Shown one piece after another: positions 1 through 64,000 of a stretch of 64,000 nt of DNA (within the stretch, counting starts at the first letter, position 1; each line of letters starts with the position of its first letter). The notes below the pieces were generated by a model. It ran no database searches and was not told the origin of the DNA. It worked only from the letters and a program-made list of their open reading frames with translations. A program made the position numbers and the translations under genes. The stretch is from Desulfofundulus kuznetsovii DSM 6115. Lineage in GTDB: Bacteria > Bacillota > Desulfotomaculia > Desulfotomaculales > Desulfovirgulaceae. The stretch spans positions 3,231,001 to 3,295,000 of the forward strand of contig NC_015573.1 in the NCBI RefSeq assembly GCF_000214705.1, given 5' to 3'.

Positions 1-1900
1 TGGCCTCCTCCCGGAAGACGATGTGCTCCCGCAGGCCGGGCAGCACCAGTTCCGCCAGGGCGATCAGCGCGTCGCCGAACTCTCTTTTGCGCCGGGCATA
101 GTCGGGCATCCGGCGGTCCCAGGTTGTTGCCTCCGCCCGGGGAACCAGGGTCAGCAGGGTGATGGCGGCATGTCCGGGCGGCGCCAGGCCGGGATCGACC
201 CTGGAGGGGGTCATTATGCCAAGCCCCCGGCCGTCTTCGGTGTAAACCAGGGTGACCGGCTCAAGGTCCGGCACGAAGTCGACGCCCAGGAAGACCGCAA
301 AAGCCGAAGTAGAAAATTCCAGGTCTTCAATGCGTCGCACAAAGTCGGGCAGTAGATGTTCCCGCCCCACCAGTTCCAGGAAGGTCTTGCGGACGTCGGC
401 GCCTGCAATGACGGCCCCGGCACGGTGGACTTGTCCGCCGGCCAGGATTACACCCGCGGCCCGGCCTCCTTCGATGAGGATGCGCTCTACGGGTGCGCGG
501 AGGAGTACCCGGCCGCCGTGCGCCTCGATCACGTCTGCCAGCACGTCGGCAAGGGCCTGGGAGCCGCCCACAGGGTAGTAGCCGCCGTCGAAGTAGTAGC
601 CGAAAAGGGGGGCCATCTGGGCGGCGGTGAGCGCTTCCGGCCGGTCGCCCAGGTAGCCCGTCAGGAGGAGCAGGAACCGTTTCAGAGATGCATTCTGGAA
701 AAACCGCTCCAGCATGACCGGGTAGGGAAGGTCCATCCAGCGGAAAGCATACGGGTGGGTGCGCGGGTAGGCCAGCATCTCCCCCGGCGTGCGCGGCGGG
801 CACGGCACGCCGCCGGTGCGCTCCACGCCGGCGTAGAGGTCGCGGTACACGCCCTCCATCTCGGCGAAGAAGGCAGCTATAGCCTCCCGCTCCGCGGGAA
901 AGCGCGCCTGCAGAACCCTGACCAGCTCCTCTGCCGTGCCGGGCACCTTGAGCCGGAAGCCGGGCAGCACGTATTCGTGGCCCACCCGCCGCCATTCCAG
1001 CCGGTCGCCGATTTCCAGCCGGCGCAAAAGATTGGTTACCGGGCCGCGCGGTCCCAGCCCGCTGACGTCGTGCACCCCCGCATCGAAAACGTAGCGCAGC
1101 CGCTCGCCGTCCCGCCGGACGTGCCGCTCCCACGAGGTGCAGAAGCCGCCCGGCCGGTGGTGCTGCTCCGCCACCAGCACTTTCAGGCCCCGCCGCGCCA
1201 GGAGGGCCGCCGTCGTAAGGCCGCCGATGCCGGCGCCTACGACGATGACGTCGTGTTCGGCTTCACCGGCCGGCCGTGTGGGGCCGAAGACCGGGTCCGA
1301 CCACCGGTACGGCTCGCGGGCAGCTATTTCCCGCGCCAGAATGTGCCTGGGATACCAGGTGGGGAAGAAAAGGGAAAAAGCGATGCCGGCCCCGATAGCG
1401 GCGTTGGGGACGACCACGGTGAGCCAGAGGCGGGCCTCCGGCCAGGCAAGCGCCAGCACACCCAGCGCGGCGTTGAAGGTAAAAATCGCGCCCCAGACTG
1501 CCGTAATCAGGGCGTTGGTGCGGTAAAAGAGGGGATGGCGCCAGTATTCGCGCGGCCAGTCCTCGCAGGCGTACTGGTAGGTGAAGGGCGAACCGGCAAG
1601 GAGCGTCCCCCAGGCCATCACCGCCAGGGCAGCGCCGGCCAGCACGGCACTGCAGGTCTTAAAAAGTGGGGAACCAAGGACGACGGTCACCGCAAAATGG
1701 GCAACAAAAAAAGCAAGCGTCACCAGCTCCATCGTCTTGACCTGCCGCTGCCGGAAGCGGTAGGCGTTTAAGACCAGCGCGGCGGTCAGGCCGGCCGTCA
1801 CCGCCTCCGTCCATAGGCCGGGACCCGAGAGCGCCCAGTACAGGATCCAGGGGATAAAGCCGATGAAAATCCAGACCGTGCCGGGTATTTTCTTACCCAT
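1..1900 (-). CDS. Membrane-anchored phytoene-desaturase-like FAD oxidoreductase, C-terminus cut by window edge
   Basis: One open frame runs from an ATG at 1900 to the left edge, about 633 codons, so the C-terminus lies outside the window. An AGGAGG-type ribosome site lies about 8 bases before the ATG. Residues 1-200 are hydrophobic, with about five membrane segments. After them comes a Rossmann dinucleotide-binding motif (DVIVVGAGIGGLTTAALL, near residue 220) followed by EQHHRPGG, as in the phytoene desaturase/carotenoid isomerase family of FAD oxidoreductases. The family oxidises or isomerises polyenes or reduces related lipids; the substrate here is unknown. Fusion of a membrane domain to the oxidoreductase domain is unusual, since most relatives start at the Rossmann motif. 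I am sure of the fold and unsure of the role. Reading frames on the other strand and in other phases here are GC-driven shadows. Confidence 0.85.
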   Translation of the reverse strand, partial: MGKKIPGTVWIFIGFIPWILYWALSGPGLWTEAVTAGLTAALVLNAYRFRQRQVKTMELVTLAFFVAHFAVTVVLGSPLFKTCSAVLAGAALAVMAWGTLLAGSPFTYQYACEDWPREYWRHPLFYRTNALITAVWGAIFTFNAALGVLALAWPEARLWLTVVVPNAAIGAGIAFSLFFPTWYPRHILAREIAAREPYRWSDPVFGPTRPAGEAEHDVIVVGAGIGGLTTAALLARRGLKVLVAEQHHRPGGFCTSWERHVRRDGERLRYVFDAGVHDVSGLGPRGPVTNLLRRLEIGDRLEWRRVGHEYVLPGFRLKVPGTAEELVRVLQARFPAEREAIAAFFAEMEGVYRDLYAGVERTGGVPCPPRTPGEMLAYPRTHPYAFRWMDLPYPVMLERFFQNASLKRFLLLLTGYLGDRPEALTAAQMAPLFGYYFDGGYYPVGGSQALADVLADVIEAHGGRVLLRAPVERILIEGGRAAGVILAGGQVHRAGAVIAGADVRKTFLELVGREHLLPDFVRRIEDLEFSTSAFAVFLGVDFVPDLEPVTLVYTEDGRGLGIMTPSRVDPGLAPPGHAAITLLTLVPRAEATTWDRRMPDYARRKREFGDALIALAELVLPGLREHIVFREEA

Positions 1901-2348
1901 GGGCCTCGTCCTCCTGCATGACCGCGGCCAGGGCGGCGTCGCACCAATCGACGGCCATCCGGGCGAAGCGGCGGCCGAATTCCAGGGTAAGGGACCAGTA
2001 GCGGGCGTTCTCACGCGCTCCGGTAAGGTCCGCCTAGTGATGGATCAGCGGGGATAATCGATCGATTGCCGCACCCAAGGTTAATCGAGATTTTGACGCC
2101 GGACGGCACATTTCCTCTGACCGTAAGTACTCTTCGTCCACGGCGGCAAAGACGCTCCGGAGCCCGGCAAAGGAGTGCCGTCCGGCCCTGCCCGGGCAGG
2201 GACATTCATCTGCGGTACGCCGCACTACTCCGGGATGCAATGATGGGCACAAGAAAAGGCCCATACAACTCACCTGCCGGTCATTTCTCCTGGGGTTGCG
2301 GCATTTCCCTGGCCTGCAGGGCTTCGGACGGCAGTTTTTCTTAATCAA
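1893..2348 (-). pseudogene. Possible regulator remnant with an in-frame TAG
   Basis: Just upstream of the desaturase, one frame stays open on both sides of a single TAG at 2034-2036. The part after the stop encodes about 47 residues (…ARYWSLTLEFGRRFARMAVDW…) that look like real protein, and its TAA at 1893 overlaps the desaturase start by eight bases, as in a translationally coupled operon. The part before the stop is less convincing. It may be the C-terminal end of a small transcription regulator that has lost its start, or chance. I see nothing else in 2040-2340. Confidence 0.25.
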
Positions 2349-4677
2349 CCCTGGACCTGCGGTCTTTTACGTAAACGCTACCCGGCAGGGACTTGGCGTA
2401 GCGTTTGAGCTGAGCCGCCTTTTCCGAAAATTTTTTCTGGTCGTACAGGCAATCGTGACCAGTGCATTCAACAATGGCCATGGATATAGAAATTAAAGGG
2501 AAAAAAGTCTCCCCGCCGCTCCGGTCGCAACCGCGTATTCCTCCCGCCGCACGGTCCTCCGGGTCGTAAAAGCGGCGGATCAGCCGGTCGAAATACCGGG
2601 CAATTTTTGCGCATAAAATCTCTGCCTTTTCCGGAACGGTTATGATGATAAAGTCATCGCCCCCGATGTGGCCGATGAAATCATTTTTGGCGCCGAACTT
2701 TTTTACGACACTGCTCAGGAGAGCGGCGGTAAACAAAATCACCCGGTCACCGCTTTCAAAGCCGTACCTGTCGTTATAAGACTTGAAATGGTCCAGGTCC
2801 AGGTAGATCACCGCGCAGTCCTCATTTTCCCTGGCCCGCCTGGACAGTTCCTGCTCGATGGCTATATTCCCCGGCAATCCGGTCAGCGGGTTGGCGCCCC
2901 TGGCCATTTCCAGCCGGATTCTGGTCATGGTATCAAGTAAAGTCTGGACCGATACAACCCCTTTGAACAGCTGATTTCTTGTAACAATGATATAGTCGTA
3001 GAGCTTGAGCCTGTTCCGGTTCATGGCAACCTGGGAGACTATTTCAATGGGAGTGTCTTCCTCCACCACCAGGGGAGAAGTGTCCATCAGCGATGTTATC
3101 GGGCGATCGAAATACAGGGGTACCCCGTACTGCATCCCCAGGTAGCGGTCCAGGCGGTAGCGCATCACCAACCCCACGGGTTTTCCCTCTTCTACCACCA
3201 CCACTCCATCAAGCAGGTCATTTTCTTCCAGTATTTTCTTAACTTCGCGAACCAGACAGTCTTTGCGGACACTTACGGCGTTTTCCGCGATTTCTCCTAC
3301 CGGGAAGGCATGCTTCCAGGCCCTGTTGCGCCCGCTGGAAGCCAGCCGGAGCACCTTAACCTCCACAGTCTCATCCAGATAGGCTTTCGGGAATACCGGC
3401 CTGCCCAGGAAGTAGCCCTGGCCGTAGTGGGCGCCGATATTGGCAAGGGTGGTCAGTTCCTCCCCGGTCTCAATGCCCTCGGCAATAATGGCGCAGCCGA
3501 TTTTTTCGGCAAAGTTTATAAATGTCTCCAGCAGGACCCGCTTGATAGAGTTAAGGTTGATGTCCCTGACCAGGGACATGTCTATTTTAATGAAGTCGGG
3601 CCTGATTTCCGCAATGGACTGCAGGGAGGAAAATCCGGAGCCGGCATCGTCCACGGCCACCATATAGCCCTGGCTGCGGTAATGTTCCAGGGTTTTGTTA
3701 AAATTGGGAAAGTCCTTGATGCAGTGCCGCTCGGTAATTTCAAACACGATACTGGAAGGTTTGAGGCCCATCTCCCCGATCAGCCTCATGGTCTCTCCTC
3801 TGACGAAATGGGGGTCGCTGATGGTGCGGGGGTGAATGTTCAGGAAGAGCTTCTGGTCCGGCCCCAGGTCCCCGAGGTTTTCCAGGGCCAGCCGGCGGCA
3901 GACCCTTTCCAGGGGATAGAGCAGCCCGGCTTTCTCAGCAAATGAAAAAATAATCTCGGGGCTGCGGAAATAGCTCTCCCGGGGCCCCCTGGTCAGGGCC
4001 TCCCAGCCCAGGATACCGCCGGAACGCAGGGAAACTATGGGCTGGTAGACGATCTCAAACCGGGCCTGGTCGAGAATTTCCCTGAACTCGGATAAGAGCA
4101 TGGCCGTCTCCAGACTGATGGACCCCCTGGCCATCCCCTGGGCCTCGCGCAGCGCCGTATAAAGCTGGCTCTCCACGTTTTCCGCCTTAAAACTGAGGAC
4201 GGCGTACCCCACGTGGATGTCCGGTTCCCGACCGGTAATTTTCAAATACTCCTGCTTTATCCTTTCCCCGATGCCAATGCGGGAAGTGACAGCTATTTTC
4301 TGCAGTTCACCGTGCTCCGGCCTGCCTTCCATCGCCATCAGGACGACAAAGTCGTCACCCCAGAGATTTTCTACGGCAAGGATTTCGATACCGGGTAAAA
4401 TTTCAGGTATTTCTCTTTCCAGGCTTTTTTTAAACATGGCCAGGATCTTCGAGGCAGCCTGAAAGCCGCTCACCTGCTCCACTTCGTGGAACTTCACCAG
4501 GTCAAAATAAAGGAGCACCACCGGCCTTGACTTTTGGAGGTTTTCCCGAACCTTTCCGGCCAGGACGGGGTCTTTCAGGCTGTGGCTCCGGAATATGGTC
4601 TTTCTTTTAAAGCCGGGAAAAGAAAAGAACCTGGAGGCGGCTTCCCAACCCTTGATTATCCCGGAGATCACGGCCAC
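2341..4677 (-). CDS. EAL-CBS-GGDEF cyclic-di-GMP signalling protein
   Basis: A 778-residue cytoplasmic protein. Residues 1-170 resemble a degenerate GGDEF-like domain. Residues about 195-435 are an EAL phosphodiesterase domain with all expected metal and catalytic positions: EALTR, FLNIHP, EITERH, VDDAGSG, KIDMSL, AEGIET and GQGYFLG. Residues about 460-585 look like a CBS pair, and residues about 590-770 are a GGDEF domain with an active-type GGDDF signature. EAL-CBS-GGDEF proteins tune c-di-GMP, with the CBS pair probably sensing an adenine nucleotide. Both activities look intact from sequence; which one dominates cannot be told. The gene stands alone, with about 190 bases of non-coding DNA upstream. 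Confidence 0.92.
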   Translation of the reverse strand: MAVISGIIKGWEAASRFFSFPGFKRKTIFRSHSLKDPVLAGKVRENLQKSRPVVLLYFDLVKFHEVEQVSGFQAASKILAMFKKSLEREIPEILPGIEILAVENLWGDDFVVLMAMEGRPEHGELQKIAVTSRIGIGERIKQEYLKITGREPDIHVGYAVLSFKAENVESQLYTALREAQGMARGSISLETAMLLSEFREILDQARFEIVYQPIVSLRSGGILGWEALTRGPRESYFRSPEIIFSFAEKAGLLYPLERVCRRLALENLGDLGPDQKLFLNIHPRTISDPHFVRGETMRLIGEMGLKPSSIVFEITERHCIKDFPNFNKTLEHYRSQGYMVAVDDAGSGFSSLQSIAEIRPDFIKIDMSLVRDINLNSIKRVLLETFINFAEKIGCAIIAEGIETGEELTTLANIGAHYGQGYFLGRPVFPKAYLDETVEVKVLRLASSGRNRAWKHAFPVGEIAENAVSVRKDCLVREVKKILEENDLLDGVVVVEEGKPVGLVMRYRLDRYLGMQYGVPLYFDRPITSLMDTSPLVVEEDTPIEIVSQVAMNRNRLKLYDYIIVTRNQLFKGVVSVQTLLDTMTRIRLEMARGANPLTGLPGNIAIEQELSRRARENEDCAVIYLDLDHFKSYNDRYGFESGDRVILFTAALLSSVVKKFGAKNDFIGHIGGDDFIIITVPEKAEILCAKIARYFDRLIRRFYDPEDRAAGGIRGCDRSGGETFFPLISISMAIVECTGHDCLYDQKKFSEKAAQLKRYAKSLPGSVYVKDRRSRVD

Positions 4678-4864
4678 TCACCCGACTTTTTAATACAAGC
4701 TTATTGCAGCAAGTTTAAGGCATTATTACTTTTCCAAAAAAGAAAAGCAAATTTCCGGTTAAATTTTCTTTAATCCCCCGGCCTGCCGGCCATCCGCAAC
4801 CCCTTTACCCCCATCCCTGCCATATTCAACTTATACGGCATCACCGACCTGACGGGGGACGAAA

Positions 4865-5041
4865 TCAAAGCAACTCCTCTCTCCCTCCCAGGGCGGAACT
4901 GGATTCTTCACCGCCCTTACCGAAAAGAAACGCCACCGCGAGAAGTAGCCCGAAGACCAGTCCCGCCAGGGGAGCCAGCACCAGCGTCATAAGAGCAAGC
5001 CCGCATCTTGCTGCCGCCTTTTTCACCAGAGAAAGTGGCAC
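4865..5041 (-). CDS. Small single-span membrane protein
   Basis: A 58-residue protein with one long hydrophobic segment (LALMTLVLAPLAGLVFGLL) and a charged, Ser/Glu-rich tail. I start it at the GTG at 5041 because AAGGAGG lies six to seven bases before it; an ATG 14 codons upstream has no such site. It follows the metallophosphoesterase on the same strand after about 85 bases and may be co-transcribed. No family recognised. Confidence 0.5.
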   Translation of the reverse strand: MPLSLVKKAAARCGLALMTLVLAPLAGLVFGLLLAVAFLFGKGGEESSSALGGREELL

Positions 5042-5127
5042 CGGTTCTCCTCCTTCCGGCCGGCACATTGGGAGAGACACCACCGCCCGGGTACGGTGTC
5101 AGAGATGCCGGGAAAGTAGTACCCGCC

Positions 5128-5991
5128 TCAGTTCCCGGCTCCAGAGTGCAGCGTCAGCAACGTCACCTCCGGCGGGCAGAAGAGGCGCAGCGGCAGTACA
5201 GTAGTGCCCAGCCCGCGACTGGTATAGACCAGTGTACGGCTTTCCGGTACTTTGTACAGGCCAAGGGAGTATTTGCGCCCGAGGGGCGGGTAGTACATGG
5301 CCCCAACCCCCGGCAGCCGAACCTGCCCGCCGTGGCTGTGGCCGGAAAGCTGCAGTTGAATACCCGCGCGCGCTGCCCGGGGCGCAAAATCCGGAGTATG
5401 AACCAGGAGTATTTTGAAGTCCCCGGACGGTATGGGAGCTATCGCTTTCGCCAGGTCGGGGTCGCCGGTCAGGGGGTCGTCCAGGCCAATGAGCCAGAAA
5501 TGCCGGCCGCCCTTCTCGACGCGGACGCTCCCGTTAACCAGCACTTCCACCCCAGAGTCAGCAAGGGAGCAGGCTATCTTTTCTTTGCCGAAGTGGTGGT
5601 CGTGGTTGCCCATGACGGCGTACACACCCAGGGGTGCCTTAAGTCCCTGCAGCGGCAGGGTATCCGTTATGGCCGGATCCGCCGAACGGTCCAAAAGGTC
5701 TCCCGTAAAAACGATGAGGTCGGGGTGTAGGGAGGAAATGAGTCTTATTATCTGTGCCACGGAATCCTCGCTACGAAACCGGCCGAACCCATAATGCAGG
5801 TCGCTGATATGAACTATGGTCAGCCCGTCAAGTTCCGCCGGGAGCCCCGGCAACGGCACAGCTACTCTTTCCACGATTACACTGCCGGATCCTGCTGCCA
5901 GGCCGTAGAGCAGGAGCAAAACCAAACCGGGAATGACTATTTTTAGCACGCGGCGCCGCGGAAAAAGACGGTGGATAACGTTTTCGCGCAT
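5128..5991 (-). CDS. Membrane-anchored metallophosphoesterase (YkuE-like)
   Basis: A 287-residue protein with an N-terminal membrane anchor (residues 14-35) and a calcineurin-type phosphoesterase domain. The metal-ligand blocks are visible in order: HISDLHYG, FTGDLLDR, MGNHDHHFG, LLVHTPD and LSGHSHGGQ. This order and the single anchor match the YkuE/YaeI group of surface-facing phosphoesterases, some of which act on lipid-linked phosphates. Substrate not predictable here. Length is normal for the group. Confidence 0.88.
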   Translation of the reverse strand: MRENVIHRLFPRRRVLKIVIPGLVLLLLYGLAAGSGSVIVERVAVPLPGLPAELDGLTIVHISDLHYGFGRFRSEDSVAQIIRLISSLHPDLIVFTGDLLDRSADPAITDTLPLQGLKAPLGVYAVMGNHDHHFGKEKIACSLADSGVEVLVNGSVRVEKGGRHFWLIGLDDPLTGDPDLAKAIAPIPSGDFKILLVHTPDFAPRAARAGIQLQLSGHSHGGQVRLPGVGAMYYPPLGRKYSLGLYKVPESRTLVYTSRGLGTTVLPLRLFCPPEVTLLTLHSGAGN

Positions 5992-6103
5992 CGGTACCTC
6001 TCCCTAAGACCCTCCATACCCCCGGCGTAAATCTCCCGGGCCTACGGCCCCGAGCCGATGCAGACGATCCGCCACGCCGACGGCACCGGCGGGTCGAGCA
6101 GGG

Positions 6104-6421
6104 TCAGCATGACTTCGCCCGCCGAAGGAGAAAGGCAGCCATGATCAGCGAAAGAGCCAGTTGTCGAAAAACGCCACCATACCACCGCGACGGGACACTC
6201 CCACGGGGAGAGAAAGCGAGTGGTTGCACGTCCCCTGGCGGGCTGTACTTGCTCTGGTCCTGCACCACGAACCAGAAAGGGTGCCCCAGCCGCACCACGC
6301 GCGTTTTCTCCGGCCCCGTCCCCACCATCACCGGCAGGAAGAGCGTCGCCAGTACGATTCCGGCTGCGGCCACCAGTAAACTTAATACCAGCACCACCTT
6401 TTTCCCCCACAGCCTCAGCAC
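6104..6421 (-). CDS. Small two-span membrane protein
   Basis: A 105-residue protein with two hydrophobic segments, near residues 7-28 (VLVLSLLVAAAGIVLATLF) and near the C-terminus (LALSLIMAAFLL), separated by about 45 extracytoplasmic-looking residues. I start it at the GTG at 6421, which has GGAG seven bases upstream and overlaps the end of the PH-domain gene by seven bases, so the two are likely coupled. No family recognised. Confidence 0.5.
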   Translation of the reverse strand: MLRLWGKKVVLVLSLLVAAAGIVLATLFLPVMVGTGPEKTRVVRLGHPFWFVVQDQSKYSPPGDVQPLAFSPRGSVPSRWYGGVFRQLALSLIMAAFLLRRAKSC

Positions 6422-6915
6422 CTCCCTACTCCGGCAGTCTTCAGCTGCGGCCCCCACCCCCGGACGCGCCGGGCAGCACCACTAAGCCGCAGTGCCTCGC
6501 AGAACTTCTGCGGCTCCGCCGGGGAAAAAAGTACGGTTCCCGATCCATTTCCAGCACCACCATCTCGCCATCCCAGGACGTGGCGTAGACCCTGATCCAC
6601 CCCAGGCGCTCCACCCTGAACCGGCCGAAGTAGCCGAAAAGCCCCCCACGGCGGGTGGGAGCCCAGCCGGACGATGGCGAAAGGCGGACCGGCAAAACGC
6701 AGCGTCGTAACGTTCTTCACTTGCGCGTAAGGCACGAACACCGGGCGAACCAGACGCCTGGTGATCTTGAACCCCTGGGCGTCCAGGATGTAAGCCGCGG
6801 GCGTAAAGGCAAAGAAAACAGTCATCAGCAACACTGTCATCAGCACTATGCCGTACAGGACGACTAAGAAACCCGGCAGTTCAGCCGGGTCGGTTACGCC
6901 AACCGCTAAGCCCAC
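6415..6915 (-). pseudogene. Bacterial PH-domain-like membrane protein with two compensating frameshifts
   Basis: The N-terminal part has two hydrophobic stretches followed by a YdbT/bPH-like segment (YILDAQGFKITRRLVRPVF). At a G6 run (plus 6642-6647) the protein-like reading jumps to another frame (WIRVYATSWDGEMVVLEMD). At a T6/C4 run (plus 6525-6534) it returns to the first frame (FSPAEPQKFCEAL). Removing one G at the first run and adding one base at the second restores a single ~165-residue protein. Either this is a decayed gene or both indels are homopolymer sequencing errors. The start shown is a GTG with no good ribosome site. The N-terminal 28 residues are repeated at about 10.7 kb. Confidence 0.55.
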
Positions 6916-7071
6916 CAGGGAAAGGACGCCAAGGGGAATATAAGGGGAATATAATTAATAGCAAGAGGGCAATTCTGGCCTCCGGGGCGGCAGGCGCCAG
7001 GGCGAATTTCTTCTCCGCCCCCGGATGCAGCTTTTCTGATCCGGCCACAAGCATCTCTCTTTTCTTTTATC

Positions 7072-8677
7072 CTACACATTCTTTTCCGGGCAGCCTTTCC
7101 TTCCTCCCGCCAGCAACCTCACAAAAATCTCCACCAACTGCGGGTCAAACTGGCTCCCTGTACACTTCTTTAGCTCCTCCAGGGCCTCTTCGTGCGACAT
7201 TGCACCGCGGTAGGGGCGATCCGATGTCATCGCGTCGTAGGCGTCGACTATGGCCAGAATGCGGCTCAAGAGGTGGATCTGCTCTCCCTTCAATCCCAGG
7301 GGATAACCCCGCCCGTCCCACCGCTCGTGATGCTGGAGAATGTAAGGGGCCACCGGGGCCAGCTCGCCGGAGGAGAGAGCAATGCGGTATCCCACTTCGG
7401 AATGGCGCTGGATTTCTTCCCTTTCCTCTTCAGTCAGAGAACCGGGCTTGAAGAGGATGTGGTCCGGCACTCCCAGCTTGCCGATGTCGTGCATCTCCAC
7501 CAGGAGTCGCAGGCCGTCCATTTCTTCACGCGAGAGCCCCACCGCTTCCCCCAGCATGCAGGCGACTTCTTTCATGCGCTCCGTGTTGTGGAAATCCTTC
7601 TCCGCCAGGGCTGCCTTGAGGGCGCGGATCACCGCCGCCCGCGGGTCCTTCCCGCTGGCAAGCTTGTTCACGTACATTGCGTCGTCTGCTTCCTTGTAGA
7701 CTTCCCACAGCCGGCGCGAAGCATCTTTTGCCGTCGCCACACCCACGGAGATGCTCAAAGGGAGATCCGGATGCTGCATGTTGTCCTTTTCAACGGCCTC
7801 ATTTATGCGCTCTGCCACTTCTTCCGCCGTTTTCCGGTCTGTCTGGGGCAGGATTACAGCAAACTCGTCCCCCCCCAACCCGGGCCACCACGTCGGAACC
7901 CCGGACGCACCTCGCAATTACTTCGGCCGCACGGCGCAGGAGTTCGTCACCCTGCTCGTGCCCCAGCATGTCGTTGACCACTTTCAAGCCGTCCAGATCG
8001 CATAAAATGAGGCTGACAGGGAAAGAGCGTCCCCTGTCCAGCCGGCGCAGTTCTTCCTCGAAGAAAGCACGGTTGTACAGCCCGGTGAGGGCATCGCGGG
8101 TGCTGCAACGCCTAAGTTCATCCTCCATCTTTTTGCGTTCACCGATATCGCGGATACACTGGACTGCCCCTAAGAGGTTCCCCCTGTCGTCGTAAATTGG
8201 GGCCACGAGCGTCCAGAAGTAAAGCCCCCTGCCGCCGCGGGCGAAAGGAGCGAAACCTTCGCCGACAAGAATATGGCCCTTAAATTCGATTTTATCGTAC
8301 TGCTGTCCCCACTGTGTACCATTGCCGAGCAGGATGTTGGCGAGGATGGGTCTTTTCTCCCCGTAAAACGGGACTGCGTAAGCGTATTCGCCCCTGCCCA
8401 GTATTTCTTCTCTCTTAACCCCCGTCATTTCTTCCATGGCCCGGTTCCACACGAGCACCCTTCCTTCGCGGTCAATGGCAAGGGTGGCATCCGGGAGGGA
8501 GTCAATGATTCTTTCGAAGAGGTCCAGCTTTTCCACCAATTTTTCCGGCAGAAGTTTACTGCTGGCGCCGAGCAGGAGTTCAAGAAATTTTTTTGCCGCT
8601 TCGGCTTTTTCCTCTGGCAGAGCGTCCACCAACCGGTAAAGTTCGTCTTTTCCTCGACCCGGGTTCACGCAATCCAC
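7072..8677 (-). pseudogene. PAS-GGDEF-HD-GYP c-di-GMP protein, frameshifted at a G8 run
   Basis: Two overlapping frames together encode one ~530-residue protein: a short N-terminal helix region, a PAS domain (about 50-160), a GGDEF domain (about 170-340) and an HD-GYP phosphodiesterase domain (about 360-530) with MHDIGKLGVPD and HHERWDGRGYP. The break is exactly in the GGDEF signature: ARVG must run into GGDEFAVILP, but the run at plus 7869-7876 has eight G (minus strand) where seven keep the frame. The upstream frame alone gives a truncated PAS plus half GGDEF. The start is a GTG at 8677 with AAAAGGAG before it. The cause may be sequencing error, a true mutation, or slippage. Confidence 0.85.
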
Positions 8678-8761
8678 AGCTCCTTTTGAACACTTTTCTC
8701 CGGATGTTTTTTATTTTTCGAGGAACAAAATCCTGCCCCGGAATAGAGAAAAAACAGACGG

Positions 8762-8986
8762 TTATTCCCCGCCGCGGCCTCCGACGCCCTTGGGCCGAGT
8801 TTTAGCCTGGTAGTACTCCAAGATCAGCTTATCCACCTTCCGGCTGGCTGCCAGGAGTTTCTCTTTGTCGCCGGGATCGACGGCCACCAATACTCTCCTG
8901 GCTTTTTCCAGCCGCAGGATCGTCCTGCCGAGATCCAGCAAAAACCTCCCCCTTTCGCCAACTTGCACCAGATTCAATTGAACCAC
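8762..8986 (-). CDS. Spo0E-like aspartyl-phosphate phosphatase
   Basis: A 74-residue protein whose C-terminal half (LLAASRKVDKLILEYYQAK) fits the Spo0E family signature SxxxDxxIxxYY, preceded by the helix expected in its two-helix hairpin. Spo0E proteins remove phosphate from Spo0A~P and so delay sporulation, which would mark the host as a spore former. The exact start is uncertain: the GTG at 8986 has only a weak ribosome site and later TTG codons are possible. Confidence 0.7.
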   Translation of the reverse strand: MVQLNLVQVGERGRFLLDLGRTILRLEKARRVLVAVDPGDKEKLLAASRKVDKLILEYYQAKTRPKGVGGRGGE

Positions 8987-9023
8987 TTCCTGGAAAGAGC
9001 GTCAAGGGAAATGTTGTCGAACG

Positions 9024-9383
9024 GTGTCGGATCGACAAGGTTTTTCTTCATTAAATACCGTAAAAAAACAAGCCAGTCTTTTGATTTCCCATGCTAGAAA
9101 GCAACAGCATTATATGACCAGTAACGCACACGAGACAGTTGGGCTCATAAGGGACAAAGAGAAGCTCGTTGAAATAGTCAGAGGTTTTGATAAACTCAAA
9201 GCAGCCACCAGTAGCAAGGACTCTCCCTCATATAATGGCAAAACCTACGTTATTACTATATGGCGAGAAGGGAATTCCGTAAGTTATGTAGTTAAGGAGG
9301 CGAATTCGCAATATTACTACGTTAGCCCCGATTTGAAGCACTGGGAAATGCCTGCAGAATTAGTTAAGTTATTGGAACTTTAG
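9024..9383 (+). CDS. Hypothetical protein, probably starting inside this frame
   Basis: An isolated plus-strand frame whose last ~88 residues (from MTSNAHETVGLIRDKE) look like a folded domain with alternating beta strands (KTYVITIWREGNSVSYVV, QYYYVSPDLKHWEMP). It is clearly less GC-rich than its neighbours, which suggests acquisition or a remnant of a longer gene. No family recognised and no convincing ribosome site before the first start. Confidence 0.4.
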   Translation: MSDRQGFSSLNTVKKQASLLISHARKQQHYMTSNAHETVGLIRDKEKLVEIVRGFDKLKAATSSKDSPSYNGKTYVITIWREGNSVSYVVKEANSQYYYVSPDLKHWEMPAELVKLLEL

Positions 9384-9447
9384 ACCAGCAATCCACCACC
9401 GCCCGCCCTATTCGCCGCCGGCCACTCATCCCTCCCGGCAAGAGAGA

Positions 9448-10131
9448 CTAGTTCCTCAGCCGCCTGAAAATAGCGTACGAGTAGATCACCGGCGCCAGCC
9501 CCATCACGGCCACGCACGCGAAAAACACGTACGCGCCTGCGGGCGAACGCACCGGTGCCAGAACGAGACAGATCAGACCGCCCAGCACCCACACTTTGGC
9601 CGCGAGGCGGTGGGTGCGCCGCCAGACCTCCGTGCTGGCCAGGGTCCAGGGTGTCCGGATGCCGACAAAGAAATTGGGTTGTACCTGTCCCATAACATTG
9701 CCAACGGCGACAAAGAGGAGAGCAACGCCGCCTTTAACCAGCAGGCCTATATCCAAGCCGTACCCGAGGGCTGCCGCCGTAGCCGCAGCGTAGATGCCGG
9801 CCATAAAGAGCACCAGGCTCCAGCGCAGCAACCGGTAAACACCATCAAAACGGGCGTAATTCTCGCGCCACGGGTCGACCAAGGGCATCACCAGCATCAG
9901 CGCGTAAAGGCCGCAAGTCAAAAGCGGTGCGAAGAAGGCCCCATAGGCCCGCGAGCCGTAGCGGTCCACCTCGCCCCGGATGTTCCAGTGAACGGGCACC
10001 TGCTCCGGAAGCATAGGGTAAAGGAGAAATCCCGCAATAATGAGCCCGGCCAGGATCACCCACAGCGGCCAGTCCGGCTTTAAGGTCTCCCAGGTGAGGG
10101 AATAACCTTCCCTCTTATTTTCCTCCCGCAC
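9448..10131 (-). CDS. SdpI-like (DUF1648) membrane protein
   Basis: A 227-residue protein with six or seven membrane segments. The N-terminal DUF1648 signature is visible (LPEQVPVHWNIRGEVDRYGS), followed by the SdpI-type half (GNVMGQVQPNFFVGIRTPWTL, WRRTHRLAAKVWVLGG). In Bacillus, SdpI gives immunity to the SdpC toxin and also sequesters its repressor SdpR at the membrane. The pairing with an SdpR-type gene just upstream supports this name; I see no sdpC-like toxin gene. It starts at a GTG inside the 3' end of the regulator gene, with GGAAGGTGG upstream. Confidence 0.85.
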   Translation of the reverse strand: MREENKREGYSLTWETLKPDWPLWVILAGLIIAGFLLYPMLPEQVPVHWNIRGEVDRYGSRAYGAFFAPLLTCGLYALMLVMPLVDPWRENYARFDGVYRLLRWSLVLFMAGIYAAATAAALGYGLDIGLLVKGGVALLFVAVGNVMGQVQPNFFVGIRTPWTLASTEVWRRTHRLAAKVWVLGGLICLVLAPVRSPAGAYVFFACVAVMGLAPVIYSYAIFRRLRN

Positions 10132-10466
10132 GATTTACCACCTTCCCGTTCATCCCCACCGGCTTTCCACTTCCCGACCGCCTTACCCGCTTCCTTTCGC
10201 CCCTTCCCCTCCATAACCGCCAGAAACCAGGCCGCCGTCTCCTGGAAAACGGTCGTGTTCAGGGAGTAGTAAACGTGCTGGCCCTTCCGGTAGTCCTGCA
10301 CCAGGTTGGCCTGCTTGAGTACGCCCAGGTGGTGGGAGATGGTCGGCTTGGTCAGGTCGAACCGCCCGGCGATTTCCCCCGCCGTGCGGTCGCCTTCCCG
10401 CAGGAGCCGCAGGATTTCCCGTCGCGTTTCGTCCGCCAGCGCTTTGAAAACCCAACTTAACATCAT
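10080..10466 (-). CDS. SdpR-family ArsR-type autorepressor
   Basis: A 128-residue winged-helix regulator. Residues 4-90 carry the ArsR/SdpR pattern (FKALADETRREILRLLREGD, TAGEIAGRF, TKPTISHHLGVLKQANLV, YYSLNTTVFQE). The Arg/Lys-rich C-terminal 35 residues go beyond the usual domain and overlap the start of the SdpI gene by about 50 bases, so the two are translationally coupled. It probably represses its own operon through the inverted repeat just upstream. Confidence 0.88.
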   Translation of the reverse strand: MMLSWVFKALADETRREILRLLREGDRTAGEIAGRFDLTKPTISHHLGVLKQANLVQDYRKGQHVYYSLNTTVFQETAAWFLAVMEGKGRKEAGKAVGKWKAGGDEREGGKSCGRKIRGKVIPSPGRP

Positions 10467-10502
10467 TGTCCACCTGCCAGCCGCGCAAATGGCTATTAAT
10501 AT

Positions 10503-10526
10503 TTAGATATTTAGAAAAACATCTAA
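10503..10526. promoter_or_regulatory. Candidate operator of the sdpR-sdpI operon
   Basis: TTAGAT and ATCTAA face each other across 12 bases in an AT-rich patch, 37 bases upstream of the SdpR-type start codon. Position and symmetry fit an ArsR-family operator overlapping the promoter. Not experimentally known. Confidence 0.45.
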
Positions 10527-10726
10527 CTATCCACCAACACCAATCTACCATACCGCAGAGACAATTGCAATACTAAACCTGCCCCGTAATCCCGCCCCGC
10601 AAACCGGGATTCCACCCACCGGCAACCGGGGCAAACCCAGACTTGGAGCGGTTCCTCGATGCCGCCCAGGAAGGCCAGAAACCCCGGCAGTTCCGCCGGG
10701 CCGGATACGCCGGCCGCTACGCCCAC
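10523..10726 (-). pseudogene. Partial duplicate of the PH-gene N-terminus
   Basis: The frame encodes VGVAAGVSGPAELPGFLAF, which matches VGLAVGVTDPAELPGFLVV at the start of the broken PH-domain gene at 6.9 kb. The similarity extends upstream at DNA level (CACCAGGGAAAGGACGCCAAG in both). After the shared part the two diverge; here a CPGC pair appears and the frame ends after about 67 codons. A truncated paralogue or a fragment left by duplication. No start codon with a ribosome site is visible. The rest of 10467-10839 holds only the operator above. Confidence 0.4.
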
Positions 10727-10839
10727 CAGGGAAAGGACGCCAAGGGAGATGATCAGTAACCCGCCGGCCAGTTTCCACAGGACATGAGGCGGGGCCGGGG
10801 AGCTCGATAAGTTAATAAGTTAAGTGCCTGGCACCGTAC

Positions 10840-11553
10840 TTAAATGCGCAGGCCTTTTTCCACCTTGTCCAGGTGGTCAAACATGGCCCGGCGGGCGTCC
10901 TGATCCCGGCCTTCTTTAATGGCCAGGAAAATGGCTTTATGCTCGTTTAACAAGCGCTGGGGAGTACCGGGCGTCATATAAAGCTGCATGCGGGCCGTAC
11001 GCAGCACTCTCTGCATGGTGCCGGCAATGGTGTTCATCAGTTCTACCAGCAGGGAATTGTGGGTGGCTTCCGCTATGGCATAGTGGAATTTCCAGTCGGC
11101 CTTTTCCCCCAGGTCCCCGGCTTTAATATCGGCTTCCATCTGGGCCAGGGCCTCCTCCATCTGGGCCAGCTCCTCCGGGGTATGCCTCAAAGCGGCCAGG
11201 CCCGCCGACTCTACCTCCAGTATTTTGCGCAATTCCATCAGTTCTTCCGTGGTGTCCCGGTCCATCATTAACACCAGCGAGAGAACGTTGATCAGAGCCT
11301 GGGGTTCCACCCGCCGCACAAAGGTGCCCTCACCCGGCCGTATTTCCAGTATTCCCATGGCTTCCAGGGCACGGAAGGCTTCCCGTACCGCCGAACGGCC
11401 CACCTGGAGCTTTTCGGCCAGCTCCTTCTCCGAGATCAGCTTATCCCCGGGATTTAATACACCTTCGGCAATTAATTGCTTCACCTGATCAATTATTTCC
11501 TCGTAAATTTTCCTGGGCTTTATTGGTTTTAAGGCATCGTACACGGCCCCCAC
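10840..11553 (-). CDS. FadR-subfamily GntR regulator
   Basis: A 237-residue regulator with an N-terminal GntR winged helix (residues 15-80: LIAEGVLNPGDKLISEKELA, VGRSAVREAFRALEAMGILE) and a helical FCD ligand domain. The FCD metal/ligand histidines are visible in FHYAIAEATHN and in the C-terminal NEHKAIFLAIKEG region. Such proteins control organic-acid catabolism. It lies beside nadABC on the same strand but is not an obvious member of that operon; its target is unknown. Confidence 0.88.
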   Translation of the reverse strand: MGAVYDALKPIKPRKIYEEIIDQVKQLIAEGVLNPGDKLISEKELAEKLQVGRSAVREAFRALEAMGILEIRPGEGTFVRRVEPQALINVLSLVLMMDRDTTEELMELRKILEVESAGLAALRHTPEELAQMEEALAQMEADIKAGDLGEKADWKFHYAIAEATHNSLLVELMNTIAGTMQRVLRTARMQLYMTPGTPQRLLNEHKAIFLAIKEGRDQDARRAMFDHLDKVEKGLRI

Positions 11554-11668
11554 CTCCCCGCCTCTTGTCGTTTTCTGAAAGGACCACCAAACTATCCGGG
11601 CGGCGGTCGTGTCTGCCCGGTATAACGGGCGGGCGCCGCCCTTTCATTTTTGTAATTATTCTACAATT

Positions 11669-12514
11669 CTACAGGGGCTTCATTTCTCCTACATCCAGGC
11701 TGATGTCCAGCGACCGGGCGGAATGGGTAAGCGCACCCAGGGAAATGAAGTCCACTCCCGTGCGGGCAACCTCCACAATGTTCTGCTCGTTAATCCTCCC
11801 CGAAGCCTCCAGGTAAGCCCGGCCGGCTGCAAGCTCCACCGCCCGGGTCATGGTGGGAATATCCATGTTATCCAGCATGATGATGTCGGCCCCGGCGGCA
11901 AGGGCCTCTTCTACTCCGGTCAAATCTTCAACCTCAACTTCCACCTTCATGGTATGGGGTATGTTGGCCCTGGCCAGCTCCACCGCCCGGGTGATGCTCC
12001 CGGCCACCTTGATGTGGTTATCCTTGATCAAAACGGCGTCGTACAGACCAAAGCGGTGGTTGAGGGCACCCCCCACCCGCACGGCGTACTTTTCCAGGAT
12101 GCGCAAACCGGGGGTAGTCTTGCGGGTGTCCACTATTTTGGCCTTGAACTCCCGGATGAGTTCCACCAGCCGGGCGGTATAAGTGGCAATGCCCGACATG
12201 CGCTGCAGAAGGTTCAGGGCCACCCGCTCGCCGCTCAAAATGGCCCGGGCCTCCCCCTCCACCCGGGCCAGGAGCTGTCCGGCCTGGACTCTTTCCCCTT
12301 CCCGCACCCGAATTTGAAAGGAAATGTGCGGTGAAAGACGGCGGAAAACGGCCCCGGCCACGGGCAGGCCGGCCACCACTCCCGGTTCTTTGGCATGAAT
12401 AAACCCGATGGTGGTGTAATCCGGTGGTACGATGCTGTTGGTGGTTACATCGCCGGTGCCTATATCCTCCTTGAGCACCCGGTCGATCAGATCTTCTAGA
12501 ACGATGTTCTGCAT
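11669..12514 (-). CDS. nadC: Nicotinate-nucleotide pyrophosphorylase (carboxylating)
   Basis: A 281-residue quinolinate phosphoribosyltransferase, which makes nicotinate mononucleotide from quinolinate and PRPP. Key blocks: EDIGTGDVTTNSI near the N-terminus, NLLQRMSGIATYT, DTRKTTPGLRILEKYAVRVGG, HRFGLYDAVLIKDNH and ASGRI. It is the last gene of nadA-nadB-nadC and follows nadB by about 100 bases. Full length. Confidence 0.97.
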   Translation of the reverse strand: MQNIVLEDLIDRVLKEDIGTGDVTTNSIVPPDYTTIGFIHAKEPGVVAGLPVAGAVFRRLSPHISFQIRVREGERVQAGQLLARVEGEARAILSGERVALNLLQRMSGIATYTARLVELIREFKAKIVDTRKTTPGLRILEKYAVRVGGALNHRFGLYDAVLIKDNHIKVAGSITRAVELARANIPHTMKVEVEVEDLTGVEEALAAGADIIMLDNMDIPTMTRAVELAAGRAYLEASGRINEQNIVEVARTGVDFISLGALTHSARSLDISLDVGEMKPL

Positions 12515-12612
12515 GCCTCATCCCCCTTTGAATGAACCGCACCCTGCTTTGACCAGGCAATTGAGTTGCAGTCCCTTATTACATCCTTAAAACTATACAT
12601 GAGTCAAACCTC

Positions 12613-14193
12613 TTAGCGGCGCAGGATAACATGTTTCAGCCATAAGTCCCGGGGTTGGGGGTAATCCAAACGGTAATGGCCTCCCCGGCTTTCCGTACGG
12701 ATCAGCGCTGCCTGGGCAACCAGCTGCCCAACCGCAAGCATATTCCACACTTCCATTTCCTCTATGCTCCGGGCCCGGTATCCGGCCAGATACGACCAAC
12801 CCTCAAAGAAGGCCAGGGCCTTTTCCAGCCCTTCCGCCGTACGGACGGGCCCCACATATTTCCCCATCACACTTTGTATTTCCTGACGCAAACGAGCTGC
12901 ATCCACTTCAGGGGCATCAGCCAGCTCCCGGCAGCAGAATTCCGGATGCCCATGGCGTCGCGGGGGCAGGCTGTTTACCCGCTCCACAATACGGCCTCCG
13001 AAAACCAGACCGTCCAGCAGGGAATTGCTGGCCAGGCGGTTGGCGCCGTGTACTCCCTGGCAGGCTACCTCGCCGCAGGCGTAAAGCCCCTCAATACTGG
13101 TTTCCCCATAAAGGTTGGTTTTTACTCCCCCCATCATGTAGTGGGCCGCCGGAGCCACGGGAATGGGGTCTTTGGTGACGTCCAGCCCGTAAGAGGCGCA
13201 GGTGCGGCTGATGGTGGGGAAGCGCTGCTGGACCATGGCCGGGTCCAGGTGGGAAAGATCGAGGAAAACCCTGTCTGATGCGGTACTGCCCATCTCCTTG
13301 AGCATGGCCCGCACCACCACGTCCCGGGGGGCCAGCTCCGCCAGTTCGTGATAACGGGGCATAAACCGCTCCCCGTAGCGGTTCCGGAGGTAAGCTCCCT
13401 CACCCCGCACGGCTTCGGAAATAAGAAAAGGAGGGGCTCCCGGCAGGCTCAGGACAGTGGGGTGAAATTGAATGAACTCCATGTCCATCACTTCCGCACC
13501 CGCCCGCCAGGCCATGGCAACACCATCCCCCGTGGCCACCGGGGGATTGGTGTTGTGTTCAAAAAGCTGGCCCAGCCCGCCGGTGGCCAACACCACCGCC
13601 CTGCCCCAGAAGACCTTGAACTCCCCCGAGGAGCCGTCCAGAGCGAGCACGCCGTAACAGGTGTTATTCTGTACCAGAAGGTCCACCGCAAAATGGTTTT
13701 CCCGCACTTCAATGTTTGGAGCCAGGCGTGCCTGCTCGGAAAGCACCCGCTGGATTTCCGCCCCCGTGGCATCCCCGGCAGCATGGAGAATGCGCCTCCG
13801 GCTGTGGGCCCCTTCCCGGGTAAGGGCCAGCTGGCCGTTTTCCCGGTCGAACTGCGCCCCCATGTCGATCAATTCCCGCACCCTGCCGGGGCCCTCATTG
13901 ACCAGCACACTCACCGCCTCGGGATCACAAAGCCCCGCCCCGGCGGCCAGGGTATCCTTTAGATGCAGGTCCGGAGAATCGGAATGACCCAGGGCGGCAG
14001 CAATACCTCCCTGGGCCTTATCGGTGTTGGTATCCTCCACGGTGTACTTGGTCAGCACCACCACCCGCCGGTTGAGACGGCTGGCTGCGTACGCAGTATA
14101 CAACCCGGCTATACCACTGCCCAGGATTACATAGTCCCAATTTTCCTGGGGCAGCTGCCGGGTATCGAAGTTAACCAGATATCTGCCGGCCAA
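12613..14193 (-). CDS. nadB: L-aspartate oxidase
   Basis: A 526-residue FAD enzyme of the succinate dehydrogenase/fumarate reductase flavoprotein family that turns L-aspartate into iminoaspartate. The FAD motif is at residues 20-40 (DYVILGSGIAGLYTA), followed by DKAQGGIAAAL, the FIQFHPT block, AAHYMMGGVKTN and the C-terminal RTESRGGHYR. It sits between nadA (21-base gap) and nadC. Normal length. Confidence 0.97.
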   Translation of the reverse strand: MAGRYLVNFDTRQLPQENWDYVILGSGIAGLYTAYAASRLNRRVVVLTKYTVEDTNTDKAQGGIAAALGHSDSPDLHLKDTLAAGAGLCDPEAVSVLVNEGPGRVRELIDMGAQFDRENGQLALTREGAHSRRRILHAAGDATGAEIQRVLSEQARLAPNIEVRENHFAVDLLVQNNTCYGVLALDGSSGEFKVFWGRAVVLATGGLGQLFEHNTNPPVATGDGVAMAWRAGAEVMDMEFIQFHPTVLSLPGAPPFLISEAVRGEGAYLRNRYGERFMPRYHELAELAPRDVVVRAMLKEMGSTASDRVFLDLSHLDPAMVQQRFPTISRTCASYGLDVTKDPIPVAPAAHYMMGGVKTNLYGETSIEGLYACGEVACQGVHGANRLASNSLLDGLVFGGRIVERVNSLPPRRHGHPEFCCRELADAPEVDAARLRQEIQSVMGKYVGPVRTAEGLEKALAFFEGWSYLAGYRARSIEEMEVWNMLAVGQLVAQAALIRTESRGGHYRLDYPQPRDLWLKHVILRR

Positions 14194-14214
14194 TTTTTGA
14201 TCCCTCCTGTGGAA

Positions 14215-15138
14215 TCAGGTCACCGCCAGCATCCGTTCCAGGGAACGCAGTGCTTTTTCCCGGATCTCCGGCGGTACCGTCACCCGCGGCTCCAGGGTAA
14301 CCAGTGCCCGGTGCACCTTCTCCAGGGTGGTGGCCTTCATGTTTGGACAAATTAACTTATCGGAAGCCAGGTAAAACTCCTTATCCGGGCATTGCTTGCG
14401 GAACTGGTGTAAAATACCTGTTTCCGTACAGATAATAAATTCCCTGGCGTCACTTTCCCGGGCAAAGCGGATCATACCCGTGGTGCTGGCCACGGCATCA
14501 GCCAGGTCAATCACTTCCGGGCGGCATTCCGGGTGAACCAGCACCAAAGCGTTGGGATGGGCTTCCCTGGCGGCCAGCACATCTTCAGCAAACAGTTTGT
14601 CGTGGGTGCTGCAATAACCCTCCCAGAGGTGAATTTTCCGCCCCGTTTGCCTGGCCACGTATTGCCCCAGGTTCTCATCGGGGATGAAAAGTACCGGCCG
14701 GTCCTCCGGCAGCGAGGAAACGATCTTCACCGCATTGGCACTGGTACAGCACACGTCGCTTTCGGCCTTAACGGCGGCCGAGGTATTCACATAGCAGACC
14801 ACTATGACCCCGGGGATTTCCTTTTTCCTCTCCCTCAGGGCTTCCACGGTCACCATATCGGCCATGGGACAGCCGGCTTTGATCTCGGGCAGGAGCACAA
14901 TTTTGTCGGGAGACAAAATGGCCGCACTTTCGGCCATGAAGTGGACGCCGCAAAAAACAATGACTTCCGCGTCGGTTTTGGCGGCCTGCTGGGACAGTCC
15001 CAGGGAATCCCCTACAAAGTCGGCAATTTCCTGTACCTCCGGGCGCTGATAGACGTGGCTTAAAATTACAGCCCGTCGTTCTTTTTTCAATCGTTTAATT
15101 TCTTCAGATAAGTAACGAATTTTATCTTCAGTAGACAT
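14215..15138 (-). CDS. nadA: Quinolinate synthase
   Basis: A 307-residue [4Fe-4S] enzyme that condenses iminoaspartate with dihydroxyacetone phosphate. Recognisable blocks: [65 protein letters not shown] and CTETGILH. The cluster cysteines are those in FCGV, VHPEC and the late CPNM segment. First gene of nadABC, 120-150 bases downstream of a good sigma-A promoter. Confidence 0.97.
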
Positions 15139-15256
15139 AGTTTCACTCCTTAACCGTTTAAACCATGACTATTCAGAGCAAAAACCACATCCTACCATGG
15201 CGCCCACGGAAAAATAACCGCAAAAAGCAACCGAAAATGTCTACAATCATGAGATA

Positions 15257-15286
15257 ATTCTAACCACAGGCGTTGAGAATTGTCAA
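15257..15286 (-). promoter_or_regulatory. Sigma-A promoter of nadABC
   Basis: On the minus strand, TTGACA is followed by 18 bases and TAGAAT. The -10 box is about 120 bases before the nadA ATG. No niacin-responsive operator could be assigned. Confidence 0.6.
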
Positions 15287-15331
15287 GAGCCAGGTCGTTA
15301 CGTACACCTTATCATCAGAAATGCTTTTGGT

Positions 15332-15353
15332 AAAAAACCCCCGACGGGGGTGT
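15332..15353 (-). terminator. Intrinsic terminator after the AOR operon
   Basis: On the minus strand, ACCCCCGTCGGGGG folds into a tight hairpin directly followed by six T. It lies about 60 bases after the AOR stop codon and closes the leftward catabolic operon. Confidence 0.85.
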
Positions 15354-15410
15354 TGCAGGATAAATCATCTCCCAGTTAGGCACGGCGGGCGGGGTTATTT
15401 TCTACCTTAA

Positions 15411-17168
15411 TTAATTGCCCTTTGGTATACCGTTTGGATCCCAGCCGCGCAGGCGGTAGTAGTCGTCCAGCATGGTATCCAGTTCCTGCCTGGTGATGAT
15501 GTCCCGCCCGCCGTTAATCGGTTCGTCGAAGAACCTGGCCGGCAGCATATCGTCCGCCCGGGTGGCGCCTTCCCTGGTGTTGAAGAGGCGCGTGGCGGTG
15601 ACAATCCGGTTGGCCAGCCGGGCCAGCTCCTCCCGGGTGTACTCCCAGCCGGTGCTGCCCTTGATCATGGCCACCAGGTCGTCCCACTGGATCAGGTCGC
15701 GGAAAAAGACGCAGAAAATCATGGTGTTGAACACCGTCAGCCGGTTTTCAAACTCAATGAAGAGGGCGGCTTTCCCCTCGGTGGTGGAGGGGTCGATCAT
15801 CCCGCTTAATTCCGGCTTGTAAAAGGTGGCCCGCAGGTGGCAGGCACCCCTGGGCGAGGTGGCGTAGGCCAGGCCCATCCCCTTCAGCACCCGGGGGTCA
15901 TAACCGGCCGGCTCCAGCCCCTTGACATGAATGGCCAGGTCCTCCAGGCCCAGCTCAGCGGCGGCGTGTTTTATCCCCCGGGCCAGCAATTCCCCCGGGC
16001 CGCGGGCGTAGGCCATATCCTCCAGCAGACGGGCTGCTCCTTCAGCATCCCCGTAGGCGGGATAACCCTTTACCCGGCCCCTTTCCCGGGCCTCCATCAT
16101 CAGGGCCACCAGGTTGCCGGCGGTAATGGTGTCCATGCCCAGCCGGTCGCACAGGTCGTTGAGGTAGATTACCTCGTCCAGGCTGTTGATGCCGCACAAC
16201 CCGCCGAAGGCATAGATGGTTTCGTACTCGGGGCCTTCCAGCTTCAAGCCGGCGTGTTTTCCTTCCTTCACCGTGGTCAGCTTGCCGCAGGTCAGGAAGC
16301 AGTTGGGGCAGGCCCTGGGCTTCACTTCAAAATTCTCGAGCAGCGTATCACCGCTCAGGTTTTCCCAGTGGAGGCCGGTGCCCATGGACCAGTAGCGGGC
16401 CGGAAACGCCCCGGCGTCGTTCATGATCCGCACCATCATCGTCGTGCCGTAAGTCTGGTAGGCCTTGACCCCCGGGTTGTCCCTGCCCTTTTCCCTGATG
16501 CGGCGGGCGGCCTCCTGCAAAAGGGCCGGATCGGCCGCCTCACAGCCGGCTTCTCCGTGGAATACCAGAGCTTTGAGCTTTTTGGAACCCATCACCGCAC
16601 CCATGCCGGTGCGTCCCGCCGAGCGCCAGTAATTGTTTTCAATGCAGGCAAACCTTACCCGGTTTTCCCCCGCCGGGCCGATGACCACGGCCTGGGCCCC
16701 CTTTTGCCCCACCTCCGCCAGCACGGCGTCTTCCGTGGCGTAAGTATCCTTTCCCCACAGGTGGGATGCATCGCGGAAAACCACGCCCCGGTCGCTGATT
16801 TCCACGTACACGGGTGCATCAGACGCACCTTCCACAATCACCGCGTCGTAGCCGGTGCGGCGTATGGCCGGGGCCACCCGCCCGCCGGCATAGGACTCGG
16901 CGTAAAGGCCGGTCAGGGGAGACTTGCTGAAAACCCCGTAGCGGCTGGACCCGGGCAGCACCGTGCCGGTGGCGGGACCGGTGGTGATAATCAGCTTGTT
17001 GTCTGGGGAGAGGGGATCTATTCCCGGCTCAACGTCGCGCAGCAACAGGTAGGTGCCCAGCCCTTTCCCGCCCAGGTATTCTTTATAAATATCTGCCGGC
17101 AGGTTTTCAACTGCAAAAAACTTGTTGGTCAGGTCCACGCGCAAAATTTTACCGTAAAAGCCGTACAT
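15411..17168 (-). CDS. Tungsten-dependent aldehyde:ferredoxin oxidoreductase
   Basis: About 585 residues. The N-terminal domain is typical (GKILRVDLTNKF, YLGGKGLGTYLLL, TGPATGTVLPGSSRYGVFSKSP), then RTGMGAVMGSKKLKAL, then the [4Fe-4S] motif ACPNCFLTCGK and pterin-domain blocks. The family oxidises aldehydes to acids with ferredoxin, or the reverse, using tungstopterin. I chose the ATG at 17168 because homologues start at MYGFYGK and GGAACGGAG lies just before it; the longer frame would overlap the flavoprotein. It is the last gene of the sigma-54 operon, which suggests that the pathway makes or consumes an aldehyde. Confidence 0.93.
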   Translation of the reverse strand: MYGFYGKILRVDLTNKFFAVENLPADIYKEYLGGKGLGTYLLLRDVEPGIDPLSPDNKLIITTGPATGTVLPGSSRYGVFSKSPLTGLYAESYAGGRVAPAIRRTGYDAVIVEGASDAPVYVEISDRGVVFRDASHLWGKDTYATEDAVLAEVGQKGAQAVVIGPAGENRVRFACIENNYWRSAGRTGMGAVMGSKKLKALVFHGEAGCEAADPALLQEAARRIREKGRDNPGVKAYQTYGTTMMVRIMNDAGAFPARYWSMGTGLHWENLSGDTLLENFEVKPRACPNCFLTCGKLTTVKEGKHAGLKLEGPEYETIYAFGGLCGINSLDEVIYLNDLCDRLGMDTITAGNLVALMMEARERGRVKGYPAYGDAEGAARLLEDMAYARGPGELLARGIKHAAAELGLEDLAIHVKGLEPAGYDPRVLKGMGLAYATSPRGACHLRATFYKPELSGMIDPSTTEGKAALFIEFENRLTVFNTMIFCVFFRDLIQWDDLVAMIKGSTGWEYTREELARLANRIVTATRLFNTREGATRADDMLPARFFDEPINGGRDIITRQELDTMLDDYYRLRGWDPNGIPKGN

Positions 17169-17227
17169 AAATTTAATCACTCCGTTCCTATAGTTAGGTA
17201 CATGTTTATTCCAGCAGATCAACTGAC

Positions 17228-18934
17228 TCAGGATAATCGGCACCCCGGTTTTACGTAAGGAAAATCAATAGGAGTTAGCCTTGTTACCAGTTCGCCATTT
17301 ACCAGCCGGACGGAGATATTTTTCAGCCAGCCACTCTCCTGCTCTGGGTAATCAGGCCTGTAATGAGCCCCGCGACTTTCGGTTCTCATCAAAGCAGCCG
17401 TAATCGCTGCCTTGATTACCAGAATCATATTTTCTAGCTCATATAACCTTAAGCACCTGTGTTTAAACTTAATTTGACCTGCCAGAATGGAGGCCAGTTC
17501 CTTTTCCAGGGTGTCAATTTCCTCCACTCCCTCCTGCAAAAGGCTCTTCTTCCTTTCCAACCCTAGGGCTTTGAGAGCAACTTGCTGTAATCTCTGATTC
17601 AATCCTTTAATAATTACCTGGATGGGCAGGTTAGAATGTTTCCCACTATTAGTTGTTTTAAAAGTTGTTTCAAAATAATCCGTGAATATCTTTTTACTCG
17701 CAGCAATATCCGGGGCATCTTGTATATACCGAGCAGCCGCAGTACCAGCAATGGCCCCAAATACGACTGCCTCCGTCAGCCCGTTTCCACTCAACCGGTT
17801 GGCCCCATGCACTCCGGCAGTAACCTCACCGGCGGCAAATAAGCCTTTAATTCCGGTGCGGCAACTGGGGTCCACCTCAATTCCCCCCATAAAGAAGTGT
17901 ACAGCCGGTGCTATTTCAATCCGCTCACTGGTCAAATCAATACCTTGTTTCTGTAAGGCCCGCAGGATATTTCCTGTGGTACTTTCTAGGATTTCCAGGG
18001 GCACTCCGGTTACGTCCAGAAATACTCCGCCATGATTGGTTCCGCGGCCGGCAAGAATTTCCCGGTATATGGCCCGGGCCACCACGTCGCGGGTAGCAGC
18101 CTCCATTCTGTCGGGGTCATAATTTACCATGAATCTTTCTCCCTGATTGTTCAGCAGGCGGGCGCCGGGCTGGCCCAGCAAAATACCGCCTATACTCTGA
18201 CCGGCCAAACGGGGAGGAAAAACCATTGCCGTAGGTGTGAATTGGATAAATTCCAGATCTTTTAAGGAAAGTCCGGCCCGAAGGGCCATGGCCAGCCCAT
18301 CGGCAGTGGTACCCCGCTTATTCGTGGTTAATGGGAAAATGTCTCCTCCCCCTCCGGTAGCCAGAACAATCGCTTTGGCTTGAAATATCACAGGAACGGC
18401 ACTGTCTTTTAAAAACCCAACAGCACCAGCAATACAGCCCCGTTCTTGCACCAAGTCTTTTATAAAAACCCGGGGTTGGATTTTAACACCGTTTCTAACA
18501 AGTTCCCGGCCCAGCACCGCCATCAATTCCCTGGTTCCCCCGCCCAGCAACCTGACTGCCCGGGGGCGGCTGTGTCCCGGCAGGAAAAATTGCTTAAACC
18601 TATTACCATCTCGAATAAAGGGAATACCCAATTCGACCAGGAACTCAAGTATGGAGGGAGCTTTTTCAGCCAGAACTCTGACCATTTCCTGGTTATTCAT
18701 GAAGGCACCGCTCTTGATCGTATCCTCACAATGCCTCTTTGGAGAATCGTCGTTTTCATAGCCAAAACTGGCTGCAAATCCTCCCCCGGCCATCGAAGTG
18801 TTACCGCTGGTTCCCAAGGAACTGCTTTTGGTTACCAGCACTACCTGCACCCCGGCACGGCTAGCCGTCAGAGCAGCCATAATCCCGGCCAAGCCTCCGC
18901 CAATAACCAGAACACCTGCCTTGATACTTTCCAT
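17228..18934 (-). CDS. FrdA/TcuA-like FAD-dependent flavoprotein without subunit partners
   Basis: A 568-residue flavoprotein of the fumarate reductase/succinate dehydrogenase/aspartate oxidase family: FAD motif at residues 5-25 (AGVLVIGGGLAGIMAALTAS), FIQFTPTAMVF, ATRDVVARAIY, AVHFFMGGIEVD, AGVHGANRLSGNG and RTESRGAHYRPDYPE. By hand alignment the histidine that carries covalent FAD in SdhA/FrdA is absent (GNTSMAGGG), as in NadB. No iron-sulfur or membrane subunit gene is next to it. Tricarballylate dehydrogenase TcuA is one known relative acting on tricarboxylates, which would fit the neighbouring tricarboxylate-type transporter; the actual substrate is not known. Gaps of 20-60 bases place it in the operon. 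Confidence 0.85.
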   Translation of the reverse strand: MESIKAGVLVIGGGLAGIMAALTASRAGVQVVLVTKSSSLGTSGNTSMAGGGFAASFGYENDDSPKRHCEDTIKSGAFMNNQEMVRVLAEKAPSILEFLVELGIPFIRDGNRFKQFFLPGHSRPRAVRLLGGGTRELMAVLGRELVRNGVKIQPRVFIKDLVQERGCIAGAVGFLKDSAVPVIFQAKAIVLATGGGGDIFPLTTNKRGTTADGLAMALRAGLSLKDLEFIQFTPTAMVFPPRLAGQSIGGILLGQPGARLLNNQGERFMVNYDPDRMEAATRDVVARAIYREILAGRGTNHGGVFLDVTGVPLEILESTTGNILRALQKQGIDLTSERIEIAPAVHFFMGGIEVDPSCRTGIKGLFAAGEVTAGVHGANRLSGNGLTEAVVFGAIAGTAAARYIQDAPDIAASKKIFTDYFETTFKTTNSGKHSNLPIQVIIKGLNQRLQQVALKALGLERKKSLLQEGVEEIDTLEKELASILAGQIKFKHRCLRLYELENMILVIKAAITAALMRTESRGAHYRPDYPEQESGWLKNISVRLVNGELVTRLTPIDFPYVKPGCRLS

Positions 18935-18954
18935 CGCCGGTCCTCCTTAAGAAA

Positions 18955-20337
18955 TCACCAGCTCACAATACTAAACAACAGGGGCCAGTATATGTAATAA
19001 GCTAAGATCGATATTATAATTGTCGTTACAGTAGATATACAAGACAAAGAAACAAATTCTCTAAATTTAAAGTGATAAGCGTTATTGAGCATAAGCAGAC
19101 TCGGGGATTGGGCAGGCAATACGCTAATTCCAGCTGCTATTATTGTGGTAACCAATCCAAAATAATAGGGATTAAGCCCCATCGCTCCAGTTATAGGGTA
19201 AACAATAGGAAGAGATAAAGTTAAAAAAGTAACCGGGCTTACAAAAAATACGCGTACAAAGCAAAGCAAAAGCAACATGCTCAGAAAACTCAACCCGGGA
19301 GAACTCAGGCCAATTGCCGAAAATTTAGTAATAAAGACACCGGTCATCCACTCCCCAACACCGTGGGTTTTTATTAAATTTCCCAACGAAAACGCTGTTC
19401 CCAAAAGGATTAGAGTATCCCAGTCGACAGCATTTAAATCTCTTTTTTGGATAATTTCAACCCCCGGCAGGGCCAATAATATCACCCCTGTGAGGGCCAC
19501 AATAACGGGATTAATTCCTGTCAAGGGCTCGGTAACCCAAAAAATAATCATCAGCAGGACAACCCCAGCAGCTATTTTCTCTTGGAAACTGAGCTTTTTG
19601 TTAAAATTAAGCTCATAACCGGATGCAATTTTCTCACTAGCCACTTCTTTCCCCCTAAATAAAAGGGGGAGCATGAGGGTACACAAGAAAATCATCAGCC
19701 AGGCCAGAGGGAGCATAAGCAATAACCACAAAAACCAGGTAATATTCCTGGTCATTAAATCACTTAACATCTCAGCCGCCATAATTGTGTTCACGCCACC
19801 CGTCATAAAGGCTAAGCTTGCCACTGAACTCGTTCCGCCAATCAGTAAAACTGTTGACCGGACAAACCATCCGTTTAGACTAAAGCCGTTTTGTAAAGAC
19901 AGTTCCTTGATTACCGGCTCGATCAATCTCGTTCTCACTGCAGCCGAAGGAATCAAAAGAGGCATCAGTAAAGAAACCCCCATACAAAACAATCGCGAGA
20001 GCAGGATGCTGCGGCAAAACCTTGCCCAACGCATTACGAAATAATTTATTAACCCCTGGCGGGCAAAAGATATGCCAATTAAAGTCACACTTAAAAGAAA
20101 AAACAATTCCTGGCTGGCAAAACCTGAAAATACTTCCTCCATGCTATCAACTTTGCTCCCAGTGGCCATTAAAACCAGTACCAGCATCGATCCATAAATA
20201 CCAGGTATCACCAGAGTGTTCCACATTATGACAGCCATGAGCAGTATTAAAAGAACGGCTTCCCTATCGGGTAATAGTTTTAGTGGGACTATAGACAGTC
20301 CCACTAAAATTACTAATAAAAGAGTTTTTTTCTTCAT
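18955..20337 (-). CDS. SLC13/DASS-type anion permease
   Basis: A 460-residue polytopic protein with about 11-12 membrane segments and the SLC13-like inverted repeat: helix-hairpin segments near GGTSSVASLAFMTGGVN in the first half and around VLPAQSPSLLMLNNAYH in the second. The family moves di- and tricarboxylates, often with sodium. It is only 20 bases upstream of the flavoprotein, so the operon carries a second transporter besides TctABC, perhaps for product export. Its overall plan resembles the permease at 32.3 kb. Confidence 0.82.
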   Translation of the reverse strand: MKKKTLLLVILVGLSIVPLKLLPDREAVLLILLMAVIMWNTLVIPGIYGSMLVLVLMATGSKVDSMEEVFSGFASQELFFLLSVTLIGISFARQGLINYFVMRWARFCRSILLSRLFCMGVSLLMPLLIPSAAVRTRLIEPVIKELSLQNGFSLNGWFVRSTVLLIGGTSSVASLAFMTGGVNTIMAAEMLSDLMTRNITWFLWLLLMLPLAWLMIFLCTLMLPLLFRGKEVASEKIASGYELNFNKKLSFQEKIAAGVVLLMIIFWVTEPLTGINPVIVALTGVILLALPGVEIIQKRDLNAVDWDTLILLGTAFSLGNLIKTHGVGEWMTGVFITKFSAIGLSSPGLSFLSMLLLLCFVRVFFVSPVTFLTLSLPIVYPITGAMGLNPYYFGLVTTIIAAGISVLPAQSPSLLMLNNAYHFKFREFVSLSCISTVTTIIISILAYYIYWPLLFSIVSW

Positions 20338-20365
20338 AATCCTTTAGCCCCAACTTCAAAGGTTT

Positions 20366-21742
20366 TTAATGATGGCTTTTTTGAGGAACGACGCGTAATA
20401 ATTCAGTTAACGGTTCTATGTTTGGCATTTGCTCTATTTCTTTAACCAGTTGCTTAATCTTATTCCCTGTTTCTTCGCCCACTAGAGGGTTAACCAGAGT
20501 AGCAAATTTATCTTCCAGTTCCTCAAGGGTTAATGGGTTTTCCGGCTCTCCCTTGGGCAGTTCCAGACTGTTTTCAAAAATGCTGCCGTCATCCATTTCC
20601 AGCTTAACCCGGCAACCCCTGCCCATGTAACCATATGATTCTTCATCGGGTAACATTTTAATTCGCCTGGCAAGGTTGAGTATTTCCTGGTTGTCCCAGT
20701 TCACCTTGAAATCTTCCACGTTAAGATGCTTTTTACCAGTAACCATAGCCAGCGCCACGGAATAAGGGGTGCTGCCCTGAGCCGCATGAAGGGTTTCGGG
20801 TTCGTTAATATTTGACTGGCGTATGGCTAAAGGAGATGTCCAAATAGTAACAGATTTTACAGTAGCAGGCGAAATAGGCCCGGTAATCATTTCCGCCACC
20901 GCATCGATAGGCCCGTGCGCATAACGGCAGGCAGCATGTGGTTTAAAGCCTACCTCCATGATTTTAAGCGGCCCCCCGAAACCCATTGTGATTTGTTCCA
21001 GTTTAACCTCATCGCTATAAGCCCGGCAAAAACCTTCCCTTCCTTCCAGGATATTAACCGGCCCGGTAAAGCCCCCCTGGGCCAGCAAACCAGCCAGAAT
21101 TCCGTTGAAGGCTGCTTTTCCGGCGTTAAACCCCTTAATCATCGACGGGTGATCAAGAAAAGCTGTGAGCCCCGCGCTCTGGGTACCGGCGATACCAAAA
21201 GCGCTCGCTGTTTTCCAGTGGTCCAGCTTGAGCAACTTGGCGGTGACAGCAGCAGCGCCAAAGGCCCCGATGGTCCCGGTGCTATGGTAGCCCCGGTTCC
21301 GGTGACCGGGGTTGACAGCCAGCCCAATGCGAACCATAGCTTCGTAACCGCAAATCAGTGCCAATAAAAAGTCCTTCCCCGAAGCCTGGCAATGTTCTGC
21401 CACAGCAAGGGCCGCCGGTACCAGCACCGATCCAGCCTTAACCAGCGCATCACGGTGAGCATCATCCATTTCAATTGCGTGTGCCATATTGCCGTTTGCC
21501 AGGCCGGCAAGGGGTGCCCATGTTTTGACGGGGCTAGTGATAACCGTCGACCTGCCAACCATTTGCAGCTCCCCAACCATTTTTAGCAGTATTTGGCTGC
21601 CAGGCTCTTGAGAACCGTGTATCTGGTTCCCAATCCCGTCCAGAACATGCATTTTTGCTTTTGCAACAACTTCACCATTCAGGTCTTCATAAGTCAAGTT
21701 GACCAAAAAATTTGCCAGTTCAAGTGTTACTCCTTGAGACAT
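20366..21742 (-). CDS. MmgE/PrpD family protein
   Basis: A 458-residue member of the MmgE/PrpD family, which includes 2-methylcitrate dehydratase, cis-aconitate decarboxylase and iminodisuccinate epimerase. Family marks: an all-helical first domain with HAIEMDDAHRDALVKAGS, GYEAMVRIGLAVNPGHRNRGYHSTGTIGAFGAAA and FKPHAACRYAHGPIDA. It has no metal or flavin motif, as expected. It lies between TctA and the anion permease with gaps of 21-28 bases, so the substrate is probably a di/tricarboxylate brought in by TctABC. Confidence 0.9.
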   Translation of the reverse strand: MSQGVTLELANFLVNLTYEDLNGEVVAKAKMHVLDGIGNQIHGSQEPGSQILLKMVGELQMVGRSTVITSPVKTWAPLAGLANGNMAHAIEMDDAHRDALVKAGSVLVPAALAVAEHCQASGKDFLLALICGYEAMVRIGLAVNPGHRNRGYHSTGTIGAFGAAAVTAKLLKLDHWKTASAFGIAGTQSAGLTAFLDHPSMIKGFNAGKAAFNGILAGLLAQGGFTGPVNILEGREGFCRAYSDEVKLEQITMGFGGPLKIMEVGFKPHAACRYAHGPIDAVAEMITGPISPATVKSVTIWTSPLAIRQSNINEPETLHAAQGSTPYSVALAMVTGKKHLNVEDFKVNWDNQEILNLARRIKMLPDEESYGYMGRGCRVKLEMDDGSIFENSLELPKGEPENPLTLEELEDKFATLVNPLVGEETGNKIKQLVKEIEQMPNIEPLTELLRVVPQKSHH

Positions 21743-21763
21743 TTCAGTTTTTAAACCTCCCCT

Positions 21764-23260
21764 TTACGCTTTCTCTGCTTTTACCTTGCGGAATTCCTGA
21801 TATAAACCGCCCAGGAAAATCAAAACATTGATAATGATCAAAACAACAGTGATTGGTTGTCCAAAAAAGTAGCCCCACGTGGAACCATGAACACTTCCCA
21901 GTTCTATCGCCCGGCGGTATCCCTCTTCGGCAATAGGCCCGAGGATGACTCCCAGCACAATGGGCGGGATCGGAAAGCCGTATTTCAAAGCAACGTAGCC
22001 CAACAACCCGAAAACAATCATGACCCATACATCAAACAAGTTGTTTTTTACGGAATAAGAACCAATGGTGGAAAGAACCAGCACCGTAGCGATAATGTAG
22101 TTGTAAGGCAGCTTCAAGATAAAAGGGCTGTATTTGGCCGTCAGCAGGCCAACCAGGCACATCAAAATTGTGGTCACCAGCATGCCAATCATAAAGCCGT
22201 AGGCAATATCGGCGTGCTCCGTAAACAGCCTGGGTCCCGGAATCAGCCCGTGAAGGGTTAGGCCACCAAAAAGAACTGCCGCGCTGGCCGAACCGGGAAT
22301 ACCGAGGGATAATAGCGGCACCAGCGAACCACCCACCATGGCATTGTTGGCTGACTCGGATGCAATAACTCCTTCCAGAGCGCCTCTCCCAAATTTTTCC
22401 GGATTCTTGGAGCTCTGCTTGGCCAGAGTGTAGGAGAGAAACGAGGCGATGGAACCCCCCGCCCCCGGCAATATGCCGACAACTGTTCCAATAGCTGAAG
22501 AGCGGAGCACCAGAAACGGCCGTTTAAGTACAAATTTTAATACCTGAAGGTATGGCGTGGGCTTTTGTTCGTTAATGATTACTTCCCCCCGCTTCTTGCT
22601 CATCAAGACAAGCATTTGCGAGATGGAAAATAGTCCAATTAAAGCCGGCACCACGCCAATACCACTTAAAAGGTTGGGGCTGTTAAATGAGAAGCGGGGA
22701 TAGCCGGATATAGGATCCATGCCAACCGTGCTGACCAGAATCCCGAAGGCGGCCCCCAGAAGGCCCTTAATGATGTTCTTACCACTTAAGCTGGAAACAA
22801 GGGCCAGGCCCATTATAGAAATCCAGAACATCTCCGCGGGGCCGAACTTTAACGACAGCTGGGCCAACAAGGGAGTAAAAAAAAGCAAAATAATTACCCC
22901 TATAATGCCACCTAGAGTCGAAGCGGTAATGGAAGCATAAAGGGCTTTATTACCCTCACCCTGCCGGGCCAAAGGGTAACCATCAAAGGACGTACAGGCC
23001 GCGGCAGCGGTACCGGGCGTGTTTAAAAGAATAGCCGAGATTGAACCGCCGTACTCAGCACCCATATAAATGGAACTGAGCAAAAGAAGTCCGGAAACAG
23101 GGTCCATACCCATGGTAACGGGGATAAAAAGGGCCATCCCGATGGGTGGCGTCAGCCCTGGTAGGGAGCCAACAACAATGCCGACACATACTCCTAACAG
23201 CATAGATATCAAGGTTTGGAATTGGAAAATGGCTTCAAAAGTAGAATAAATATGCTCCAC
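21764..23260 (-). CDS. Tripartite tricarboxylate transporter, large permease TctA
   Basis: A 498-residue permease with about 12 membrane segments and the TctA signatures GSLPGLTPPIGMALFIPVT, YGGSISAILLNTPGTAAA, GILPGAGGSIASFLSYTLAK and GIPGSASAAVLFGGLTLHG. It forms the channel with TctB and receives substrate from the periplasmic-type binding protein TctC. Ends 21 bases before the PrpD-family gene. Confidence 0.95.
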   Translation of the reverse strand: MEHIYSTFEAIFQFQTLISMLLGVCVGIVVGSLPGLTPPIGMALFIPVTMGMDPVSGLLLLSSIYMGAEYGGSISAILLNTPGTAAAACTSFDGYPLARQGEGNKALYASITASTLGGIIGVIILLFFTPLLAQLSLKFGPAEMFWISIMGLALVSSLSGKNIIKGLLGAAFGILVSTVGMDPISGYPRFSFNSPNLLSGIGVVPALIGLFSISQMLVLMSKKRGEVIINEQKPTPYLQVLKFVLKRPFLVLRSSAIGTVVGILPGAGGSIASFLSYTLAKQSSKNPEKFGRGALEGVIASESANNAMVGGSLVPLLSLGIPGSASAAVLFGGLTLHGLIPGPRLFTEHADIAYGFMIGMLVTTILMCLVGLLTAKYSPFILKLPYNYIIATVLVLSTIGSYSVKNNLFDVWVMIVFGLLGYVALKYGFPIPPIVLGVILGPIAEEGYRRAIELGSVHGSTWGYFFGQPITVVLIIINVLIFLGGLYQEFRKVKAEKA

Positions 23261-23377
23261 TAATTACCACTCCCTGTTGGCATAAGATGTCAACATCAGG
23301 TGTAACTGCCTGGCTTGTACGGGCGGCGGCCAACTTTGCCGCCGTCCGTACACCCGTTAAAAGGTTGTGTGTGGTTG

Positions 23378-24397
23378 TTATTTATCTCCTTTTTTGAAAC
23401 TCTCGATTATCCAGCCGATATCTTTTTCTAGATCGCTCCTGAACTTGGTAGCCTCATTCATGGTCATATAGGTAACCGGCAGGCCCAACTTGTTCATTTC
23501 TTCAACAAAGGCCGGATCGGCAGCCATAGCTCCAAATGCTTTATCTAAATGCTCTTTAACTTCCTGTGGAGTACCCTTGGGAACGGAAATTTCCCGCGTT
23601 ATATAGTTAACCACATTGTAACCCTTCTCTTTAAGTGTTGGCACATCGGGAGCCAGTTTAAAGCGCTCATCTGCAGCTACAGCCAGCGGACGCAAATTAT
23701 CTGCCTGCTGCACCGCCCACATGGCGTTGGCGATCATAACGTCAACCTTGCCGCCCAAAACATCCTTCAATGCTTCAGAACCGCCCTTGTAAACTATACG
23801 CTTAACCTTGATACCTAGCTCTTTCTCTAACTGCAGGGTAAAGATGTGGTCGACGCCAAAATTACCGTTATTGGTTACGGTTAATTTTCCAGGGTTTTGC
23901 TTGGCATACGCAATCAGGTCTTCCAGTGTTTTAAACTGGCTGTCTTTACGGACAAATATGGCGCTGGGCAGGCGGCTCATAACGGCTATGGGTTCAAGAT
24001 CATCCGGTTGATAACCCGACATTCCTTCCTTTCTCAACCTGGGCTGCACCAGGGTAGTAGGGCTAACTGTAGCTGCCAGGGTATAGCCGTCGGGCTTGGA
24101 TTTGGCCGCCTCGTTCCAGCCGATTTCGCCGCTGGCTCCGTCCTTGTTAACCACGGCCATTGGTGCCCCAACGTACTTCTCACTGTATTTAGCCACTACG
24201 CGGGCAAAGGAATCAACTCCTCCTCCCGGGGCGAACGGCACGATGATGGTAATCGTACCCTTTGGATAGCCGATGCCCGGCTTTGTTCCCTCTGATTGTT
24301 TGGCATTGCCCTTGCAGCCTGTAACGATCGCAGTTAAGGCCATGGCCGCAGTTAAAAGCAGGGCCAGGGCTCTAAATTTTATTTTTTTCATTTCCAA
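23378..24397 (-). CDS. Tripartite tricarboxylate transporter substrate-binding lipoprotein TctC (Bug family)
   Basis: A 339-residue binding protein with a lipoprotein signal (LLLTAAMALTAIVTGCKG) and the Bug-family blocks YPKGTITIIVPFAPGGGVDSFARVV, VVNKDGASGEIGWNEAA, VTNNGNFGVDHIFT and KVDVMIANAMWAVQQADNLRPLAV. It determines substrate choice for the TctABC system; carboxylated acids are the usual ligands. Followed by a ~117-base gap before tctA. Confidence 0.93.
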   Translation of the reverse strand: MEMKKIKFRALALLLTAAMALTAIVTGCKGNAKQSEGTKPGIGYPKGTITIIVPFAPGGGVDSFARVVAKYSEKYVGAPMAVVNKDGASGEIGWNEAAKSKPDGYTLAATVSPTTLVQPRLRKEGMSGYQPDDLEPIAVMSRLPSAIFVRKDSQFKTLEDLIAYAKQNPGKLTVTNNGNFGVDHIFTLQLEKELGIKVKRIVYKGGSEALKDVLGGKVDVMIANAMWAVQQADNLRPLAVAADERFKLAPDVPTLKEKGYNVVNYITREISVPKGTPQEVKEHLDKAFGAMAADPAFVEEMNKLGLPVTYMTMNEATKFRSDLEKDIGWIIESFKKGDK

Positions 24398-24450
24398 CCA
24401 ACCTCCTCAATCTGGTATAGTAGCGTACCCCTGGGGCCTGACCACCGGCG

Positions 24451-24918
24451 TCATACAAACAAGCCCGTTGGGGTTGGTACCTGTACCCCCACCCGGAAAA
24501 TAAGGTACAGGAGAACGGTAATTACCAGACCATAACCCGCGCACTTAAGCAAGTATCCTGGCTGGCAACCCTTCCCTTCCAGATACAATACCAGAATTAG
24601 CCAGAATAGCCCCAGGGTCAGGAAAAACCCAACAACAGGGATGACTGCTATACTTATTACCCACAGACAAACAGCCGGAATTATTTTAACCCACTGACCG
24701 GAAGATGCGCTCTGTTCACCCTGCTTTGCCTCTCCAGTTGAAAAAACTTTGGAAATAGCCTTAATGATTAAGGTAGCCGAAAGAAACAGAATAATATAAG
24801 CCATCAACCGGGGCAATAGACTTGCCTCTGGCGGGTAGGTGGATGTTTCGTAAAAAACCCAGGCGCTTAATAAAATCAGGCCGATGGAAGGTATAATATC
24901 TTCCCTCGCTTTGGACAT
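24451..24918 (-). CDS. Tripartite tricarboxylate transporter, small permease TctB
   Basis: A 155-residue protein with four membrane segments, the DUF1468/TctB layout. It opens the operon, with GGAGGGGGGATTT before the ATG and a sigma-54 promoter about 150 bases upstream. The order B-C-A is common for this transporter. Confidence 0.88.
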   Translation of the reverse strand: MSKAREDIIPSIGLILLSAWVFYETSTYPPEASLLPRLMAYIILFLSATLIIKAISKVFSTGEAKQGEQSASSGQWVKIIPAVCLWVISIAVIPVVGFFLTLGLFWLILVLYLEGKGCQPGYLLKCAGYGLVITVLLYLIFRVGVQVPTPTGLFV

Positions 24919-25075
24919 AAATCCCCCCTCCTTCTTTAAATTTTTCTTACCGCAAAAAAGAACAACCAGCTTCCACCTCCCTAATTTCGATATTATAACC
25001 TTGGCCGTCCCAGGATAAGGCCATATGGGTTACCCTTCTAAATCACGGCTAATAACTTTTTATTTTATTTGTGCT

Positions 25076-25092
25076 TGCAAAAACAATACCAA
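25076..25092 (-). promoter_or_regulatory. Sigma-54 (-24/-12) promoter of the tct operon
   Basis: On the minus strand TTGGTATTGTTTTTGCA fits the YTGGYAYRNNNNTTGCW consensus at every position but one, with GG and GC spaced exactly 12 bases apart. The predicted start is near 25066, about 150 bases before tctB. The divergently encoded sigma-54 activator makes this assignment strong. Confidence 0.8.
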
Positions 25093-25205
25093 AATCATAA
25101 GCCTTAGTTCCTCTCTAGATCTATGTGGATAAACATTTATTCCTAATCCTTTTTAGAGTGCCGTTCATCAAAGCGAAAAGGCCTTTATCAGGAAGAATGC
25201 CTGTG

Positions 25206-25233
25206 TTAACCCTGTCAGGCAAGGGCAGGTTAA
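25206..25233. promoter_or_regulatory. Candidate enhancer site for the sigma-54 activator
   Basis: TTAACCCTG and CAGGTTAA form an inverted repeat (one base missing in the right arm) about 115 bases upstream of the sigma-54 promoter, the usual distance for an upstream activator sequence bound by a Fis-type HTH dimer. Inference from position and symmetry only. Confidence 0.35.
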
Positions 25234-25560
25234 GAGATTAATTTTTAAAATAACAAAAATTAAAATTTCATTTTTATTAAATTAAAAAAGGATTTTAAAA
25301 GAAATTATTGAAATTTACTATTTGGGGAAATAAGAGTAACCTGCAAAATTAATGCAATAGATAGTAACAAATGGTAATAAAAGTTTCGACTGGGAGTTCC
25401 AACCCTCGTTATTCCATGCCAGGAAATAACTAATTATTATGGGAACAGTAACCACTTAATTAATAAAATTAGTGCGCCACTCTGCCACGACACTCTACTT
25501 TCTGGCCAGCGACTTTGGGACACCGGAATTTATAATCGAAGCTAAGGAGGGGGGTTAAAT

Positions 25561-27234
25561 ATGGATTCTTCCCAGTATAACATATTGGATTTCATTAAAT
25601 TACCCATCCTTATTATCGATAACCAGAAAAAAATCCTTTTTGCCAACCGGGAAATGAAAAAGCTATTTCCAGAAAAAGTGATAGCGTCAGGAATCGATTG
25701 CCATGAGATTCTAATATCTAATACAAATATTAATCAGGTTTATCAAAATAAAAAAGACTTATTGGGAGTTACTGAACGAATTAACAACCGGGATTACCTG
25801 GTAGATTACAGCCCCTATCTTGACGAGCAGGGGGAAATTGCCGGTATTCTGATGGTTATTCATACGAAACAGTGGATAGAGAAAGACTGGATAATGGCTG
25901 CTCTAGACGCTATTCCTGATGCCATTTTACTTTGTGACGAAACATTAACCGTAAGATATATTAATCCTGCCTATACCAGGTTAAAGGGGTTACGGTGGGA
26001 GGAAATTGTGGGGAGAAAAATTAATGAAGTGCGCTCGGGAAAACTAATTCCGGCCGTAATTAATTCGGGTATTCCTATAAATAACTTATACAGGGATATT
26101 GATAACGTTCCCTTTATAGTTAATATCATACCGATTATAAAAGAAAATAAAATTATCGGTGGAATTTCCATTTCTAAGGATCTGGAACAGGTCAAAGAGA
26201 TGATTAATTCTTGTAATCACCCGATTGTTACTTTAAAGGACGGCAAAAGTAAAAATAATGAAAATGGCGATGCATTTAAAGATATAATTGGCGAAAGTTT
26301 ACCTTTAATTCACACGCTGGAAAAAGCAAAAATAGCAGCGAAAGTGGACTCCAATGTTTTAATCTTGGGTGAAAGCGGCACGGGAAAAGAGCTGATTGCC
26401 CGCGCCATTCATAACGGCGGTAAACGTAAAGGGGGGTTTTTTGTAGCCATTAACTGCGCGGCCATTCCTCAAAACCTGATGGAAAGTGAACTCTTTGGCT
26501 ACGAAGGGGGGGCTTTTACAGGAGCTACCAAAAAAGCTAAAATTGGTTTGTTCGAACTGGCCAACCGAGGAACAATTTTTCTGGATGAAATTGGTGAGAT
26601 GAGCCTGCCCATGCAAAGCAAGCTTTTACGCGTACTAGAAACCAAAACCATCCGCCGGGTCGGCGGGCTTCAAGAAATCCCGGTCAATGTCAGGGTTATT
26701 GCCGCCACCAACCGTAATCTGGAAGCCATGATTGCCCAGGGCGAGTTCCGGGAAGATTTATATTACCGTTTGAACGTTTTCCCCATCCGGGTCCCGCCTT
26801 TACGGGAACGTGTTAATGATATCCCCCTCCTCGCCCGGCACTTCATCCAGAAATTATCAACCTCGTTAAAGAAAAAAGTAACCTTATCGGAAGCCTCTTT
26901 GAATTTATTACTAAGCTATGACTGGCCGGGCAATGTTCGGGAGCTGGAAAACGCTCTGGAATATGCTGTTAATATGACCAACTCTCCCTTGATTGAGCCG
27001 GAACACTTTCCTCCAGCTATTTTACAAAAGCAGGGCGGCTTAACGGATCAAATTAATAAAGATAAAGATAATCATCAACTTTTTTCGCTGGCCTCCCTGG
27101 AAAAGCAGGCCATCCAAGCGGCAATTAAACATTTCGGCACCTCCACAGAAGGCAAAAGAAAGGCTGCCGGCGCTCTAGGCATATCCTTAACAACTCTTTA
27201 TAAAAAATTAAAAGATTACCAAATCGATTTATAA
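25561..27234 (+). CDS. PAS-PAS sigma-54-dependent transcriptional activator
   Basis: A 557-residue enhancer-binding protein. Residues 5-100 and 115-225 are PAS-type sensor domains, residues about 240-470 the AAA+ domain with Walker A GESGTGKE, the sigma-54 contact loop GAFTGA, Walker B GTIFLDEIGEM and the arginine region FREDLYYRLNVFPI. The C-terminus is a Fis-type helix-turn-helix (KRKAAGALGISLTTLYKKL). It has GGAGG before its ATG and is divergent from the tctB operon, which carries the matching sigma-54 promoter, so it very likely senses the substrate or a pathway intermediate. Its last ~36 codons are overlapped on the other strand by a TnpB reading frame. Confidence 0.95.
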   Translation: MDSSQYNILDFIKLPILIIDNQKKILFANREMKKLFPEKVIASGIDCHEILISNTNINQVYQNKKDLLGVTERINNRDYLVDYSPYLDEQGEIAGILMVIHTKQWIEKDWIMAALDAIPDAILLCDETLTVRYINPAYTRLKGLRWEEIVGRKINEVRSGKLIPAVINSGIPINNLYRDIDNVPFIVNIIPIIKENKIIGGISISKDLEQVKEMINSCNHPIVTLKDGKSKNNENGDAFKDIIGESLPLIHTLEKAKIAAKVDSNVLILGESGTGKELIARAIHNGGKRKGGFFVAINCAAIPQNLMESELFGYEGGAFTGATKKAKIGLFELANRGTIFLDEIGEMSLPMQSKLLRVLETKTIRRVGGLQEIPVNVRVIAATNRNLEAMIAQGEFREDLYYRLNVFPIRVPPLRERVNDIPLLARHFIQKLSTSLKKKVTLSEASLNLLLSYDWPGNVRELENALEYAVNMTNSPLIEPEHFPPAILQKQGGLTDQINKDKDNHQLFSLASLEKQAIQAAIKHFGTSTEGKRKAAGALGISLTTLYKKLKDYQIDL

Positions 27235-28687
27235 TACAACGCAATATAACGTAATCGGTCATGTGCTGTTTCTGATAATAACGCTGAAGCAAAAGCTCCT
27301 TCACCTTTTTATAGGGCATGTAACGGGTTATCTTTTCGTCGTGCAGTCTCAACTTAAGGTTCAGCGCGGCTACGTTGTCCGCATCGGCTTCAAAATTACA
27401 TTTCCGGCACTTAAAAACGTCCCCGCAGCGATTCTTCGTGTCCACCCACCCGCACACGGGGCATGTCTGGCTGGAGTACGCCGCATTCACCGGACCGGGG
27501 TCGGTGACGGAGTAAATGTAATTTTTGTATCCCAGCCGCTCTTTGATGATGCTGCGCTGCCAGCCGCTCACCTTGCGGGAGAGACCCCTGCTCCCGACCT
27601 TCCCACGCAGGTGGGCAAGGTCTTCGTAGGCAATTATCTTCGGCCGGCGTTCTTTGTAGAATTCGTTGAAGGCTCGGTTGATTTCGTTTTCGCACCTGGT
27701 CCGGTATTTTTTGTTCCTCCTGGTTTGCTTGATAAGGCCCAGGTTGTGTTTTAAGATACGCCGGCCCTTGGGTGGGTCCTGTTCGAGGAACTTCCGGCGC
27801 AGTGCCCGGAGCTTGCCGCGCTTCCGGCTCTTGTCCAGAATGTGGTTGGACATTTCCTGCAGGGCCTCGCCGTATTCGGGCCGGTATTTTCTGCCCGTGT
27901 CGTCGGTGAACACTTCCGTTACGCCCAGGTCGATCCCCGCTTCTCCCTCACCGGGCGGGTAAGTTCGCGGTTCCCTGGTCAGGTGGATTTCTACGCAGTT
28001 CTCGTCATGGAGAAGCACCACCCGCAGGTTGCCTTCTACGGCATGTACCCCGGCCAGCGGGATGACCACCCTCTCGCCGGGGGTTAAAGTAGCCACGGCA
28101 ATGTACTGCCGCTTTCCGGTGGCAAACACCCGGTACATCTGCTGATCAACGGCGAAACTGCGGGCTTTTTTAACGCGGGGCTTTTTGCCCAGGACGCGCC
28201 GAAAAACGCGCTTTAAGTACTTTCTCACCCTGGCGCGGCCTCCCGCGTCCAGCTTTATCTCTTCGCTGACGATATCTTCACCGGTGAAGACCGCCTGGAT
28301 GCGTTTCCAGTTGCGGCTGTGCTTCTCGTGCCTGTACAGCAACCAGAAGGCGTAGTGCTTTTCTTCATCGGTCAGCGCCTCAAAGCAGTAAAGGCGCTCT
28401 TTGACTTCGACAACGGCGGCCTCCCACTGCCTCTCCAGGGTGTAAAGAGCATCTTCCAGGGCCAGCTTCCACTGCCGGGCCTGCAGGCCAAAGGGACTGA
28501 CAAAACCGGCGGAAACCAGTTCGTCCCGCAGCTTGCGCTTTTCGCCCAGATAGTGCAGGTATTTTACATGCCCGTACTCCACCAGGAAGGCGTCCTTCTG
28601 CCGGGCATATGCTTCGGCAGTTTCAGTTATCCTCGCCCACTTCTCATTGTTCAGCGGCAGGCTCTTCTGTCTTACCGTCTGCTGCAT
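27125..28687 (-). CDS. tnpB: TnpB RNA-guided nuclease of IS607 element 1
   Basis: A 520-residue TnpB-family protein with a complete RuvC set: D in EAGIDLGVTEVF, E in KIIAYEDLAHLRG and D in FEADADNVAALNL, plus the four-cysteine zinc finger (CPVCGWV … CRKCNF). TnpB is guided by an RNA made from the element's right end. The last ~60 residues follow the zinc finger; about 36 of these codons are antisense to the end of the sigma-54 activator gene, so the reading frame runs out of the element into host DNA. It begins inside tnpA. Confidence 0.9.
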   Translation of the reverse strand: MQQTVRQKSLPLNNEKWARITETAEAYARQKDAFLVEYGHVKYLHYLGEKRKLRDELVSAGFVSPFGLQARQWKLALEDALYTLERQWEAAVVEVKERLYCFEALTDEEKHYAFWLLYRHEKHSRNWKRIQAVFTGEDIVSEEIKLDAGGRARVRKYLKRVFRRVLGKKPRVKKARSFAVDQQMYRVFATGKRQYIAVATLTPGERVVIPLAGVHAVEGNLRVVLLHDENCVEIHLTREPRTYPPGEGEAGIDLGVTEVFTDDTGRKYRPEYGEALQEMSNHILDKSRKRGKLRALRRKFLEQDPPKGRRILKHNLGLIKQTRRNKKYRTRCENEINRAFNEFYKERRPKIIAYEDLAHLRGKVGSRGLSRKVSGWQRSIIKERLGYKNYIYSVTDPGPVNAAYSSQTCPVCGWVDTKNRCGDVFKCRKCNFEADADNVAALNLKLRLHDEKITRYMPYKKVKELLLQRYYQKQHMTDYVILRCIINRFGNLLIFYKELLRICLERRQPFFCLLWRCRNV

Positions 28688-29300
28688 CTTTCAGCGCCTC
28701 CCGGACGGTTCTGGTGAGCTTTCGCGCCTTATATGTCCTCTGGCCGTACAACCCGGCCGCGAAGTGCTGGACGATGTTGATCAGGTCTTCCGTCAGCTCC
28801 CGGGCCGGGGACATGTCTTCGGCTTTGTTGACCACCAGTATTTCGCAGCCGAATTTGGCAAACAGGTCTTCAAAAAATTCGAAGCCGAACCGCACCAGGC
28901 GGTCCTTGTGAGCAACAATAACAGTCTTGATTTCTCCCCGGGTGACCATGCCGCACAGCTTCAGGAAATTCTTGCGCTTATAATTGAGGGCGGAGCCGAC
29001 GTCGGCAAGTATTTCGTCCACGGTCAGCCCCTTGCCGGCGGCAAAATCCTTCAGGTACTTAAGCTGGTTTTCCAGGTCCGGTTTCTGGCCGGCTGATGAC
29101 ACCCGGGCGTATAAAACGATTTTCTTTGGCTCCTGGCGGTTCTTTATGCCCAGTGCCCGGTAGAGCATCTCTTCAGTATACCTTCGCTTGTTGGTTGGTG
29201 TACGTAAAGCAACCAGTTTACCTTCTTTATCCCAAGCGCGGAGCGTTGATACGCTGACGCCAAGTTTTTCGGCAAACTCGCTTATTGTGTAAAGTTTCAT
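28644..29300 (-). CDS. tnpA: IS607 serine recombinase TnpA, element 1
   Basis: A 218-residue transposase. Residues 1-55 are a MerR-like helix-turn-helix (YTISEFAEKLGVSVSTLRAWDKEGKL). Residues 60-200 are a small serine-recombinase domain with catalytic serine in VLYARVSSAGQK and the block VIVAHKDRLVRFGFEFF. Full length and apparently intact. A large palindrome sits three bases before its ATG. Confidence 0.92.
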   Translation of the reverse strand: MKLYTISEFAEKLGVSVSTLRAWDKEGKLVALRTPTNKRRYTEEMLYRALGIKNRQEPKKIVLYARVSSAGQKPDLENQLKYLKDFAAGKGLTVDEILADVGSALNYKRKNFLKLCGMVTRGEIKTVIVAHKDRLVRFGFEFFEDLFAKFGCEILVVNKAEDMSPARELTEDLINIVQHFAAGLYGQRTYKARKLTRTVREALKDAADGKTEEPAAEQ

Positions 29301-29302
29301 AA

Positions 29303-29338
29303 AACACCACCTGATATTAATTTATATCAGATGGTGTT
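29303..29338. repeat. 36-base palindrome at the tnpA-1 start
   Basis: AACACCA-C-CTGATAT, a 6-base centre, then ATATCAG-A-TGGTGTT: 14 of 15 paired positions match. It ends three bases before the tnpA ATG and overlaps where promoter and ribosome site must lie. It may be the site where the MerR-like domain of TnpA binds to repress itself or to assemble the transposition complex. Confidence 0.6.
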
Positions 29339-29439
29339 GGTTGGCAATGCCTATTTAGGATAATTATTAAAAGAGAAGAAGCTGTTTTCTACCTCCACCA
29401 GCGCCTTTTACCTGATAGGGATATTCACCGTTCCTAAGC

Positions 29440-29871
29440 ACGTGGACATACGTACCCAAGCATGATAAACTCATGCTCCGGCCAAAATTTTACTGCAACC
29501 AGGCTGCTTTTGACCGACGCAGGGCGAACGGTGCTCCCTGCGGTTCGCGCCGGGGACTCCCACCCCGGATGGCAGAGCCGGAACATCCGCGTTGTACCAG
29601 TTCGCACCGGCACAGGCTTCATCGCTCCAATCACAATCAGAGCCGTACGTCATCAGGCGACGCTAGGGGCGCCACCCTCAGCCGGTGCCTGAAAGGATGG
29701 GGAGGTCGATGTCCATGGATTCCTCCCCGCCCCCCTGCCCTGTTAGGGCCGCTCACAGTCTTGCGCCGGCCTGGCCGGACTTCATCAGGGAGTGGTACGT
29801 GGTCCCGGGCATCCTTGCAGGTCCCCGGGAAGCGTTGCCGCTGCCCTCCACCCGCCAGACCAGCGCAGATA
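29440..29871 (-). ncRNA. Candidate TnpB guide RNA (omega-RNA) region
   Basis: Downstream of the second tnpB-like gene, 430 bases contain no convincing gene. Instead there are many GC-rich inverted repeats, for example GGTGCTCCCTGCGGTTCGCGCCGGG and CCCGGGCATCC…GGTCCCCGGG. In TnpB elements the guide RNA lies just here, at the 3' end of tnpB running to the right end of the element. Short frames in both directions look like GC-driven noise. Structure was judged by eye only. Confidence 0.4.
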
Positions 29872-31395
29872 CTAAAACCTGTCTGCGTAAAGAAGTGTTA
29901 CCCTGTCACTAAAATGAGTTTTCTTAAGCCTGTTGGATACTCTCAACCAGTAATTGCGCCTGGAAGTCCTTTTTCTTTCGGGCAATTCAAGCACAGAGCT
30001 CTTCGCTGCCTTTTCCAGCTTAAATCCCAGACCCCGCCGGGCAATGACGCAGGCCGCTGAACCGTGGGAGGACATGCCGTAACGGGCCATAAACTTGAGT
30101 TGCCCGATGACTGAAGTGGCGAAGGGATCAACGTTTTTCCCATCAGGCTTCAGGAGTTCCACCCCTTCCCGGAGGGTGCAGGATTCCACCATCATACGAA
30201 ATTGCCTGTAAGTCAAGCCGGAGAGCATCCTGGCACGTTTTGTGCCTGACTCCCGCAGGACCTGTTTCTTTTTAGCGAAGTCCAGGTCCTCAATAGCTAT
30301 GGGTTTCCCTCTTTCCTTCGCGTACAGAACCGCTTTCTTGACTGCTTCGCCCAGAGCGGCTTTCACTTGGTTTTTACTCCTGTCACGCATCGGAACCGGA
30401 ATTTCAAACTCGTTTAAAGGGTTGCCGAAGCGGTCAATGTCGCCCACTCGGAGGAAGCCGTCGTTCAAGTCAATACCCACGACTCCATTCCACCTGCTGG
30501 TCCGCAGCGGCGAAGCTTCCAACTCCGTCGTCGCATGTACGTACCAGCTATCTCCCCTGCGGAGAAAACGGTAGGATATAGCTGCCGTGTATTCCTTCCT
30601 GCCTTTGACAATCCTTCTAACGGTCCTGGCTCTGTCCAGGTGCTCCTGACCGTGAGGAAAAACAATGCCGGTCAACTCGACGTATCTGCCGAATTCCTTA
30701 GTGAACTTACCGGCTACCCGTATCCTCAGGGTGTTGTCCCAAAAGTATGTGCAGGTCTGGTTGCCGCAGGTCTCGTCCTTTGAGCCAAGAATAAAAAAGC
30801 TGGAGGAACGCGCTTTTCTCCAGGCAGCGAGCCATTCCTGATGTTCTTTAAACCCGTTTGCCTCCAGGTTGTGCTGGGCTTTGAAGAGCTTGCGGGTGCC
30901 AAAACAGATACGTACACAGCCCCGCGCCATGTCTTTGCGCAGGTTCTCCAGTCTCTGCCGGAGGTTCCTCAACCTCCTCTTTTTCTGGTGAATGAAAAAC
31001 TTGATTCCCTTTAACCGGTCGATTTTCTTCTGCCACTTCTCCGTGCGGGGCTGGAGCTTCTTGAGCGACTTTATAATTTTATCCCGTTTTTCTTCTTTTT
31101 CCTTAATCGCCTTCTCCGTCGAAGCAATGCGGCCCAGAAGGTCGTGTTCCTGGTATTTCTGGATCTCTCTTATCGATTCGATTTTCCCGGAAAGGCTGTT
31201 ATTAAGTGAATTGAACTGCCGGGCAGTTATCCTGTACTCTTTTATATACCTTTTTTTAAGCTCGTTTACCGGTGCTCCGCGGATGTAATGGTCAACGAAG
31301 AGTTTCCTTTCCAGACGGCAGAAGTATTCGCCTATGGCGTCGAAATACGGGTAGGGTGTCCTGTCATCTATTCTCGTCTGGTAGGTAACCAGCAT
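29872..31395 (-). CDS. TnpB-related protein of IS607 element 2, without zinc finger
   Basis: A 507-residue protein of the TnpB-related group: a long basic coiled-coil region (about residues 60-160), then RuvC blocks with D in VVGIDLNDGFLRVGDID and E in IAIEDLDFAKKK, and a C-terminal block MARYGMSSHGSAACVIARRG. The four-cysteine zinc finger of canonical TnpB is missing, and by eye the third catalytic aspartate (usually in a DxNAAxNI block) is replaced. It is therefore uncertain whether it cuts DNA. It starts 32 bases inside tnpA. Confidence 0.8.
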   Translation of the reverse strand: MLVTYQTRIDDRTPYPYFDAIGEYFCRLERKLFVDHYIRGAPVNELKKRYIKEYRITARQFNSLNNSLSGKIESIREIQKYQEHDLLGRIASTEKAIKEKEEKRDKIIKSLKKLQPRTEKWQKKIDRLKGIKFFIHQKKRRLRNLRQRLENLRKDMARGCVRICFGTRKLFKAQHNLEANGFKEHQEWLAAWRKARSSSFFILGSKDETCGNQTCTYFWDNTLRIRVAGKFTKEFGRYVELTGIVFPHGQEHLDRARTVRRIVKGRKEYTAAISYRFLRRGDSWYVHATTELEASPLRTSRWNGVVGIDLNDGFLRVGDIDRFGNPLNEFEIPVPMRDRSKNQVKAALGEAVKKAVLYAKERGKPIAIEDLDFAKKKQVLRESGTKRARMLSGLTYRQFRMMVESCTLREGVELLKPDGKNVDPFATSVIGQLKFMARYGMSSHGSAACVIARRGLGFKLEKAAKSSVLELPERKRTSRRNYWLRVSNRLKKTHFSDRVTLLYADRF

Positions 31396-32023
31396 TCTCG
31401 ATTACCTCCCGTATTTTTGAAGTAACTTCTTCTTTTTTCCTGCTTCTGATACCGTAAAGTTTTCCGGAAAAACTGGTAACGATATTGAGCAGGTCTTCTA
31501 CCAGCTCCTCGTAAACCGTCTTCTTATCTTCTTCACCGTTTACGACGTGGATTTTCACGCCGTAGCTCTCAAAATAGGTTTTCAGGTAGTTGAAGCCGAA
31601 ACGGGTCAGCCTGTCTTTGTAGCTTACGGCCAGGTCGGTTATTTTACCTTCACGGGCTAACTGCATCAGTTTTAGCAAGCCCTTTCTTCTGTCATTTAAT
31701 CCGGAGGAAACATCGGTAACCACCAGAATATCGTCGAAGAGGCGGTGGTCGAATTTCTTCCTAACCAGCTCAACCTGCCTGCCCAGGTCTCCTTTCGCTT
31801 TCTGCTCGTGGGAAGAAACCCGAGCATAAATGGCCAACACCCGGCCGGCAGACACCGGTTCTTTTTCCCCAAGCAGCCTTCTGATCTCGGATTCGGGAAC
31901 CCTCCTCCTACCACCGGGAGTGCGAACAATTTTTATTTTGCCCGCTTTATCCCAACGCTGGAGTGTTTTTAAAGATACCCCCAGAATTCTCATTGCTTCA
32001 TGCATCGGGTAGAGCTTTTCCAT
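31364..32023 (-). CDS. tnpA: IS607 serine recombinase TnpA, element 2
   Basis: A 219-residue recombinase with a MerR-like DNA-binding start (MHEAMRILGVSLKTLQRWDK), catalytic serine in IYARVSSHEQK, and DLAVSYKDRLTRFGFNYLKTYFESYG. Intact by length and motifs. It is clearly diverged from the tnpA of element 1, so the two elements arrived separately. Confidence 0.92.
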   Translation of the reverse strand: MEKLYPMHEAMRILGVSLKTLQRWDKAGKIKIVRTPGGRRRVPESEIRRLLGEKEPVSAGRVLAIYARVSSHEQKAKGDLGRQVELVRKKFDHRLFDDILVVTDVSSGLNDRRKGLLKLMQLAREGKITDLAVSYKDRLTRFGFNYLKTYFESYGVKIHVVNGEEDKKTVYEELVEDLLNIVTSFSGKLYGIRSRKKEEVTSKIREVIENAGYLPDENR

Positions 32024-32027
32024 AGTG

Positions 32028-32040
32028 GGTATATTATACC
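32028..32040. repeat. Short palindrome at the tnpA-2 start
   Basis: GGTATA-T-TATACC lies four bases upstream of the second tnpA ATG, in the same place as the large palindrome of element 1. Possible operator or element end. Confidence 0.35.
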
Positions 32041-32081
32041 ATGTATTTCTTTCTATGTACAGTTAATTATTCAACTGCTAA

Positions 32082-32165
32082 CCACCCTGGCCCTTGATCG
32101 TAATCCTGATGCTGATTACCCTTGTTTTCGCCAAAACCTACTGGCACTGGCTGGGCCTTGTTTAG
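32082..32165 (+). pseudogene. C-terminal scrap of a plus-strand permease
   Basis: The frame PLIVILMLITLVFAKTYWHW… ends at a TAG at 32163 and reads like the last membrane helix and tail of an SLC13-type permease. Nothing upstream continues it, because the IS607 element begins 40 bases away. It points to an older permease gene largely removed when the elements arrived. The remainder of 32041-32323 holds nothing recognisable. Confidence 0.3.
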
Positions 32166-32323
32166 CGACATCAGTCAATTGCCCGTGGCGGTCAACGAGT
32201 TTCGTCTAGCCAGCAGATTTTCCAAGGCAAAATTGATCTCCAGCTGTTTCCAAAGTCCATTGAGTAACCAGGTGCCGCTTATAATATGTTATTTGCTACC
32301 AGCCCGGAATCTGAATTTTGCGG

Positions 32324-33676
32324 TTACACTCTGAGAGTAAGGCCAAGCAGGTTCCAATAAGGAAGAATTATCAAAAACAAAATAAAAATAAAAATTAAAG
32401 ACATCCCTACCCCAAATTTTAAAATATCTCCAGATTTTAAATAAGTGCCGTCGTATACCATCAAAAGGGGTGTAGATTGTGCCGGGTAAAAATTAAGTGT
32501 GTCTACAGTCATTGTTACAATGAGTCCGACCACTATCGGATTAATACCTACGAGGCTGGAGATTTTAAAAAATAAGGGTACCAAAATGGTTAAGCAAGCT
32601 GATATGTTAGGTATAAAGAGATGAAATACAGCTGTCAGGACAATGATAACCATCAACGAGCTTTGAACTGGCATGTACCTGGGGAAATGTTCGGCAACAT
32701 ATTGGCTAAACTGATCTATAAATCCATGTCTCTCCACAATACTGATTAAGGAAAAGAGCACACCTAAGATTATCATATTATCAAGAGCATTTGATTGCTG
32801 CACTTCCGACCATTTGGTAGGTGCGTGAAAAATTAAAATGAGCACAAGGCCTAATAGGGCAGGTACCACTGGATGAAAGTTATGCCAAAAATCAGTAGCC
32901 CACAGTAACATAACTAAAGTCATTATACCAATCAGTATATAATCATCCTTCGCAAAGGAAATCTTTTTGACCTTGAATTCTTTACAGAAAGTTTCGTATC
33001 CTTTAGCAGCCTCCTCCTTCTGACAGCGAATAAGTAGGTATATCACTCCCGCGAGAATCAAAGTTAAATACGGTATCCCCATCAAAATAAACCACTGCCA
33101 CCAGTTAAACCCGCCAAGTAAATCGGAACTAATCATAGGGGCTAAGCCACCGGTTAAAAATGCTGATGAGGCCAGGGGATTCAGCATACCTAAAACCAAA
33201 AGGATATCCCGGGCCTCTTTTTTCATTTCCTCAAGATCCATAAAATTCTTTAAAACTGGATATAGCATGGCATTCCTTGTTATGGACGAGGGAATTAACA
33301 ACGCCATCGGGAACATTATTAGGACTACCAGCAAAAAAGCTGGTAACCTCCTTGCCAACCAGCTAGATAGAAATTTATATAATAGCATTGCAATGGATGA
33401 CCTGGACAAGGCAGTTCCCATTATGGTTGTAGCCAATAAAAAAAATATTACTGGAGATCGAAAACCCGAAAACATATCGTGTAAATTCACAGCGGGAAAG
33501 TACATAAGTAAAAGAACAAGAATAATCAACGATGAGGCAACTGGGGAAGTAATTTCCATACTAAACAAAACCATTGTGGTAATTATTATGACAACCGCAC
33601 GCCAGCTTAGGGGCATCCAGAGTGCGAGAATATTTAAAACCAGTAATGCAATACTAACAGCGTTCTTCAATTTCAT
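32324..33676 (-). CDS. SLC13/DASS-type anion permease
   Basis: A 450-residue polytopic protein with about 11 membrane segments and SLC13-like helical-hairpin blocks (MLNPLASSAFLTGGLAPMISSDLL in the first half, NFYPAQSTPLLMVYDGTYL near the end). It resembles the permease at 19-20 kb in layout. The gene has GGGAGG before its ATG. It is separated from the fum-sdh operon by a terminator, so it has its own promoter, but the location suggests C4-dicarboxylate transport. Confidence 0.82.
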   Translation of the reverse strand: MKLKNAVSIALLVLNILALWMPLSWRAVVIIITTMVLFSMEITSPVASSLIILVLLLMYFPAVNLHDMFSGFRSPVIFFLLATTIMGTALSRSSIAMLLYKFLSSWLARRLPAFLLVVLIMFPMALLIPSSITRNAMLYPVLKNFMDLEEMKKEARDILLVLGMLNPLASSAFLTGGLAPMISSDLLGGFNWWQWFILMGIPYLTLILAGVIYLLIRCQKEEAAKGYETFCKEFKVKKISFAKDDYILIGIMTLVMLLWATDFWHNFHPVVPALLGLVLILIFHAPTKWSEVQQSNALDNMIILGVLFSLISIVERHGFIDQFSQYVAEHFPRYMPVQSSLMVIIVLTAVFHLFIPNISACLTILVPLFFKISSLVGINPIVVGLIVTMTVDTLNFYPAQSTPLLMVYDGTYLKSGDILKFGVGMSLIFIFILFLIILPYWNLLGLTLRV

Positions 33677-33930
33677 TGTGCCCTACCTCCCAGTGGTGAT
33701 GGTAATGTAAAAATAGACCACTAGCAGATGGAACAGGTAGATGAAACCAGGCGCCGGCAACGGCTAACCGCGGTGGTCAAGGACGCCCGGAAACTGCTGG
33801 CTTTCCCGGGCAAACAGGACAGCCTGCACCCGGCGGTAGAATGCAGGCGGACAATTTTACAACGCCTGTTGTATGAAAACGTCATACCGCATGAAAACAG
33901 TGGCCACCGTCTCATAAAACGTACAACGAT
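33677..33930. other. Intergenic region upstream of the permease
   Basis: Between the permease start and the fum-sdh terminator. A plus-strand open frame (from 33728) has fair codon content (VDETRRRQRLTAVVKDARKL) but no ribosome site, runs through the terminator hairpin, and is not called as a gene. The permease promoter must lie here but was not identified. Confidence 0.4.
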
Positions 33931-33967
33931 ATTTAAAGGGGGGTGCATTTATCCAGAATGCACCCCC
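33931..33967 (-). terminator. Terminator of the fum-sdh operon
   Basis: GGGGGTGCATT and AATGCACCCCC form a perfect 11-base stem with a 7-base loop, followed on the minus strand by CTTTAAAT. It lies about 35 bases after the SdhA stop codon. Confidence 0.75.
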
Positions 33968-34002
33968 ACCTGACCACAGGCAAATAAGCGGAATGCTTTA
34001 AC

Positions 34003-35715
34003 CTACTTCGCGGCCACATCTTCCGGGCGGAGACGGGTAAGCTTCACCGGGCGTGTTTCTATGAAATATCCATCTCCTTTTTTGCGCATAAAGATGTTGC
34101 ATAACCAGTTCTGGTTATCGGTTTCGGGAAAATCTTCACGGTAATGGGAACCGCGGCTTTCTTTTCTATATAGTGCGCTTGCCGCCACCAGCTGGGCCAC
34201 CACCAGCTGGTTTCGCAAATTGAGTATTTCGTTTAAAGCCAGGTTGTAGCCCCGTAAAGAACCGGTGGGAAGCTTGGCCCTTTCCACCTCTTCTGACATT
34301 TCGGCCAACCTTTTCAGTGCCTGCTCCAGCTTCTGCCCGGTGCGCACCACGCCTACTTTCTCCCACATTAAGTTTTTGAGCTCATCCCGTAATTGATACA
34401 CATCGGGACCGTCCGCGCGTCCAAAAAATTTGAGCACATTATTGGTGAACATCTTTACCTGGACCTGATCAACGGGAACCCAATCCTGGCTTTGGGCAAA
34501 TTCGGCAGCCGCATCTCCCGCCCGGGCACCGAAAACCGTCGAGTCGGCAATGCCATTACCGCCCAGGCGGTTTGCTCCATGCACCCCGCCGGCATCTTCC
34601 CCGGCCACAAATAACCCTTTCAAGGAACTGTAACAATTGACATCAATTCTAACTCCACCCATCTGGAAGTGAGCCGTAGGGCTAACTTCTACCGGTTCCC
34701 TGGCCAGGTCCTTGCCAATGTCCCTTACCCGCTCGCACATGCCGGGAAACTTACTTTCCACAAACTCGGCGCCCAGGTGGGACATGTCCAGCAGAACACC
34801 ACCGGCCGGAGTTCCCCGCCCGGCCATTATTTCCATGTAACCGGCCCGGGCTACCCGGTCACGGGTGGAACGCTCCAGTCTTTCCGGGTCATAGCGCTCC
34901 ATGAATCGCTCCCCGATGGCATTGTAGAGACGGCCGCCGGCCCCCCGCAGGCCTTCCTCCAGCACGCTGCCGCTCAACCTGGATTTACCCGCCAGCAGCC
35001 CGGTGGGGTGGAACTGTAACATTTCCATATCCACAAATTCCGCCCCGGCACGCCAGCACATGGCCATCCCGTCACCGGTTTTGTCAAAAGAGGGAGCAGA
35101 AATTTTATACATGGAGGCACTGCCGCCGGTGGCCACAATCACTGCTTTAGCGTTGACCACGATGAACTGGCCCGTGCGAATATTCATCAGCAGGGCCCCA
35201 ACCACCCGGTCCCCATTGCTGTTGGTTAACAGTTCAAGACCTCGTGTTTCTTCGAGTACGGTAATATCACGCGCAAAAACCTGATCCGTCGCCCGAGCAA
35301 TAATTTCTATGCCGGTCAGGTCGCCCCGGTGTACCGTCCGGTCGAAGGACTGCCCGGCAAAGGGCTTTTGGTGAATACGCCCGTCTTCCCGCCGGTCGAA
35401 AAAGCAGCCAATTTTGGTTTCCATTTCATGAATACGTTTTGGAGCATCATTTACTAAAGTCCAGGCCAGTTCCTGGTTGTTGATAAACGCACCGCCCTTA
35501 ATGGTGTCCTTAAAATGCAGTTCCACCGAATCTTTAGGGTCCAGTACCACGTTATAGCCACCCTGCACCATGCGGCTGCACCCGCATTTACCGATCAGCC
35601 CCTTCGTGGCCAGCACAATCTTAAGCCGCGGGTTGCTGTCGTAAGCATGGAGGGCGGCAAACAATCCGGCACCCCCACTACCCAGGATTAATATATCGGC
35701 TTTAATTTCTTCCAT
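34003..35715 (-). CDS. sdhA: Succinate dehydrogenase/fumarate reductase flavoprotein subunit
   Basis: A 570-residue FAD subunit: ADILILGSGGAGLFAALHA near the start, LQFHPTGLLAG, TRDRVARAGYMEI, VSPTAHFQMGGVRIDV, GVHGANRLGGNG and RKESRGSHYREDFPE. It interconverts succinate and fumarate with SdhB and the SdhC/D membrane pair encoded just upstream. By hand alignment the histidine that anchors FAD covalently in classical enzymes is replaced (GKCGCSRMVQGG); this may mark a fumarate-reducing or divergent clade. Whether it acts as dehydrogenase or reductase cannot be read from sequence. Confidence 0.92.
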   Translation of the reverse strand: MEEIKADILILGSGGAGLFAALHAYDSNPRLKIVLATKGLIGKCGCSRMVQGGYNVVLDPKDSVELHFKDTIKGGAFINNQELAWTLVNDAPKRIHEMETKIGCFFDRREDGRIHQKPFAGQSFDRTVHRGDLTGIEIIARATDQVFARDITVLEETRGLELLTNSNGDRVVGALLMNIRTGQFIVVNAKAVIVATGGSASMYKISAPSFDKTGDGMAMCWRAGAEFVDMEMLQFHPTGLLAGKSRLSGSVLEEGLRGAGGRLYNAIGERFMERYDPERLERSTRDRVARAGYMEIMAGRGTPAGGVLLDMSHLGAEFVESKFPGMCERVRDIGKDLAREPVEVSPTAHFQMGGVRIDVNCYSSLKGLFVAGEDAGGVHGANRLGGNGIADSTVFGARAGDAAAEFAQSQDWVPVDQVQVKMFTNNVLKFFGRADGPDVYQLRDELKNLMWEKVGVVRTGQKLEQALKRLAEMSEEVERAKLPTGSLRGYNLALNEILNLRNQLVVAQLVAASALYRKESRGSHYREDFPETDNQNWLCNIFMRKKGDGYFIETRPVKLTRLRPEDVAAK

Positions 35716-35752
35716 AAGAAATACATACCCCCTTTGTTAAAACCACCGGACT

Positions 35753-36472
35753 TTATCCTCTGAAAAGCCCCAATCGCTTGAATACACACCGTTTCTTCAG
35801 TTGCTGGATGGCCTGGGTGGGGACAATCTTCTTGGGACACACTTCCGCACAGTTAAACTGGGTGTGACACCGCCAGACGCCTTCGGATTGTTCCACAATG
35901 ACCAGCCGCTCACGAGTTGCAGCGTCGCGCTTATCGGCAATGAGGCAGTAAGCTCTGGTCAGGGCGGCAGGTCCCAGGTAGTGGGGATCGGTGGCCACCA
36001 TGGTGCAGGCTCCATAGCACGCCCCACAGGTAATACATTCCAGCATGTAATCGATTAATTCCCTTTCTCCGGAATCGGGCTTGCAAATTACCGGCTCTTT
36101 TAGATCTTGTTTGGGAATCAGGTAGGGCTTTATTTTCTTATATTTTTCAAAGAAAGGTTCCATATCTACGGCCAAATCCCTGATAATGGGTAAATTAGGA
36201 AGAGGCATAATGGTGATATCCTTTGTCCCCAGGGAACTAACCTGGGTCCGGCAGGCCAAACGGGGCCGGCCGTTGATATACATGGCGCAGGAACCGCACA
36301 TCCCTATACGGCAGGAACACCTGTAGGCCAGAGTGGGATCGTGGTAATTCTGTATGTTCATCACCACATCCAGTACGGCCATGTTGGGAAACTCTTCTAT
36401 CTTAAAGGTATCAAACCTGGGCATCTTATCTGTCTCAGGATTGAATCGGAACACCTTAACATTAAGAGTCAA
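35753..36472 (-). CDS. sdhB: Succinate dehydrogenase/fumarate reductase iron-sulfur subunit
   Basis: A 239-residue subunit with three cluster-binding regions: the [2Fe-2S] motif YRCSCRIGMCGSCAMYING with a later RLACRT, and two further cysteine groups CITCGACYGAC and CHTQFNCAEVCPK. It passes electrons between SdhA and the membrane subunits. 37 bases before sdhA. Confidence 0.95.
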   Translation of the reverse strand: MTLNVKVFRFNPETDKMPRFDTFKIEEFPNMAVLDVVMNIQNYHDPTLAYRCSCRIGMCGSCAMYINGRPRLACRTQVSSLGTKDITIMPLPNLPIIRDLAVDMEPFFEKYKKIKPYLIPKQDLKEPVICKPDSGERELIDYMLECITCGACYGACTMVATDPHYLGPAALTRAYCLIADKRDAATRERLVIVEQSEGVWRCHTQFNCAEVCPKKIVPTQAIQQLKKRCVFKRLGLFRG

Positions 36473-36497
36473 TTTCCAGCATCCCCTTTCGTCCCTA

Positions 36498-36821
36498 TTA
36501 GACGAACTGCCAGAGGGAATATATGCCCATAATAAACAGGCCTACCCCCACCAGCAGCAACACGAAGGTTATCGAACGGGATCTTACGTTAAAATCTTCC
36601 AGAACGTTGTGCAACCCATTAAGCGCATGAAATAATCCGAAGGCCAAAAGAAGGGAATCCACCGTTAAGAACAACGCCGTCTGCAGTCGCCGGGCTGCAT
36701 CGGCATAGACCAGGATTTCACCGGGATTCTGATAATGCAAGATCCAGAAGTGCACCCCCAGCACCAGAATTAAAAAGAAAGCGGTTATGCGCTGAAAGAG
36801 CCATGTCCATCCGCTCAACAT
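36498..36821 (-). CDS. Succinate dehydrogenase/fumarate reductase membrane anchor (SdhD-like)
   Basis: A 107-residue protein with three membrane helices. Start set to the ATG at 36821 (MLSGWTWLFQRITAFFLIL), with GGGAGCG upstream; the longer frame overlaps the preceding gene. Histidines in VHFWILHYQ and FHALNGLHN are candidate haem ligands. Membrane partner of SdhC. Confidence 0.8.
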   Translation of the reverse strand: MLSGWTWLFQRITAFFLILVLGVHFWILHYQNPGEILVYADAARRLQTALFLTVDSLLLAFGLFHALNGLHNVLEDFNVRSRSITFVLLLVGVGLFIMGIYSLWQFV

Positions 36822-36841
36822 TTCATCACGCTCCCTAACGG

Positions 36842-37216
36842 CTAAAAGATTTCCGGCAATACCCGCCATAACAGGAATAGGTAAATAACCAGCCCTGCAG
36901 CCATCAGGACCCAAAAAATCTCTTTCTGGCGGTTAAATCCTATGCCAATGTCAAACAATAAAATTCTTATCCCATTTAAACCATGATAAAGAACTGCGGC
37001 AGCCAGCAGCAGATCCAGTATCAAAAACAATGTACTGCCCATCAGGAAACCGAGCACACTATTAAAGGTCTCCGGTCCCCGCAGCAGGGAAGTACCCATC
37101 AGCACTATGTGCAAGATAATGTAAAAAACCAGTGCCAGCCCGGTAATCCGGTGGAACAACCAGGCCCACATGCCTACGGTATCCCACACCTGGCTTCTGT
37201 TTTTAAAGGTATACAT
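36842..37216 (-). CDS. Succinate dehydrogenase/fumarate reductase cytochrome b subunit (SdhC-like)
   Basis: A 124-residue three-helix protein: WLFHRITGLALVFYIILHIVLMG, a second helix around LFLILDLLLAAAVLYHGLNG and a third at the C-terminus. The RITG motif and histidines fit a haem-b-binding, quinone-reactive anchor. First sdh gene, followed 20 bases later by the SdhD-like gene. Confidence 0.85.
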   Translation of the reverse strand: MYTFKNRSQVWDTVGMWAWLFHRITGLALVFYIILHIVLMGTSLLRGPETFNSVLGFLMGSTLFLILDLLLAAAVLYHGLNGIRILLFDIGIGFNRQKEIFWVLMAAGLVIYLFLLWRVLPEIF

Positions 37217-37317
37217 TCTTCCACACGCTCCTGCTTGTTATTTGGAAACCTAATGTAACGGCATTTATTGCAGGTGGGCACCCTTTCTCCGGGGCGCCCA
37301 CCCTGCGCCAAAGTTGC

Positions 37318-37905
37318 TCAAACGCCAAGCCTCTTATAAATATCCGCAAGCTTGTGCCGTGCCCGGGCCTTTACCTGGTAGTACATATTGTTACCCTCCG
37401 AGTCCATTGCTACGATAAGGGGGCCGAAATCCCTAACCCGGAACTTCCAGATGGCCTCAGGCATTAAATCTTCCCACCAAACTCCTTCAATGGCCTGGAT
37501 TTTTTCCGTCTCCCAGGAAGCAGCGCCACCTACAATAGCCAGGTAACAACCACCGTATTTTTTCATGGCCTCCATGCTGGCTTCCATCATTCCCGCCTTA
37601 CCGATGATTGCCCTCACCCCATACTGGCCCATTAAACCGGGAGTAAACCGGTCCATGCGGGAGCTGGTGGTAGTCCCAATGCAAACCTTTTCGTACCCGC
37701 CGTTTACCTTGCGCACGTTGGGTGCGGTATGAATACAGGCAGCACCGGTAAGATCGACCGGAGGCGGAACATTGTGCTCAAACATGCGTATGAGGTTGGC
37801 ATCCCTTATACCGAAGATAGTGCCTTCTAAAAAGACTGTATCGCCGACCTTCAGCTTCCGGACATCTTCTTCCGATAAGGGCGTGGTCAGTCTGTACTCG
37901 GCCAT
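37318..37905 (-). CDS. Class I fumarase, beta subunit
   Basis: A 195-residue C-terminal-domain subunit of iron-sulfur fumarase/tartrate dehydratase: GDTVFLEGTIFGIRDA, CIHTAPNVRKVNGGYEKVCIGTTTSSRM and YGVRAIIGKAGM. It pairs with the alpha subunit encoded 15 bases upstream. Co-transcribed with sdhCDBA, giving malate-fumarate-succinate conversion in one unit. Confidence 0.93.
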   Translation of the reverse strand: MAEYRLTTPLSEEDVRKLKVGDTVFLEGTIFGIRDANLIRMFEHNVPPPVDLTGAACIHTAPNVRKVNGGYEKVCIGTTTSSRMDRFTPGLMGQYGVRAIIGKAGMMEASMEAMKKYGGCYLAIVGGAASWETEKIQAIEGVWWEDLMPEAIWKFRVRDFGPLIVAMDSEGNNMYYQVKARARHKLADIYKRLGV

Positions 37906-37920
37906 GGTTATCCCTCCTTC

Positions 37921-38820
37921 TTAATACCCGAATTCCACCCGGCCATAGGCATCAATTTTCGCCCTGGCTCTTCTCGCCGGCCAGCACTGGATATTGACAG
38001 CCACCGGATTCTGGGTTATATGGGTATAGGCGTATTCAATGTTTAAGGCCAGGGCCGTGGTTTTTCCTCCCAAACCCATAGGCCCAATACCTAACTGATT
38101 AACTGCTTCGAGTAATTCTTCTTCCAGGGCTGCAATGTCGGGGTCGTCATTCCGTGAACCTAAGGGACGTGTTACGGCAGCCAGCTTGGCCAGCTTGACG
38201 CAGAGGTCGGCCGTACCTCCCAGTCCCACGCCTATCACAAACGGCGGACAGGGGTTGGCTCCTGCTTCCAGCACACTATCGATAATAAATTTCTTGACTC
38301 CCCGGATGCCCTCGGCAGGGATCAGCATCTTGAGAAAACTCATGTTCTCGGAACCGGAACCCTTGGGCACCATTAAGATCTCCAGGGTATCGTCATCTTT
38401 AACGAAATCCAGATTGATTAAGGGAATGCGATAACCAGTACTGGTCTGGTGGTTGGTTCTCTTAATTGGATGACAGACGCTGGAGCGCAGTGGGTGCTCT
38501 ACGGTAGCCCTTTCGGTACCGCGAACGATGGCCTCCTGCAGGCGCGGGATGTCAATATTAAGACGGCTGCCCACCTTTACAAAGTAAAGGGGGATACCTG
38601 TATCCTGGCAGAGCAGACGCTGCTTGTCATCGGATATGGCAATGGCTTCTAACATGGTGGATAAGACTTTCTTGGGAGTATCTTCCGTTTCTGTCTCATA
38701 AGCCTTTTGAAGGGCCTGCCGCACATCGGGGGGCAAGTCTTTAAGGGCTTTAATATAGAGACTTTTCGCCGTGTCCTCAACGATGGAATAAAGTTCCCCG
38801 TTAACAGATGCGGTTGTCAT
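37921..38820 (-). CDS. Class I fumarase, alpha subunit
   Basis: A 299-residue N-terminal-domain subunit carrying the [4Fe-4S] cluster; candidate cysteine ligands lie in LLCQDTGIPLYFV, SSVCHPIKRTNHQT and NPCPPFVIGVGLGG. It hydrates fumarate to malate with the beta subunit. First protein gene of the operon apart from a tiny leader ORF whose stop codon lies just before its start. Confidence 0.94.
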   Translation of the reverse strand: MTTASVNGELYSIVEDTAKSLYIKALKDLPPDVRQALQKAYETETEDTPKKVLSTMLEAIAISDDKQRLLCQDTGIPLYFVKVGSRLNIDIPRLQEAIVRGTERATVEHPLRSSVCHPIKRTNHQTSTGYRIPLINLDFVKDDDTLEILMVPKGSGSENMSFLKMLIPAEGIRGVKKFIIDSVLEAGANPCPPFVIGVGLGGTADLCVKLAKLAAVTRPLGSRNDDPDIAALEEELLEAVNQLGIGPMGLGGKTTALALNIEYAYTHITQNPVAVNIQCWPARRARAKIDAYGRVEFGY

Positions 38821-38823
38821 AAA

Positions 38824-38874
38824 TTAGCCCACCTCCCAAAATTTAATGAATAATAAATTTTGAAGCTTGTCCAT
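38824..38874 (-). CDS. 16-codon leader ORF before fumarase
   Basis: An ATG with an ideal GGAGG site (CCGGAGGTAAT) opens a 16-codon frame, MDKLQNLLFIKFWEVG, whose last codons contain the ribosome site of the fumarase alpha gene and whose stop is four bases from that gene's ATG. This arrangement favours translational coupling. No amino-acid run typical of attenuation is present. Confidence 0.45.
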   Translation of the reverse strand: MDKLQNLLFIKFWEVG

Positions 38875-39084
38875 ATTACCTCCGGGCTCCCACCTCCCTT
38901 TAGATCATTTTCTCGGAGCCCTCTGGGGCGGTCGAGCCACTGAAAATTTATCGCTGATATTCCCTCTTCCCTGAGGGAACAATGATATGATATGTAAGGT
39001 CTTACCAGGAATGGGATTCATCCGCTGTTTTTGCACTGTATCTGGCTGCTCAAGAAGATACTATATCTCCATGCCAACGGGCTC

Positions 39085-40500
39085 TTAAATTTGCTTATGC
39101 TTAACCAACCCACCTTGGGACAGCTTGTTTTCGGAGAAGAGAAATTTGTTCAGGGGAATACTCAAAACCCCCAGCACCACTCCGACCACCAGGGTGCCCA
39201 CCAGGGATATCAAACCGTGATAGTGATACCAGAACAATAGATAAACTGTGGACACAATTATGGACATGAGCATCAGGGGGAAGGCCACCTTCAGGTAGCT
39301 TATGAAGGTGATGAGAACACCCCTCTTTTCGGCCATGCCGATAACCACCACGTTTGCGGAGGCACCAATTACGGTACCGTTTCCACCCAGGCAAGCCCCC
39401 AGGGACAGGGCCCACCACAAAAGATCCAGATTACCCATCTGGCCCAGGCGCCCCATGTCATGGATCAGCGGGATCATGGTGGCTACGAAAGGAATGTTAT
39501 CCACAAAGGCCGAGGCCAGGGCGGAAACCCACAGGATGAGCATGGCCGCCGGCATCAGCTGTCCCCGGGTGACTTCCAGGGAAAAGCGGGCCACAGCCTC
39601 GATGACGCCTACTTTCTCCAGAGCCCCCACTACGATGAACAGTCCCACGAAGAAGAAGATTACCGGCCATTCCACCGCGTGAAGGACGTGCTCAGGGTCC
39701 TCCCGGGTCAGGAGCAAAAGCAGGCTGGCACCGGACAGGGCAATAACCGACGACTCCAGGTGCAGGAACTGGTGCAGCACAAAACCGGCAATGGTAAGAC
39801 ACAGCACCACCAGACATTTTTTCAGCAGCACCGGGTCCTTGATCTCATCCTTTTCATTCATCCGCATGATTTTTTCTTGCAGTTCAGGCCGGGACACCAG
39901 CTGTCGTCGGTAGATAATGCGCAGGCAGAATATGGTCAGAATATAGATTACCACCACTACCGGTGTCAGGTTGATGACGAAATCCATGAACCCCAGATGG
40001 GTCTGGCTGCCGATCATGATGTTGGGCGGGTCGCCAATTAAAGTGGCCGTGCCGCCGATGTTGGAAGCAATGATTTCGGCAATCAGGAAGGGTATGGGGC
40101 TGATCTGCAGCTGGCCGGCAATGGCAAAGGTAACCGGCACAATCAAAAGCACCGTGGTCACGTTATCCAGGAGAGCCGAAAGCACCGCCGTAACCAGGGA
40201 AAGGGCGGCCATGATGCGCAGAGGTTCTCCCTTTGCCCGGCGGGCTGCCTTGACGGCCAGGTATTCGAAAACCCCCGTGCGGCGGGTAATGCCCACGATA
40301 ATCATCATGCCGACCAAGAGGCCGATGGTATTGAAGTCAATGGCGTGTACAGCCTCTTCGAGGTTCATGATCCCGGTGAGGGCCAGAAGTGCGGCCCCCA
40401 CCAGGGCAGCCACTGCCCGATGAATTTTTTCCGAAACAATGACAGCGTAAGTTAGCAGGAATACGGCAGTGGCAAAGATAACCTGGACCTGCGCTGACAT
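39085..40500 (-). CDS. ArsB/NhaD-type ion permease
   Basis: About 471 residues and 11-12 membrane segments with the ArsB/NhaD family blocks LLDNVTTVLLIVPVTFAI, ASNIGGTATLIGDPPNIMIG, FVDNIPFVATMIPL and GNGTVIGASANVVVIG. The GDPPN loop is diagnostic. Family members exchange sodium and protons or move oxyanions/organic anions. Start set to the ATG at 40500 because AGGAG lies eight bases before it. It follows the TRAP genes on the same strand after about 70 bases. Confidence 0.85.
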   Translation of the reverse strand: MSAQVQVIFATAVFLLTYAVIVSEKIHRAVAALVGAALLALTGIMNLEEAVHAIDFNTIGLLVGMMIIVGITRRTGVFEYLAVKAARRAKGEPLRIMAALSLVTAVLSALLDNVTTVLLIVPVTFAIAGQLQISPIPFLIAEIIASNIGGTATLIGDPPNIMIGSQTHLGFMDFVINLTPVVVVIYILTIFCLRIIYRRQLVSRPELQEKIMRMNEKDEIKDPVLLKKCLVVLCLTIAGFVLHQFLHLESSVIALSGASLLLLLTREDPEHVLHAVEWPVIFFFVGLFIVVGALEKVGVIEAVARFSLEVTRGQLMPAAMLILWVSALASAFVDNIPFVATMIPLIHDMGRLGQMGNLDLLWWALSLGACLGGNGTVIGASANVVVIGMAEKRGVLITFISYLKVAFPLMLMSIIVSTVYLLFWYHYHGLISLVGTLVVGVVLGVLSIPLNKFLFSENKLSQGGLVKHKQI

Positions 40501-40570
40501 CTTCTCACTCCTCATTAAATCTGCGGCGAACTGCAGCGCTTAAAAAATTTTACCTGAATGTCCCCAAAAG

Positions 40571-42538
40571 CTACTGTTGTATTTTTATATCGGAAGCACC
40601 TGCCCGCTGACGCCGAATGGTAACCATTTGCCATAATAACAACATGATCATCAGCACGAAGCCCATTACGTCTGTATTAAAATCGGGCCAGCAAAGCATT
40701 ACCGCCGAGATGCCGGCAAGTATCCTTTCTACCCAGTTAAGCTTGCGCAACTGGTAGCCCTGTGTGAACCCGGCCACCATGTAAATCCCCAAAAAGGCGC
40801 CGGCAATAGCCCGGATGACTTCCGGAGTGGGGCCATTAAACAAGATTGGTGTATAGGCAAACAAGAAGGGAATGATGTATAACGGCTGGCCAAAGCGCAC
40901 CGCCGTCCAGCCTGTTTTCATGGGGTCCGCCTGGGCAATGGCAGCCCCGGCAAAAGCAGCCAGACATACGGGCGGGTTGATATTACCAATCAAGCTCATC
41001 CAGTAAATGATTAAATGGGCCGCCAACACTTCCACACCCAGTTCCTGCAAAGCCGGCGCCGCAAGGACAGCCAGAATAACGTAGGAGGTGGTGGCGGTAA
41101 TACCCATGCCCAGAACGTAAGCGGCAACACCGACCAGCAAAATGGCCACGGGCAATATCCCGCCGGAAAGGGCCAGCAGCAGGCTGGAGAACTTCAGGGC
41201 CAGTCCGGTGAGGTAGACAACCCCCACAATGATGCCGATGGTACCGACCGTTGCCCCCACGGTCAGGGATTGAACCGTACCTTTCACCAGGGCGTTACCG
41301 ATTTCCTTCAGCCCCATGCGGGTATCCTTGCGCACCCAGCTTAGCGCCACGCAACCGGTAATACCCCAGAAGGCGGCCGCTCCCGGCGAATAACCGTTCA
41401 CCAACAAGTAAATGACCACTGCCACCGGAAGCAGGTAGTACCACCCCTGCTTCAGTTCGTGCCTGGGATCGGGCAGTTCACTTTTGGGCAACCCCGATAA
41501 TCCCAGGTTTCTGGCCTGATACTCCACCATTAGGTAAAGGTACATGTAATATAGTACGGCCGGCACAAAACTCACCAGGACAATATGCCAGTAGGAAATA
41601 CCGGTGAATTCGGACATTACGAAGGCACCGGCTCCCATAATGGGAGGCATCAGCATGCCCCCGGTGGAAGCCACCGCTTCAATGGCACCAGCCATATGGG
41701 GCTTGTAGCCCACCCTTTTCATCAAGGGTATGGTGAAGGTGCCGGTGGTCACTACATTGGCCGCTGCGCTGCCGTTGATGGAACCCATCAAACCGGAAGC
41801 AATAATGGCCACTTTGGCCGGGCCGCCCCTGGCCCTGCCGAGCAGGCTGTATGGAAAGTCAATAAAAAACTTCCCTGCCCCGGAAAACTCCAGGAATGTA
41901 CCGAAAAGCATAAACATAAATACAAAGTTGGCAAAAATGGCTGCCACGCCACCAAAAATACCGTACAGGGAGGAAAAGAGGAAACCGGCTACACGGTGCA
42001 GGGTAAAGCCTTTATGGGACAGTATGCCGGGGAAATAGGGGCCGAACAGGGCATAAATAACAAATATAACAGCAATTACTGCCAGGACGTTACCGGTTAC
42101 CCGGCGAGTGGCCTCAATGCACAAAACAATGGCTATTAGCCCCATGATTAAATCGGGAGTGGTTACAAAACCAATGCGGTTGGCCATCTGGCCGTAGTTT
42201 ATTACGAAATAAACGGTTACGACCACGGCCAGCAACGCCAGCACAGCATCAAGGATAGTTATGCGGTTACGTGGGGATTTTTTGCTCGCCGGGTAAAGCA
42301 GCAGGCACAGGAAAACGGTTATACCGACGTAAATTCCGCGGTTAGCTTCAGGAGAAATAATGCCAAATTTCGACTGGTAAAGATAAAACAGGGCAAACAG
42401 GCCGGCCACAATAGCAACAAACAAGCCAACGGGGCCACTAAGAGTCCGCCTGGCTGAAGCCCCTTCATATTTTTCCACCATTTTTTCTATATCCTTACCT
42501 TCCGGTGGTGCAGGGCTGCTTGTCTGAGTCAGAAACAC
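40571..42538 (-). CDS. TRAP transporter fused permease (TAXI type)
   Basis: A 655-residue protein that fuses the small four-helix and large twelve-helix TRAP subunits, as usual for TAXI systems: MGSINGSAAANVVTTGTFTIPLMKR, GGMLMPPIMGAGAFVM and the repeat in the second half near GMGITATTSYVILAVLAAPAL. It starts at a GTG with AAGGAGG nine bases upstream. Works with the binding protein encoded immediately upstream to import an organic anion with sodium or protons. Confidence 0.93.
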   Translation of the reverse strand: MFLTQTSSPAPPEGKDIEKMVEKYEGASARRTLSGPVGLFVAIVAGLFALFYLYQSKFGIISPEANRGIYVGITVFLCLLLYPASKKSPRNRITILDAVLALLAVVVTVYFVINYGQMANRIGFVTTPDLIMGLIAIVLCIEATRRVTGNVLAVIAVIFVIYALFGPYFPGILSHKGFTLHRVAGFLFSSLYGIFGGVAAIFANFVFMFMLFGTFLEFSGAGKFFIDFPYSLLGRARGGPAKVAIIASGLMGSINGSAAANVVTTGTFTIPLMKRVGYKPHMAGAIEAVASTGGMLMPPIMGAGAFVMSEFTGISYWHIVLVSFVPAVLYYMYLYLMVEYQARNLGLSGLPKSELPDPRHELKQGWYYLLPVAVVIYLLVNGYSPGAAAFWGITGCVALSWVRKDTRMGLKEIGNALVKGTVQSLTVGATVGTIGIIVGVVYLTGLALKFSSLLLALSGGILPVAILLVGVAAYVLGMGITATTSYVILAVLAAPALQELGVEVLAAHLIIYWMSLIGNINPPVCLAAFAGAAIAQADPMKTGWTAVRFGQPLYIIPFLFAYTPILFNGPTPEVIRAIAGAFLGIYMVAGFTQGYQLRKLNWVERILAGISAVMLCWPDFNTDVMGFVLMIMLLLWQMVTIRRQRAGASDIKIQQ

Positions 42539-42633
42539 GCATCGCTACCTCCTTACTTTATTTAGGGGAAGGGGGAGCGGGCATAAAACCCGCTCCTGCT
42601 TAAAAACTACCTACCCCCATTGAAGACACTAAT

Positions 42634-43668
42634 TTAAGAAGAGCTGGATATATTGGGTGGAATAGTCATGCCCTTTTCCTTAAAGAACTTTTCCGCTCCC
42701 GGATGGAGAGGCACTGCCAGCTTGTCCATTCCCAGCAGGGCATTTTGGAGCGTCATGTCCTCCCCGGCCTTGTGCGTTTGACGCAGCTTAGCCTGGCCAC
42801 TATCGGAATAAATGGCCTGGAGCATTTTGTAAACGGTTTCTTCAGGAACATCCTTATGAACTACCAGGTAGACGGGGTTATTGTAAAACTTTATATCCTT
42901 TTCCTGACCCTTGTAGGTACCACTTTTCACTTCTTGAATCAGGTAGAAGGGGTATTTTTGTCCAAATCCTTTTTGCTCTCCTTCGGAAGGAGCATCAATC
43001 AGGTTAACCGGTGTCAGGGCCGAAACATCTGTAATGGCAGCCCATGGAACACGGGAAAAATACCCCATCACATCAATGGTACGGTTCTTCAATCCATCGG
43101 CCATGTCTTCCGGGGGATAGTACATTACCTTGACCTTGTCCCATAGCCCCATGTGCTTAAGGAAAGTCTCACCGAATATGGCTGAGCCAGAACCCTGTGG
43201 TCCGATGGAAACACGTTTTCCCGCAAAGTCAGCCATCGTCTTGATTCCACTTTCCTGCAAAGACACCCAGTGATACGCAGCACCCCAGGCAAAAGCGACC
43301 AATCTGAAGTCCTGGATTTTCTGATCTTTGAAGAATTCCTGACCGTTCCATGCCCAGTAAATTTCCGAAGCATTAGCCCAGGCCATATCGGTTTGCCCGG
43401 ACTGAATCAGGCGCAAATTTTCTGCCGAACCGCCGCTGGTTTCCACGCTAATATCAATACCCTGTTCTTTAACAATGCTTGCTATGGCCCCACCCATGGG
43501 ATAATAAGTTCCACCTGTTCCAGCCGTGGCAAAGCTGTAGGCCTTCTGGCTTCCCTGTCCAGGCTGATTTTCTCCCCCACCTTTTTTGCCGCATCCGCTA
43601 ATACCAGCAGACAGTAAACCTATCACCAAAATTACCGTGAGGATTGCCACTACGGGCCTCTTTTTCAT
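42634..43668 (-). CDS. TAXI-family TRAP solute-binding lipoprotein
   Basis: A 344-residue binding protein with a lipobox (ILVIGLLSAGISGCGKK) and the TAXI pattern YSFATAGTGGTYYPMGGAIASIV, MAWANASEIYWAW, VSIGPQGSGSAIFGETFL. It faces outside the cell and hands substrate to the fused permease 95 bases downstream. The ligand is unknown. Confidence 0.93.
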   Translation of the reverse strand: MKKRPVVAILTVILVIGLLSAGISGCGKKGGGENQPGQGSQKAYSFATAGTGGTYYPMGGAIASIVKEQGIDISVETSGGSAENLRLIQSGQTDMAWANASEIYWAWNGQEFFKDQKIQDFRLVAFAWGAAYHWVSLQESGIKTMADFAGKRVSIGPQGSGSAIFGETFLKHMGLWDKVKVMYYPPEDMADGLKNRTIDVMGYFSRVPWAAITDVSALTPVNLIDAPSEGEQKGFGQKYPFYLIQEVKSGTYKGQEKDIKFYNNPVYLVVHKDVPEETVYKMLQAIYSDSGQAKLRQTHKAGEDMTLQNALLGMDKLAVPLHPGAEKFFKEKGMTIPPNISSSS

Positions 43669-43779
43669 TTTAATCTTCGCCTCCTTGAAACTGTTTTTGA
43701 CACCAACACGACCCGTCCAATCAATCGCTTCTCCCGGATTACCCTCCTTTCTGAACAGCTTCTTTATTATAGCCCCACT

Positions 43780-44823
43780 TTAACCAGCGCCCATTGCCTG
43801 CAGGAAAACTTCCCCTGCGGTCAATTTCCCCGAGCAGGTGGCCAGAATTTCGCTCACCAAAAGAATCGCTGCGTCCTCGGAACTCAGTTTGCCGCGCAAG
43901 AAACCCGAAAGATCCAGATCGATAATATCCCTCAGATTCCAGGTATCGGTAGCCACCCGCAAAACGGGCACAAAGGAATCAACCAGTGGTTGTCCTCCTG
44001 GGGTTGAAACAATAAGATGGATCCCTGCCGAAACAACTTTCTCAGGAGCGAACCCATCAGAAACAGCTACATAAACTCCCGGTTTCTCAGGTAGCGCCTG
44101 CGGAAAAACTACAGTACCCTCAATGGGGGCAGACCCCCACTGGTCTTCATTGTTAAGCTCGTCCCTGGCAAAAACGTTATCCCTACCCCTGCTAGCCATT
44201 AAAATATCAGTCACCCCAGACCCGGTCGCCCGCCGGGCCAGCAATTTCAGAAGGGATTCTTCCATCTCTCCAAAATAGAGTGTACGGCTCCCCTCTTCCA
44301 CAAAACGGTCAGAACACCTGTCGAAAACAGGTAGCAGCTTTCCCTCTTCTACTGCCATACTGCCGGAAAAATCAAAAGCCACACACAGCTTGTTTACCGG
44401 GACCAGCTCTCGCCGGGCAGTGGACATATCGCGTTTCATTTCCACCACTGCCTGGAGGGCTGCAGCCGAAGCCTGTCCAATGCCCCCATAATCTGGAAGC
44501 CTGATCACCCGGACTGGCCTTCCGGTAAGGGAAACAGAGTGAGCCAAACTATCGACAACAGAATTATCAGACAAGTTTCCCGCTAAGACAATTACCCCCC
44601 CAATGTTAGGGTTGGTAACAGCACCAATTAATGTAGTTCGAAGATAAGACTGTGCTCCCTGGGGGATGAACTGGCCGGGCAATCCGCTAACCAGTGTAAT
44701 TCCTTGTACCATTCCTAACAATTGACGGCAGACATAACCCGCAAAAGAACCCACGGGAACGACGCACAAATGATTGCGGATGCCTGCCGAACCGTCGGGT
44801 CTCATATATCCTAAAAATTCCAT
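43780..44823 (-). CDS. Divergent UxaA-family protein lacking the metal motif
   Basis: About 347 residues resembling the large domain of UxaA/GarD-type dehydratases: start FLGYMRPDGSAGIRNHL, middle NPNIGGVIVLAGN, end TWNLRDIIDLDLSGFLRGKL. The region where relatives carry a cysteine-containing KCGxSDxxSG motif reads LCVAFDFSGSMAVEEGKL, and no small SAF-domain partner is adjacent. It may be a non-catalytic or re-purposed paralogue. I start it at the ATG at 44823 (GCGGAGGAG upstream). It heads a unit with the TAXI transporter. Confidence 0.7.
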   Translation of the reverse strand: MEFLGYMRPDGSAGIRNHLCVVPVGSFAGYVCRQLLGMVQGITLVSGLPGQFIPQGAQSYLRTTLIGAVTNPNIGGVIVLAGNLSDNSVVDSLAHSVSLTGRPVRVIRLPDYGGIGQASAAALQAVVEMKRDMSTARRELVPVNKLCVAFDFSGSMAVEEGKLLPVFDRCSDRFVEEGSRTLYFGEMEESLLKLLARRATGSGVTDILMASRGRDNVFARDELNNEDQWGSAPIEGTVVFPQALPEKPGVYVAVSDGFAPEKVVSAGIHLIVSTPGGQPLVDSFVPVLRVATDTWNLRDIIDLDLSGFLRGKLSSEDAAILLVSEILATCSGKLTAGEVFLQAMGAG

Positions 44824-44994
44824 GGTCTCCTCCGCAATACTGGTAATACCTCTTACCCCTGATGTATAGATTATGCCAAAATTCGATGTCCTTTGCAAGA
44901 TGTTTTCTAAACATTATAAAGCTTATTTTTAAATTTAATTGAGTTAATTGGGATTTTTTGAGTTACTGGGAATGGAATCACGTAAATAAATCTG

Positions 44995-45033
44995 CCCGCC
45001 GTGCCGGGGGTTATAACCTTTCAGCACGGCGGG
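44995..45033 (-). terminator. Terminator after the chemoreceptor gene
   Basis: CCCGCCGTGC and GCACGGCGGG form a perfect 10-base stem; on the minus strand it is followed by CAGATTTATTT. It lies about 70 bases after the chemoreceptor stop and separates that gene from the UxaA-like transport unit. Confidence 0.7.
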
Positions 45034-45104
45034 TGGGGCTTTGTAACAATCACCAATATAAGGTTCTCGGATCACCAGAAACACACAAAACATGGTGGAA
45101 AACT

Positions 45105-46955
45105 TTAGGACACCACAAACCTGCCCACCATGGCCCGCAGCTGGTCAGCCAGTTTTTTCAAATTATTTGCGGCCCCTAGAATTTCTTCCATGGCGGCATT
45201 CTGTTCTTCCGCCACAGCCGCTATATTTTCGGTGCTGGCGGATACCTGTTGTATAGAAGCGACTACATCCTGGAGGTATCTATTCAGTTCCTCAACGCGC
45301 TGGGAAATTTTTTCAAAAGACTCCCCCGCCTGGCTAACTACTTGAGTGCTGCCTTCTATCCGGTTTATATTTTCTTTAGCATTCTTGACCATCTGGCCGA
45401 TTTCTGAACGAATACCCTCCACCAGTTGGTTAATTTCTTTAGCCGATGCTGCCGACTGTTCAGCCAGCTTGCGTACTTCTTCGGCCACCACCGAAAAACC
45501 ACGACCGTGTTCCCCTGCCCGGGCAGCCTCAATGGCGGCATTAAGTGCTAAAAGGTTTGTTTCTTCGGCAATATTAGCAATCACATCTGCCACATGGAAT
45601 ATATTGCCCGCCTTGGCATCTAAATTCATAATCGAATCGGCCACTTCCCGGATGGCCGAATGAATGGCTTCAATCTCCTGACCTATACGGCGTGACAGCA
45701 CACTGCCTTGTCCGGATGCTTCAGCAGCCTCCCTCGAGATTTCCGCAACCATCTGGGCATTGCTGGACACATTATTAACCGTAGAAGCCACTTCAGAAAT
45801 CGCAGCCGCAGTTTCATTGGCTCCAGAACTGATTTGTTCTGCATTGCCTTTTAATTGATCGGCGGCCTGAACCAGAGAAACGGAAGCATTGGACACCTCT
45901 TTAACCGCTCCGGCTAAACTGTCAACCATTTCTCTAAAAGCCCTGGCCACTTCTCCCACTTCATCGCGGGACGTGGATGCTATCTTTACCGTCAGATCAC
46001 CCTGGGAAACGAGATCAGCTGATTTTCCCAACTCTTTTAAAGGCCTGGTTAATGTGTTGCTCAGGGATAAGCCAATAAGTACAGCCACAGCGACCGTCAC
46101 GGCTACTGCCATACCAACCTGCTTAAGAAAATCCCGAGCCAGGGCAGTTGCCTCGGTTAAAGGCAAATTCACCACCACACCCCAGCCGGCCAAAGGTACA
46201 GGCTCAAAATTACTGAGATATTTTACGCCTTTAGTTTGATAAATAAGGTGACCCGACTTTCCTCTCAACACTTCTTTTACCGGAAGTTCGTCCTTCAAAT
46301 CAATTAGTCCGGCTTCCCCCTGCTCCTTTTCTTTTTGAGGATGAACCACGGCCCGTCCCTGCCGGTCCACGATAAAAGAATACCCGGCCACACCAGCTTT
46401 ATTTTTCTTTATTAAGTCCTCTAAAAATTCCAGGTCCAGGGTCATTTGAACAAAGCCCTTTAATATTCCCTGTGTAAAAATGGGTGCAATCATAATTACA
46501 CTGTTTTTGCCCGTGGTTTTGTTAATGACCACCTCACTTATGGTTAAATCCCGTCTGGCCATGCCTTCTTTAAAGTATTCCCGGTCTCCCAGGTAAAGTA
46601 GCTTCTGTCCATCCGATCGGGCTATCTGGTATCCCCTGGTATCTATTACGGCCAGCAAAGCAGCACCGGAAATATTCTTTTGTAATGAAACCAACAGGGG
46701 AGTAACTTTAGCCGGATCCATTTCCTGTACATCGGAGGTACTGGCCAGACCCTGGAGCATTTCAGCACGGTCGGTTAAAAATCTATTGATCTCACTGACC
46801 ACTCCTTCGGCAATCACACGGTTTTGCTGAAAAGACGCCTGGATCAGATCGGCATTGGCAAAGCGGAAAAATAATAACGCCAGCCCTATAAGAGGTAACA
46901 GTGAGAAAAATACGAAAGACGCGATTAATTTGCCACGTAACCTGAGCCTGAACAT
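45105..46955 (-). CDS. Methyl-accepting chemotaxis protein with dCACHE-type sensor
   Basis: About 616 residues: membrane helix near residues 10-30, a ~240-residue extracellular double-Cache-like sensor ([39 protein letters not shown]), a second helix near 275-300, HAMP, and a long signalling coiled coil with the hairpin core [24 protein letters not shown]. Start set to the ATG at 46955, with GGGGAG upstream. It is divergent from the SuyA/SuyB-like genes and may sense the same organic anion. Confidence 0.93.
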
Positions 46956-47262
46956 ACACTCTCCCCTTCCCAGAAATTTTAATGCCACAATATTATATCG
47001 GTCTGAGGTAGTACCTCCTGAACAGCTCTATCTTAACTATGGCCAAAATTTTTATTGGCTTCTATATAGGCTTCTTAATATAGGAAAAAATAATAGTTGA
47101 CATCCGGTGGGTAACTAAAGTATAATTTACCCAGCAGAGGTCATACCACATACCACTTTTCAGCCGGTTCCCTACATAACGAATTGCCAAAATTTTCCTA
47201 TTTTTATCTTTTAAGTTTTGAGCTAGGCCTAGCTAACTAACCAGTCAAGGGAGGAGGATACC
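46956..47262. other. Divergent promoter region, chemoreceptor / suyA
   Basis: 307 bases, AT-rich, without genes. It contains the strong sigma-A promoter listed next and, between it and suyA, GGTCATACCACATACC, which could be a FadR-type operator; that is a guess. Confidence 0.5.
47097..47126 (+). promoter_or_regulatory. Sigma-A promoter of the suyAB genes
   Basis: TTGACA, 18 bases, TATAAT, both boxes perfect. The -10 box is about 137 bases before the small-subunit ATG, leaving a moderately long leader. Confidence 0.7.
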
Positions 47263-47544
47263 ATGGCGGTAAAATTTTTTGTACACCACGAGAAGGATAC
47301 CGTAGGAGTCGCGGTAGCCGATATCAAAGCCGGTGAGACCGCCACCGGCTGGGTGATGGACACCAACGCTGAAATCACCGTGACGGCCCTCAACGACATT
47401 CCCCTGGGCCACAAGATTGCTCTGTGCGATTTTCTCCCCGGCGACACTGTAATCAAATATGGCGAATCCATCGGCAAAACTACCCAGGCCATCAAAAAAG
47501 GGGAACACGTGCACATCCATAACCTGAAGACTGCGAGGTGGTAA
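47263..47544 (+). CDS. suyA: UxaA-family small (SAF-domain) subunit, probable sulfolactate sulfo-lyase SuyA
   Basis: A 93-residue SAF-domain protein: [53 protein letters not shown] and a C-terminal HVHIHN. The domain forms the small half of altronate-type dehydratases; a free small subunit with the GWVMDT element is what I associate with SuyA of (2R)-sulfolactate sulfo-lyase, which splits sulfolactate into pyruvate and sulfite. The exporter of the TauE/SafE type downstream supports a sulfite-releasing reaction. Alternative: a sugar-acid dehydratase. Excellent ribosome site GGGAGGAGG. Confidence 0.68.
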
Positions 47545-47546
47545 AG

Positions 47547-48710
47547 ATGACACTAAAATTTATGGGATACCGCAGGGAGAACGGCAGAGTGGGGGTCCGT
47601 AACCACGTTGTGATTTTGCCTCTCGATGATATATCCAATGCCTGCGCTGAAGCAGTGGCCAACAATGTAAAGGGGACTATCGCCCTCCCCCACCATTTCG
47701 GCCGCCTTCAGTTCGGTCGCGACCTGGAGCTTTTCTTCCGCCAGTTAATTGGCATTGGCAGCAACCCCAATGTGGCCGCCTGCATCGTCATCGGCATCGA
47801 GACTTCTCACTGGACCACCCGGGTAGCCGAGGGAATCGCCAAGACCGGCAAGCCCGTGGCCATGTTCGGGATTGAAAGATACGGTGACTTCAACACCATC
47901 GAGCGGGCTTCCAGAAAAGCCAAGGAATTCGTTCACTGGGCCAGCGAACTCCAGCGGGAAGAATGCGAAATCGCCGACCTGGTGGTCAGTGTGAAGTGCG
48001 GCGAGTCGGACACCACCTCCGGCCTGGCCGCCAATCCCACGGTAGGTAAAGTGGTGGAGCGGCTGACCGCGGCCGGTGCCTCCTGCAGCTTTGGTGAAAC
48101 CACCGAACTGACCGGAGGCGAGCATATTGTTGCCGCCAGGATGAGAACCCCGGAACTGAGGGAAAAATTCATGGCCCTTTTCAATGACTACCAGGCCCTC
48201 ATTATGCAGGAAGAAGCCGACCTCCTCGGCTCCCAGCCGACTCAGGGCAACATCATCGGTGGTTTGACCACCATTGAAGAAAAAGCGCTGGGCAACATCC
48301 AGAAGATCGGCAATTGCATGGTGGACGGCGTCCTTGAATCTGCCGAATACATTCCTCCGCGGACCGGCAAACTCTGGTTCATGGACACCTCCTCTGCGGC
48401 AGCGGAAGCCGTTACCCTGTGGGCGGCCGGCGGCGCCGTGATTCACCTCTTCCCCACCGGCCAGGGCAACGTCGTGGGTAACCCTATCGTCCCGGTCATC
48501 AAACTGTCGGCCAACCCCATTACCGTCTCCACTATGTCCGAGCACATTGACGTGGATGTATCCGGCGTGCTCCGCCGCGAACTGACCCTCGACCAGGCCG
48601 CCGACAAGTTGATGGAAATGATCATCCGCACCGCCAACGGCCGTCTGACTTCCGCCGAGGTCCTGGGTCACAGGGAATTTGTCATCAACAAACTATACCG
48701 CAGCGCATAA
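47547..48710 (+). CDS. suyB: UxaA-family large subunit, probable sulfolactate sulfo-lyase SuyB
   Basis: A 387-residue UxaA-type large subunit: [32 protein letters not shown], the intact metal-type motif [67 protein letters not shown] and [15 protein letters not shown]. The ATG at 47547 is preferred because GAGGTGG precedes it; it lies two bases after the small-subunit stop. With the small subunit it should form the full lyase. Followed by a terminator 80 bases on. Confidence 0.72.
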
Positions 48711-48788
48711 GTCCTCTTTTATCGAGCGGCAAAGTAATTAAAAAAGAATATTATTCCCCTCCACACTACCCCCATATATACGGAATAA

Positions 48789-48817
48789 GCCCCGGAAGTA
48801 TCAGATACTTTCGGGGC
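48789..48817 (+). terminator. Terminator after suyAB
   Basis: GCCCCGGAAGTATC pairs with GATACTTTCGGGGC (one wobble pair) with almost no loop, followed by ATATTTATAAAA. A strong hairpin; the T-run is poor. Confidence 0.65.
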
Positions 48818-48868
48818 ATATTTATAAAATCGTCAACTTTACATAACTATAATGAGGGAGAAAATACT

Positions 48869-49600
48869 ATGCTAAACATCTTTTCCATGCTAGCCGCCTT
48901 TGTAGCAGGGTTGTTAAAAACTGCCTTCGGCATTGGCGCAGGGGTATTTTTAACTCCCCTGCTGTCTCTTACCATGGACCCCAAAACTGCAGTGGCTTTA
49001 ATGGCACCCATGATGCTTATAACAGATTTTTCTACTTTGGGTACCCACTGGAAAAGGTGGGATAAAAAGCAGCTCCTGATAATATTGCCTGGCGCCCTAC
49101 TGGGTACTATTTTAGGTAGCTATTACCTGGTCGGAGCTTCTCCCGAAAAAACAAAAATTACAATAGGAACTATTGCTATACTTTTTTCAACCCTTCAAAT
49201 TTTACGTATAAAAAAAGAAAAACTTTTTACAAATATAAAATTCAGTCCATGGCAGGGTAGCATTATCAGTATCGCAGCAGGAACAGCTTCGGCAATAGCC
49301 CACTCAGGAGGCATTGTCCTTACCATTTACTTAATAACACAAAATTTAAAGAAAGAAACTTTTGTGGCCACTTTGGTGGGATTCTTACTATTTGCTGATT
49401 GTTTAAAGATAGTAATGTTCAGCAGGCTGGGAATCCTCACTTTGCCCCTGGTCAAAATTAGTTTATTCCTGGTTCCGGTTTTGTTTTTAGGGAGCTGGGC
49501 GGGAAGTAAATTAATTAAAAAGATATCAGACAAGCAGTTTGTTATTTATATTAATATCCTTGTCTTTATAAGCGGGCTTATTTTATTGATCAAACACTAA
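48869..49600 (+). CDS. TauE/SafE-family exporter (TSUP)
   Basis: A 243-residue protein with seven or eight membrane segments and the two-repeat TSUP layout (AGLLKTAFGIGAGVFLTPLLS; AAGTASAIAHSGGIVLTIYL). Members export sulfite, sulfoacetate or related anions. Next to SuyAB-like genes the simplest role is removal of sulfite. The gene is noticeably more AT-rich than suyAB and has its own leader after their terminator, so it may have a separate history. Confidence 0.85.
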   Translation: MLNIFSMLAAFVAGLLKTAFGIGAGVFLTPLLSLTMDPKTAVALMAPMMLITDFSTLGTHWKRWDKKQLLIILPGALLGTILGSYYLVGASPEKTKITIGTIAILFSTLQILRIKKEKLFTNIKFSPWQGSIISIAAGTASAIAHSGGIVLTIYLITQNLKKETFVATLVGFLLFADCLKIVMFSRLGILTLPLVKISLFLVPVLFLGSWAGSKLIKKISDKQFVIYINILVFISGLILLIKH

Positions 49601-49604
49601 GCCC

Positions 49605-49765
49605 ACCTGTAACCTGATGAAAGTCCTCGAGTATGAAAGCCGTCTGGTTCCCGAACCCTAAGGTGCAGGGAACCATGCCAAGGGCAGCAAGCCGAAGAAA
49701 TCCAGCCTGTCAATAAAGAGGAATGAGGTCATACCTCGGTAGCGCACAAATACCCCTCTCTTGTT
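49605..49765 (+). other. Possible group II intron 5'-end remnant
   Basis: The segment AACCTGATGAAAGTCC…GTATGAAAGCCGTCTGGTTC…CCCTAAGGTGCAGGGAACC…GGCAGCAAGCCGAAG reads like domain I of a bacterial group II intron as I remember such sequences, with GGTTCCCGAACC and GGAACC-type helices. No reverse transcriptase or intron 3' end follows, so at most a fragment is left. Recognition from memory; uncertain. Confidence 0.3.
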
Positions 49766-49770
49766 AAAAG

Positions 49771-50466
49771 TTACAGAACCCGCTCCACACTTTGAATATG
49801 CTCCAGCATAGCTTGCACCGCAGTATCCTTGTCCCGGCGACTGATGGCCTCCATAATACGCTGGTGATCTTTAATGGATTGGATGGCCCGGCCGGGAATG
49901 GTTGTAGTACGACTGCGCATGCGGTCGTAGACATGATAGAGGCTGCTGACGATAGCAATTAAAACATGGTTCCGGGTGAAGCTAAAAATTGCCCCGTGAA
50001 AACGGGCGTCGTGCTCCCGGGCATAAGCAGGATCAACTTCATTGGTGGTAATCCGGGCCAGAGCATCCTCAACTATTTCCCGTAAGGTGAGGAGCTCTTC
50101 ATCGCTGGCCCTTTCCACCGCCAGGCTGACCGCCTGTGTTTCCAGTACCTTGCGCACTTCCAACAAATCTTTGATTTCGTCCTTTTTGACCACCAGCAAT
50201 TCGCCCAAGGTATTCATTAACGAAGTGACATCGTTCTGGGCAATAAAAATACCCTGTCCTTTTTTAATGGTCACCATGCCCATGGTGGCCAGTATTTGAA
50301 TAGCTTCCCGCACCGAAGTACGGCTGACATTCATCAACTGAGCCAGTTCTCGTTCAGGAGGCAGGCGATCCCCGGGCTTTAGTTTTCCTTCGGCAACCAG
50401 CGAGCGAATCTGAGCCACAATGCGCTGGGAACGATTAGTATTTTCTGAGACTACTGGTACAAACAT
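49771..50466 (-). CDS. FadR-subfamily GntR regulator
   Basis: A 231-residue regulator: GntR winged helix in residues 10-75 (LVAEGKLKPGDRLPPERELA, VSRTSVREAIQILATMGMV) and an FCD domain with likely metal ligands in DARFHGAIFSFTRNHV and IKDHQRIMEAI. Convergent with the TauE/SafE gene. Such proteins usually repress acid catabolism; suyAB or the TRAP unit are the nearest candidate targets. Confidence 0.88.
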   Translation of the reverse strand: MFVPVVSENTNRSQRIVAQIRSLVAEGKLKPGDRLPPERELAQLMNVSRTSVREAIQILATMGMVTIKKGQGIFIAQNDVTSLMNTLGELLVVKKDEIKDLLEVRKVLETQAVSLAVERASDEELLTLREIVEDALARITTNEVDPAYAREHDARFHGAIFSFTRNHVLIAIVSSLYHVYDRMRSRTTTIPGRAIQSIKDHQRIMEAISRRDKDTAVQAMLEHIQSVERVL

Positions 50467-50926
50467 CTTCTATACGTCCCTTCCTTCAGCTTTAGTTGTA
50501 AAAAACGGTCAACTCGGTAATCCTTATGTCAAGACCGTTTTTCAACCTTTCTGCAAAAATATTTAAAGAGTACGGTGGCGAAACTATCACCTGATTCAGC
50601 ATAGCTTATAACCTTGCACATAAAATTTAAGTAATTATTCTGCACTAACTTTATATTGTAGCACGCAGCCAGGCATATTTCAAGCAATTTACATACTGAG
50701 TTATCTCCATTTTTTCGCCAAGCGTGATTTAGCTCTCGCTCGCTCCAGTGACCCAGCACTCACCGGACTCATGTACCTGCCCGGAGATTGAAAGCCTATA
50801 TTAGGCAGCAATCATCCTATCAAAGAACTCCGGTTACAGTGAGTGCTGGGGGACCAAACTAGCGCTCAATTTTCGGACTCCGGCGGGGTTCCCGGGACGG
50901 TCAGCAACAAAAAAGGAGGGTCCAGC
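50467..50926. other. 460-base gap upstream of the second FadR-type regulator
   Basis: It contains the AT-rich promoter side of the regulator gene and the long inverted repeat listed next. A 76-codon minus-strand frame (50529-50759) has no ribosome site and no protein-like pattern and is not called. Confidence 0.5.
50752..50850. repeat. 99-base element bounded by 12-base perfect inverted repeats
   Basis: CCCAGCACTCAC at the left and GTGAGTGCTGGG at the right are exact complements; just inside them CGGA and TCCG pair again. The ~70-base interior has no frame. It could be a miniature inverted-repeat element, a long RNA hairpin, or the ends of a lost insertion sequence. Confidence 0.5.
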
Positions 50927-51310
50927 CTAGCCCACCTCTCCCGGTGCCTCTTCCCGCCGGACCTCCACCACCCGGTTCTGCCCGTCCACCAAGACCACCG
51001 TGGGCGAAAAACCGGCCGCTTCCTCCGGGGTCATCATGGCATAGGAAATGATAATGACCGTGTCCCCGGGCTGCACCAGCCGGGCGGCGGCACCGTTAAG
51101 ACAGATGACGCCGGAATCCCGGGGCCCGCTGATGACGTAGGTTTCAAACCGGGCCCCGTTGTTGTTGTTGACAACCTGTACCTTTTCGTGGGGTAAAATG
51201 CCGGCCGCTTCCAGCAGCGCCCGGTCAATGGTGATGCTGCCCATGTAGTTCAGGTTGGCCCCGGTTACAGTAGCCCGGTGAATTTTAGATTTGAAGAGCG
51301 TAATAAACAT
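50927..51310 (-). CDS. panD: Aspartate 1-decarboxylase proenzyme
   Basis: 127 residues; makes beta-alanine from aspartate using a pyruvoyl group produced by self-cleavage. The cleavage site is YMGSITID (Gly-Ser). Other blocks: [34 protein letters not shown] and [12 protein letters not shown]. Start set at the ATG at 51310, where the known N-terminus begins. Last gene of the pan operon. Confidence 0.97.
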
Positions 51311-51398
51311 GCCAGCGTACCCCCTTCCCTTGAAGCGTTCGGCTTCCGGCCCGGCGGCCTTCTTCAGGCGGGCGCCGGGCCGGACAAAAACTTCAGAT

Positions 51399-52259
51399 CT
51401 ACAGCACCCCATCCGGGCTGCCGAGCACAAGGTTATCAATCAACCGGGTAGAGCCAAAGCGTACGGCCAGGGCCAAAAGGGCCGGCCCGTCAAGCCTGGA
51501 CACCGGCTTCAAATCGGGAACTGACCGGATTTCCACGTAGTCGATCCGGGCCCGGGGCTCGGCGGCAATCATGCCCCGCACCAGTTCCACCAGCCGGCCC
51601 GCGTCCCGTTCCCCGGACTCGTAGGCCCGGCGGGCGGCATCCAAACTTCTGGGGAGCACGGCGGCGGCCCGCCTTTCCTCCGGGCTCAGGTACACGTTGC
51701 GGGAACTCATGGCCAGGCCGTCTTCCTCCCGCACCGTGGGCACCGTAACTACTTCCAGATCCATGTTCAGGTCTTCAACCATACGCCGGATGACCAGGGC
51801 CTGCTGGGCGTCTTTCTGGCCGAAAAAGGCCCTGTCGGGGCGCACAATGTTGAACAGCTTGGTCACCACCGTGGCCACCCCCCGGAAGTGACCGGGCCGG
51901 GAAAGCCCGCAGAGGCATTCAGTAAGACCTTCGACATCGACATGGGTGGTAAAACCGGGCGGGTACATCTCCTCCACGGAGGGATGGAAGATAGCATCCA
52001 CGCCCACTTCCCGCGCCAGGGACACATCCCGGTCCAGGTCCCGGGGGTAGCAGTCGTAATCCTCCCGCGGACCGAACTGCAGCGGGTTGACGAAAATGCT
52101 GACCACCACCACATCACAGGCCTCTTTTGCCCGGCGCATGAGGGTGAGGTGACCCTCGTGGAAATAGCCCATGGTGGGGACAAAGCCCACGGTCAGGCCC
52201 CGGGAACGGGCCTGGCGTACAAAATCCCGGATTTCTTTTATCGTGCGGCAGATGAGCAA
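51399..52259 (-). CDS. panC: Pantothenate synthetase
   Basis: 286 residues; joins pantoate and beta-alanine with ATP. Signatures: [21 protein letters not shown] (nucleotidyl-transferase HxGH-type motif), [41 protein letters not shown] and [16 protein letters not shown]. It lies 17 bases after panB. Confidence 0.98.
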
Positions 52260-52276
52260 GGGATACTCCCCTCCGG

Positions 52277-53113
52277 TTAATACAATTTGCTAAGCACTTC
52301 CTCCGACATGTCAAAACCATGTTCCGGGCCGGGGAAGGCGCCGCTCTGCACTTCCTCCCGGTAGGCCTTGAGCGCCCGGGCAATCTCTTCGTGGAGGTTG
52401 GCATAACGCTTGGCAAATTTGGGCGACTTCCCCAGGAACATCCCCAGCAGATCGTGGGTCACCAGGACCTGCCCGTTGCAGTGGGGTCCCGCGCCTATGC
52501 CGATGGTGCATACCTCCAGGGTTTCGGTAAGCAGTTTGGCCAGGGGGACGGGTACACACTCCAGGACGATGGCAAAAACTCCTGCTTCCTGAATGGCCCG
52601 GGCGTCTTCAAGAAGTTTTTTCGCCTGGGCCTCGTCCTTGCCCTGCACCTTGTAACCGCCCATCTGGTGAATGGATTGGGGCGTCAAACCCAGGTGGCCC
52701 ATCACAGGAATGCCGCAGGACACCATAGCCCGGACGGTATCGGCCACCTCCCGGCCGCCCTCCAGCTTGACCGCCTGGGCGCCTCCTTCCTGCAGGATGC
52801 GGCCGGCGTTGCGCAGGGCCTCTTCCCGGGAAATGTGGTAGGACATAAAAGGCATGTCGCCGATCACCATGGCCCGTTTGACCCCCCGGGTGACGGCTTT
52901 AATATGATGAACCATATCGTCCATGGTCACGGGAATGGTGGAATCATAGCCTAAGACAGCATTGCCCAGGGAATCTCCCACTAAAATGGCATCAATCCCC
53001 GCTTCATCCACCATCCTGGCCATGGGATAATCGTAGGCCGTGAGCATGGTAATTTTCCGGCCGGTCTTTTTTGCTTCCCGGAAATACGCAGTGGTGACCT
53101 GCTGGTTGCTCAT
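52277..53113 (-). CDS. panB: 3-methyl-2-oxobutanoate hydroxymethyltransferase
   Basis: 278 residues; transfers a hydroxymethyl group to ketoisovalerate. Signatures: ITMLTAYDYPMARMVDEAG, ILVGDSLGNAVLGYDSTIPV, VKLEGGREV, MGHLGLTPQ and GIGAGPHCNGQVLV. Its ATG overlaps the stop of the upstream reductase-like gene (ATGA). Confidence 0.98.
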   Translation of the reverse strand: MSNQQVTTAYFREAKKTGRKITMLTAYDYPMARMVDEAGIDAILVGDSLGNAVLGYDSTIPVTMDDMVHHIKAVTRGVKRAMVIGDMPFMSYHISREEALRNAGRILQEGGAQAVKLEGGREVADTVRAMVSCGIPVMGHLGLTPQSIHQMGGYKVQGKDEAQAKKLLEDARAIQEAGVFAIVLECVPVPLAKLLTETLEVCTIGIGAGPHCNGQVLVTHDLLGMFLGKSPKFAKRYANLHEEIARALKAYREEVQSGAFPGPEHGFDMSEEVLSKLY

Positions 53114-54027
53114 GAGGATACCTCCTTGGATTTGGATACATCTTCACCATTGGCCGAAGCCATAAATACCTCTTCCAGTTGCCGGGCCTGCCCGGCATCA
53201 ATGCTGCCCTTTTCCCTGGCCACCTGGATGGTGTACAGCCCCAGCAGGCGGTAGAGCCGGGATTCCCGGTTCCCCACCTGGTCCAGGGCCGGCAGGTGCC
53301 CGGCAATGGTGGGCACATCTCCCCGGGCCACCGGACCCGTAAGGGCTTCCACCGGTCCCACCCGCCTGATATTGTTTATTGTGCCCCGCACCAGGGGATA
53401 CAGCGCCTCAAAAGCTTCCCTCCGGGAGAGGCCAAACCGGCCGTAAACGCTGGTCGCCAGGTGCATCAAAGACACCAGGTAGTTGGAAGCAATGCAGGCC
53501 GCCGCATGGTAAAGGGGCTTATCTTCAGCCTTGATGATAAAGGCATGGCCCTGTAAGTCGTCAACCACCTGCCGGGCCACGGGAATGGCCGCCTCATCCC
53601 CCTCCAGGGCAAAGTAGGACCCGGGGAGGTTTTCCCTGGCCCCCGCAACATCGGCAAAGGACTGTAACGGGTGGATGGACACGGCCAGGGCCCCGGCTTC
53701 CTGGACACCGTGCAGTTCACTGGATGCATGGGCGCCGCTGGTGTGGGCCACCACCTGGCCGGAACGGAATCCCCCTTGCCGGGCAATAAGTTCCGACACC
53801 GGGGCAATCTCCCGGTCAGGCGTGGTAATAAAAACCAGATCGGCCTTTAGCGTTGCCTCCCACGGTCGGTCATAAGCGCTGCAATCCAGGGACCGGGCCA
53901 GTTTTTGGGCCGGCCCCGGACTCCTGCTGGCCACGGCCACCACGGGGTAACCCCGCTCCTTTAAAAGCAGGGCCAGGGCGCTGCCCACTTTACCGCAGCC
54001 CACTACTGCCACCGAAGGTTTACTCAT
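53110..54027 (-). CDS. panG: Rossmann/DUF2520 protein, probable ketopantoate reductase PanG
   Basis: 305 residues: an N-terminal Rossmann domain (SVAVVGCGKVGSALALLLKERG, VFITTPDREIAPV, HTSGAHASSEL, SIHPLQSFAD) and a helical DUF2520 domain with HAAACIASNYLVSLMHLA. Proteins of this type replace the classical PanE as ketopantoate reductase in some bacteria, and its place as first gene of panG-panB-panC-panD, where no panE is present, supports that role. Start set to the ATG at 54027. Confidence 0.75.
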   Translation of the reverse strand: MSKPSVAVVGCGKVGSALALLLKERGYPVVAVASRSPGPAQKLARSLDCSAYDRPWEATLKADLVFITTPDREIAPVSELIARQGGFRSGQVVAHTSGAHASSELHGVQEAGALAVSIHPLQSFADVAGARENLPGSYFALEGDEAAIPVARQVVDDLQGHAFIIKAEDKPLYHAAACIASNYLVSLMHLATSVYGRFGLSRREAFEALYPLVRGTINNIRRVGPVEALTGPVARGDVPTIAGHLPALDQVGNRESRLYRLLGLYTIQVAREKGSIDAGQARQLEEVFMASANGEDVSKSKEVSS

Positions 54028-54090
54028 CAGTCCCACCCCGGCTTCTGAAATCCTGGTTACGGCAAATAACAAAGAAACTCCCTACAATTC

Positions 54091-54122
54091 AATAAAAAAT
54101 GCCTTCCGGGCTCCCGAAAGGC
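54091..54122 (-). terminator. Intrinsic terminator inside the pan leader
   Basis: On the minus strand, GCCTTTCGGGAGCCCGGAAGGC folds into a hairpin followed by ATTTTTTATT. It lies about 65 bases before the panG start, so it would stop transcription before the operon unless controlled. Confidence 0.75.
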
Positions 54123-54262
54123 AGTAAATGTTCCCCATCACCTCCGTCTCGGTCCTTCCCGGCTCCAAGCGGCAAAACGTATTTGGTTTTAGAGGTACTC
54201 TTAATAAAAGGTATGGTTCCCGCGGGGATACCATCCCATGGATAAATTTTAACATACGCTCT
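54091..54262 (-). promoter_or_regulatory. Structured leader of the pan operon (candidate riboswitch/attenuator)
   Basis: Downstream of a plausible promoter on the minus strand (TTGTTG, 16 bases, TATGTT) lies a ~150-base leader ending in the terminator above. It contains a hairpin GGTATCCCCGCGGGAACCATACC and further short helices. A conserved RNA called the pan motif, with bulged adenines in a hairpin, is known upstream of pantothenate genes; whether this leader matches it was not verified. A 61-codon frame spans it but has no good ribosome site. Confidence 0.45.
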
Positions 54263-54381
54263 AGCAAAGAGACAACAAATTTTTGTTTATTAACCCAGCA
54301 AGAAGCTGTCCAGCATAGGCGGGATTATTAACATACCTGTATCCCGCCGGAAAAACGGTTATTCTTCCCCTTTCCCTTTTT

Positions 54382-54468
54382 GTTTTGGCGCAGCGGTCAC
54401 ACCGGTACTCCATGCACTCTGCAACCTTCCTCTGACCGGGGCGTCATAATTCCAAATCAATCCGGCCA
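54382..54468 (-). pseudogene. Fragment duplicated from the Cys-rich gene at 60.5 kb
   Basis: GTTTTGGCGCAGCGGTCACACC…TACTCCATGCACTCTGCAACC and GCGTCATAATTCCAAATCAA recur almost exactly at 60669-60753, inside the hypothetical gene there. Only the part encoding NYDAP…KVAECMEYRCDRCAK is present here, broken by small changes. A decayed partial copy. Confidence 0.6.
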
Positions 54469-54501
54469 CGAAGGAACTCATGCTTTTATCCTTCCGCGTA
54501 C

Positions 54502-54533
54502 AAAAAAATAAGCCTCGGCGAGGCAGCCGAGAC
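54502..54533 (-). terminator. Terminator after the GerD-like lipoprotein gene
   Basis: On the minus strand, CTCGGC-TGCCTC-GCCGAG followed by GCTTATTTTTTTG. Strong stem and clear T-run, about 70 bases after the stop codon. Confidence 0.8.
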
Positions 54534-54603
54534 GCAAGATCGTCCTGCCAGGAAGCCGGATAAACATATCCACTTTTTTCAAAATGGCGGCCAATATTTT
54601 GGG

Positions 54604-55044
54604 CTATTGTTTATTACCCTGATTGAGCATTGACTTTATTCTCTGATCTTGCATCATAGCCAAAAGGGTTTCTTTCATGGCCGGGTCGGCCATGATATCG
54701 ATCATAGCCTGCCTCATAGCAGGGTCAGACATTATCTTCACCATATCTGCCCTTGTTTCCGGAGAACTCATAATTTTTATCATGGCTTTTTGCATTTGAG
54801 GTGAGTGCATCATGCTCATCATCGCTGACTGCATGTGCGGTGTACTCATGATATTGATCATACTCTCACGGTTTTCCTGGGTGGCCATAATTTTTGACAT
54901 TTCCTCCGGCTTGGTGCTCATAATCTTAGCCACCTCTGAAGACCCCATCATTTCGCCCTGCGGAGAAGTTTTTCCACAACCTGAGCCTGCCACCAGAAGA
55001 CCAACCAAAAGGGCAACGAGCAATGCCAGCTTTATCCTTTTCAC
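54604..55044 (-). CDS. GerD-like lipoprotein with 13-residue Met-rich repeats
   Basis: 146 residues: a lipoprotein signal (LLVALLVGLLVAGSGCGK) and then five to six tandem units of about 13 residues on the plan (I/M)MS-x-P-x-M-x-x-AM-x-x, for instance IMSDPAMRQAMID followed by IMADPAMKETLLA. The plan recalls GerD, the spore-membrane lipoprotein that clusters germinant receptors, but methionine is far more frequent than in the GerD I remember. A copper-binding role cannot be excluded given the copA remnant nearby. Confidence 0.55.
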   Translation of the reverse strand: MKRIKLALLVALLVGLLVAGSGCGKTSPQGEMMGSSEVAKIMSTKPEEMSKIMATQENRESMINIMSTPHMQSAMMSMMHSPQMQKAMIKIMSSPETRADMVKIMSDPAMRQAMIDIMADPAMKETLLAMMQDQRIKSMLNQGNKQ

Positions 55045-55363
55045 TAACTTCCACCCCTTTCTGATACTTTATTTTTCGCCACCAACACCATTTTTCCTCC
55101 TTTACCCAACCACTTAAACTAATTTTGCCGGCTAAAAGTTGCCATTGCAGGTGGTAATCTAAAACGGAGCAATTATGTTCACCGGGTACTCCCCAATCAA
55201 GGAAGCTACCAGGCCCAGGGCCTGGTGCGTATAGTGATTGTGTCTCTGCGGCAAATTACTCCCTGGTTGCGAACCCTCCAGCCTGTAATGGAGTTTGGCA
55301 AGGCTCGTGTCTAAAATCCCGGGTTCATTATACAGTTTCTTTAGAGAAAAAAGGAGGAATAGT

Positions 55364-55984
55364 ATGGTTTACAGCCGGCAGGCAGACCGTATCCGCCGCT
55401 TCTTTAATCTTGTAGCGCCAATATACGATTTTTTTGTGCTTCCGGCCCTGCACTCCAAGATTAAAAAAGCTGCCTCACTTTTGGGAGATGTAACCAATTC
55501 GGAGGTGCTGGATGTTTGTACTGGTACAGGCATCATGGCCCTAGAGTTAGCCGAACGAGGCGCCCGCGTTACAGGTATCGATTTTTCCCCAGGCATGCTG
55601 TCCCGCGCTACCCAAAAGGCTAAAAGTTTACCGGCAACTTTTCGGCTTATGGATGCTTCTTGGCTGGAGTTTGATGATAATTCTTTTGATATAAGCACTA
55701 TATGCATGGCCTTGCATGAAATGCCCGGGCTGCAGAGGCACCGCACCCTGGCTGAAATGCGCCGGGTAACGCGACATAAGGTGTTGGTCATGGACTGGGT
55801 AAGTTCGCCCGCGGAGCGTTTCTGGCAGCTGGGAGTAACCTTGATCGAGCGACTGGAGGGAAGCTTTTACGAAGAATTCATTCGGAGTAACTTGAAAGAA
55901 GTTCTTAACAAATGTGGGCTTAAACCCCTGGCATATGAAGAGGATAATGCGATAGGTATTTTCCTCTGCCGGCCTCAAAAGTAG
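55364..55984 (+). CDS. Class I SAM-dependent methyltransferase (UbiE/MenG-like)
   Basis: 206 residues with a SAM-binding fold: VLDVCTGTGIMALELAERGA, VTGIDFSPGML, RLMDASWLEFDDNSFD and the motif around ALHEMPGLQRHRTLAEMRRV. Start chosen at the ATG at 55364 with AAAGGAGGA upstream. Probable substrates are quinones or other small lipids, but there are no menaquinone genes nearby. Single gene unit. Confidence 0.82.
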   Translation: MVYSRQADRIRRFFNLVAPIYDFFVLPALHSKIKKAASLLGDVTNSEVLDVCTGTGIMALELAERGARVTGIDFSPGMLSRATQKAKSLPATFRLMDASWLEFDDNSFDISTICMALHEMPGLQRHRTLAEMRRVTRHKVLVMDWVSSPAERFWQLGVTLIERLEGSFYEEFIRSNLKEVLNKCGLKPLAYEEDNAIGIFLCRPQK

Positions 55985-56263
55985 AGCCTGAATTCATACC
56001 CTTGATGTTCTGGATTTTACGCGAGGTCTCTGAAAAGCCAGCTCAAAAAATAATCCATCATTCCTGAAAGGGTACGCTACTTTCTTAGCATTTGTTACCA
56101 TAAAAGTCAAAAAGATACCGACAATACCTCTTGGTTATTACAGCTATCTTTCTGGTCAGGTCAAATCTTAGCATATAAACTTCATAAATTTGTTAAACTT
56201 TTGTAAAGGTCCTGAAACATTTTTCCTCCATAATAAGAAAAAACAGCAAAGGAGGAATGCTAA

Positions 56264-56620
56264 ATGAAAAAGCGGTTAGCAAAAGTGTTGGCGGGAGTTC
56301 TGGTTGTTGGTGCACTAGTAGTTCCGAAAGTTTTTGCGTACGGTGATACTCAACAGGATCCGGACTCGCAGACTATAAAGCCCTTGACCCAAACAACCCA
56401 GCAAGAAGACTTCTACAGCCAGATGTTTGATTGGCACAAGACCTGGGTGGACAATGCCGAAAAGAACGGGCAAATTACACCCGAACAAGCCCAGGCCTGG
56501 AGACAGCATTTCGATTACATGAAAGATTTGCACAGCAAAAACGGTATGGGCATGGGTATGATGGGCGGTTTCGGTAACGGAGGCATGATGGGAGCTCCTT
56601 CAGTTGGCAGCCAGGGCTGA
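56264..56620 (+). CDS. Small secreted DUF2680-like protein
   Basis: 118 residues with a signal peptide (VLAGVLVVGALVVPKVFAYG) and a helical core MFDWHKTWVDNAEKNGQITPE…AWRQHFDYMKDLHSKNG, followed by a Gly/Met-rich tail (GMGMGMMGGFGNGGMMG). The core is like secreted DUF2680 proteins; Met-rich tails can bind Cu(I). The last codons overlap, in another phase, the first codons of the copA fragment, so the 3' end may have been altered by the deletion that truncated copA. GGAGG precedes the ATG. Confidence 0.7.
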   Translation: MKKRLAKVLAGVLVVGALVVPKVFAYGDTQQDPDSQTIKPLTQTTQQEDFYSQMFDWHKTWVDNAEKNGQITPEQAQAWRQHFDYMKDLHSKNGMGMGMMGGFGNGGMMGAPSVGSQG

Positions 56621-56692
56621 AAAAAACTCCGAACATCCCCTCGCCCAGGCCATTGTGGCATTTGCCAGGAGAAAAGGTATCACCGTGAACCT
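56597..56692 (+). pseudogene. CopA-type P-ATPase remnant, left piece
   Basis: The frame LAARAEKNSEHPLAQAIVAF followed by ARRKGI is the start of the nucleotide-binding domain of a CopA-type copper ATPase (SEHPLA motif). The metal-binding and membrane domains before it are gone: the frame begins inside the 3' end of the preceding small gene. It is cut on the right by the IS element and continues at about 58115. Confidence 0.85.
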
Positions 56693-56849
56693 CCCCCGGG
56701 ACAAGCCCGGGGGCTTCGTCCCGGAGGTTTCTCATGTCATCGGAATGCTGCCCGCTAAAGCGCAGGTCTTGCGCTTTCCTCGTGAGCTACATCCCGGCAT
56801 TTGCCGGGAAGGCCCGGTCCATGGGCGTCTACTACTCATCGTAGATACG

Positions 56850-57701
56850 TCAGGCCGCTCTTTTCGGCGCCAGTACCTGCGGCCGCAGGTATTCCACTTT
56901 CCCGGGCAGCTTGCGGCCCCTGGTGAAACTCCCGTGCTGAGCTTTGTCAAGGATGCCGCTGGCTCCCAGCACGTCCCGGTGAATTCCGGTAAACCCGCAG
57001 GAAGCATTGCCGCACCGGTATACGCGCCCGGTCTGTCTGGTATACTCCCCGCATACCGGGCAGGTGCCGGAGGTGCCACGCTCATCCACCGGAATCAGCT
57101 CTATGCCGTGACGCTTGAGCTTGTATGCCAGCAAATCGCGCAGCTTGCCTAAAGCCCACTGGCCCATACGCTGGTTGTGGTGTCTACCGCAGTCCCTTTC
57201 GCGCACTTCTTCCGGGTTGCCGATGTAAGCCGTTTTAACGCTCCTTCCCAGGCACCAGCGGACGGCGTTGGCGGATATGGCGTGCAGGATATGTTTATGG
57301 GTAATGGCGGCTTTTTTCCAGGTAACGGTGAAAAACCTTTTCCGGCGGTAAGGGTATTTCCATTCAGTGTGACCCTGCAGGTGCAGTTCCCTGGTGCGCT
57401 CGCAGCACTCGAAGTAGGTTTCCACCACGGCCTGCACCGATTGGGAGTGAAGGCCGTATTTGCCTTTGAGCAGCGCTTTAATTGAACCTTCGCTCAGCCA
57501 GTAACCATACCTGCCGTATATGGTGCGGTGGATGTTGCAGGCGGCGTTCCAGACTTTGGCCGCTTCCATTTGCAGGCTGCGGGCTAAAAGAGTTTGCTCC
57601 GGGTTAAGGTGCAGGGGAAACTTTTCCACCAGGACGTCTACGGCTTGCTCCAGGGAATGAGCTTTCGGTTCCTTGACCGCATTGTTTTTGCACCGGCCCA
57701 C
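56850..57701 (-). pseudogene. tnpB: TnpB with internal deletion
   Basis: 283 residues against roughly 370-400 for intact relatives. The N-terminal region (LLARSLQMEAAKVWNAACN) and the C-terminal zinc finger (TCPVCGEY … CGNASCGFTG) are present, but the stretch after FFTVTWKKA that should hold the first RuvC aspartate is missing; the text jumps to SANAVRWCLGRSVKTAYIG. It cannot be an active nuclease. It starts inside the tnpA remnant. Confidence 0.8.
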
Positions 57702-58003
57702 CCGGTTTCACCTCCTTCCGGAATGTTTTTTGAGCTTCGATGTATTTGCGGATAGTTTCGGCGCTTACATTACCGGCCGTACTAATGTAGCAGCCTCTAC
57801 TCCACATGCCGCTGCCCCAGAAGTATTTTTTCCTAAGGCCTTTCCATCTGGATGAGTGTGTATCCGTAAGTGTTGCAGATTTCTTGAATTGTCAGTTTTA
57901 CGGTGTCTTCCACCCTGCCGGTAATTACCTTATGCCGGTATTTTGGGCAAAACACGATATGGTAATTGATGTTATAGACGCAGTGGTTCATTTTTCCATT
58001 CAT
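57604..58003 (-). pseudogene. tnpA: IS200-type TnpA with internal deletion
   Basis: The N-terminus [20 protein letters not shown] to [10 protein letters not shown] is intact, then the frame stops, and in another phase the C-terminal part [16 protein letters not shown] … STAGNVSAETIRKYIEAQ follows directly. About 60 codons that should contain the HUH metal motif are deleted. The element therefore cannot move by itself. Confidence 0.85.
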
Positions 58004-58114
58004 AGCATGATTATAGCACTAGAACGGGTGTTTGTGAATACATTTGTCGCCCTGACGGGCGACGCCCCGCTCGATCCACGGGACAAGCCCGTGGGTTTTC
58101 AGGGGCGGATTCCT

Positions 58115-58873
58115 ATAAATGACCCGCATCAGTTCAATGCCATACCCGGCCACGGGGTAGAGGCTGAAATCGATGGTAGCAGAATCCTGCTCGGTACAAG
58201 AAAACTGATGAGGGAAAACAACATTAACGCAGCTGAAATAATGGCGGATGTGGAAAAACTCGAAGGAGAGGGCAAAACCGCCATGCTAATGGCGTTGGAC
58301 GGTAAAATGGTGGCCGTTATCGGGATAGCGGACACAATCAAGGAAAATGCGAAGGAGGCCATAACCCAGCTGAAAAAGATGGGCCTTGAAGTTTGGATGC
58401 TTACCGGGGACAACAGGCGTACCGCCGAAGCCATAGCGCGGCAGGTGGGGATAGAGAACGTGATGGCGGAAGTGCTTCCGGAAGACAAGGCAAACCAGGT
58501 TGAAAAGCTGCGCAGGCAGGGCAAGGTAGTCGGTATGGTGGGTGACGGCATAAACGATGCCCCGGCCCTGGTTACCGCTGATGTCGGTTTCGCCATAGGG
58601 ACGGTGACCGACGTGGCCATCGAAGCCGCAGATATTACCCTGATGCGGGGAGATTTGAGGGGAATCGTAACTGCCATCAGGCTCAGCCAGGCCACCATTA
58701 AAAACATTAAACAAAATCTTTTCTGGGCGTTAATTTATAACACCGTAGGCATCCCGTTTGCAGCGTTTGGCTTTCTCAACCCCGTTATCGCAGGGGCGGC
58801 CATGGCCTTCAGTTCGGTTTCGGTGGTTACTAACGCCCTAAGACTGCGGCGGTTCAACCCAAGGGTGGCGTAA
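58115..58873 (+). pseudogene. CopA-type P-ATPase remnant, right piece
   Basis: From [20 protein letters not shown] to the end, the nucleotide-binding and hinge parts of a copper ATPase: [41 protein letters not shown] and the last two membrane helices ([19 protein letters not shown]). The phosphorylation site DKTG and everything before it is missing. A frame reading in from the IS (from 57806) adds unrelated residues at the front. Not a working pump. Confidence 0.9.
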
Positions 58874-58955
58874 AACCCATCCCTTAAATCACCAAAAGCC
58901 AGCACCCTTTCGACCAGGCGCTGGCTACATTTCTTCTCATAGAAGCAATTTTTTT

Positions 58956-59984
58956 TCACCTCGACAATTCACTGTAAACCTTGACCCTGTTTTTACCATT
59001 TGCCTTTGCCAAGTACATTGCTCTATCAGCATGTTTTATCAATCTATCCTTGCTTGTAGAAGGCGCCGGGTAGGTTGAGACACCTATCGACACGGTTACG
59101 TTGCCGAAATCAAATGGGTGTTTGGAAATTCTCTTTTTAAGTCTTTCAGCAATAAGGTGTCCCTCATTAAGAGAAGTTTTGGGCAAAATTATAACAAATT
59201 CTTCCCCCCCGTACCTGGCAGCATAATCATTCTCTCTAACGCAATCCAAAATGATTTTTCCCAAACATCTCAAAACCTCATTACCCTTTTCATGGCCATA
59301 AACATCGTTAATTGTCTTAAAGTTATCTATGTCAATCATCAAAAGGGTTACTTCGTATCCATATTCTTTGGAGCGACCCAATTCCTTTTCTAATACCTGG
59401 GTGAAAAATCTAAAATTATACAATCCCGTCAGCTCGTCATAAATGGCCAAATTAAAAAGCTGTTTTCTCAACTCTCTATTTTCCTGGATCAGCATACTTT
59501 CGTTATAAGAAATTAAAAGCATGACAACAACCACAACAAAATGTCTCGCCGGGTGAGCTTCATAATGGAACAAGCAGATATAACCAAATGCTGCCACGCT
59601 GACCCAGACGTAGCAAAGGGCGGCTTTTCGCCCATAACGCAACAGGTACTGGAACAAAGGCAATATCAACATGGCACTGTAATTGTTCAATATATCATGT
59701 TCAATGTTGGCGGCCAAGACAAAGAAGAGCACATCGCCTACCATAAAAAAGTATGTCCACCAATTTGGATTTTCACCGGCGTGACGTCCTTGAAAAGGGA
59801 ACCATAAAGCCGCGTAAATAAACCAGGCGATCCAGAAGAAAACCCATTCAACTTGGCGGGAACAAAATAAAAAATAGCCGAGCCCGGATAAGAAAACAGT
59901 TATAATTCTCCATTTCCCTATTTTTAAATTGGTCGGGTCGAAGGTCTTCTCACCGGTTAGTTGAAGGAGGTTGCTCATGCCCAT
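58956..59984 (-). CDS. Membrane-bound diguanylate cyclase
   Basis: 342 residues: six or so membrane helices in residues 25-175, a short coiled coil (MLIQENRELRKQLFNLA), then a GGDEF domain with YDELTGLYNFRFF, LLMIDIDNFKTINDVYGHEKG and the active signature YAARYGGEEFVIILP. It should make c-di-GMP. No clear RxxD inhibitory site upstream of GGEEF. Start set to the ATG at 59984 with AAGGGAG before it. Confidence 0.92.
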   Translation of the reverse strand: MGMSNLLQLTGEKTFDPTNLKIGKWRIITVFLSGLGYFLFCSRQVEWVFFWIAWFIYAALWFPFQGRHAGENPNWWTYFFMVGDVLFFVLAANIEHDILNNYSAMLILPLFQYLLRYGRKAALCYVWVSVAAFGYICLFHYEAHPARHFVVVVVMLLISYNESMLIQENRELRKQLFNLAIYDELTGLYNFRFFTQVLEKELGRSKEYGYEVTLLMIDIDNFKTINDVYGHEKGNEVLRCLGKIILDCVRENDYAARYGGEEFVIILPKTSLNEGHLIAERLKKRISKHPFDFGNVTVSIGVSTYPAPSTSKDRLIKHADRAMYLAKANGKNRVKVYSELSR

Positions 59985-60272
59985 AGTGGCTTCTCCCTTA
60001 AAACTGCTAAATACACATTTCAACACGGTTCTGCTTTATTCCTTTTCTTTTTAGGTATTACCAGAATATGTAAATGCTTACGGGAAAATGGGCTGGCAGC
60101 ACCAAGGTGGTAGCCGGGCAGTGCCTTTTATAATTTTATCCTGGCGTCAACTACTACTTTAGAGATGATAAGCGGATGGCTTTTGGGGCATAATAAAAAG
60201 GCGACGCAACCTCTTCACAGGGAGACATTCTACTATACCAGGTTGAACTTAACAGAAAGGAGGCTTATTAAA

Positions 60273-60440
60273 GTGTCCAGGGTGATGAAATGCATGTGTG
60301 AGGAATGTTATTACAACAAAAATCACGAGTGCTACGCCCCGGAAGGCATCGAGGTCAGGTCCAGCGGAGATAACAAGGTGGAGTCGTCGGCCGGAACTTG
60401 CTGCCACACCTTTAGACCGAGACAAGGTGCCGGTAGCTGA
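60273..60440 (+). CDS. DUF1540 small cysteine-rich protein
   Basis: 55 residues with six cysteines in the DUF1540 pattern CMCEECYYNKNHECYA … TCCHTFRP, probably a metal-binding unit. I start it at the GTG at 60273, nine bases after AAAGGAGG; the longer frame upstream has no ribosome site. DUF1540 genes are typical of spore formers; function unknown. Confidence 0.75.
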   Translation: MSRVMKCMCEECYYNKNHECYAPEGIEVRSSGDNKVESSAGTCCHTFRPRQGAGS

Positions 60441-60514
60441 TCGGTGATACTATCGAGTAGGAGGGGACGGCTAGCCCCTCCTACTCAATGACCATTTAAC
60501 GAAAGGAGCTGGTT

Positions 60515-60775
60515 TTATGATAGCCATCGATGGGGGTATCCTTTTTTCCGCGCGTCTTCTTCTGAGATCTCGCCCAGCCGCTCCCGCCGAACGGCGGTAA
60601 TTCTCACGTAAGCAAACTGCTCCGGGCACTTATCAGGCGGCATGGCTTCCCAGTCATCCGCCCAGACCGTTTTGGCGCAGCGGTCACACCTGTACTCCAT
60701 GCACTCTGCAACCTTCCTGGCCGGCGCGTCATAATTCCAAATCAATCCGGCCAGAAAGCAAAAGCCGGACACCAC
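60515..60775 (-). CDS. Hypothetical protein with a CxxC pair
   Basis: Up to 86 residues. A CDRC pair (MEYRCDRCAKTVWADDW) is followed by FAYVRITAVRRERLGEISEEDARKKGYP, a tail like those of ASCH-type or phage proteins that end in a beta strand and a helix. The true start may be the internal ATG at MEYRC. A broken partial copy of its upstream half lies at 54382-54468. Confidence 0.5.
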   Translation of the reverse strand: MVSGFCFLAGLIWNYDAPARKVAECMEYRCDRCAKTVWADDWEAMPPDKCPEQFAYVRITAVRRERLGEISEEDARKKGYPHRWLS

Positions 60776-60799
60776 CTTAAAAAGGCGCCCGGCTTATTA

Positions 60800-61222
60800 T
60801 CATGCTCTCTTTCTGGCCCTGTTTTTACTGTTCCACGCAGCCGCACAAGATTCGCTGCAGAACTTCCGATCCGGCTTTTCGGCGAAAAACCCTACGCCGC
60901 AGTTAAGACATCTGAACTGCTTCCAACGCTTTTGTTTTTCCGGCGGAACGAAACTGCCGTACAGGTATTCCCGGAAAGAATGGATGAAGGCGCCCACGTC
61001 CACCGGCCCGTAGTTACTGGCCTGGACGAGGCACCGCAAGAAGAGCCCAGCCAACCGCCGCTCGCGCTCGGTCAGGACAGATTCCACAGATACCACCCAC
61101 CTTTTCAACAAAAAAGTGGCAGCCTGAGCTACCGCTACAACAAAAAACAATCCTGCGGCATGGCAATTGTTGCCTCCTCCCATAATTAAATAAACAGGAA
61201 AAGGTTGACTAACCTGGTTCAT
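60800..61222 (-). CDS. Hypothetical zinc-finger protein
   Basis: Up to 140 residues. The C-terminus (RCLNCGVGFFAEKPDRKFCSES then C) is a four-cysteine finger like the CGNR zinc finger, followed by a basic tail (NSKNRARKRA), so it probably binds nucleic acid. The first ~45 residues are hydrophobic and may not be translated; a later GTG near SVLTERERRL is an alternative start. Confidence 0.5.
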   Translation of the reverse strand: MNQVSQPFPVYLIMGGGNNCHAAGLFFVVAVAQAATFLLKRWVVSVESVLTERERRLAGLFLRCLVQASNYGPVDVGAFIHSFREYLYGSFVPPEKQKRWKQFRCLNCGVGFFAEKPDRKFCSESCAAAWNSKNRARKRA

Positions 61223-61236
61223 AAGGAAGAGTCAAT

Positions 61237-61443
61237 TCACTCACCGCTGTCTTGCTCCCCAGGGAAGAGGGGAGGTCGGCCATAGACGGCACGGAAATGG
61301 GCCAGGGCCACCCGCCAATCATCGTCAGTAACCTTATCTGCTCCGGCCTCCTGGAAAAGAATTCTGAGAGCCTCAACAACCCGGTTTTCCTGTAACAAAC
61401 GGTCATACGCCTCTAAAGCGTCAAATACTCGTCTCCAGTTTAT
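61237..61443 (-). CDS. Small protein with a non-canonical ATA start
   Basis: A clear protein-like frame of 68 codons (NWRRVFDALEAYDRLLQ, VVEALRILFQEAGADKV, DDDWRVALAHFRAVYGRPPL) has no ATG, GTG or TTG in front of it. An ATA codon stands where the start should be, five bases after AGGGAG. Either the ATG mutated to ATA or translation starts weakly there. No family recognised. Lies between the zinc-finger gene and the truncated chemoreceptor. Confidence 0.5.
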   Translation of the reverse strand: MNWRRVFDALEAYDRLLQENRVVEALRILFQEAGADKVTDDDWRVALAHFRAVYGRPPLFPGEQDSGE

Positions 61444-61481
61444 CCTTTCTCCCTCCCCGAATATATTTAACTCCCTATTCC

Positions 61482-62027
61482 CTAAACCACCAGTTCATCG
61501 GCCAGCTTTTTTAGTTGCCCGGCCACTGCAGTAAGCTCATTTATCGACGCATTAATTTCCTGGGACGAAGCAGCCTGCTGTTGTGCTGCACTTGACACCT
61601 GTTCAATTGAGTTTGTCAGATCTATAATTGATTGCTGTACGTCATGCAAAGTCTGCATGATTTCTTTAACGGACCGCTGGGTATCCTGGGATAGTTTGCG
61701 TATTTCCCCGGCCACCACATTGAAACCCCGCCCGGCATCGCCTACCCGGGCCGCTTCGATGGCCGCGTTCAACCCCAGCAGGTGGGTTTGCTCGGCAATT
61801 TCCTCGATGAGGTTGACAATGCCGTCGGTTTTCTTGATTTCATCCCTGATCTTCTGCGCGCTGCTGTTCAGGTTTTCCGTTGTTGCCGCCACTTCTTCCG
61901 AGGTGGCGGAAAGGCTGGAGGTAGCCATGGCAATCTGGTTGATCTGGCCGTCCATTTCTTGCGACATTGCAATCAGATTTTCCTGGCGGGTGATGGGGGT
62001 GGTTATGCCAATGCGGTGGTAAGACAA
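61482..62027 (-). pseudogene. Truncated chemoreceptor (cytoplasmic signalling domain only)
   Basis: 181 residues: the signalling coiled coil with the conserved tip [25 protein letters not shown], but no sensor domain. Upstream, an ATG at 62187 with GGAGG opens MTGQALVLNTYVR, runs into a 12-G run (plus 62139-62150) and continues in a phase different from the chemoreceptor. Changing the run length by one base still meets a stop, so more than one lesion separates the start from the signalling domain. A c-di-GMP riboswitch stands in front. Confidence 0.7.
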
Positions 62028-62261
62028 GAAGGAACAAACAGGGAGGGAGATAAGGGGGGGGAACGTAATAAGGGGAGATTTAATATTGATGCATTGTCTG
62101 TTAAATATAACAGCACCCGGGGTATTTTACAGGGATTACCCCCCCCCCCCGAACATATGTATTTAATACCAGAGCTTGTCCAGTCATAACAAAACCTCCA
62201 TGCTAAGAAATCCTTTGAGGACGCCAATATGAATGAAAAATTTAGTTCGGCCCGTCAAGCC

Positions 62262-62306
62262 AAAAATAAAAAGCTACAGGGAGAAAAACGCACTTGCCCT
62301 GTAGCT
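62262..62306 (-). terminator. Expression-platform terminator of the c-di-GMP riboswitch
   Basis: On the minus strand, AGCTACAGGG and CCCTGTAGCT form a perfect 10-base stem followed by TTTTTATTTTT. It lies directly downstream of the riboswitch core, so ligand binding most likely decides between this hairpin and read-through. Confidence 0.88.
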
Positions 62307-62315
62307 ATCTTTCTC

Positions 62316-62412
62316 CCTTGCAACCCAGCCGTCATGGTTACCTCAATGGGTAACTTTAGACCTGTGGCTTTGCGTCCCCGGCTTTTGCCGGGTTTGCCCA
62401 CCGGGATTTGAC
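62316..62412 (-). ncRNA. Cyclic-di-GMP-I (GEMM) riboswitch
   Basis: The minus strand reads CCCGGTGGGCAAACCCGGC-AAAA-GCCGGGGACGCAAAGCCACAGGTCTA…GAGGTAACC…GGCTGGGTTGC. GCAAACC, the GGGACGCAAAGCC junction, the GGTCTAA element and the closing arm are the hallmarks of the GEMM-I class. It precedes the truncated chemoreceptor and ends in the terminator above, so c-di-GMP probably controlled that receptor. Confidence 0.92.
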
Positions 62413-62776
62413 ATTGATTCTACATTATTTTACCTTCGCTTTTATTGAATCATCATAATTCGTCCCTGTCAAGTGAAATTGATGTCGAGCCGTGTCAAGA
62501 TCCAGCAGGTATCTCCACAAAAATTTTTCCCATTTTGAGACCTCACCGCTCAAAATATCAGCAAAAACCGCTGCTCTTTTTTCCCGGCCTTCGCGTTGGA
62601 GAACTTGCCTACTTCTTGGGGCGAGGTTTCTTTCTTTTTGGGGGTCGCTCTCCTTCTGGCACCACTGAAATTTACACGGCCTTGAAAAAGGTGATGGAAA
62701 CTAAACACGCCTGATTGAGTCTCAGGCGTGTACATAACTGTGCTGATTATCCTCTCGTTAAAGCACATGGCTTGCT
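62413..62776. other. 364-base gap upstream of the riboswitch
   Basis: It should hold the riboswitch promoter; TTGACA occurs on the minus strand near 62464-62469 but no matching -10 was confirmed. A perfect 10-base inverted repeat ACACGCCTGA / TCAGGCGTGT lies at 62704-62730, where it could terminate the small membrane-protein gene. A minus-strand frame (62550-62855) is not convincing. Confidence 0.45.
62704..62730 (-). terminator. Hairpin after the small membrane-protein gene
   Basis: A perfect 10-base stem with a 7-base loop, 47 bases after the stop codon at 62777. On the minus strand only TTTAG follows, so termination may be weak. Confidence 0.4.
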
Positions 62777-62965
62777 TTAGGCGATAATAATGGCGATGCC
62801 CAGAATAAAGGCCAGAACAGCCAGGATAAACAGTACGGGGCAAGCTACGATGCAATTGAAGATGGCCATAATACCGATGAGGACCAGAGCGAGAGCTGCA
62901 ATAAGGGCTCCTACAACTACCCCAGTAATTCTACAGGGTAAAGCGCCAGGACAAAAGATAGCCAT
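62777..62965 (-). CDS. Small two-span membrane protein
   Basis: 62 residues, almost all hydrophobic: two helices, VVVGALIAALALVLIGIMAI and FILAVLAFILGIAIIIA, with four cysteines in total (FCPGALPCR, FNCIVACPV). Start set to the ATG at 62965 because CGAGGAGG lies ahead of it; the longer frame has none. No family recognised. Confidence 0.6.
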   Translation of the reverse strand: MAIFCPGALPCRITGVVVGALIAALALVLIGIMAIFNCIVACPVLFILAVLAFILGIAIIIA

Positions 62966-63333
62966 ACCGAATTCCTCCTCGTATGAATTCATGAGAATGC
63001 ACCCGGGCGCAGATTCCAATTACATAATATGAACCGCCAGGAAGTGATGTTACAACATTGTAAATATTATCCTTGAACCAAATAACCCCTTATTAACGGC
63101 ACACCGGGAACACGACGCAAGCCGGGAGGAAATGAGGGCTTTCCTTCAGGCGTTTGCTGCATTCTTTCCTTACAAAAAGCATGCCCAGGCTTCCTCAACT
63201 GGGGGGGAGTACGGCTCATAACTTGTTAGCCAGCACAGTAGAAAAAGTGCTTTTAACCTGTTGCCAGGCAGGGGTTTGGAGCTGAAAGAAGAATTATTTG
63301 ACCAGTAACTCCTGGCAGGTGACAACGGACAAA
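62966..63333. other. Non-coding gap before the MFS gene
   Basis: 368 bases between divergent genes. No gene, riboswitch or clear promoter recognised. Confidence 0.4.
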
Positions 63334-64000
63334 ATGCGCGATATCAGAGAGGAAACACATATCCCTATAGGACAGTTGGCTTTAATTCAATTACTGGTGC
63401 TGGTGCCGTCCTACTGCCTGCCGGCCGTCCTCCCCCTGGTGGAAAAACAATGGGGGATCAGCCATGCCGAAGCCGGGATGATGGTTGCCGCCTTCCAGGC
63501 CGGATACGTGGCGGCCGCCCTGGTGGTCCTCCCCCTGACAGACCGCATTGACGCCCGTTATGTCTTTGCCGGCGGGGCCATTTTATCGGCCGTTACCCAT
63601 TTCCTCTTTCCCCTGCTCGCCCAGGGAGCCCTGGCGGGAACCCTGCTACGGGCCTTGACCGGTGCGGGCCTGGGAGGGATCTACATGCCCGGGATCAAAG
63701 TCATTTCCCTGGCCCCCAGCTCCCGCGGCCGGGCAGTGGGCTTTTACGTTTCCTCCTACCTGGTGGGCACCTCCCTTTCCTTCGCCCTCACCGGGGCCCT
63801 TACCGCTTTTTTAACCTGGCAGGAGGCCTACCTGGTTCTGGCAGGGGTAAGCTTTGGGGCCATTGCCCTTTCTTTCTGGCTGTGGCGCCAACCCGCAGCC
63901 GCCTTTTTGCCCTACAAGAGACGCGAAAAAACACCGGAAACCAATGCCGAAATAGCTGGAGAGACCGGTCCTGTATCGAAAAACAGTTCTCCCGGACCGG
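63334..64000 (+). CDS. MFS transporter, C-terminal half cut by window edge
   Basis: 222 codons are visible, open to the right edge. Six membrane helices can be counted, with typical first-half features: VEKQWGISHAEAGMMVAAFQ, the TDRIDARYVF loop between helices 2 and 3, and AGLGGIYMPGIKVISLAP. Substrate unknown; such permeases near catabolic genes often carry organic acids or nitrate/nitrite. The ATG at 63334 is used; an in-frame GTG five codons earlier is possible. Confidence 0.8.
   Translation, partial: MRDIREETHIPIGQLALIQLLVLVPSYCLPAVLPLVEKQWGISHAEAGMMVAAFQAGYVAAALVVLPLTDRIDARYVFAGGAILSAVTHFLFPLLAQGALAGTLLRALTGAGLGGIYMPGIKVISLAPSSRGRAVGFYVSSYLVGTSLSFALTGALTAFLTWQEAYLVLAGVSFGAIALSFWLWRQPAAAFLPYKRREKTPETNAEIAGETGPVSKNSSPGP

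Follow-up and report, generated by a model that had tools for sequence, protein, structure and literature searches.

Whether a gene whose reading frame is broken inside its own active-site motif has been lost, is switched on and off, is still read in both pieces or has simply been miscalled is the question raised by a PAS-GGDEF-HD-GYP gene of Desulfofundulus kuznetsovii DSM 6115, a thermophilic sulfate reducer. A minus-strand G8 run within the Gly-Gly-Asp codons of its GGDEF motif splits this single gene into two overlapping open reading frames (ORFs). The window, by which we mean the whole 64,000-nucleotide stretch that was analyzed, comprises bases 3,231,001–3,295,000 of the single-contig, 3,601,386 bp genome, the length also given for D. 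kuznetsovii 17T in a published report (PMC10907483). That report also names strain TPOSR of the species, which has a PacBio assembly (GCF_011393055.1) and an ANI of 97.6% to 17T. The features at the locus, in window coordinates, are:

7799–8677, minus strand: 5′ half of the gene, 292 aa, with PAS, the first half of GGDEF (profile positions 2–82) and an out-of-frame tail
7072–7917, minus strand: 3′ half of the gene, 281 aa, with the second half of GGDEF (profile positions 79–157) and the HD-GYP domain (HD_5)
7869–7876, minus strand: G8 run (C8 on the plus strand), which disrupts the frame; the aligned orthologues have at most four consecutive Gs there
7892–7903, minus strand: RGSD, a candidate product-inhibition (I) site of the form RxxD, five residues N-terminal of GGDEF, as read from the sequence
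6415–6960, minus strand, outer limits approximate: downstream neighbor, a pseudogene that differs by several lesions from open frames in the relatives G006 and G005

Both pieces matched GGDEF (PF00990) above the cut-off (81.1 and 48.2 bits, against 23.8), and neither reading frame held a complete GGDEF domain with its signature, because the gene is divided at the signature. RGSD was assigned as a candidate on the pattern RxxD, which we take to define the I-site motif. HD-GYP phosphodiesterases are recognized by the motifs HD and HHExxDGxGYP. The 3′ half matched PF13487 (HD_5) with 124.6 bits and retained the signature HD...HHERWDGRGYP; it has both the domain and the motifs of an HD-GYP phosphodiesterase, and c-di-GMP hydrolysis is its predicted activity. 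Its HD-GYP domain resembles that of the phosphodiesterase in PDB entries 4mcw, 4mdz and 4me4 (4mcw, E=1.5e-37 to the 3′ half, with the signature residues aligned), which we take to be PmGH of Persephonella marina, presumably a GAF-HD-GYP protein lacking GGDEF; unlike the window gene, that protein is not frame-broken.

The run itself is no rarer than chance. The window contains seven overlapping G8 matches on both strands, which make up three distinct runs, and dinucleotide shuffles gave 14.7 on average; what is odd is the breakage of a gene with both halves well preserved. The run lies exactly in the signature because the codons for Gly-Gly-Asp (GGN GGN GAY) are inherently G-rich.

The best orthologues are single open frames (564 aa in G003, 567 aa in G005 and 568 aa in G006). 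At the site of the run, they read GTC GGT GGG GAC in G003, GTC GGC GGG GAC in G005 and GTT GGC GGG GAC in G006, and a contig end of G004 also reads GTC GGC GGG GAC. Among the 16 related loci examined, the longest stretch of G at the motif was five (L010, L012 and L013), and it was four in the nearest. Among named organisms, D. thermosubterraneus DSM 16057 (NZ_FQZM01000066.1) comes closest to the 3′ half, at 91% identity; like G003 and G006, it has the same gene as the window but as one open frame with no G run. In G003, Pfam finds PAS, GGDEF and HD-GYP in the same order as in the window gene. Three indels were present in the aligned genes: one base in the first codons, present in the window and G006 and missing from G003, G005 and G004; the G8 run; and an additional base near the stop, in G006 only. 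The run is therefore the sole indel that sets the window apart from all other aligned copies. G001 and G002 carry distant matches only (39 and 40% identity, respectively), and by this comparison the gene is dispensable in the genus and not universal. In G004, the orthologue is split over the ends of two contigs (L169 and L170), with a partial 5′ copy on a third; there is possibly an insertion or repeat at this place in that genome.

The two halves remain under constraint. Compared with G003, the window gene had a dN/dS of 0.239 over 263 codons of its 5′ half and of 0.144 over 265 codons of its 3′ half, and among the relatives the value ranged from 0.078 to 0.209. Because both halves are still constrained, the break is either recent or not real. 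Private changes numbered 18 non-synonymous and 18 synonymous in the window, as against 5 and 15 in G003 (Fisher P=0.09), a non-significant difference that may be at most a hint of relaxation. An earlier note on this DNA had described one G too many in a G8 run exactly inside the GGDEF signature of a PAS-GGDEF-HD-GYP gene with otherwise well preserved halves. All of this was confirmed by the overlap of the two ORFs across the run, the single open frames of orthologues that lack it, the Pfam domains in both halves and their dN/dS values.

We favor, at a confidence a little better than even, the view that a real and recent loss-of-function frameshift has inactivated the window copy of a PAS-GGDEF-HD-GYP c-di-GMP enzyme gene that relatives retain intact. 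In the lineage leading to D. kuznetsovii, the first Gly codon would have changed synonymously to GGG, giving rise to a long G run, and a one-base slippage would then have extended the run and destroyed the frame inside the active-site motif of the cyclase. The sequence as deposited encodes PAS and half a GGDEF domain in one protein and, separately, an HD-GYP fragment, if that is translated at all; the length of the run would be real in the organism, and no full-length protein would be made. Seen directly are the frame break, orthologues that are intact and lack the run, continued constraint in each half and a decayed gene downstream; a frame-breaking lesion together with intact orthologues is what marks a pseudogene. 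The locus shares one frame-breaking homopolymer indel, intact orthologues and a decaying neighbor with ordinary frameshift pseudogenes, and its sole difference from them, the position inside an active-site motif, is explained by the G-rich codons.

The downstream gene matched open frames of 200–256 aa in G006, G011, G005 and G002, and its ORF at 6415–6915 matched no Pfam family. In an alignment that took in the window, G006 and G005 and left out G011 and G002, the window copy had 13 extra nucleotides, including an 11-nt tandem repeat (6931–6952), a C6 run (6642–6647) one base longer, an A6 run (6525–6530) short of one base and a 3′ end that differed from that of both relatives. We call this gene a pseudogene because 13 extra nucleotides are not a homopolymer error. 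Its codon dN/dS (0.31 to G005 and 0.43 to G006) is near that of the relatives themselves (0.29 between G005 and G006), which suggests that its decay is also recent. That the GGDEF lesion is real is favored because the neighbor of the gene has decayed, the 13-nt change lying beyond any homopolymer miscall. However, two of the neighboring lesions are also one-base homopolymer differences, as expected of a poorly polished patch, and the constraint on both halves (0.24 and 0.14), with its non-significant relaxation, fits a miscall in an intact gene equally well. The neighbor thus cuts both ways, between local decay and a poorly polished patch, and we weighed it toward real decay.

These same observations bear on sequencing or assembly error, that is, on a deposited run one base too long in a strain whose gene is intact. 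The change is a single base in a G homopolymer, both gene halves are constrained, and two more one-base homopolymer differences occur within about 1.4 kb, in the downstream gene; the 13-nt lesion, however, is not of the homopolymer type. The report on a sibling JGI genome, that of D. gibsoniae, argues in both directions, since the genome came from 454 plus Illumina data but was polished with Illumina data, its error rate being given as <1 in 100,000 (PMC4148979); that the D. kuznetsovii genome was made in the same way is our assumption.

Frame changes at G/C runs of at least 6 were sought in 760 kb of the genome, consisting of 35 stretches plus the window, a non-random sample picked around G8 runs from among 100 of 112 places. 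Nine changes were flagged: six at junctions (in L144, L146, L147 and L152, and two in L153), one near a gene end (L135), one unclassified (L140) and the window run, the only clear break. At runs of 8, eight kept the frame and two changed it, with 22 of 32 yielding no confident call; one of the two changes was a junction between two ORFs and the other was the window run. For runs of 7, no confident call was reached in 34 of 57, and the C6 run of the neighbor was missed, raising no flag. In addition, 211 of 475 G/C runs of at least 6 in the sampled fifth of the genome lay inside a single open frame that showed coding signal to either side of the run, a count that detects frame-keeping runs only and is blind to breaks. 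A genome full of homopolymer errors was rejected on these data, with six of the nine flagged changes being gene junctions and only the window's a clear break; the assembly is not generally riddled with such errors. L142 (17048–17107) has a T47 run followed directly by G13, which is biologically odd and possibly an assembly artefact.

The earlier note had rated error at least as likely as a slippage switch. We consider error the main rival, quite possible though less likely than a real loss; the downstream pseudogene and the 211 in-frame G/C runs tilt the evidence somewhat toward a real lesion.

Runs of eight guanines are prone to slippage, and a slippage switch that turns the enzyme on and off was one possibility offered in the earlier note. 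Under it, the locus would be a contingency locus at which the length of the run varies in the population and toggles the bifunctional enzyme. Besides the slippage-prone nature of G8, there are long G tracts of variable length at signaling genes in the genus, and one of these tracts precedes another PAS-GGDEF-HD-GYP gene (L162). The aligned orthologues, however, lack the run, which is short, intragenic and without the flanks of the long tracts. Neither a tract kept in the aligned orthologues nor, among 20 comparable GGDEF domains, a frame that varies at the site in other genomes was found.

Recurrence was surveyed in 113 genomes of the class by matching only a G run followed by AYGARTT, with frames judged by eye, which gave 4 matches for G8, 21 for G7 and 27 for G6. 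The G8 matches were an in-frame GGDEF domain (L171), an in-frame non-GGDEF sequence (L172), a sequence that looks non-coding (L173) and the window. For G7, 18 of the 21 were in-frame GGDEF domains, and L175, L186 and L189 were dropped as non-GGDEF. Thus, 20 of the 25 G7/G8 matches were GGDEF domains, 19 of which (18 G7 and one G8) were in frame, the window's alone being broken. No recognizable broken GGDEF domain was found by eye among the 27 G6 matches in the 113 genomes. A recurrent GGDEF switch was rejected on this count.

The likeness to the poly-G contingency loci of Campylobacter, Neisseria and Helicobacter is that the length of a G tract would set the reading frame; unlike those loci, the window run is short and unconserved and gave no sign of varying in length. 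We regard a contingency locus here as very improbable. The more specific idea, that a reversible slippage switch has newly arisen in this bifunctional c-di-GMP enzyme, in a genus whose chemotaxis and c-di-GMP genes already follow length-variable G tracts, appears slightly more remote still. The descriptive part of the earlier interpretation, a broken gene, holds, but its slippage switch is unsupported: the relatives lack the run, the other 19 G7/G8 GGDEF domains keep their frame, and the long G tracts of the genus are longer than the run and lie in different positions.

Both halves might instead be used, through ribosome or RNA polymerase slippage at the run or through a translation restart from which HD-GYP would emerge as a protein of its own. 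The HD-GYP signature is present in the 3′ ORF, which has a dN/dS of 0.14, and an in-frame ATG with AAAAGGA just upstream lies shortly past the stop of the 5′ ORF. This codon, however, is GTG in G003 and G005, GCG in G006 and ATG only in G004, and the shift site is absent from every aligned relative. Known +1 shifts are stimulated by a stop at the shift site, and the 5′ frame has no stop of that kind at the run. Programmed frameshifting or transcriptional slippage would call for a site conserved in the orthologues, and these showed one frame and no run. Use of both halves is accordingly hard to credit, and inactivation by a recent frameshift remains our preferred reading.

The long G tracts are a different class. 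The genome has 11 G tracts of at least 10 nt, up to 21 nt, and 8 of the 11, measuring 12–21 nt, lie ahead of a same-strand chemotaxis or c-di-GMP ORF. All 11 are listed here, these eight first:

668428: ahead of an MCP-signaling ORF
1039095 and 1039311: both ahead of one MCP-signaling ORF
2020255: ahead of an MCP-signaling ORF
window 62139–62150, minus strand: G12 tract ahead of an MCP-signaling ORF, with a riboswitch at 62316–62408
1050481: ahead of an HD_5 ORF
2897185: ahead of a PAS-GGDEF-HD_5 ORF
3543413: ahead of a GGDEF ORF
632488: near the 3′ end of a PocR-GAF-HD_5 gene
170876: ahead of an iron alcohol dehydrogenase
2436014: one of the three tracts outside the chemotaxis/c-di-GMP set

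Nine c-di-GMP-I riboswitches were found in the genome, and at three of them a long G tract lies about 120–220 nt downstream. Where leaders of the same gene were compared across sister species, the tract was retained but its length varied (G13, G14 and G13 in L276, L285 and L295; G14 and G10 in L286 and L289). TA followed 18 of 31 distinct tracts of the genome and its relatives, compared with 290 of 3662 control runs of 4–6 G, and matches of at least 7/8 to GAAC-N4-GTTC preceded 10 of 31 tracts, compared with 4 of 3662 controls; this motif was chosen after viewing the same tracts, some of which are orthologous, and the contrast is a lead and no test. We do not claim the motif as a LexA site, as an SOS-box pattern gave 6 matches against 17 in a reversed control. 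Literature searches on poly-G with riboswitch, chemotaxis or phase variation, or on Desulfotomaculum G tracts, returned nothing on such tracts among the matches listed. By their placement and varying length, the long tracts are candidate length-variable regulatory switches. The window GGDEF run, at 8 nt, intragenic, unconserved and without the GAAC-N4-GTTC or TA flanks, is outside this class.

Two other observations were made in the window. At 57806–58873 (plus strand), the C-terminal part of an ORF resembles, by eye, a metal-transporting P-type ATPase over the second half of that protein, and the start of the ORF looks unrelated; it is possibly a truncated gene. At 54140–54237 (minus strand), the Rfam pan motif RF01749 matched with 55.6 bits.

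The broken GGDEF gene is an ordinary case. Gly-Gly-Asp is a natural site for seven-G runs, which calls for caution, and a frame that breaks right at the active site therefore requires no special explanation. The long G tracts that precede chemotaxis and c-di-GMP genes are a more promising lead than the GGDEF run. The genome has 19 GGDEF matches at 18 places, two of the matches being the halves of the window gene, and if the length of the run is real, the strain is short of one among these 18.
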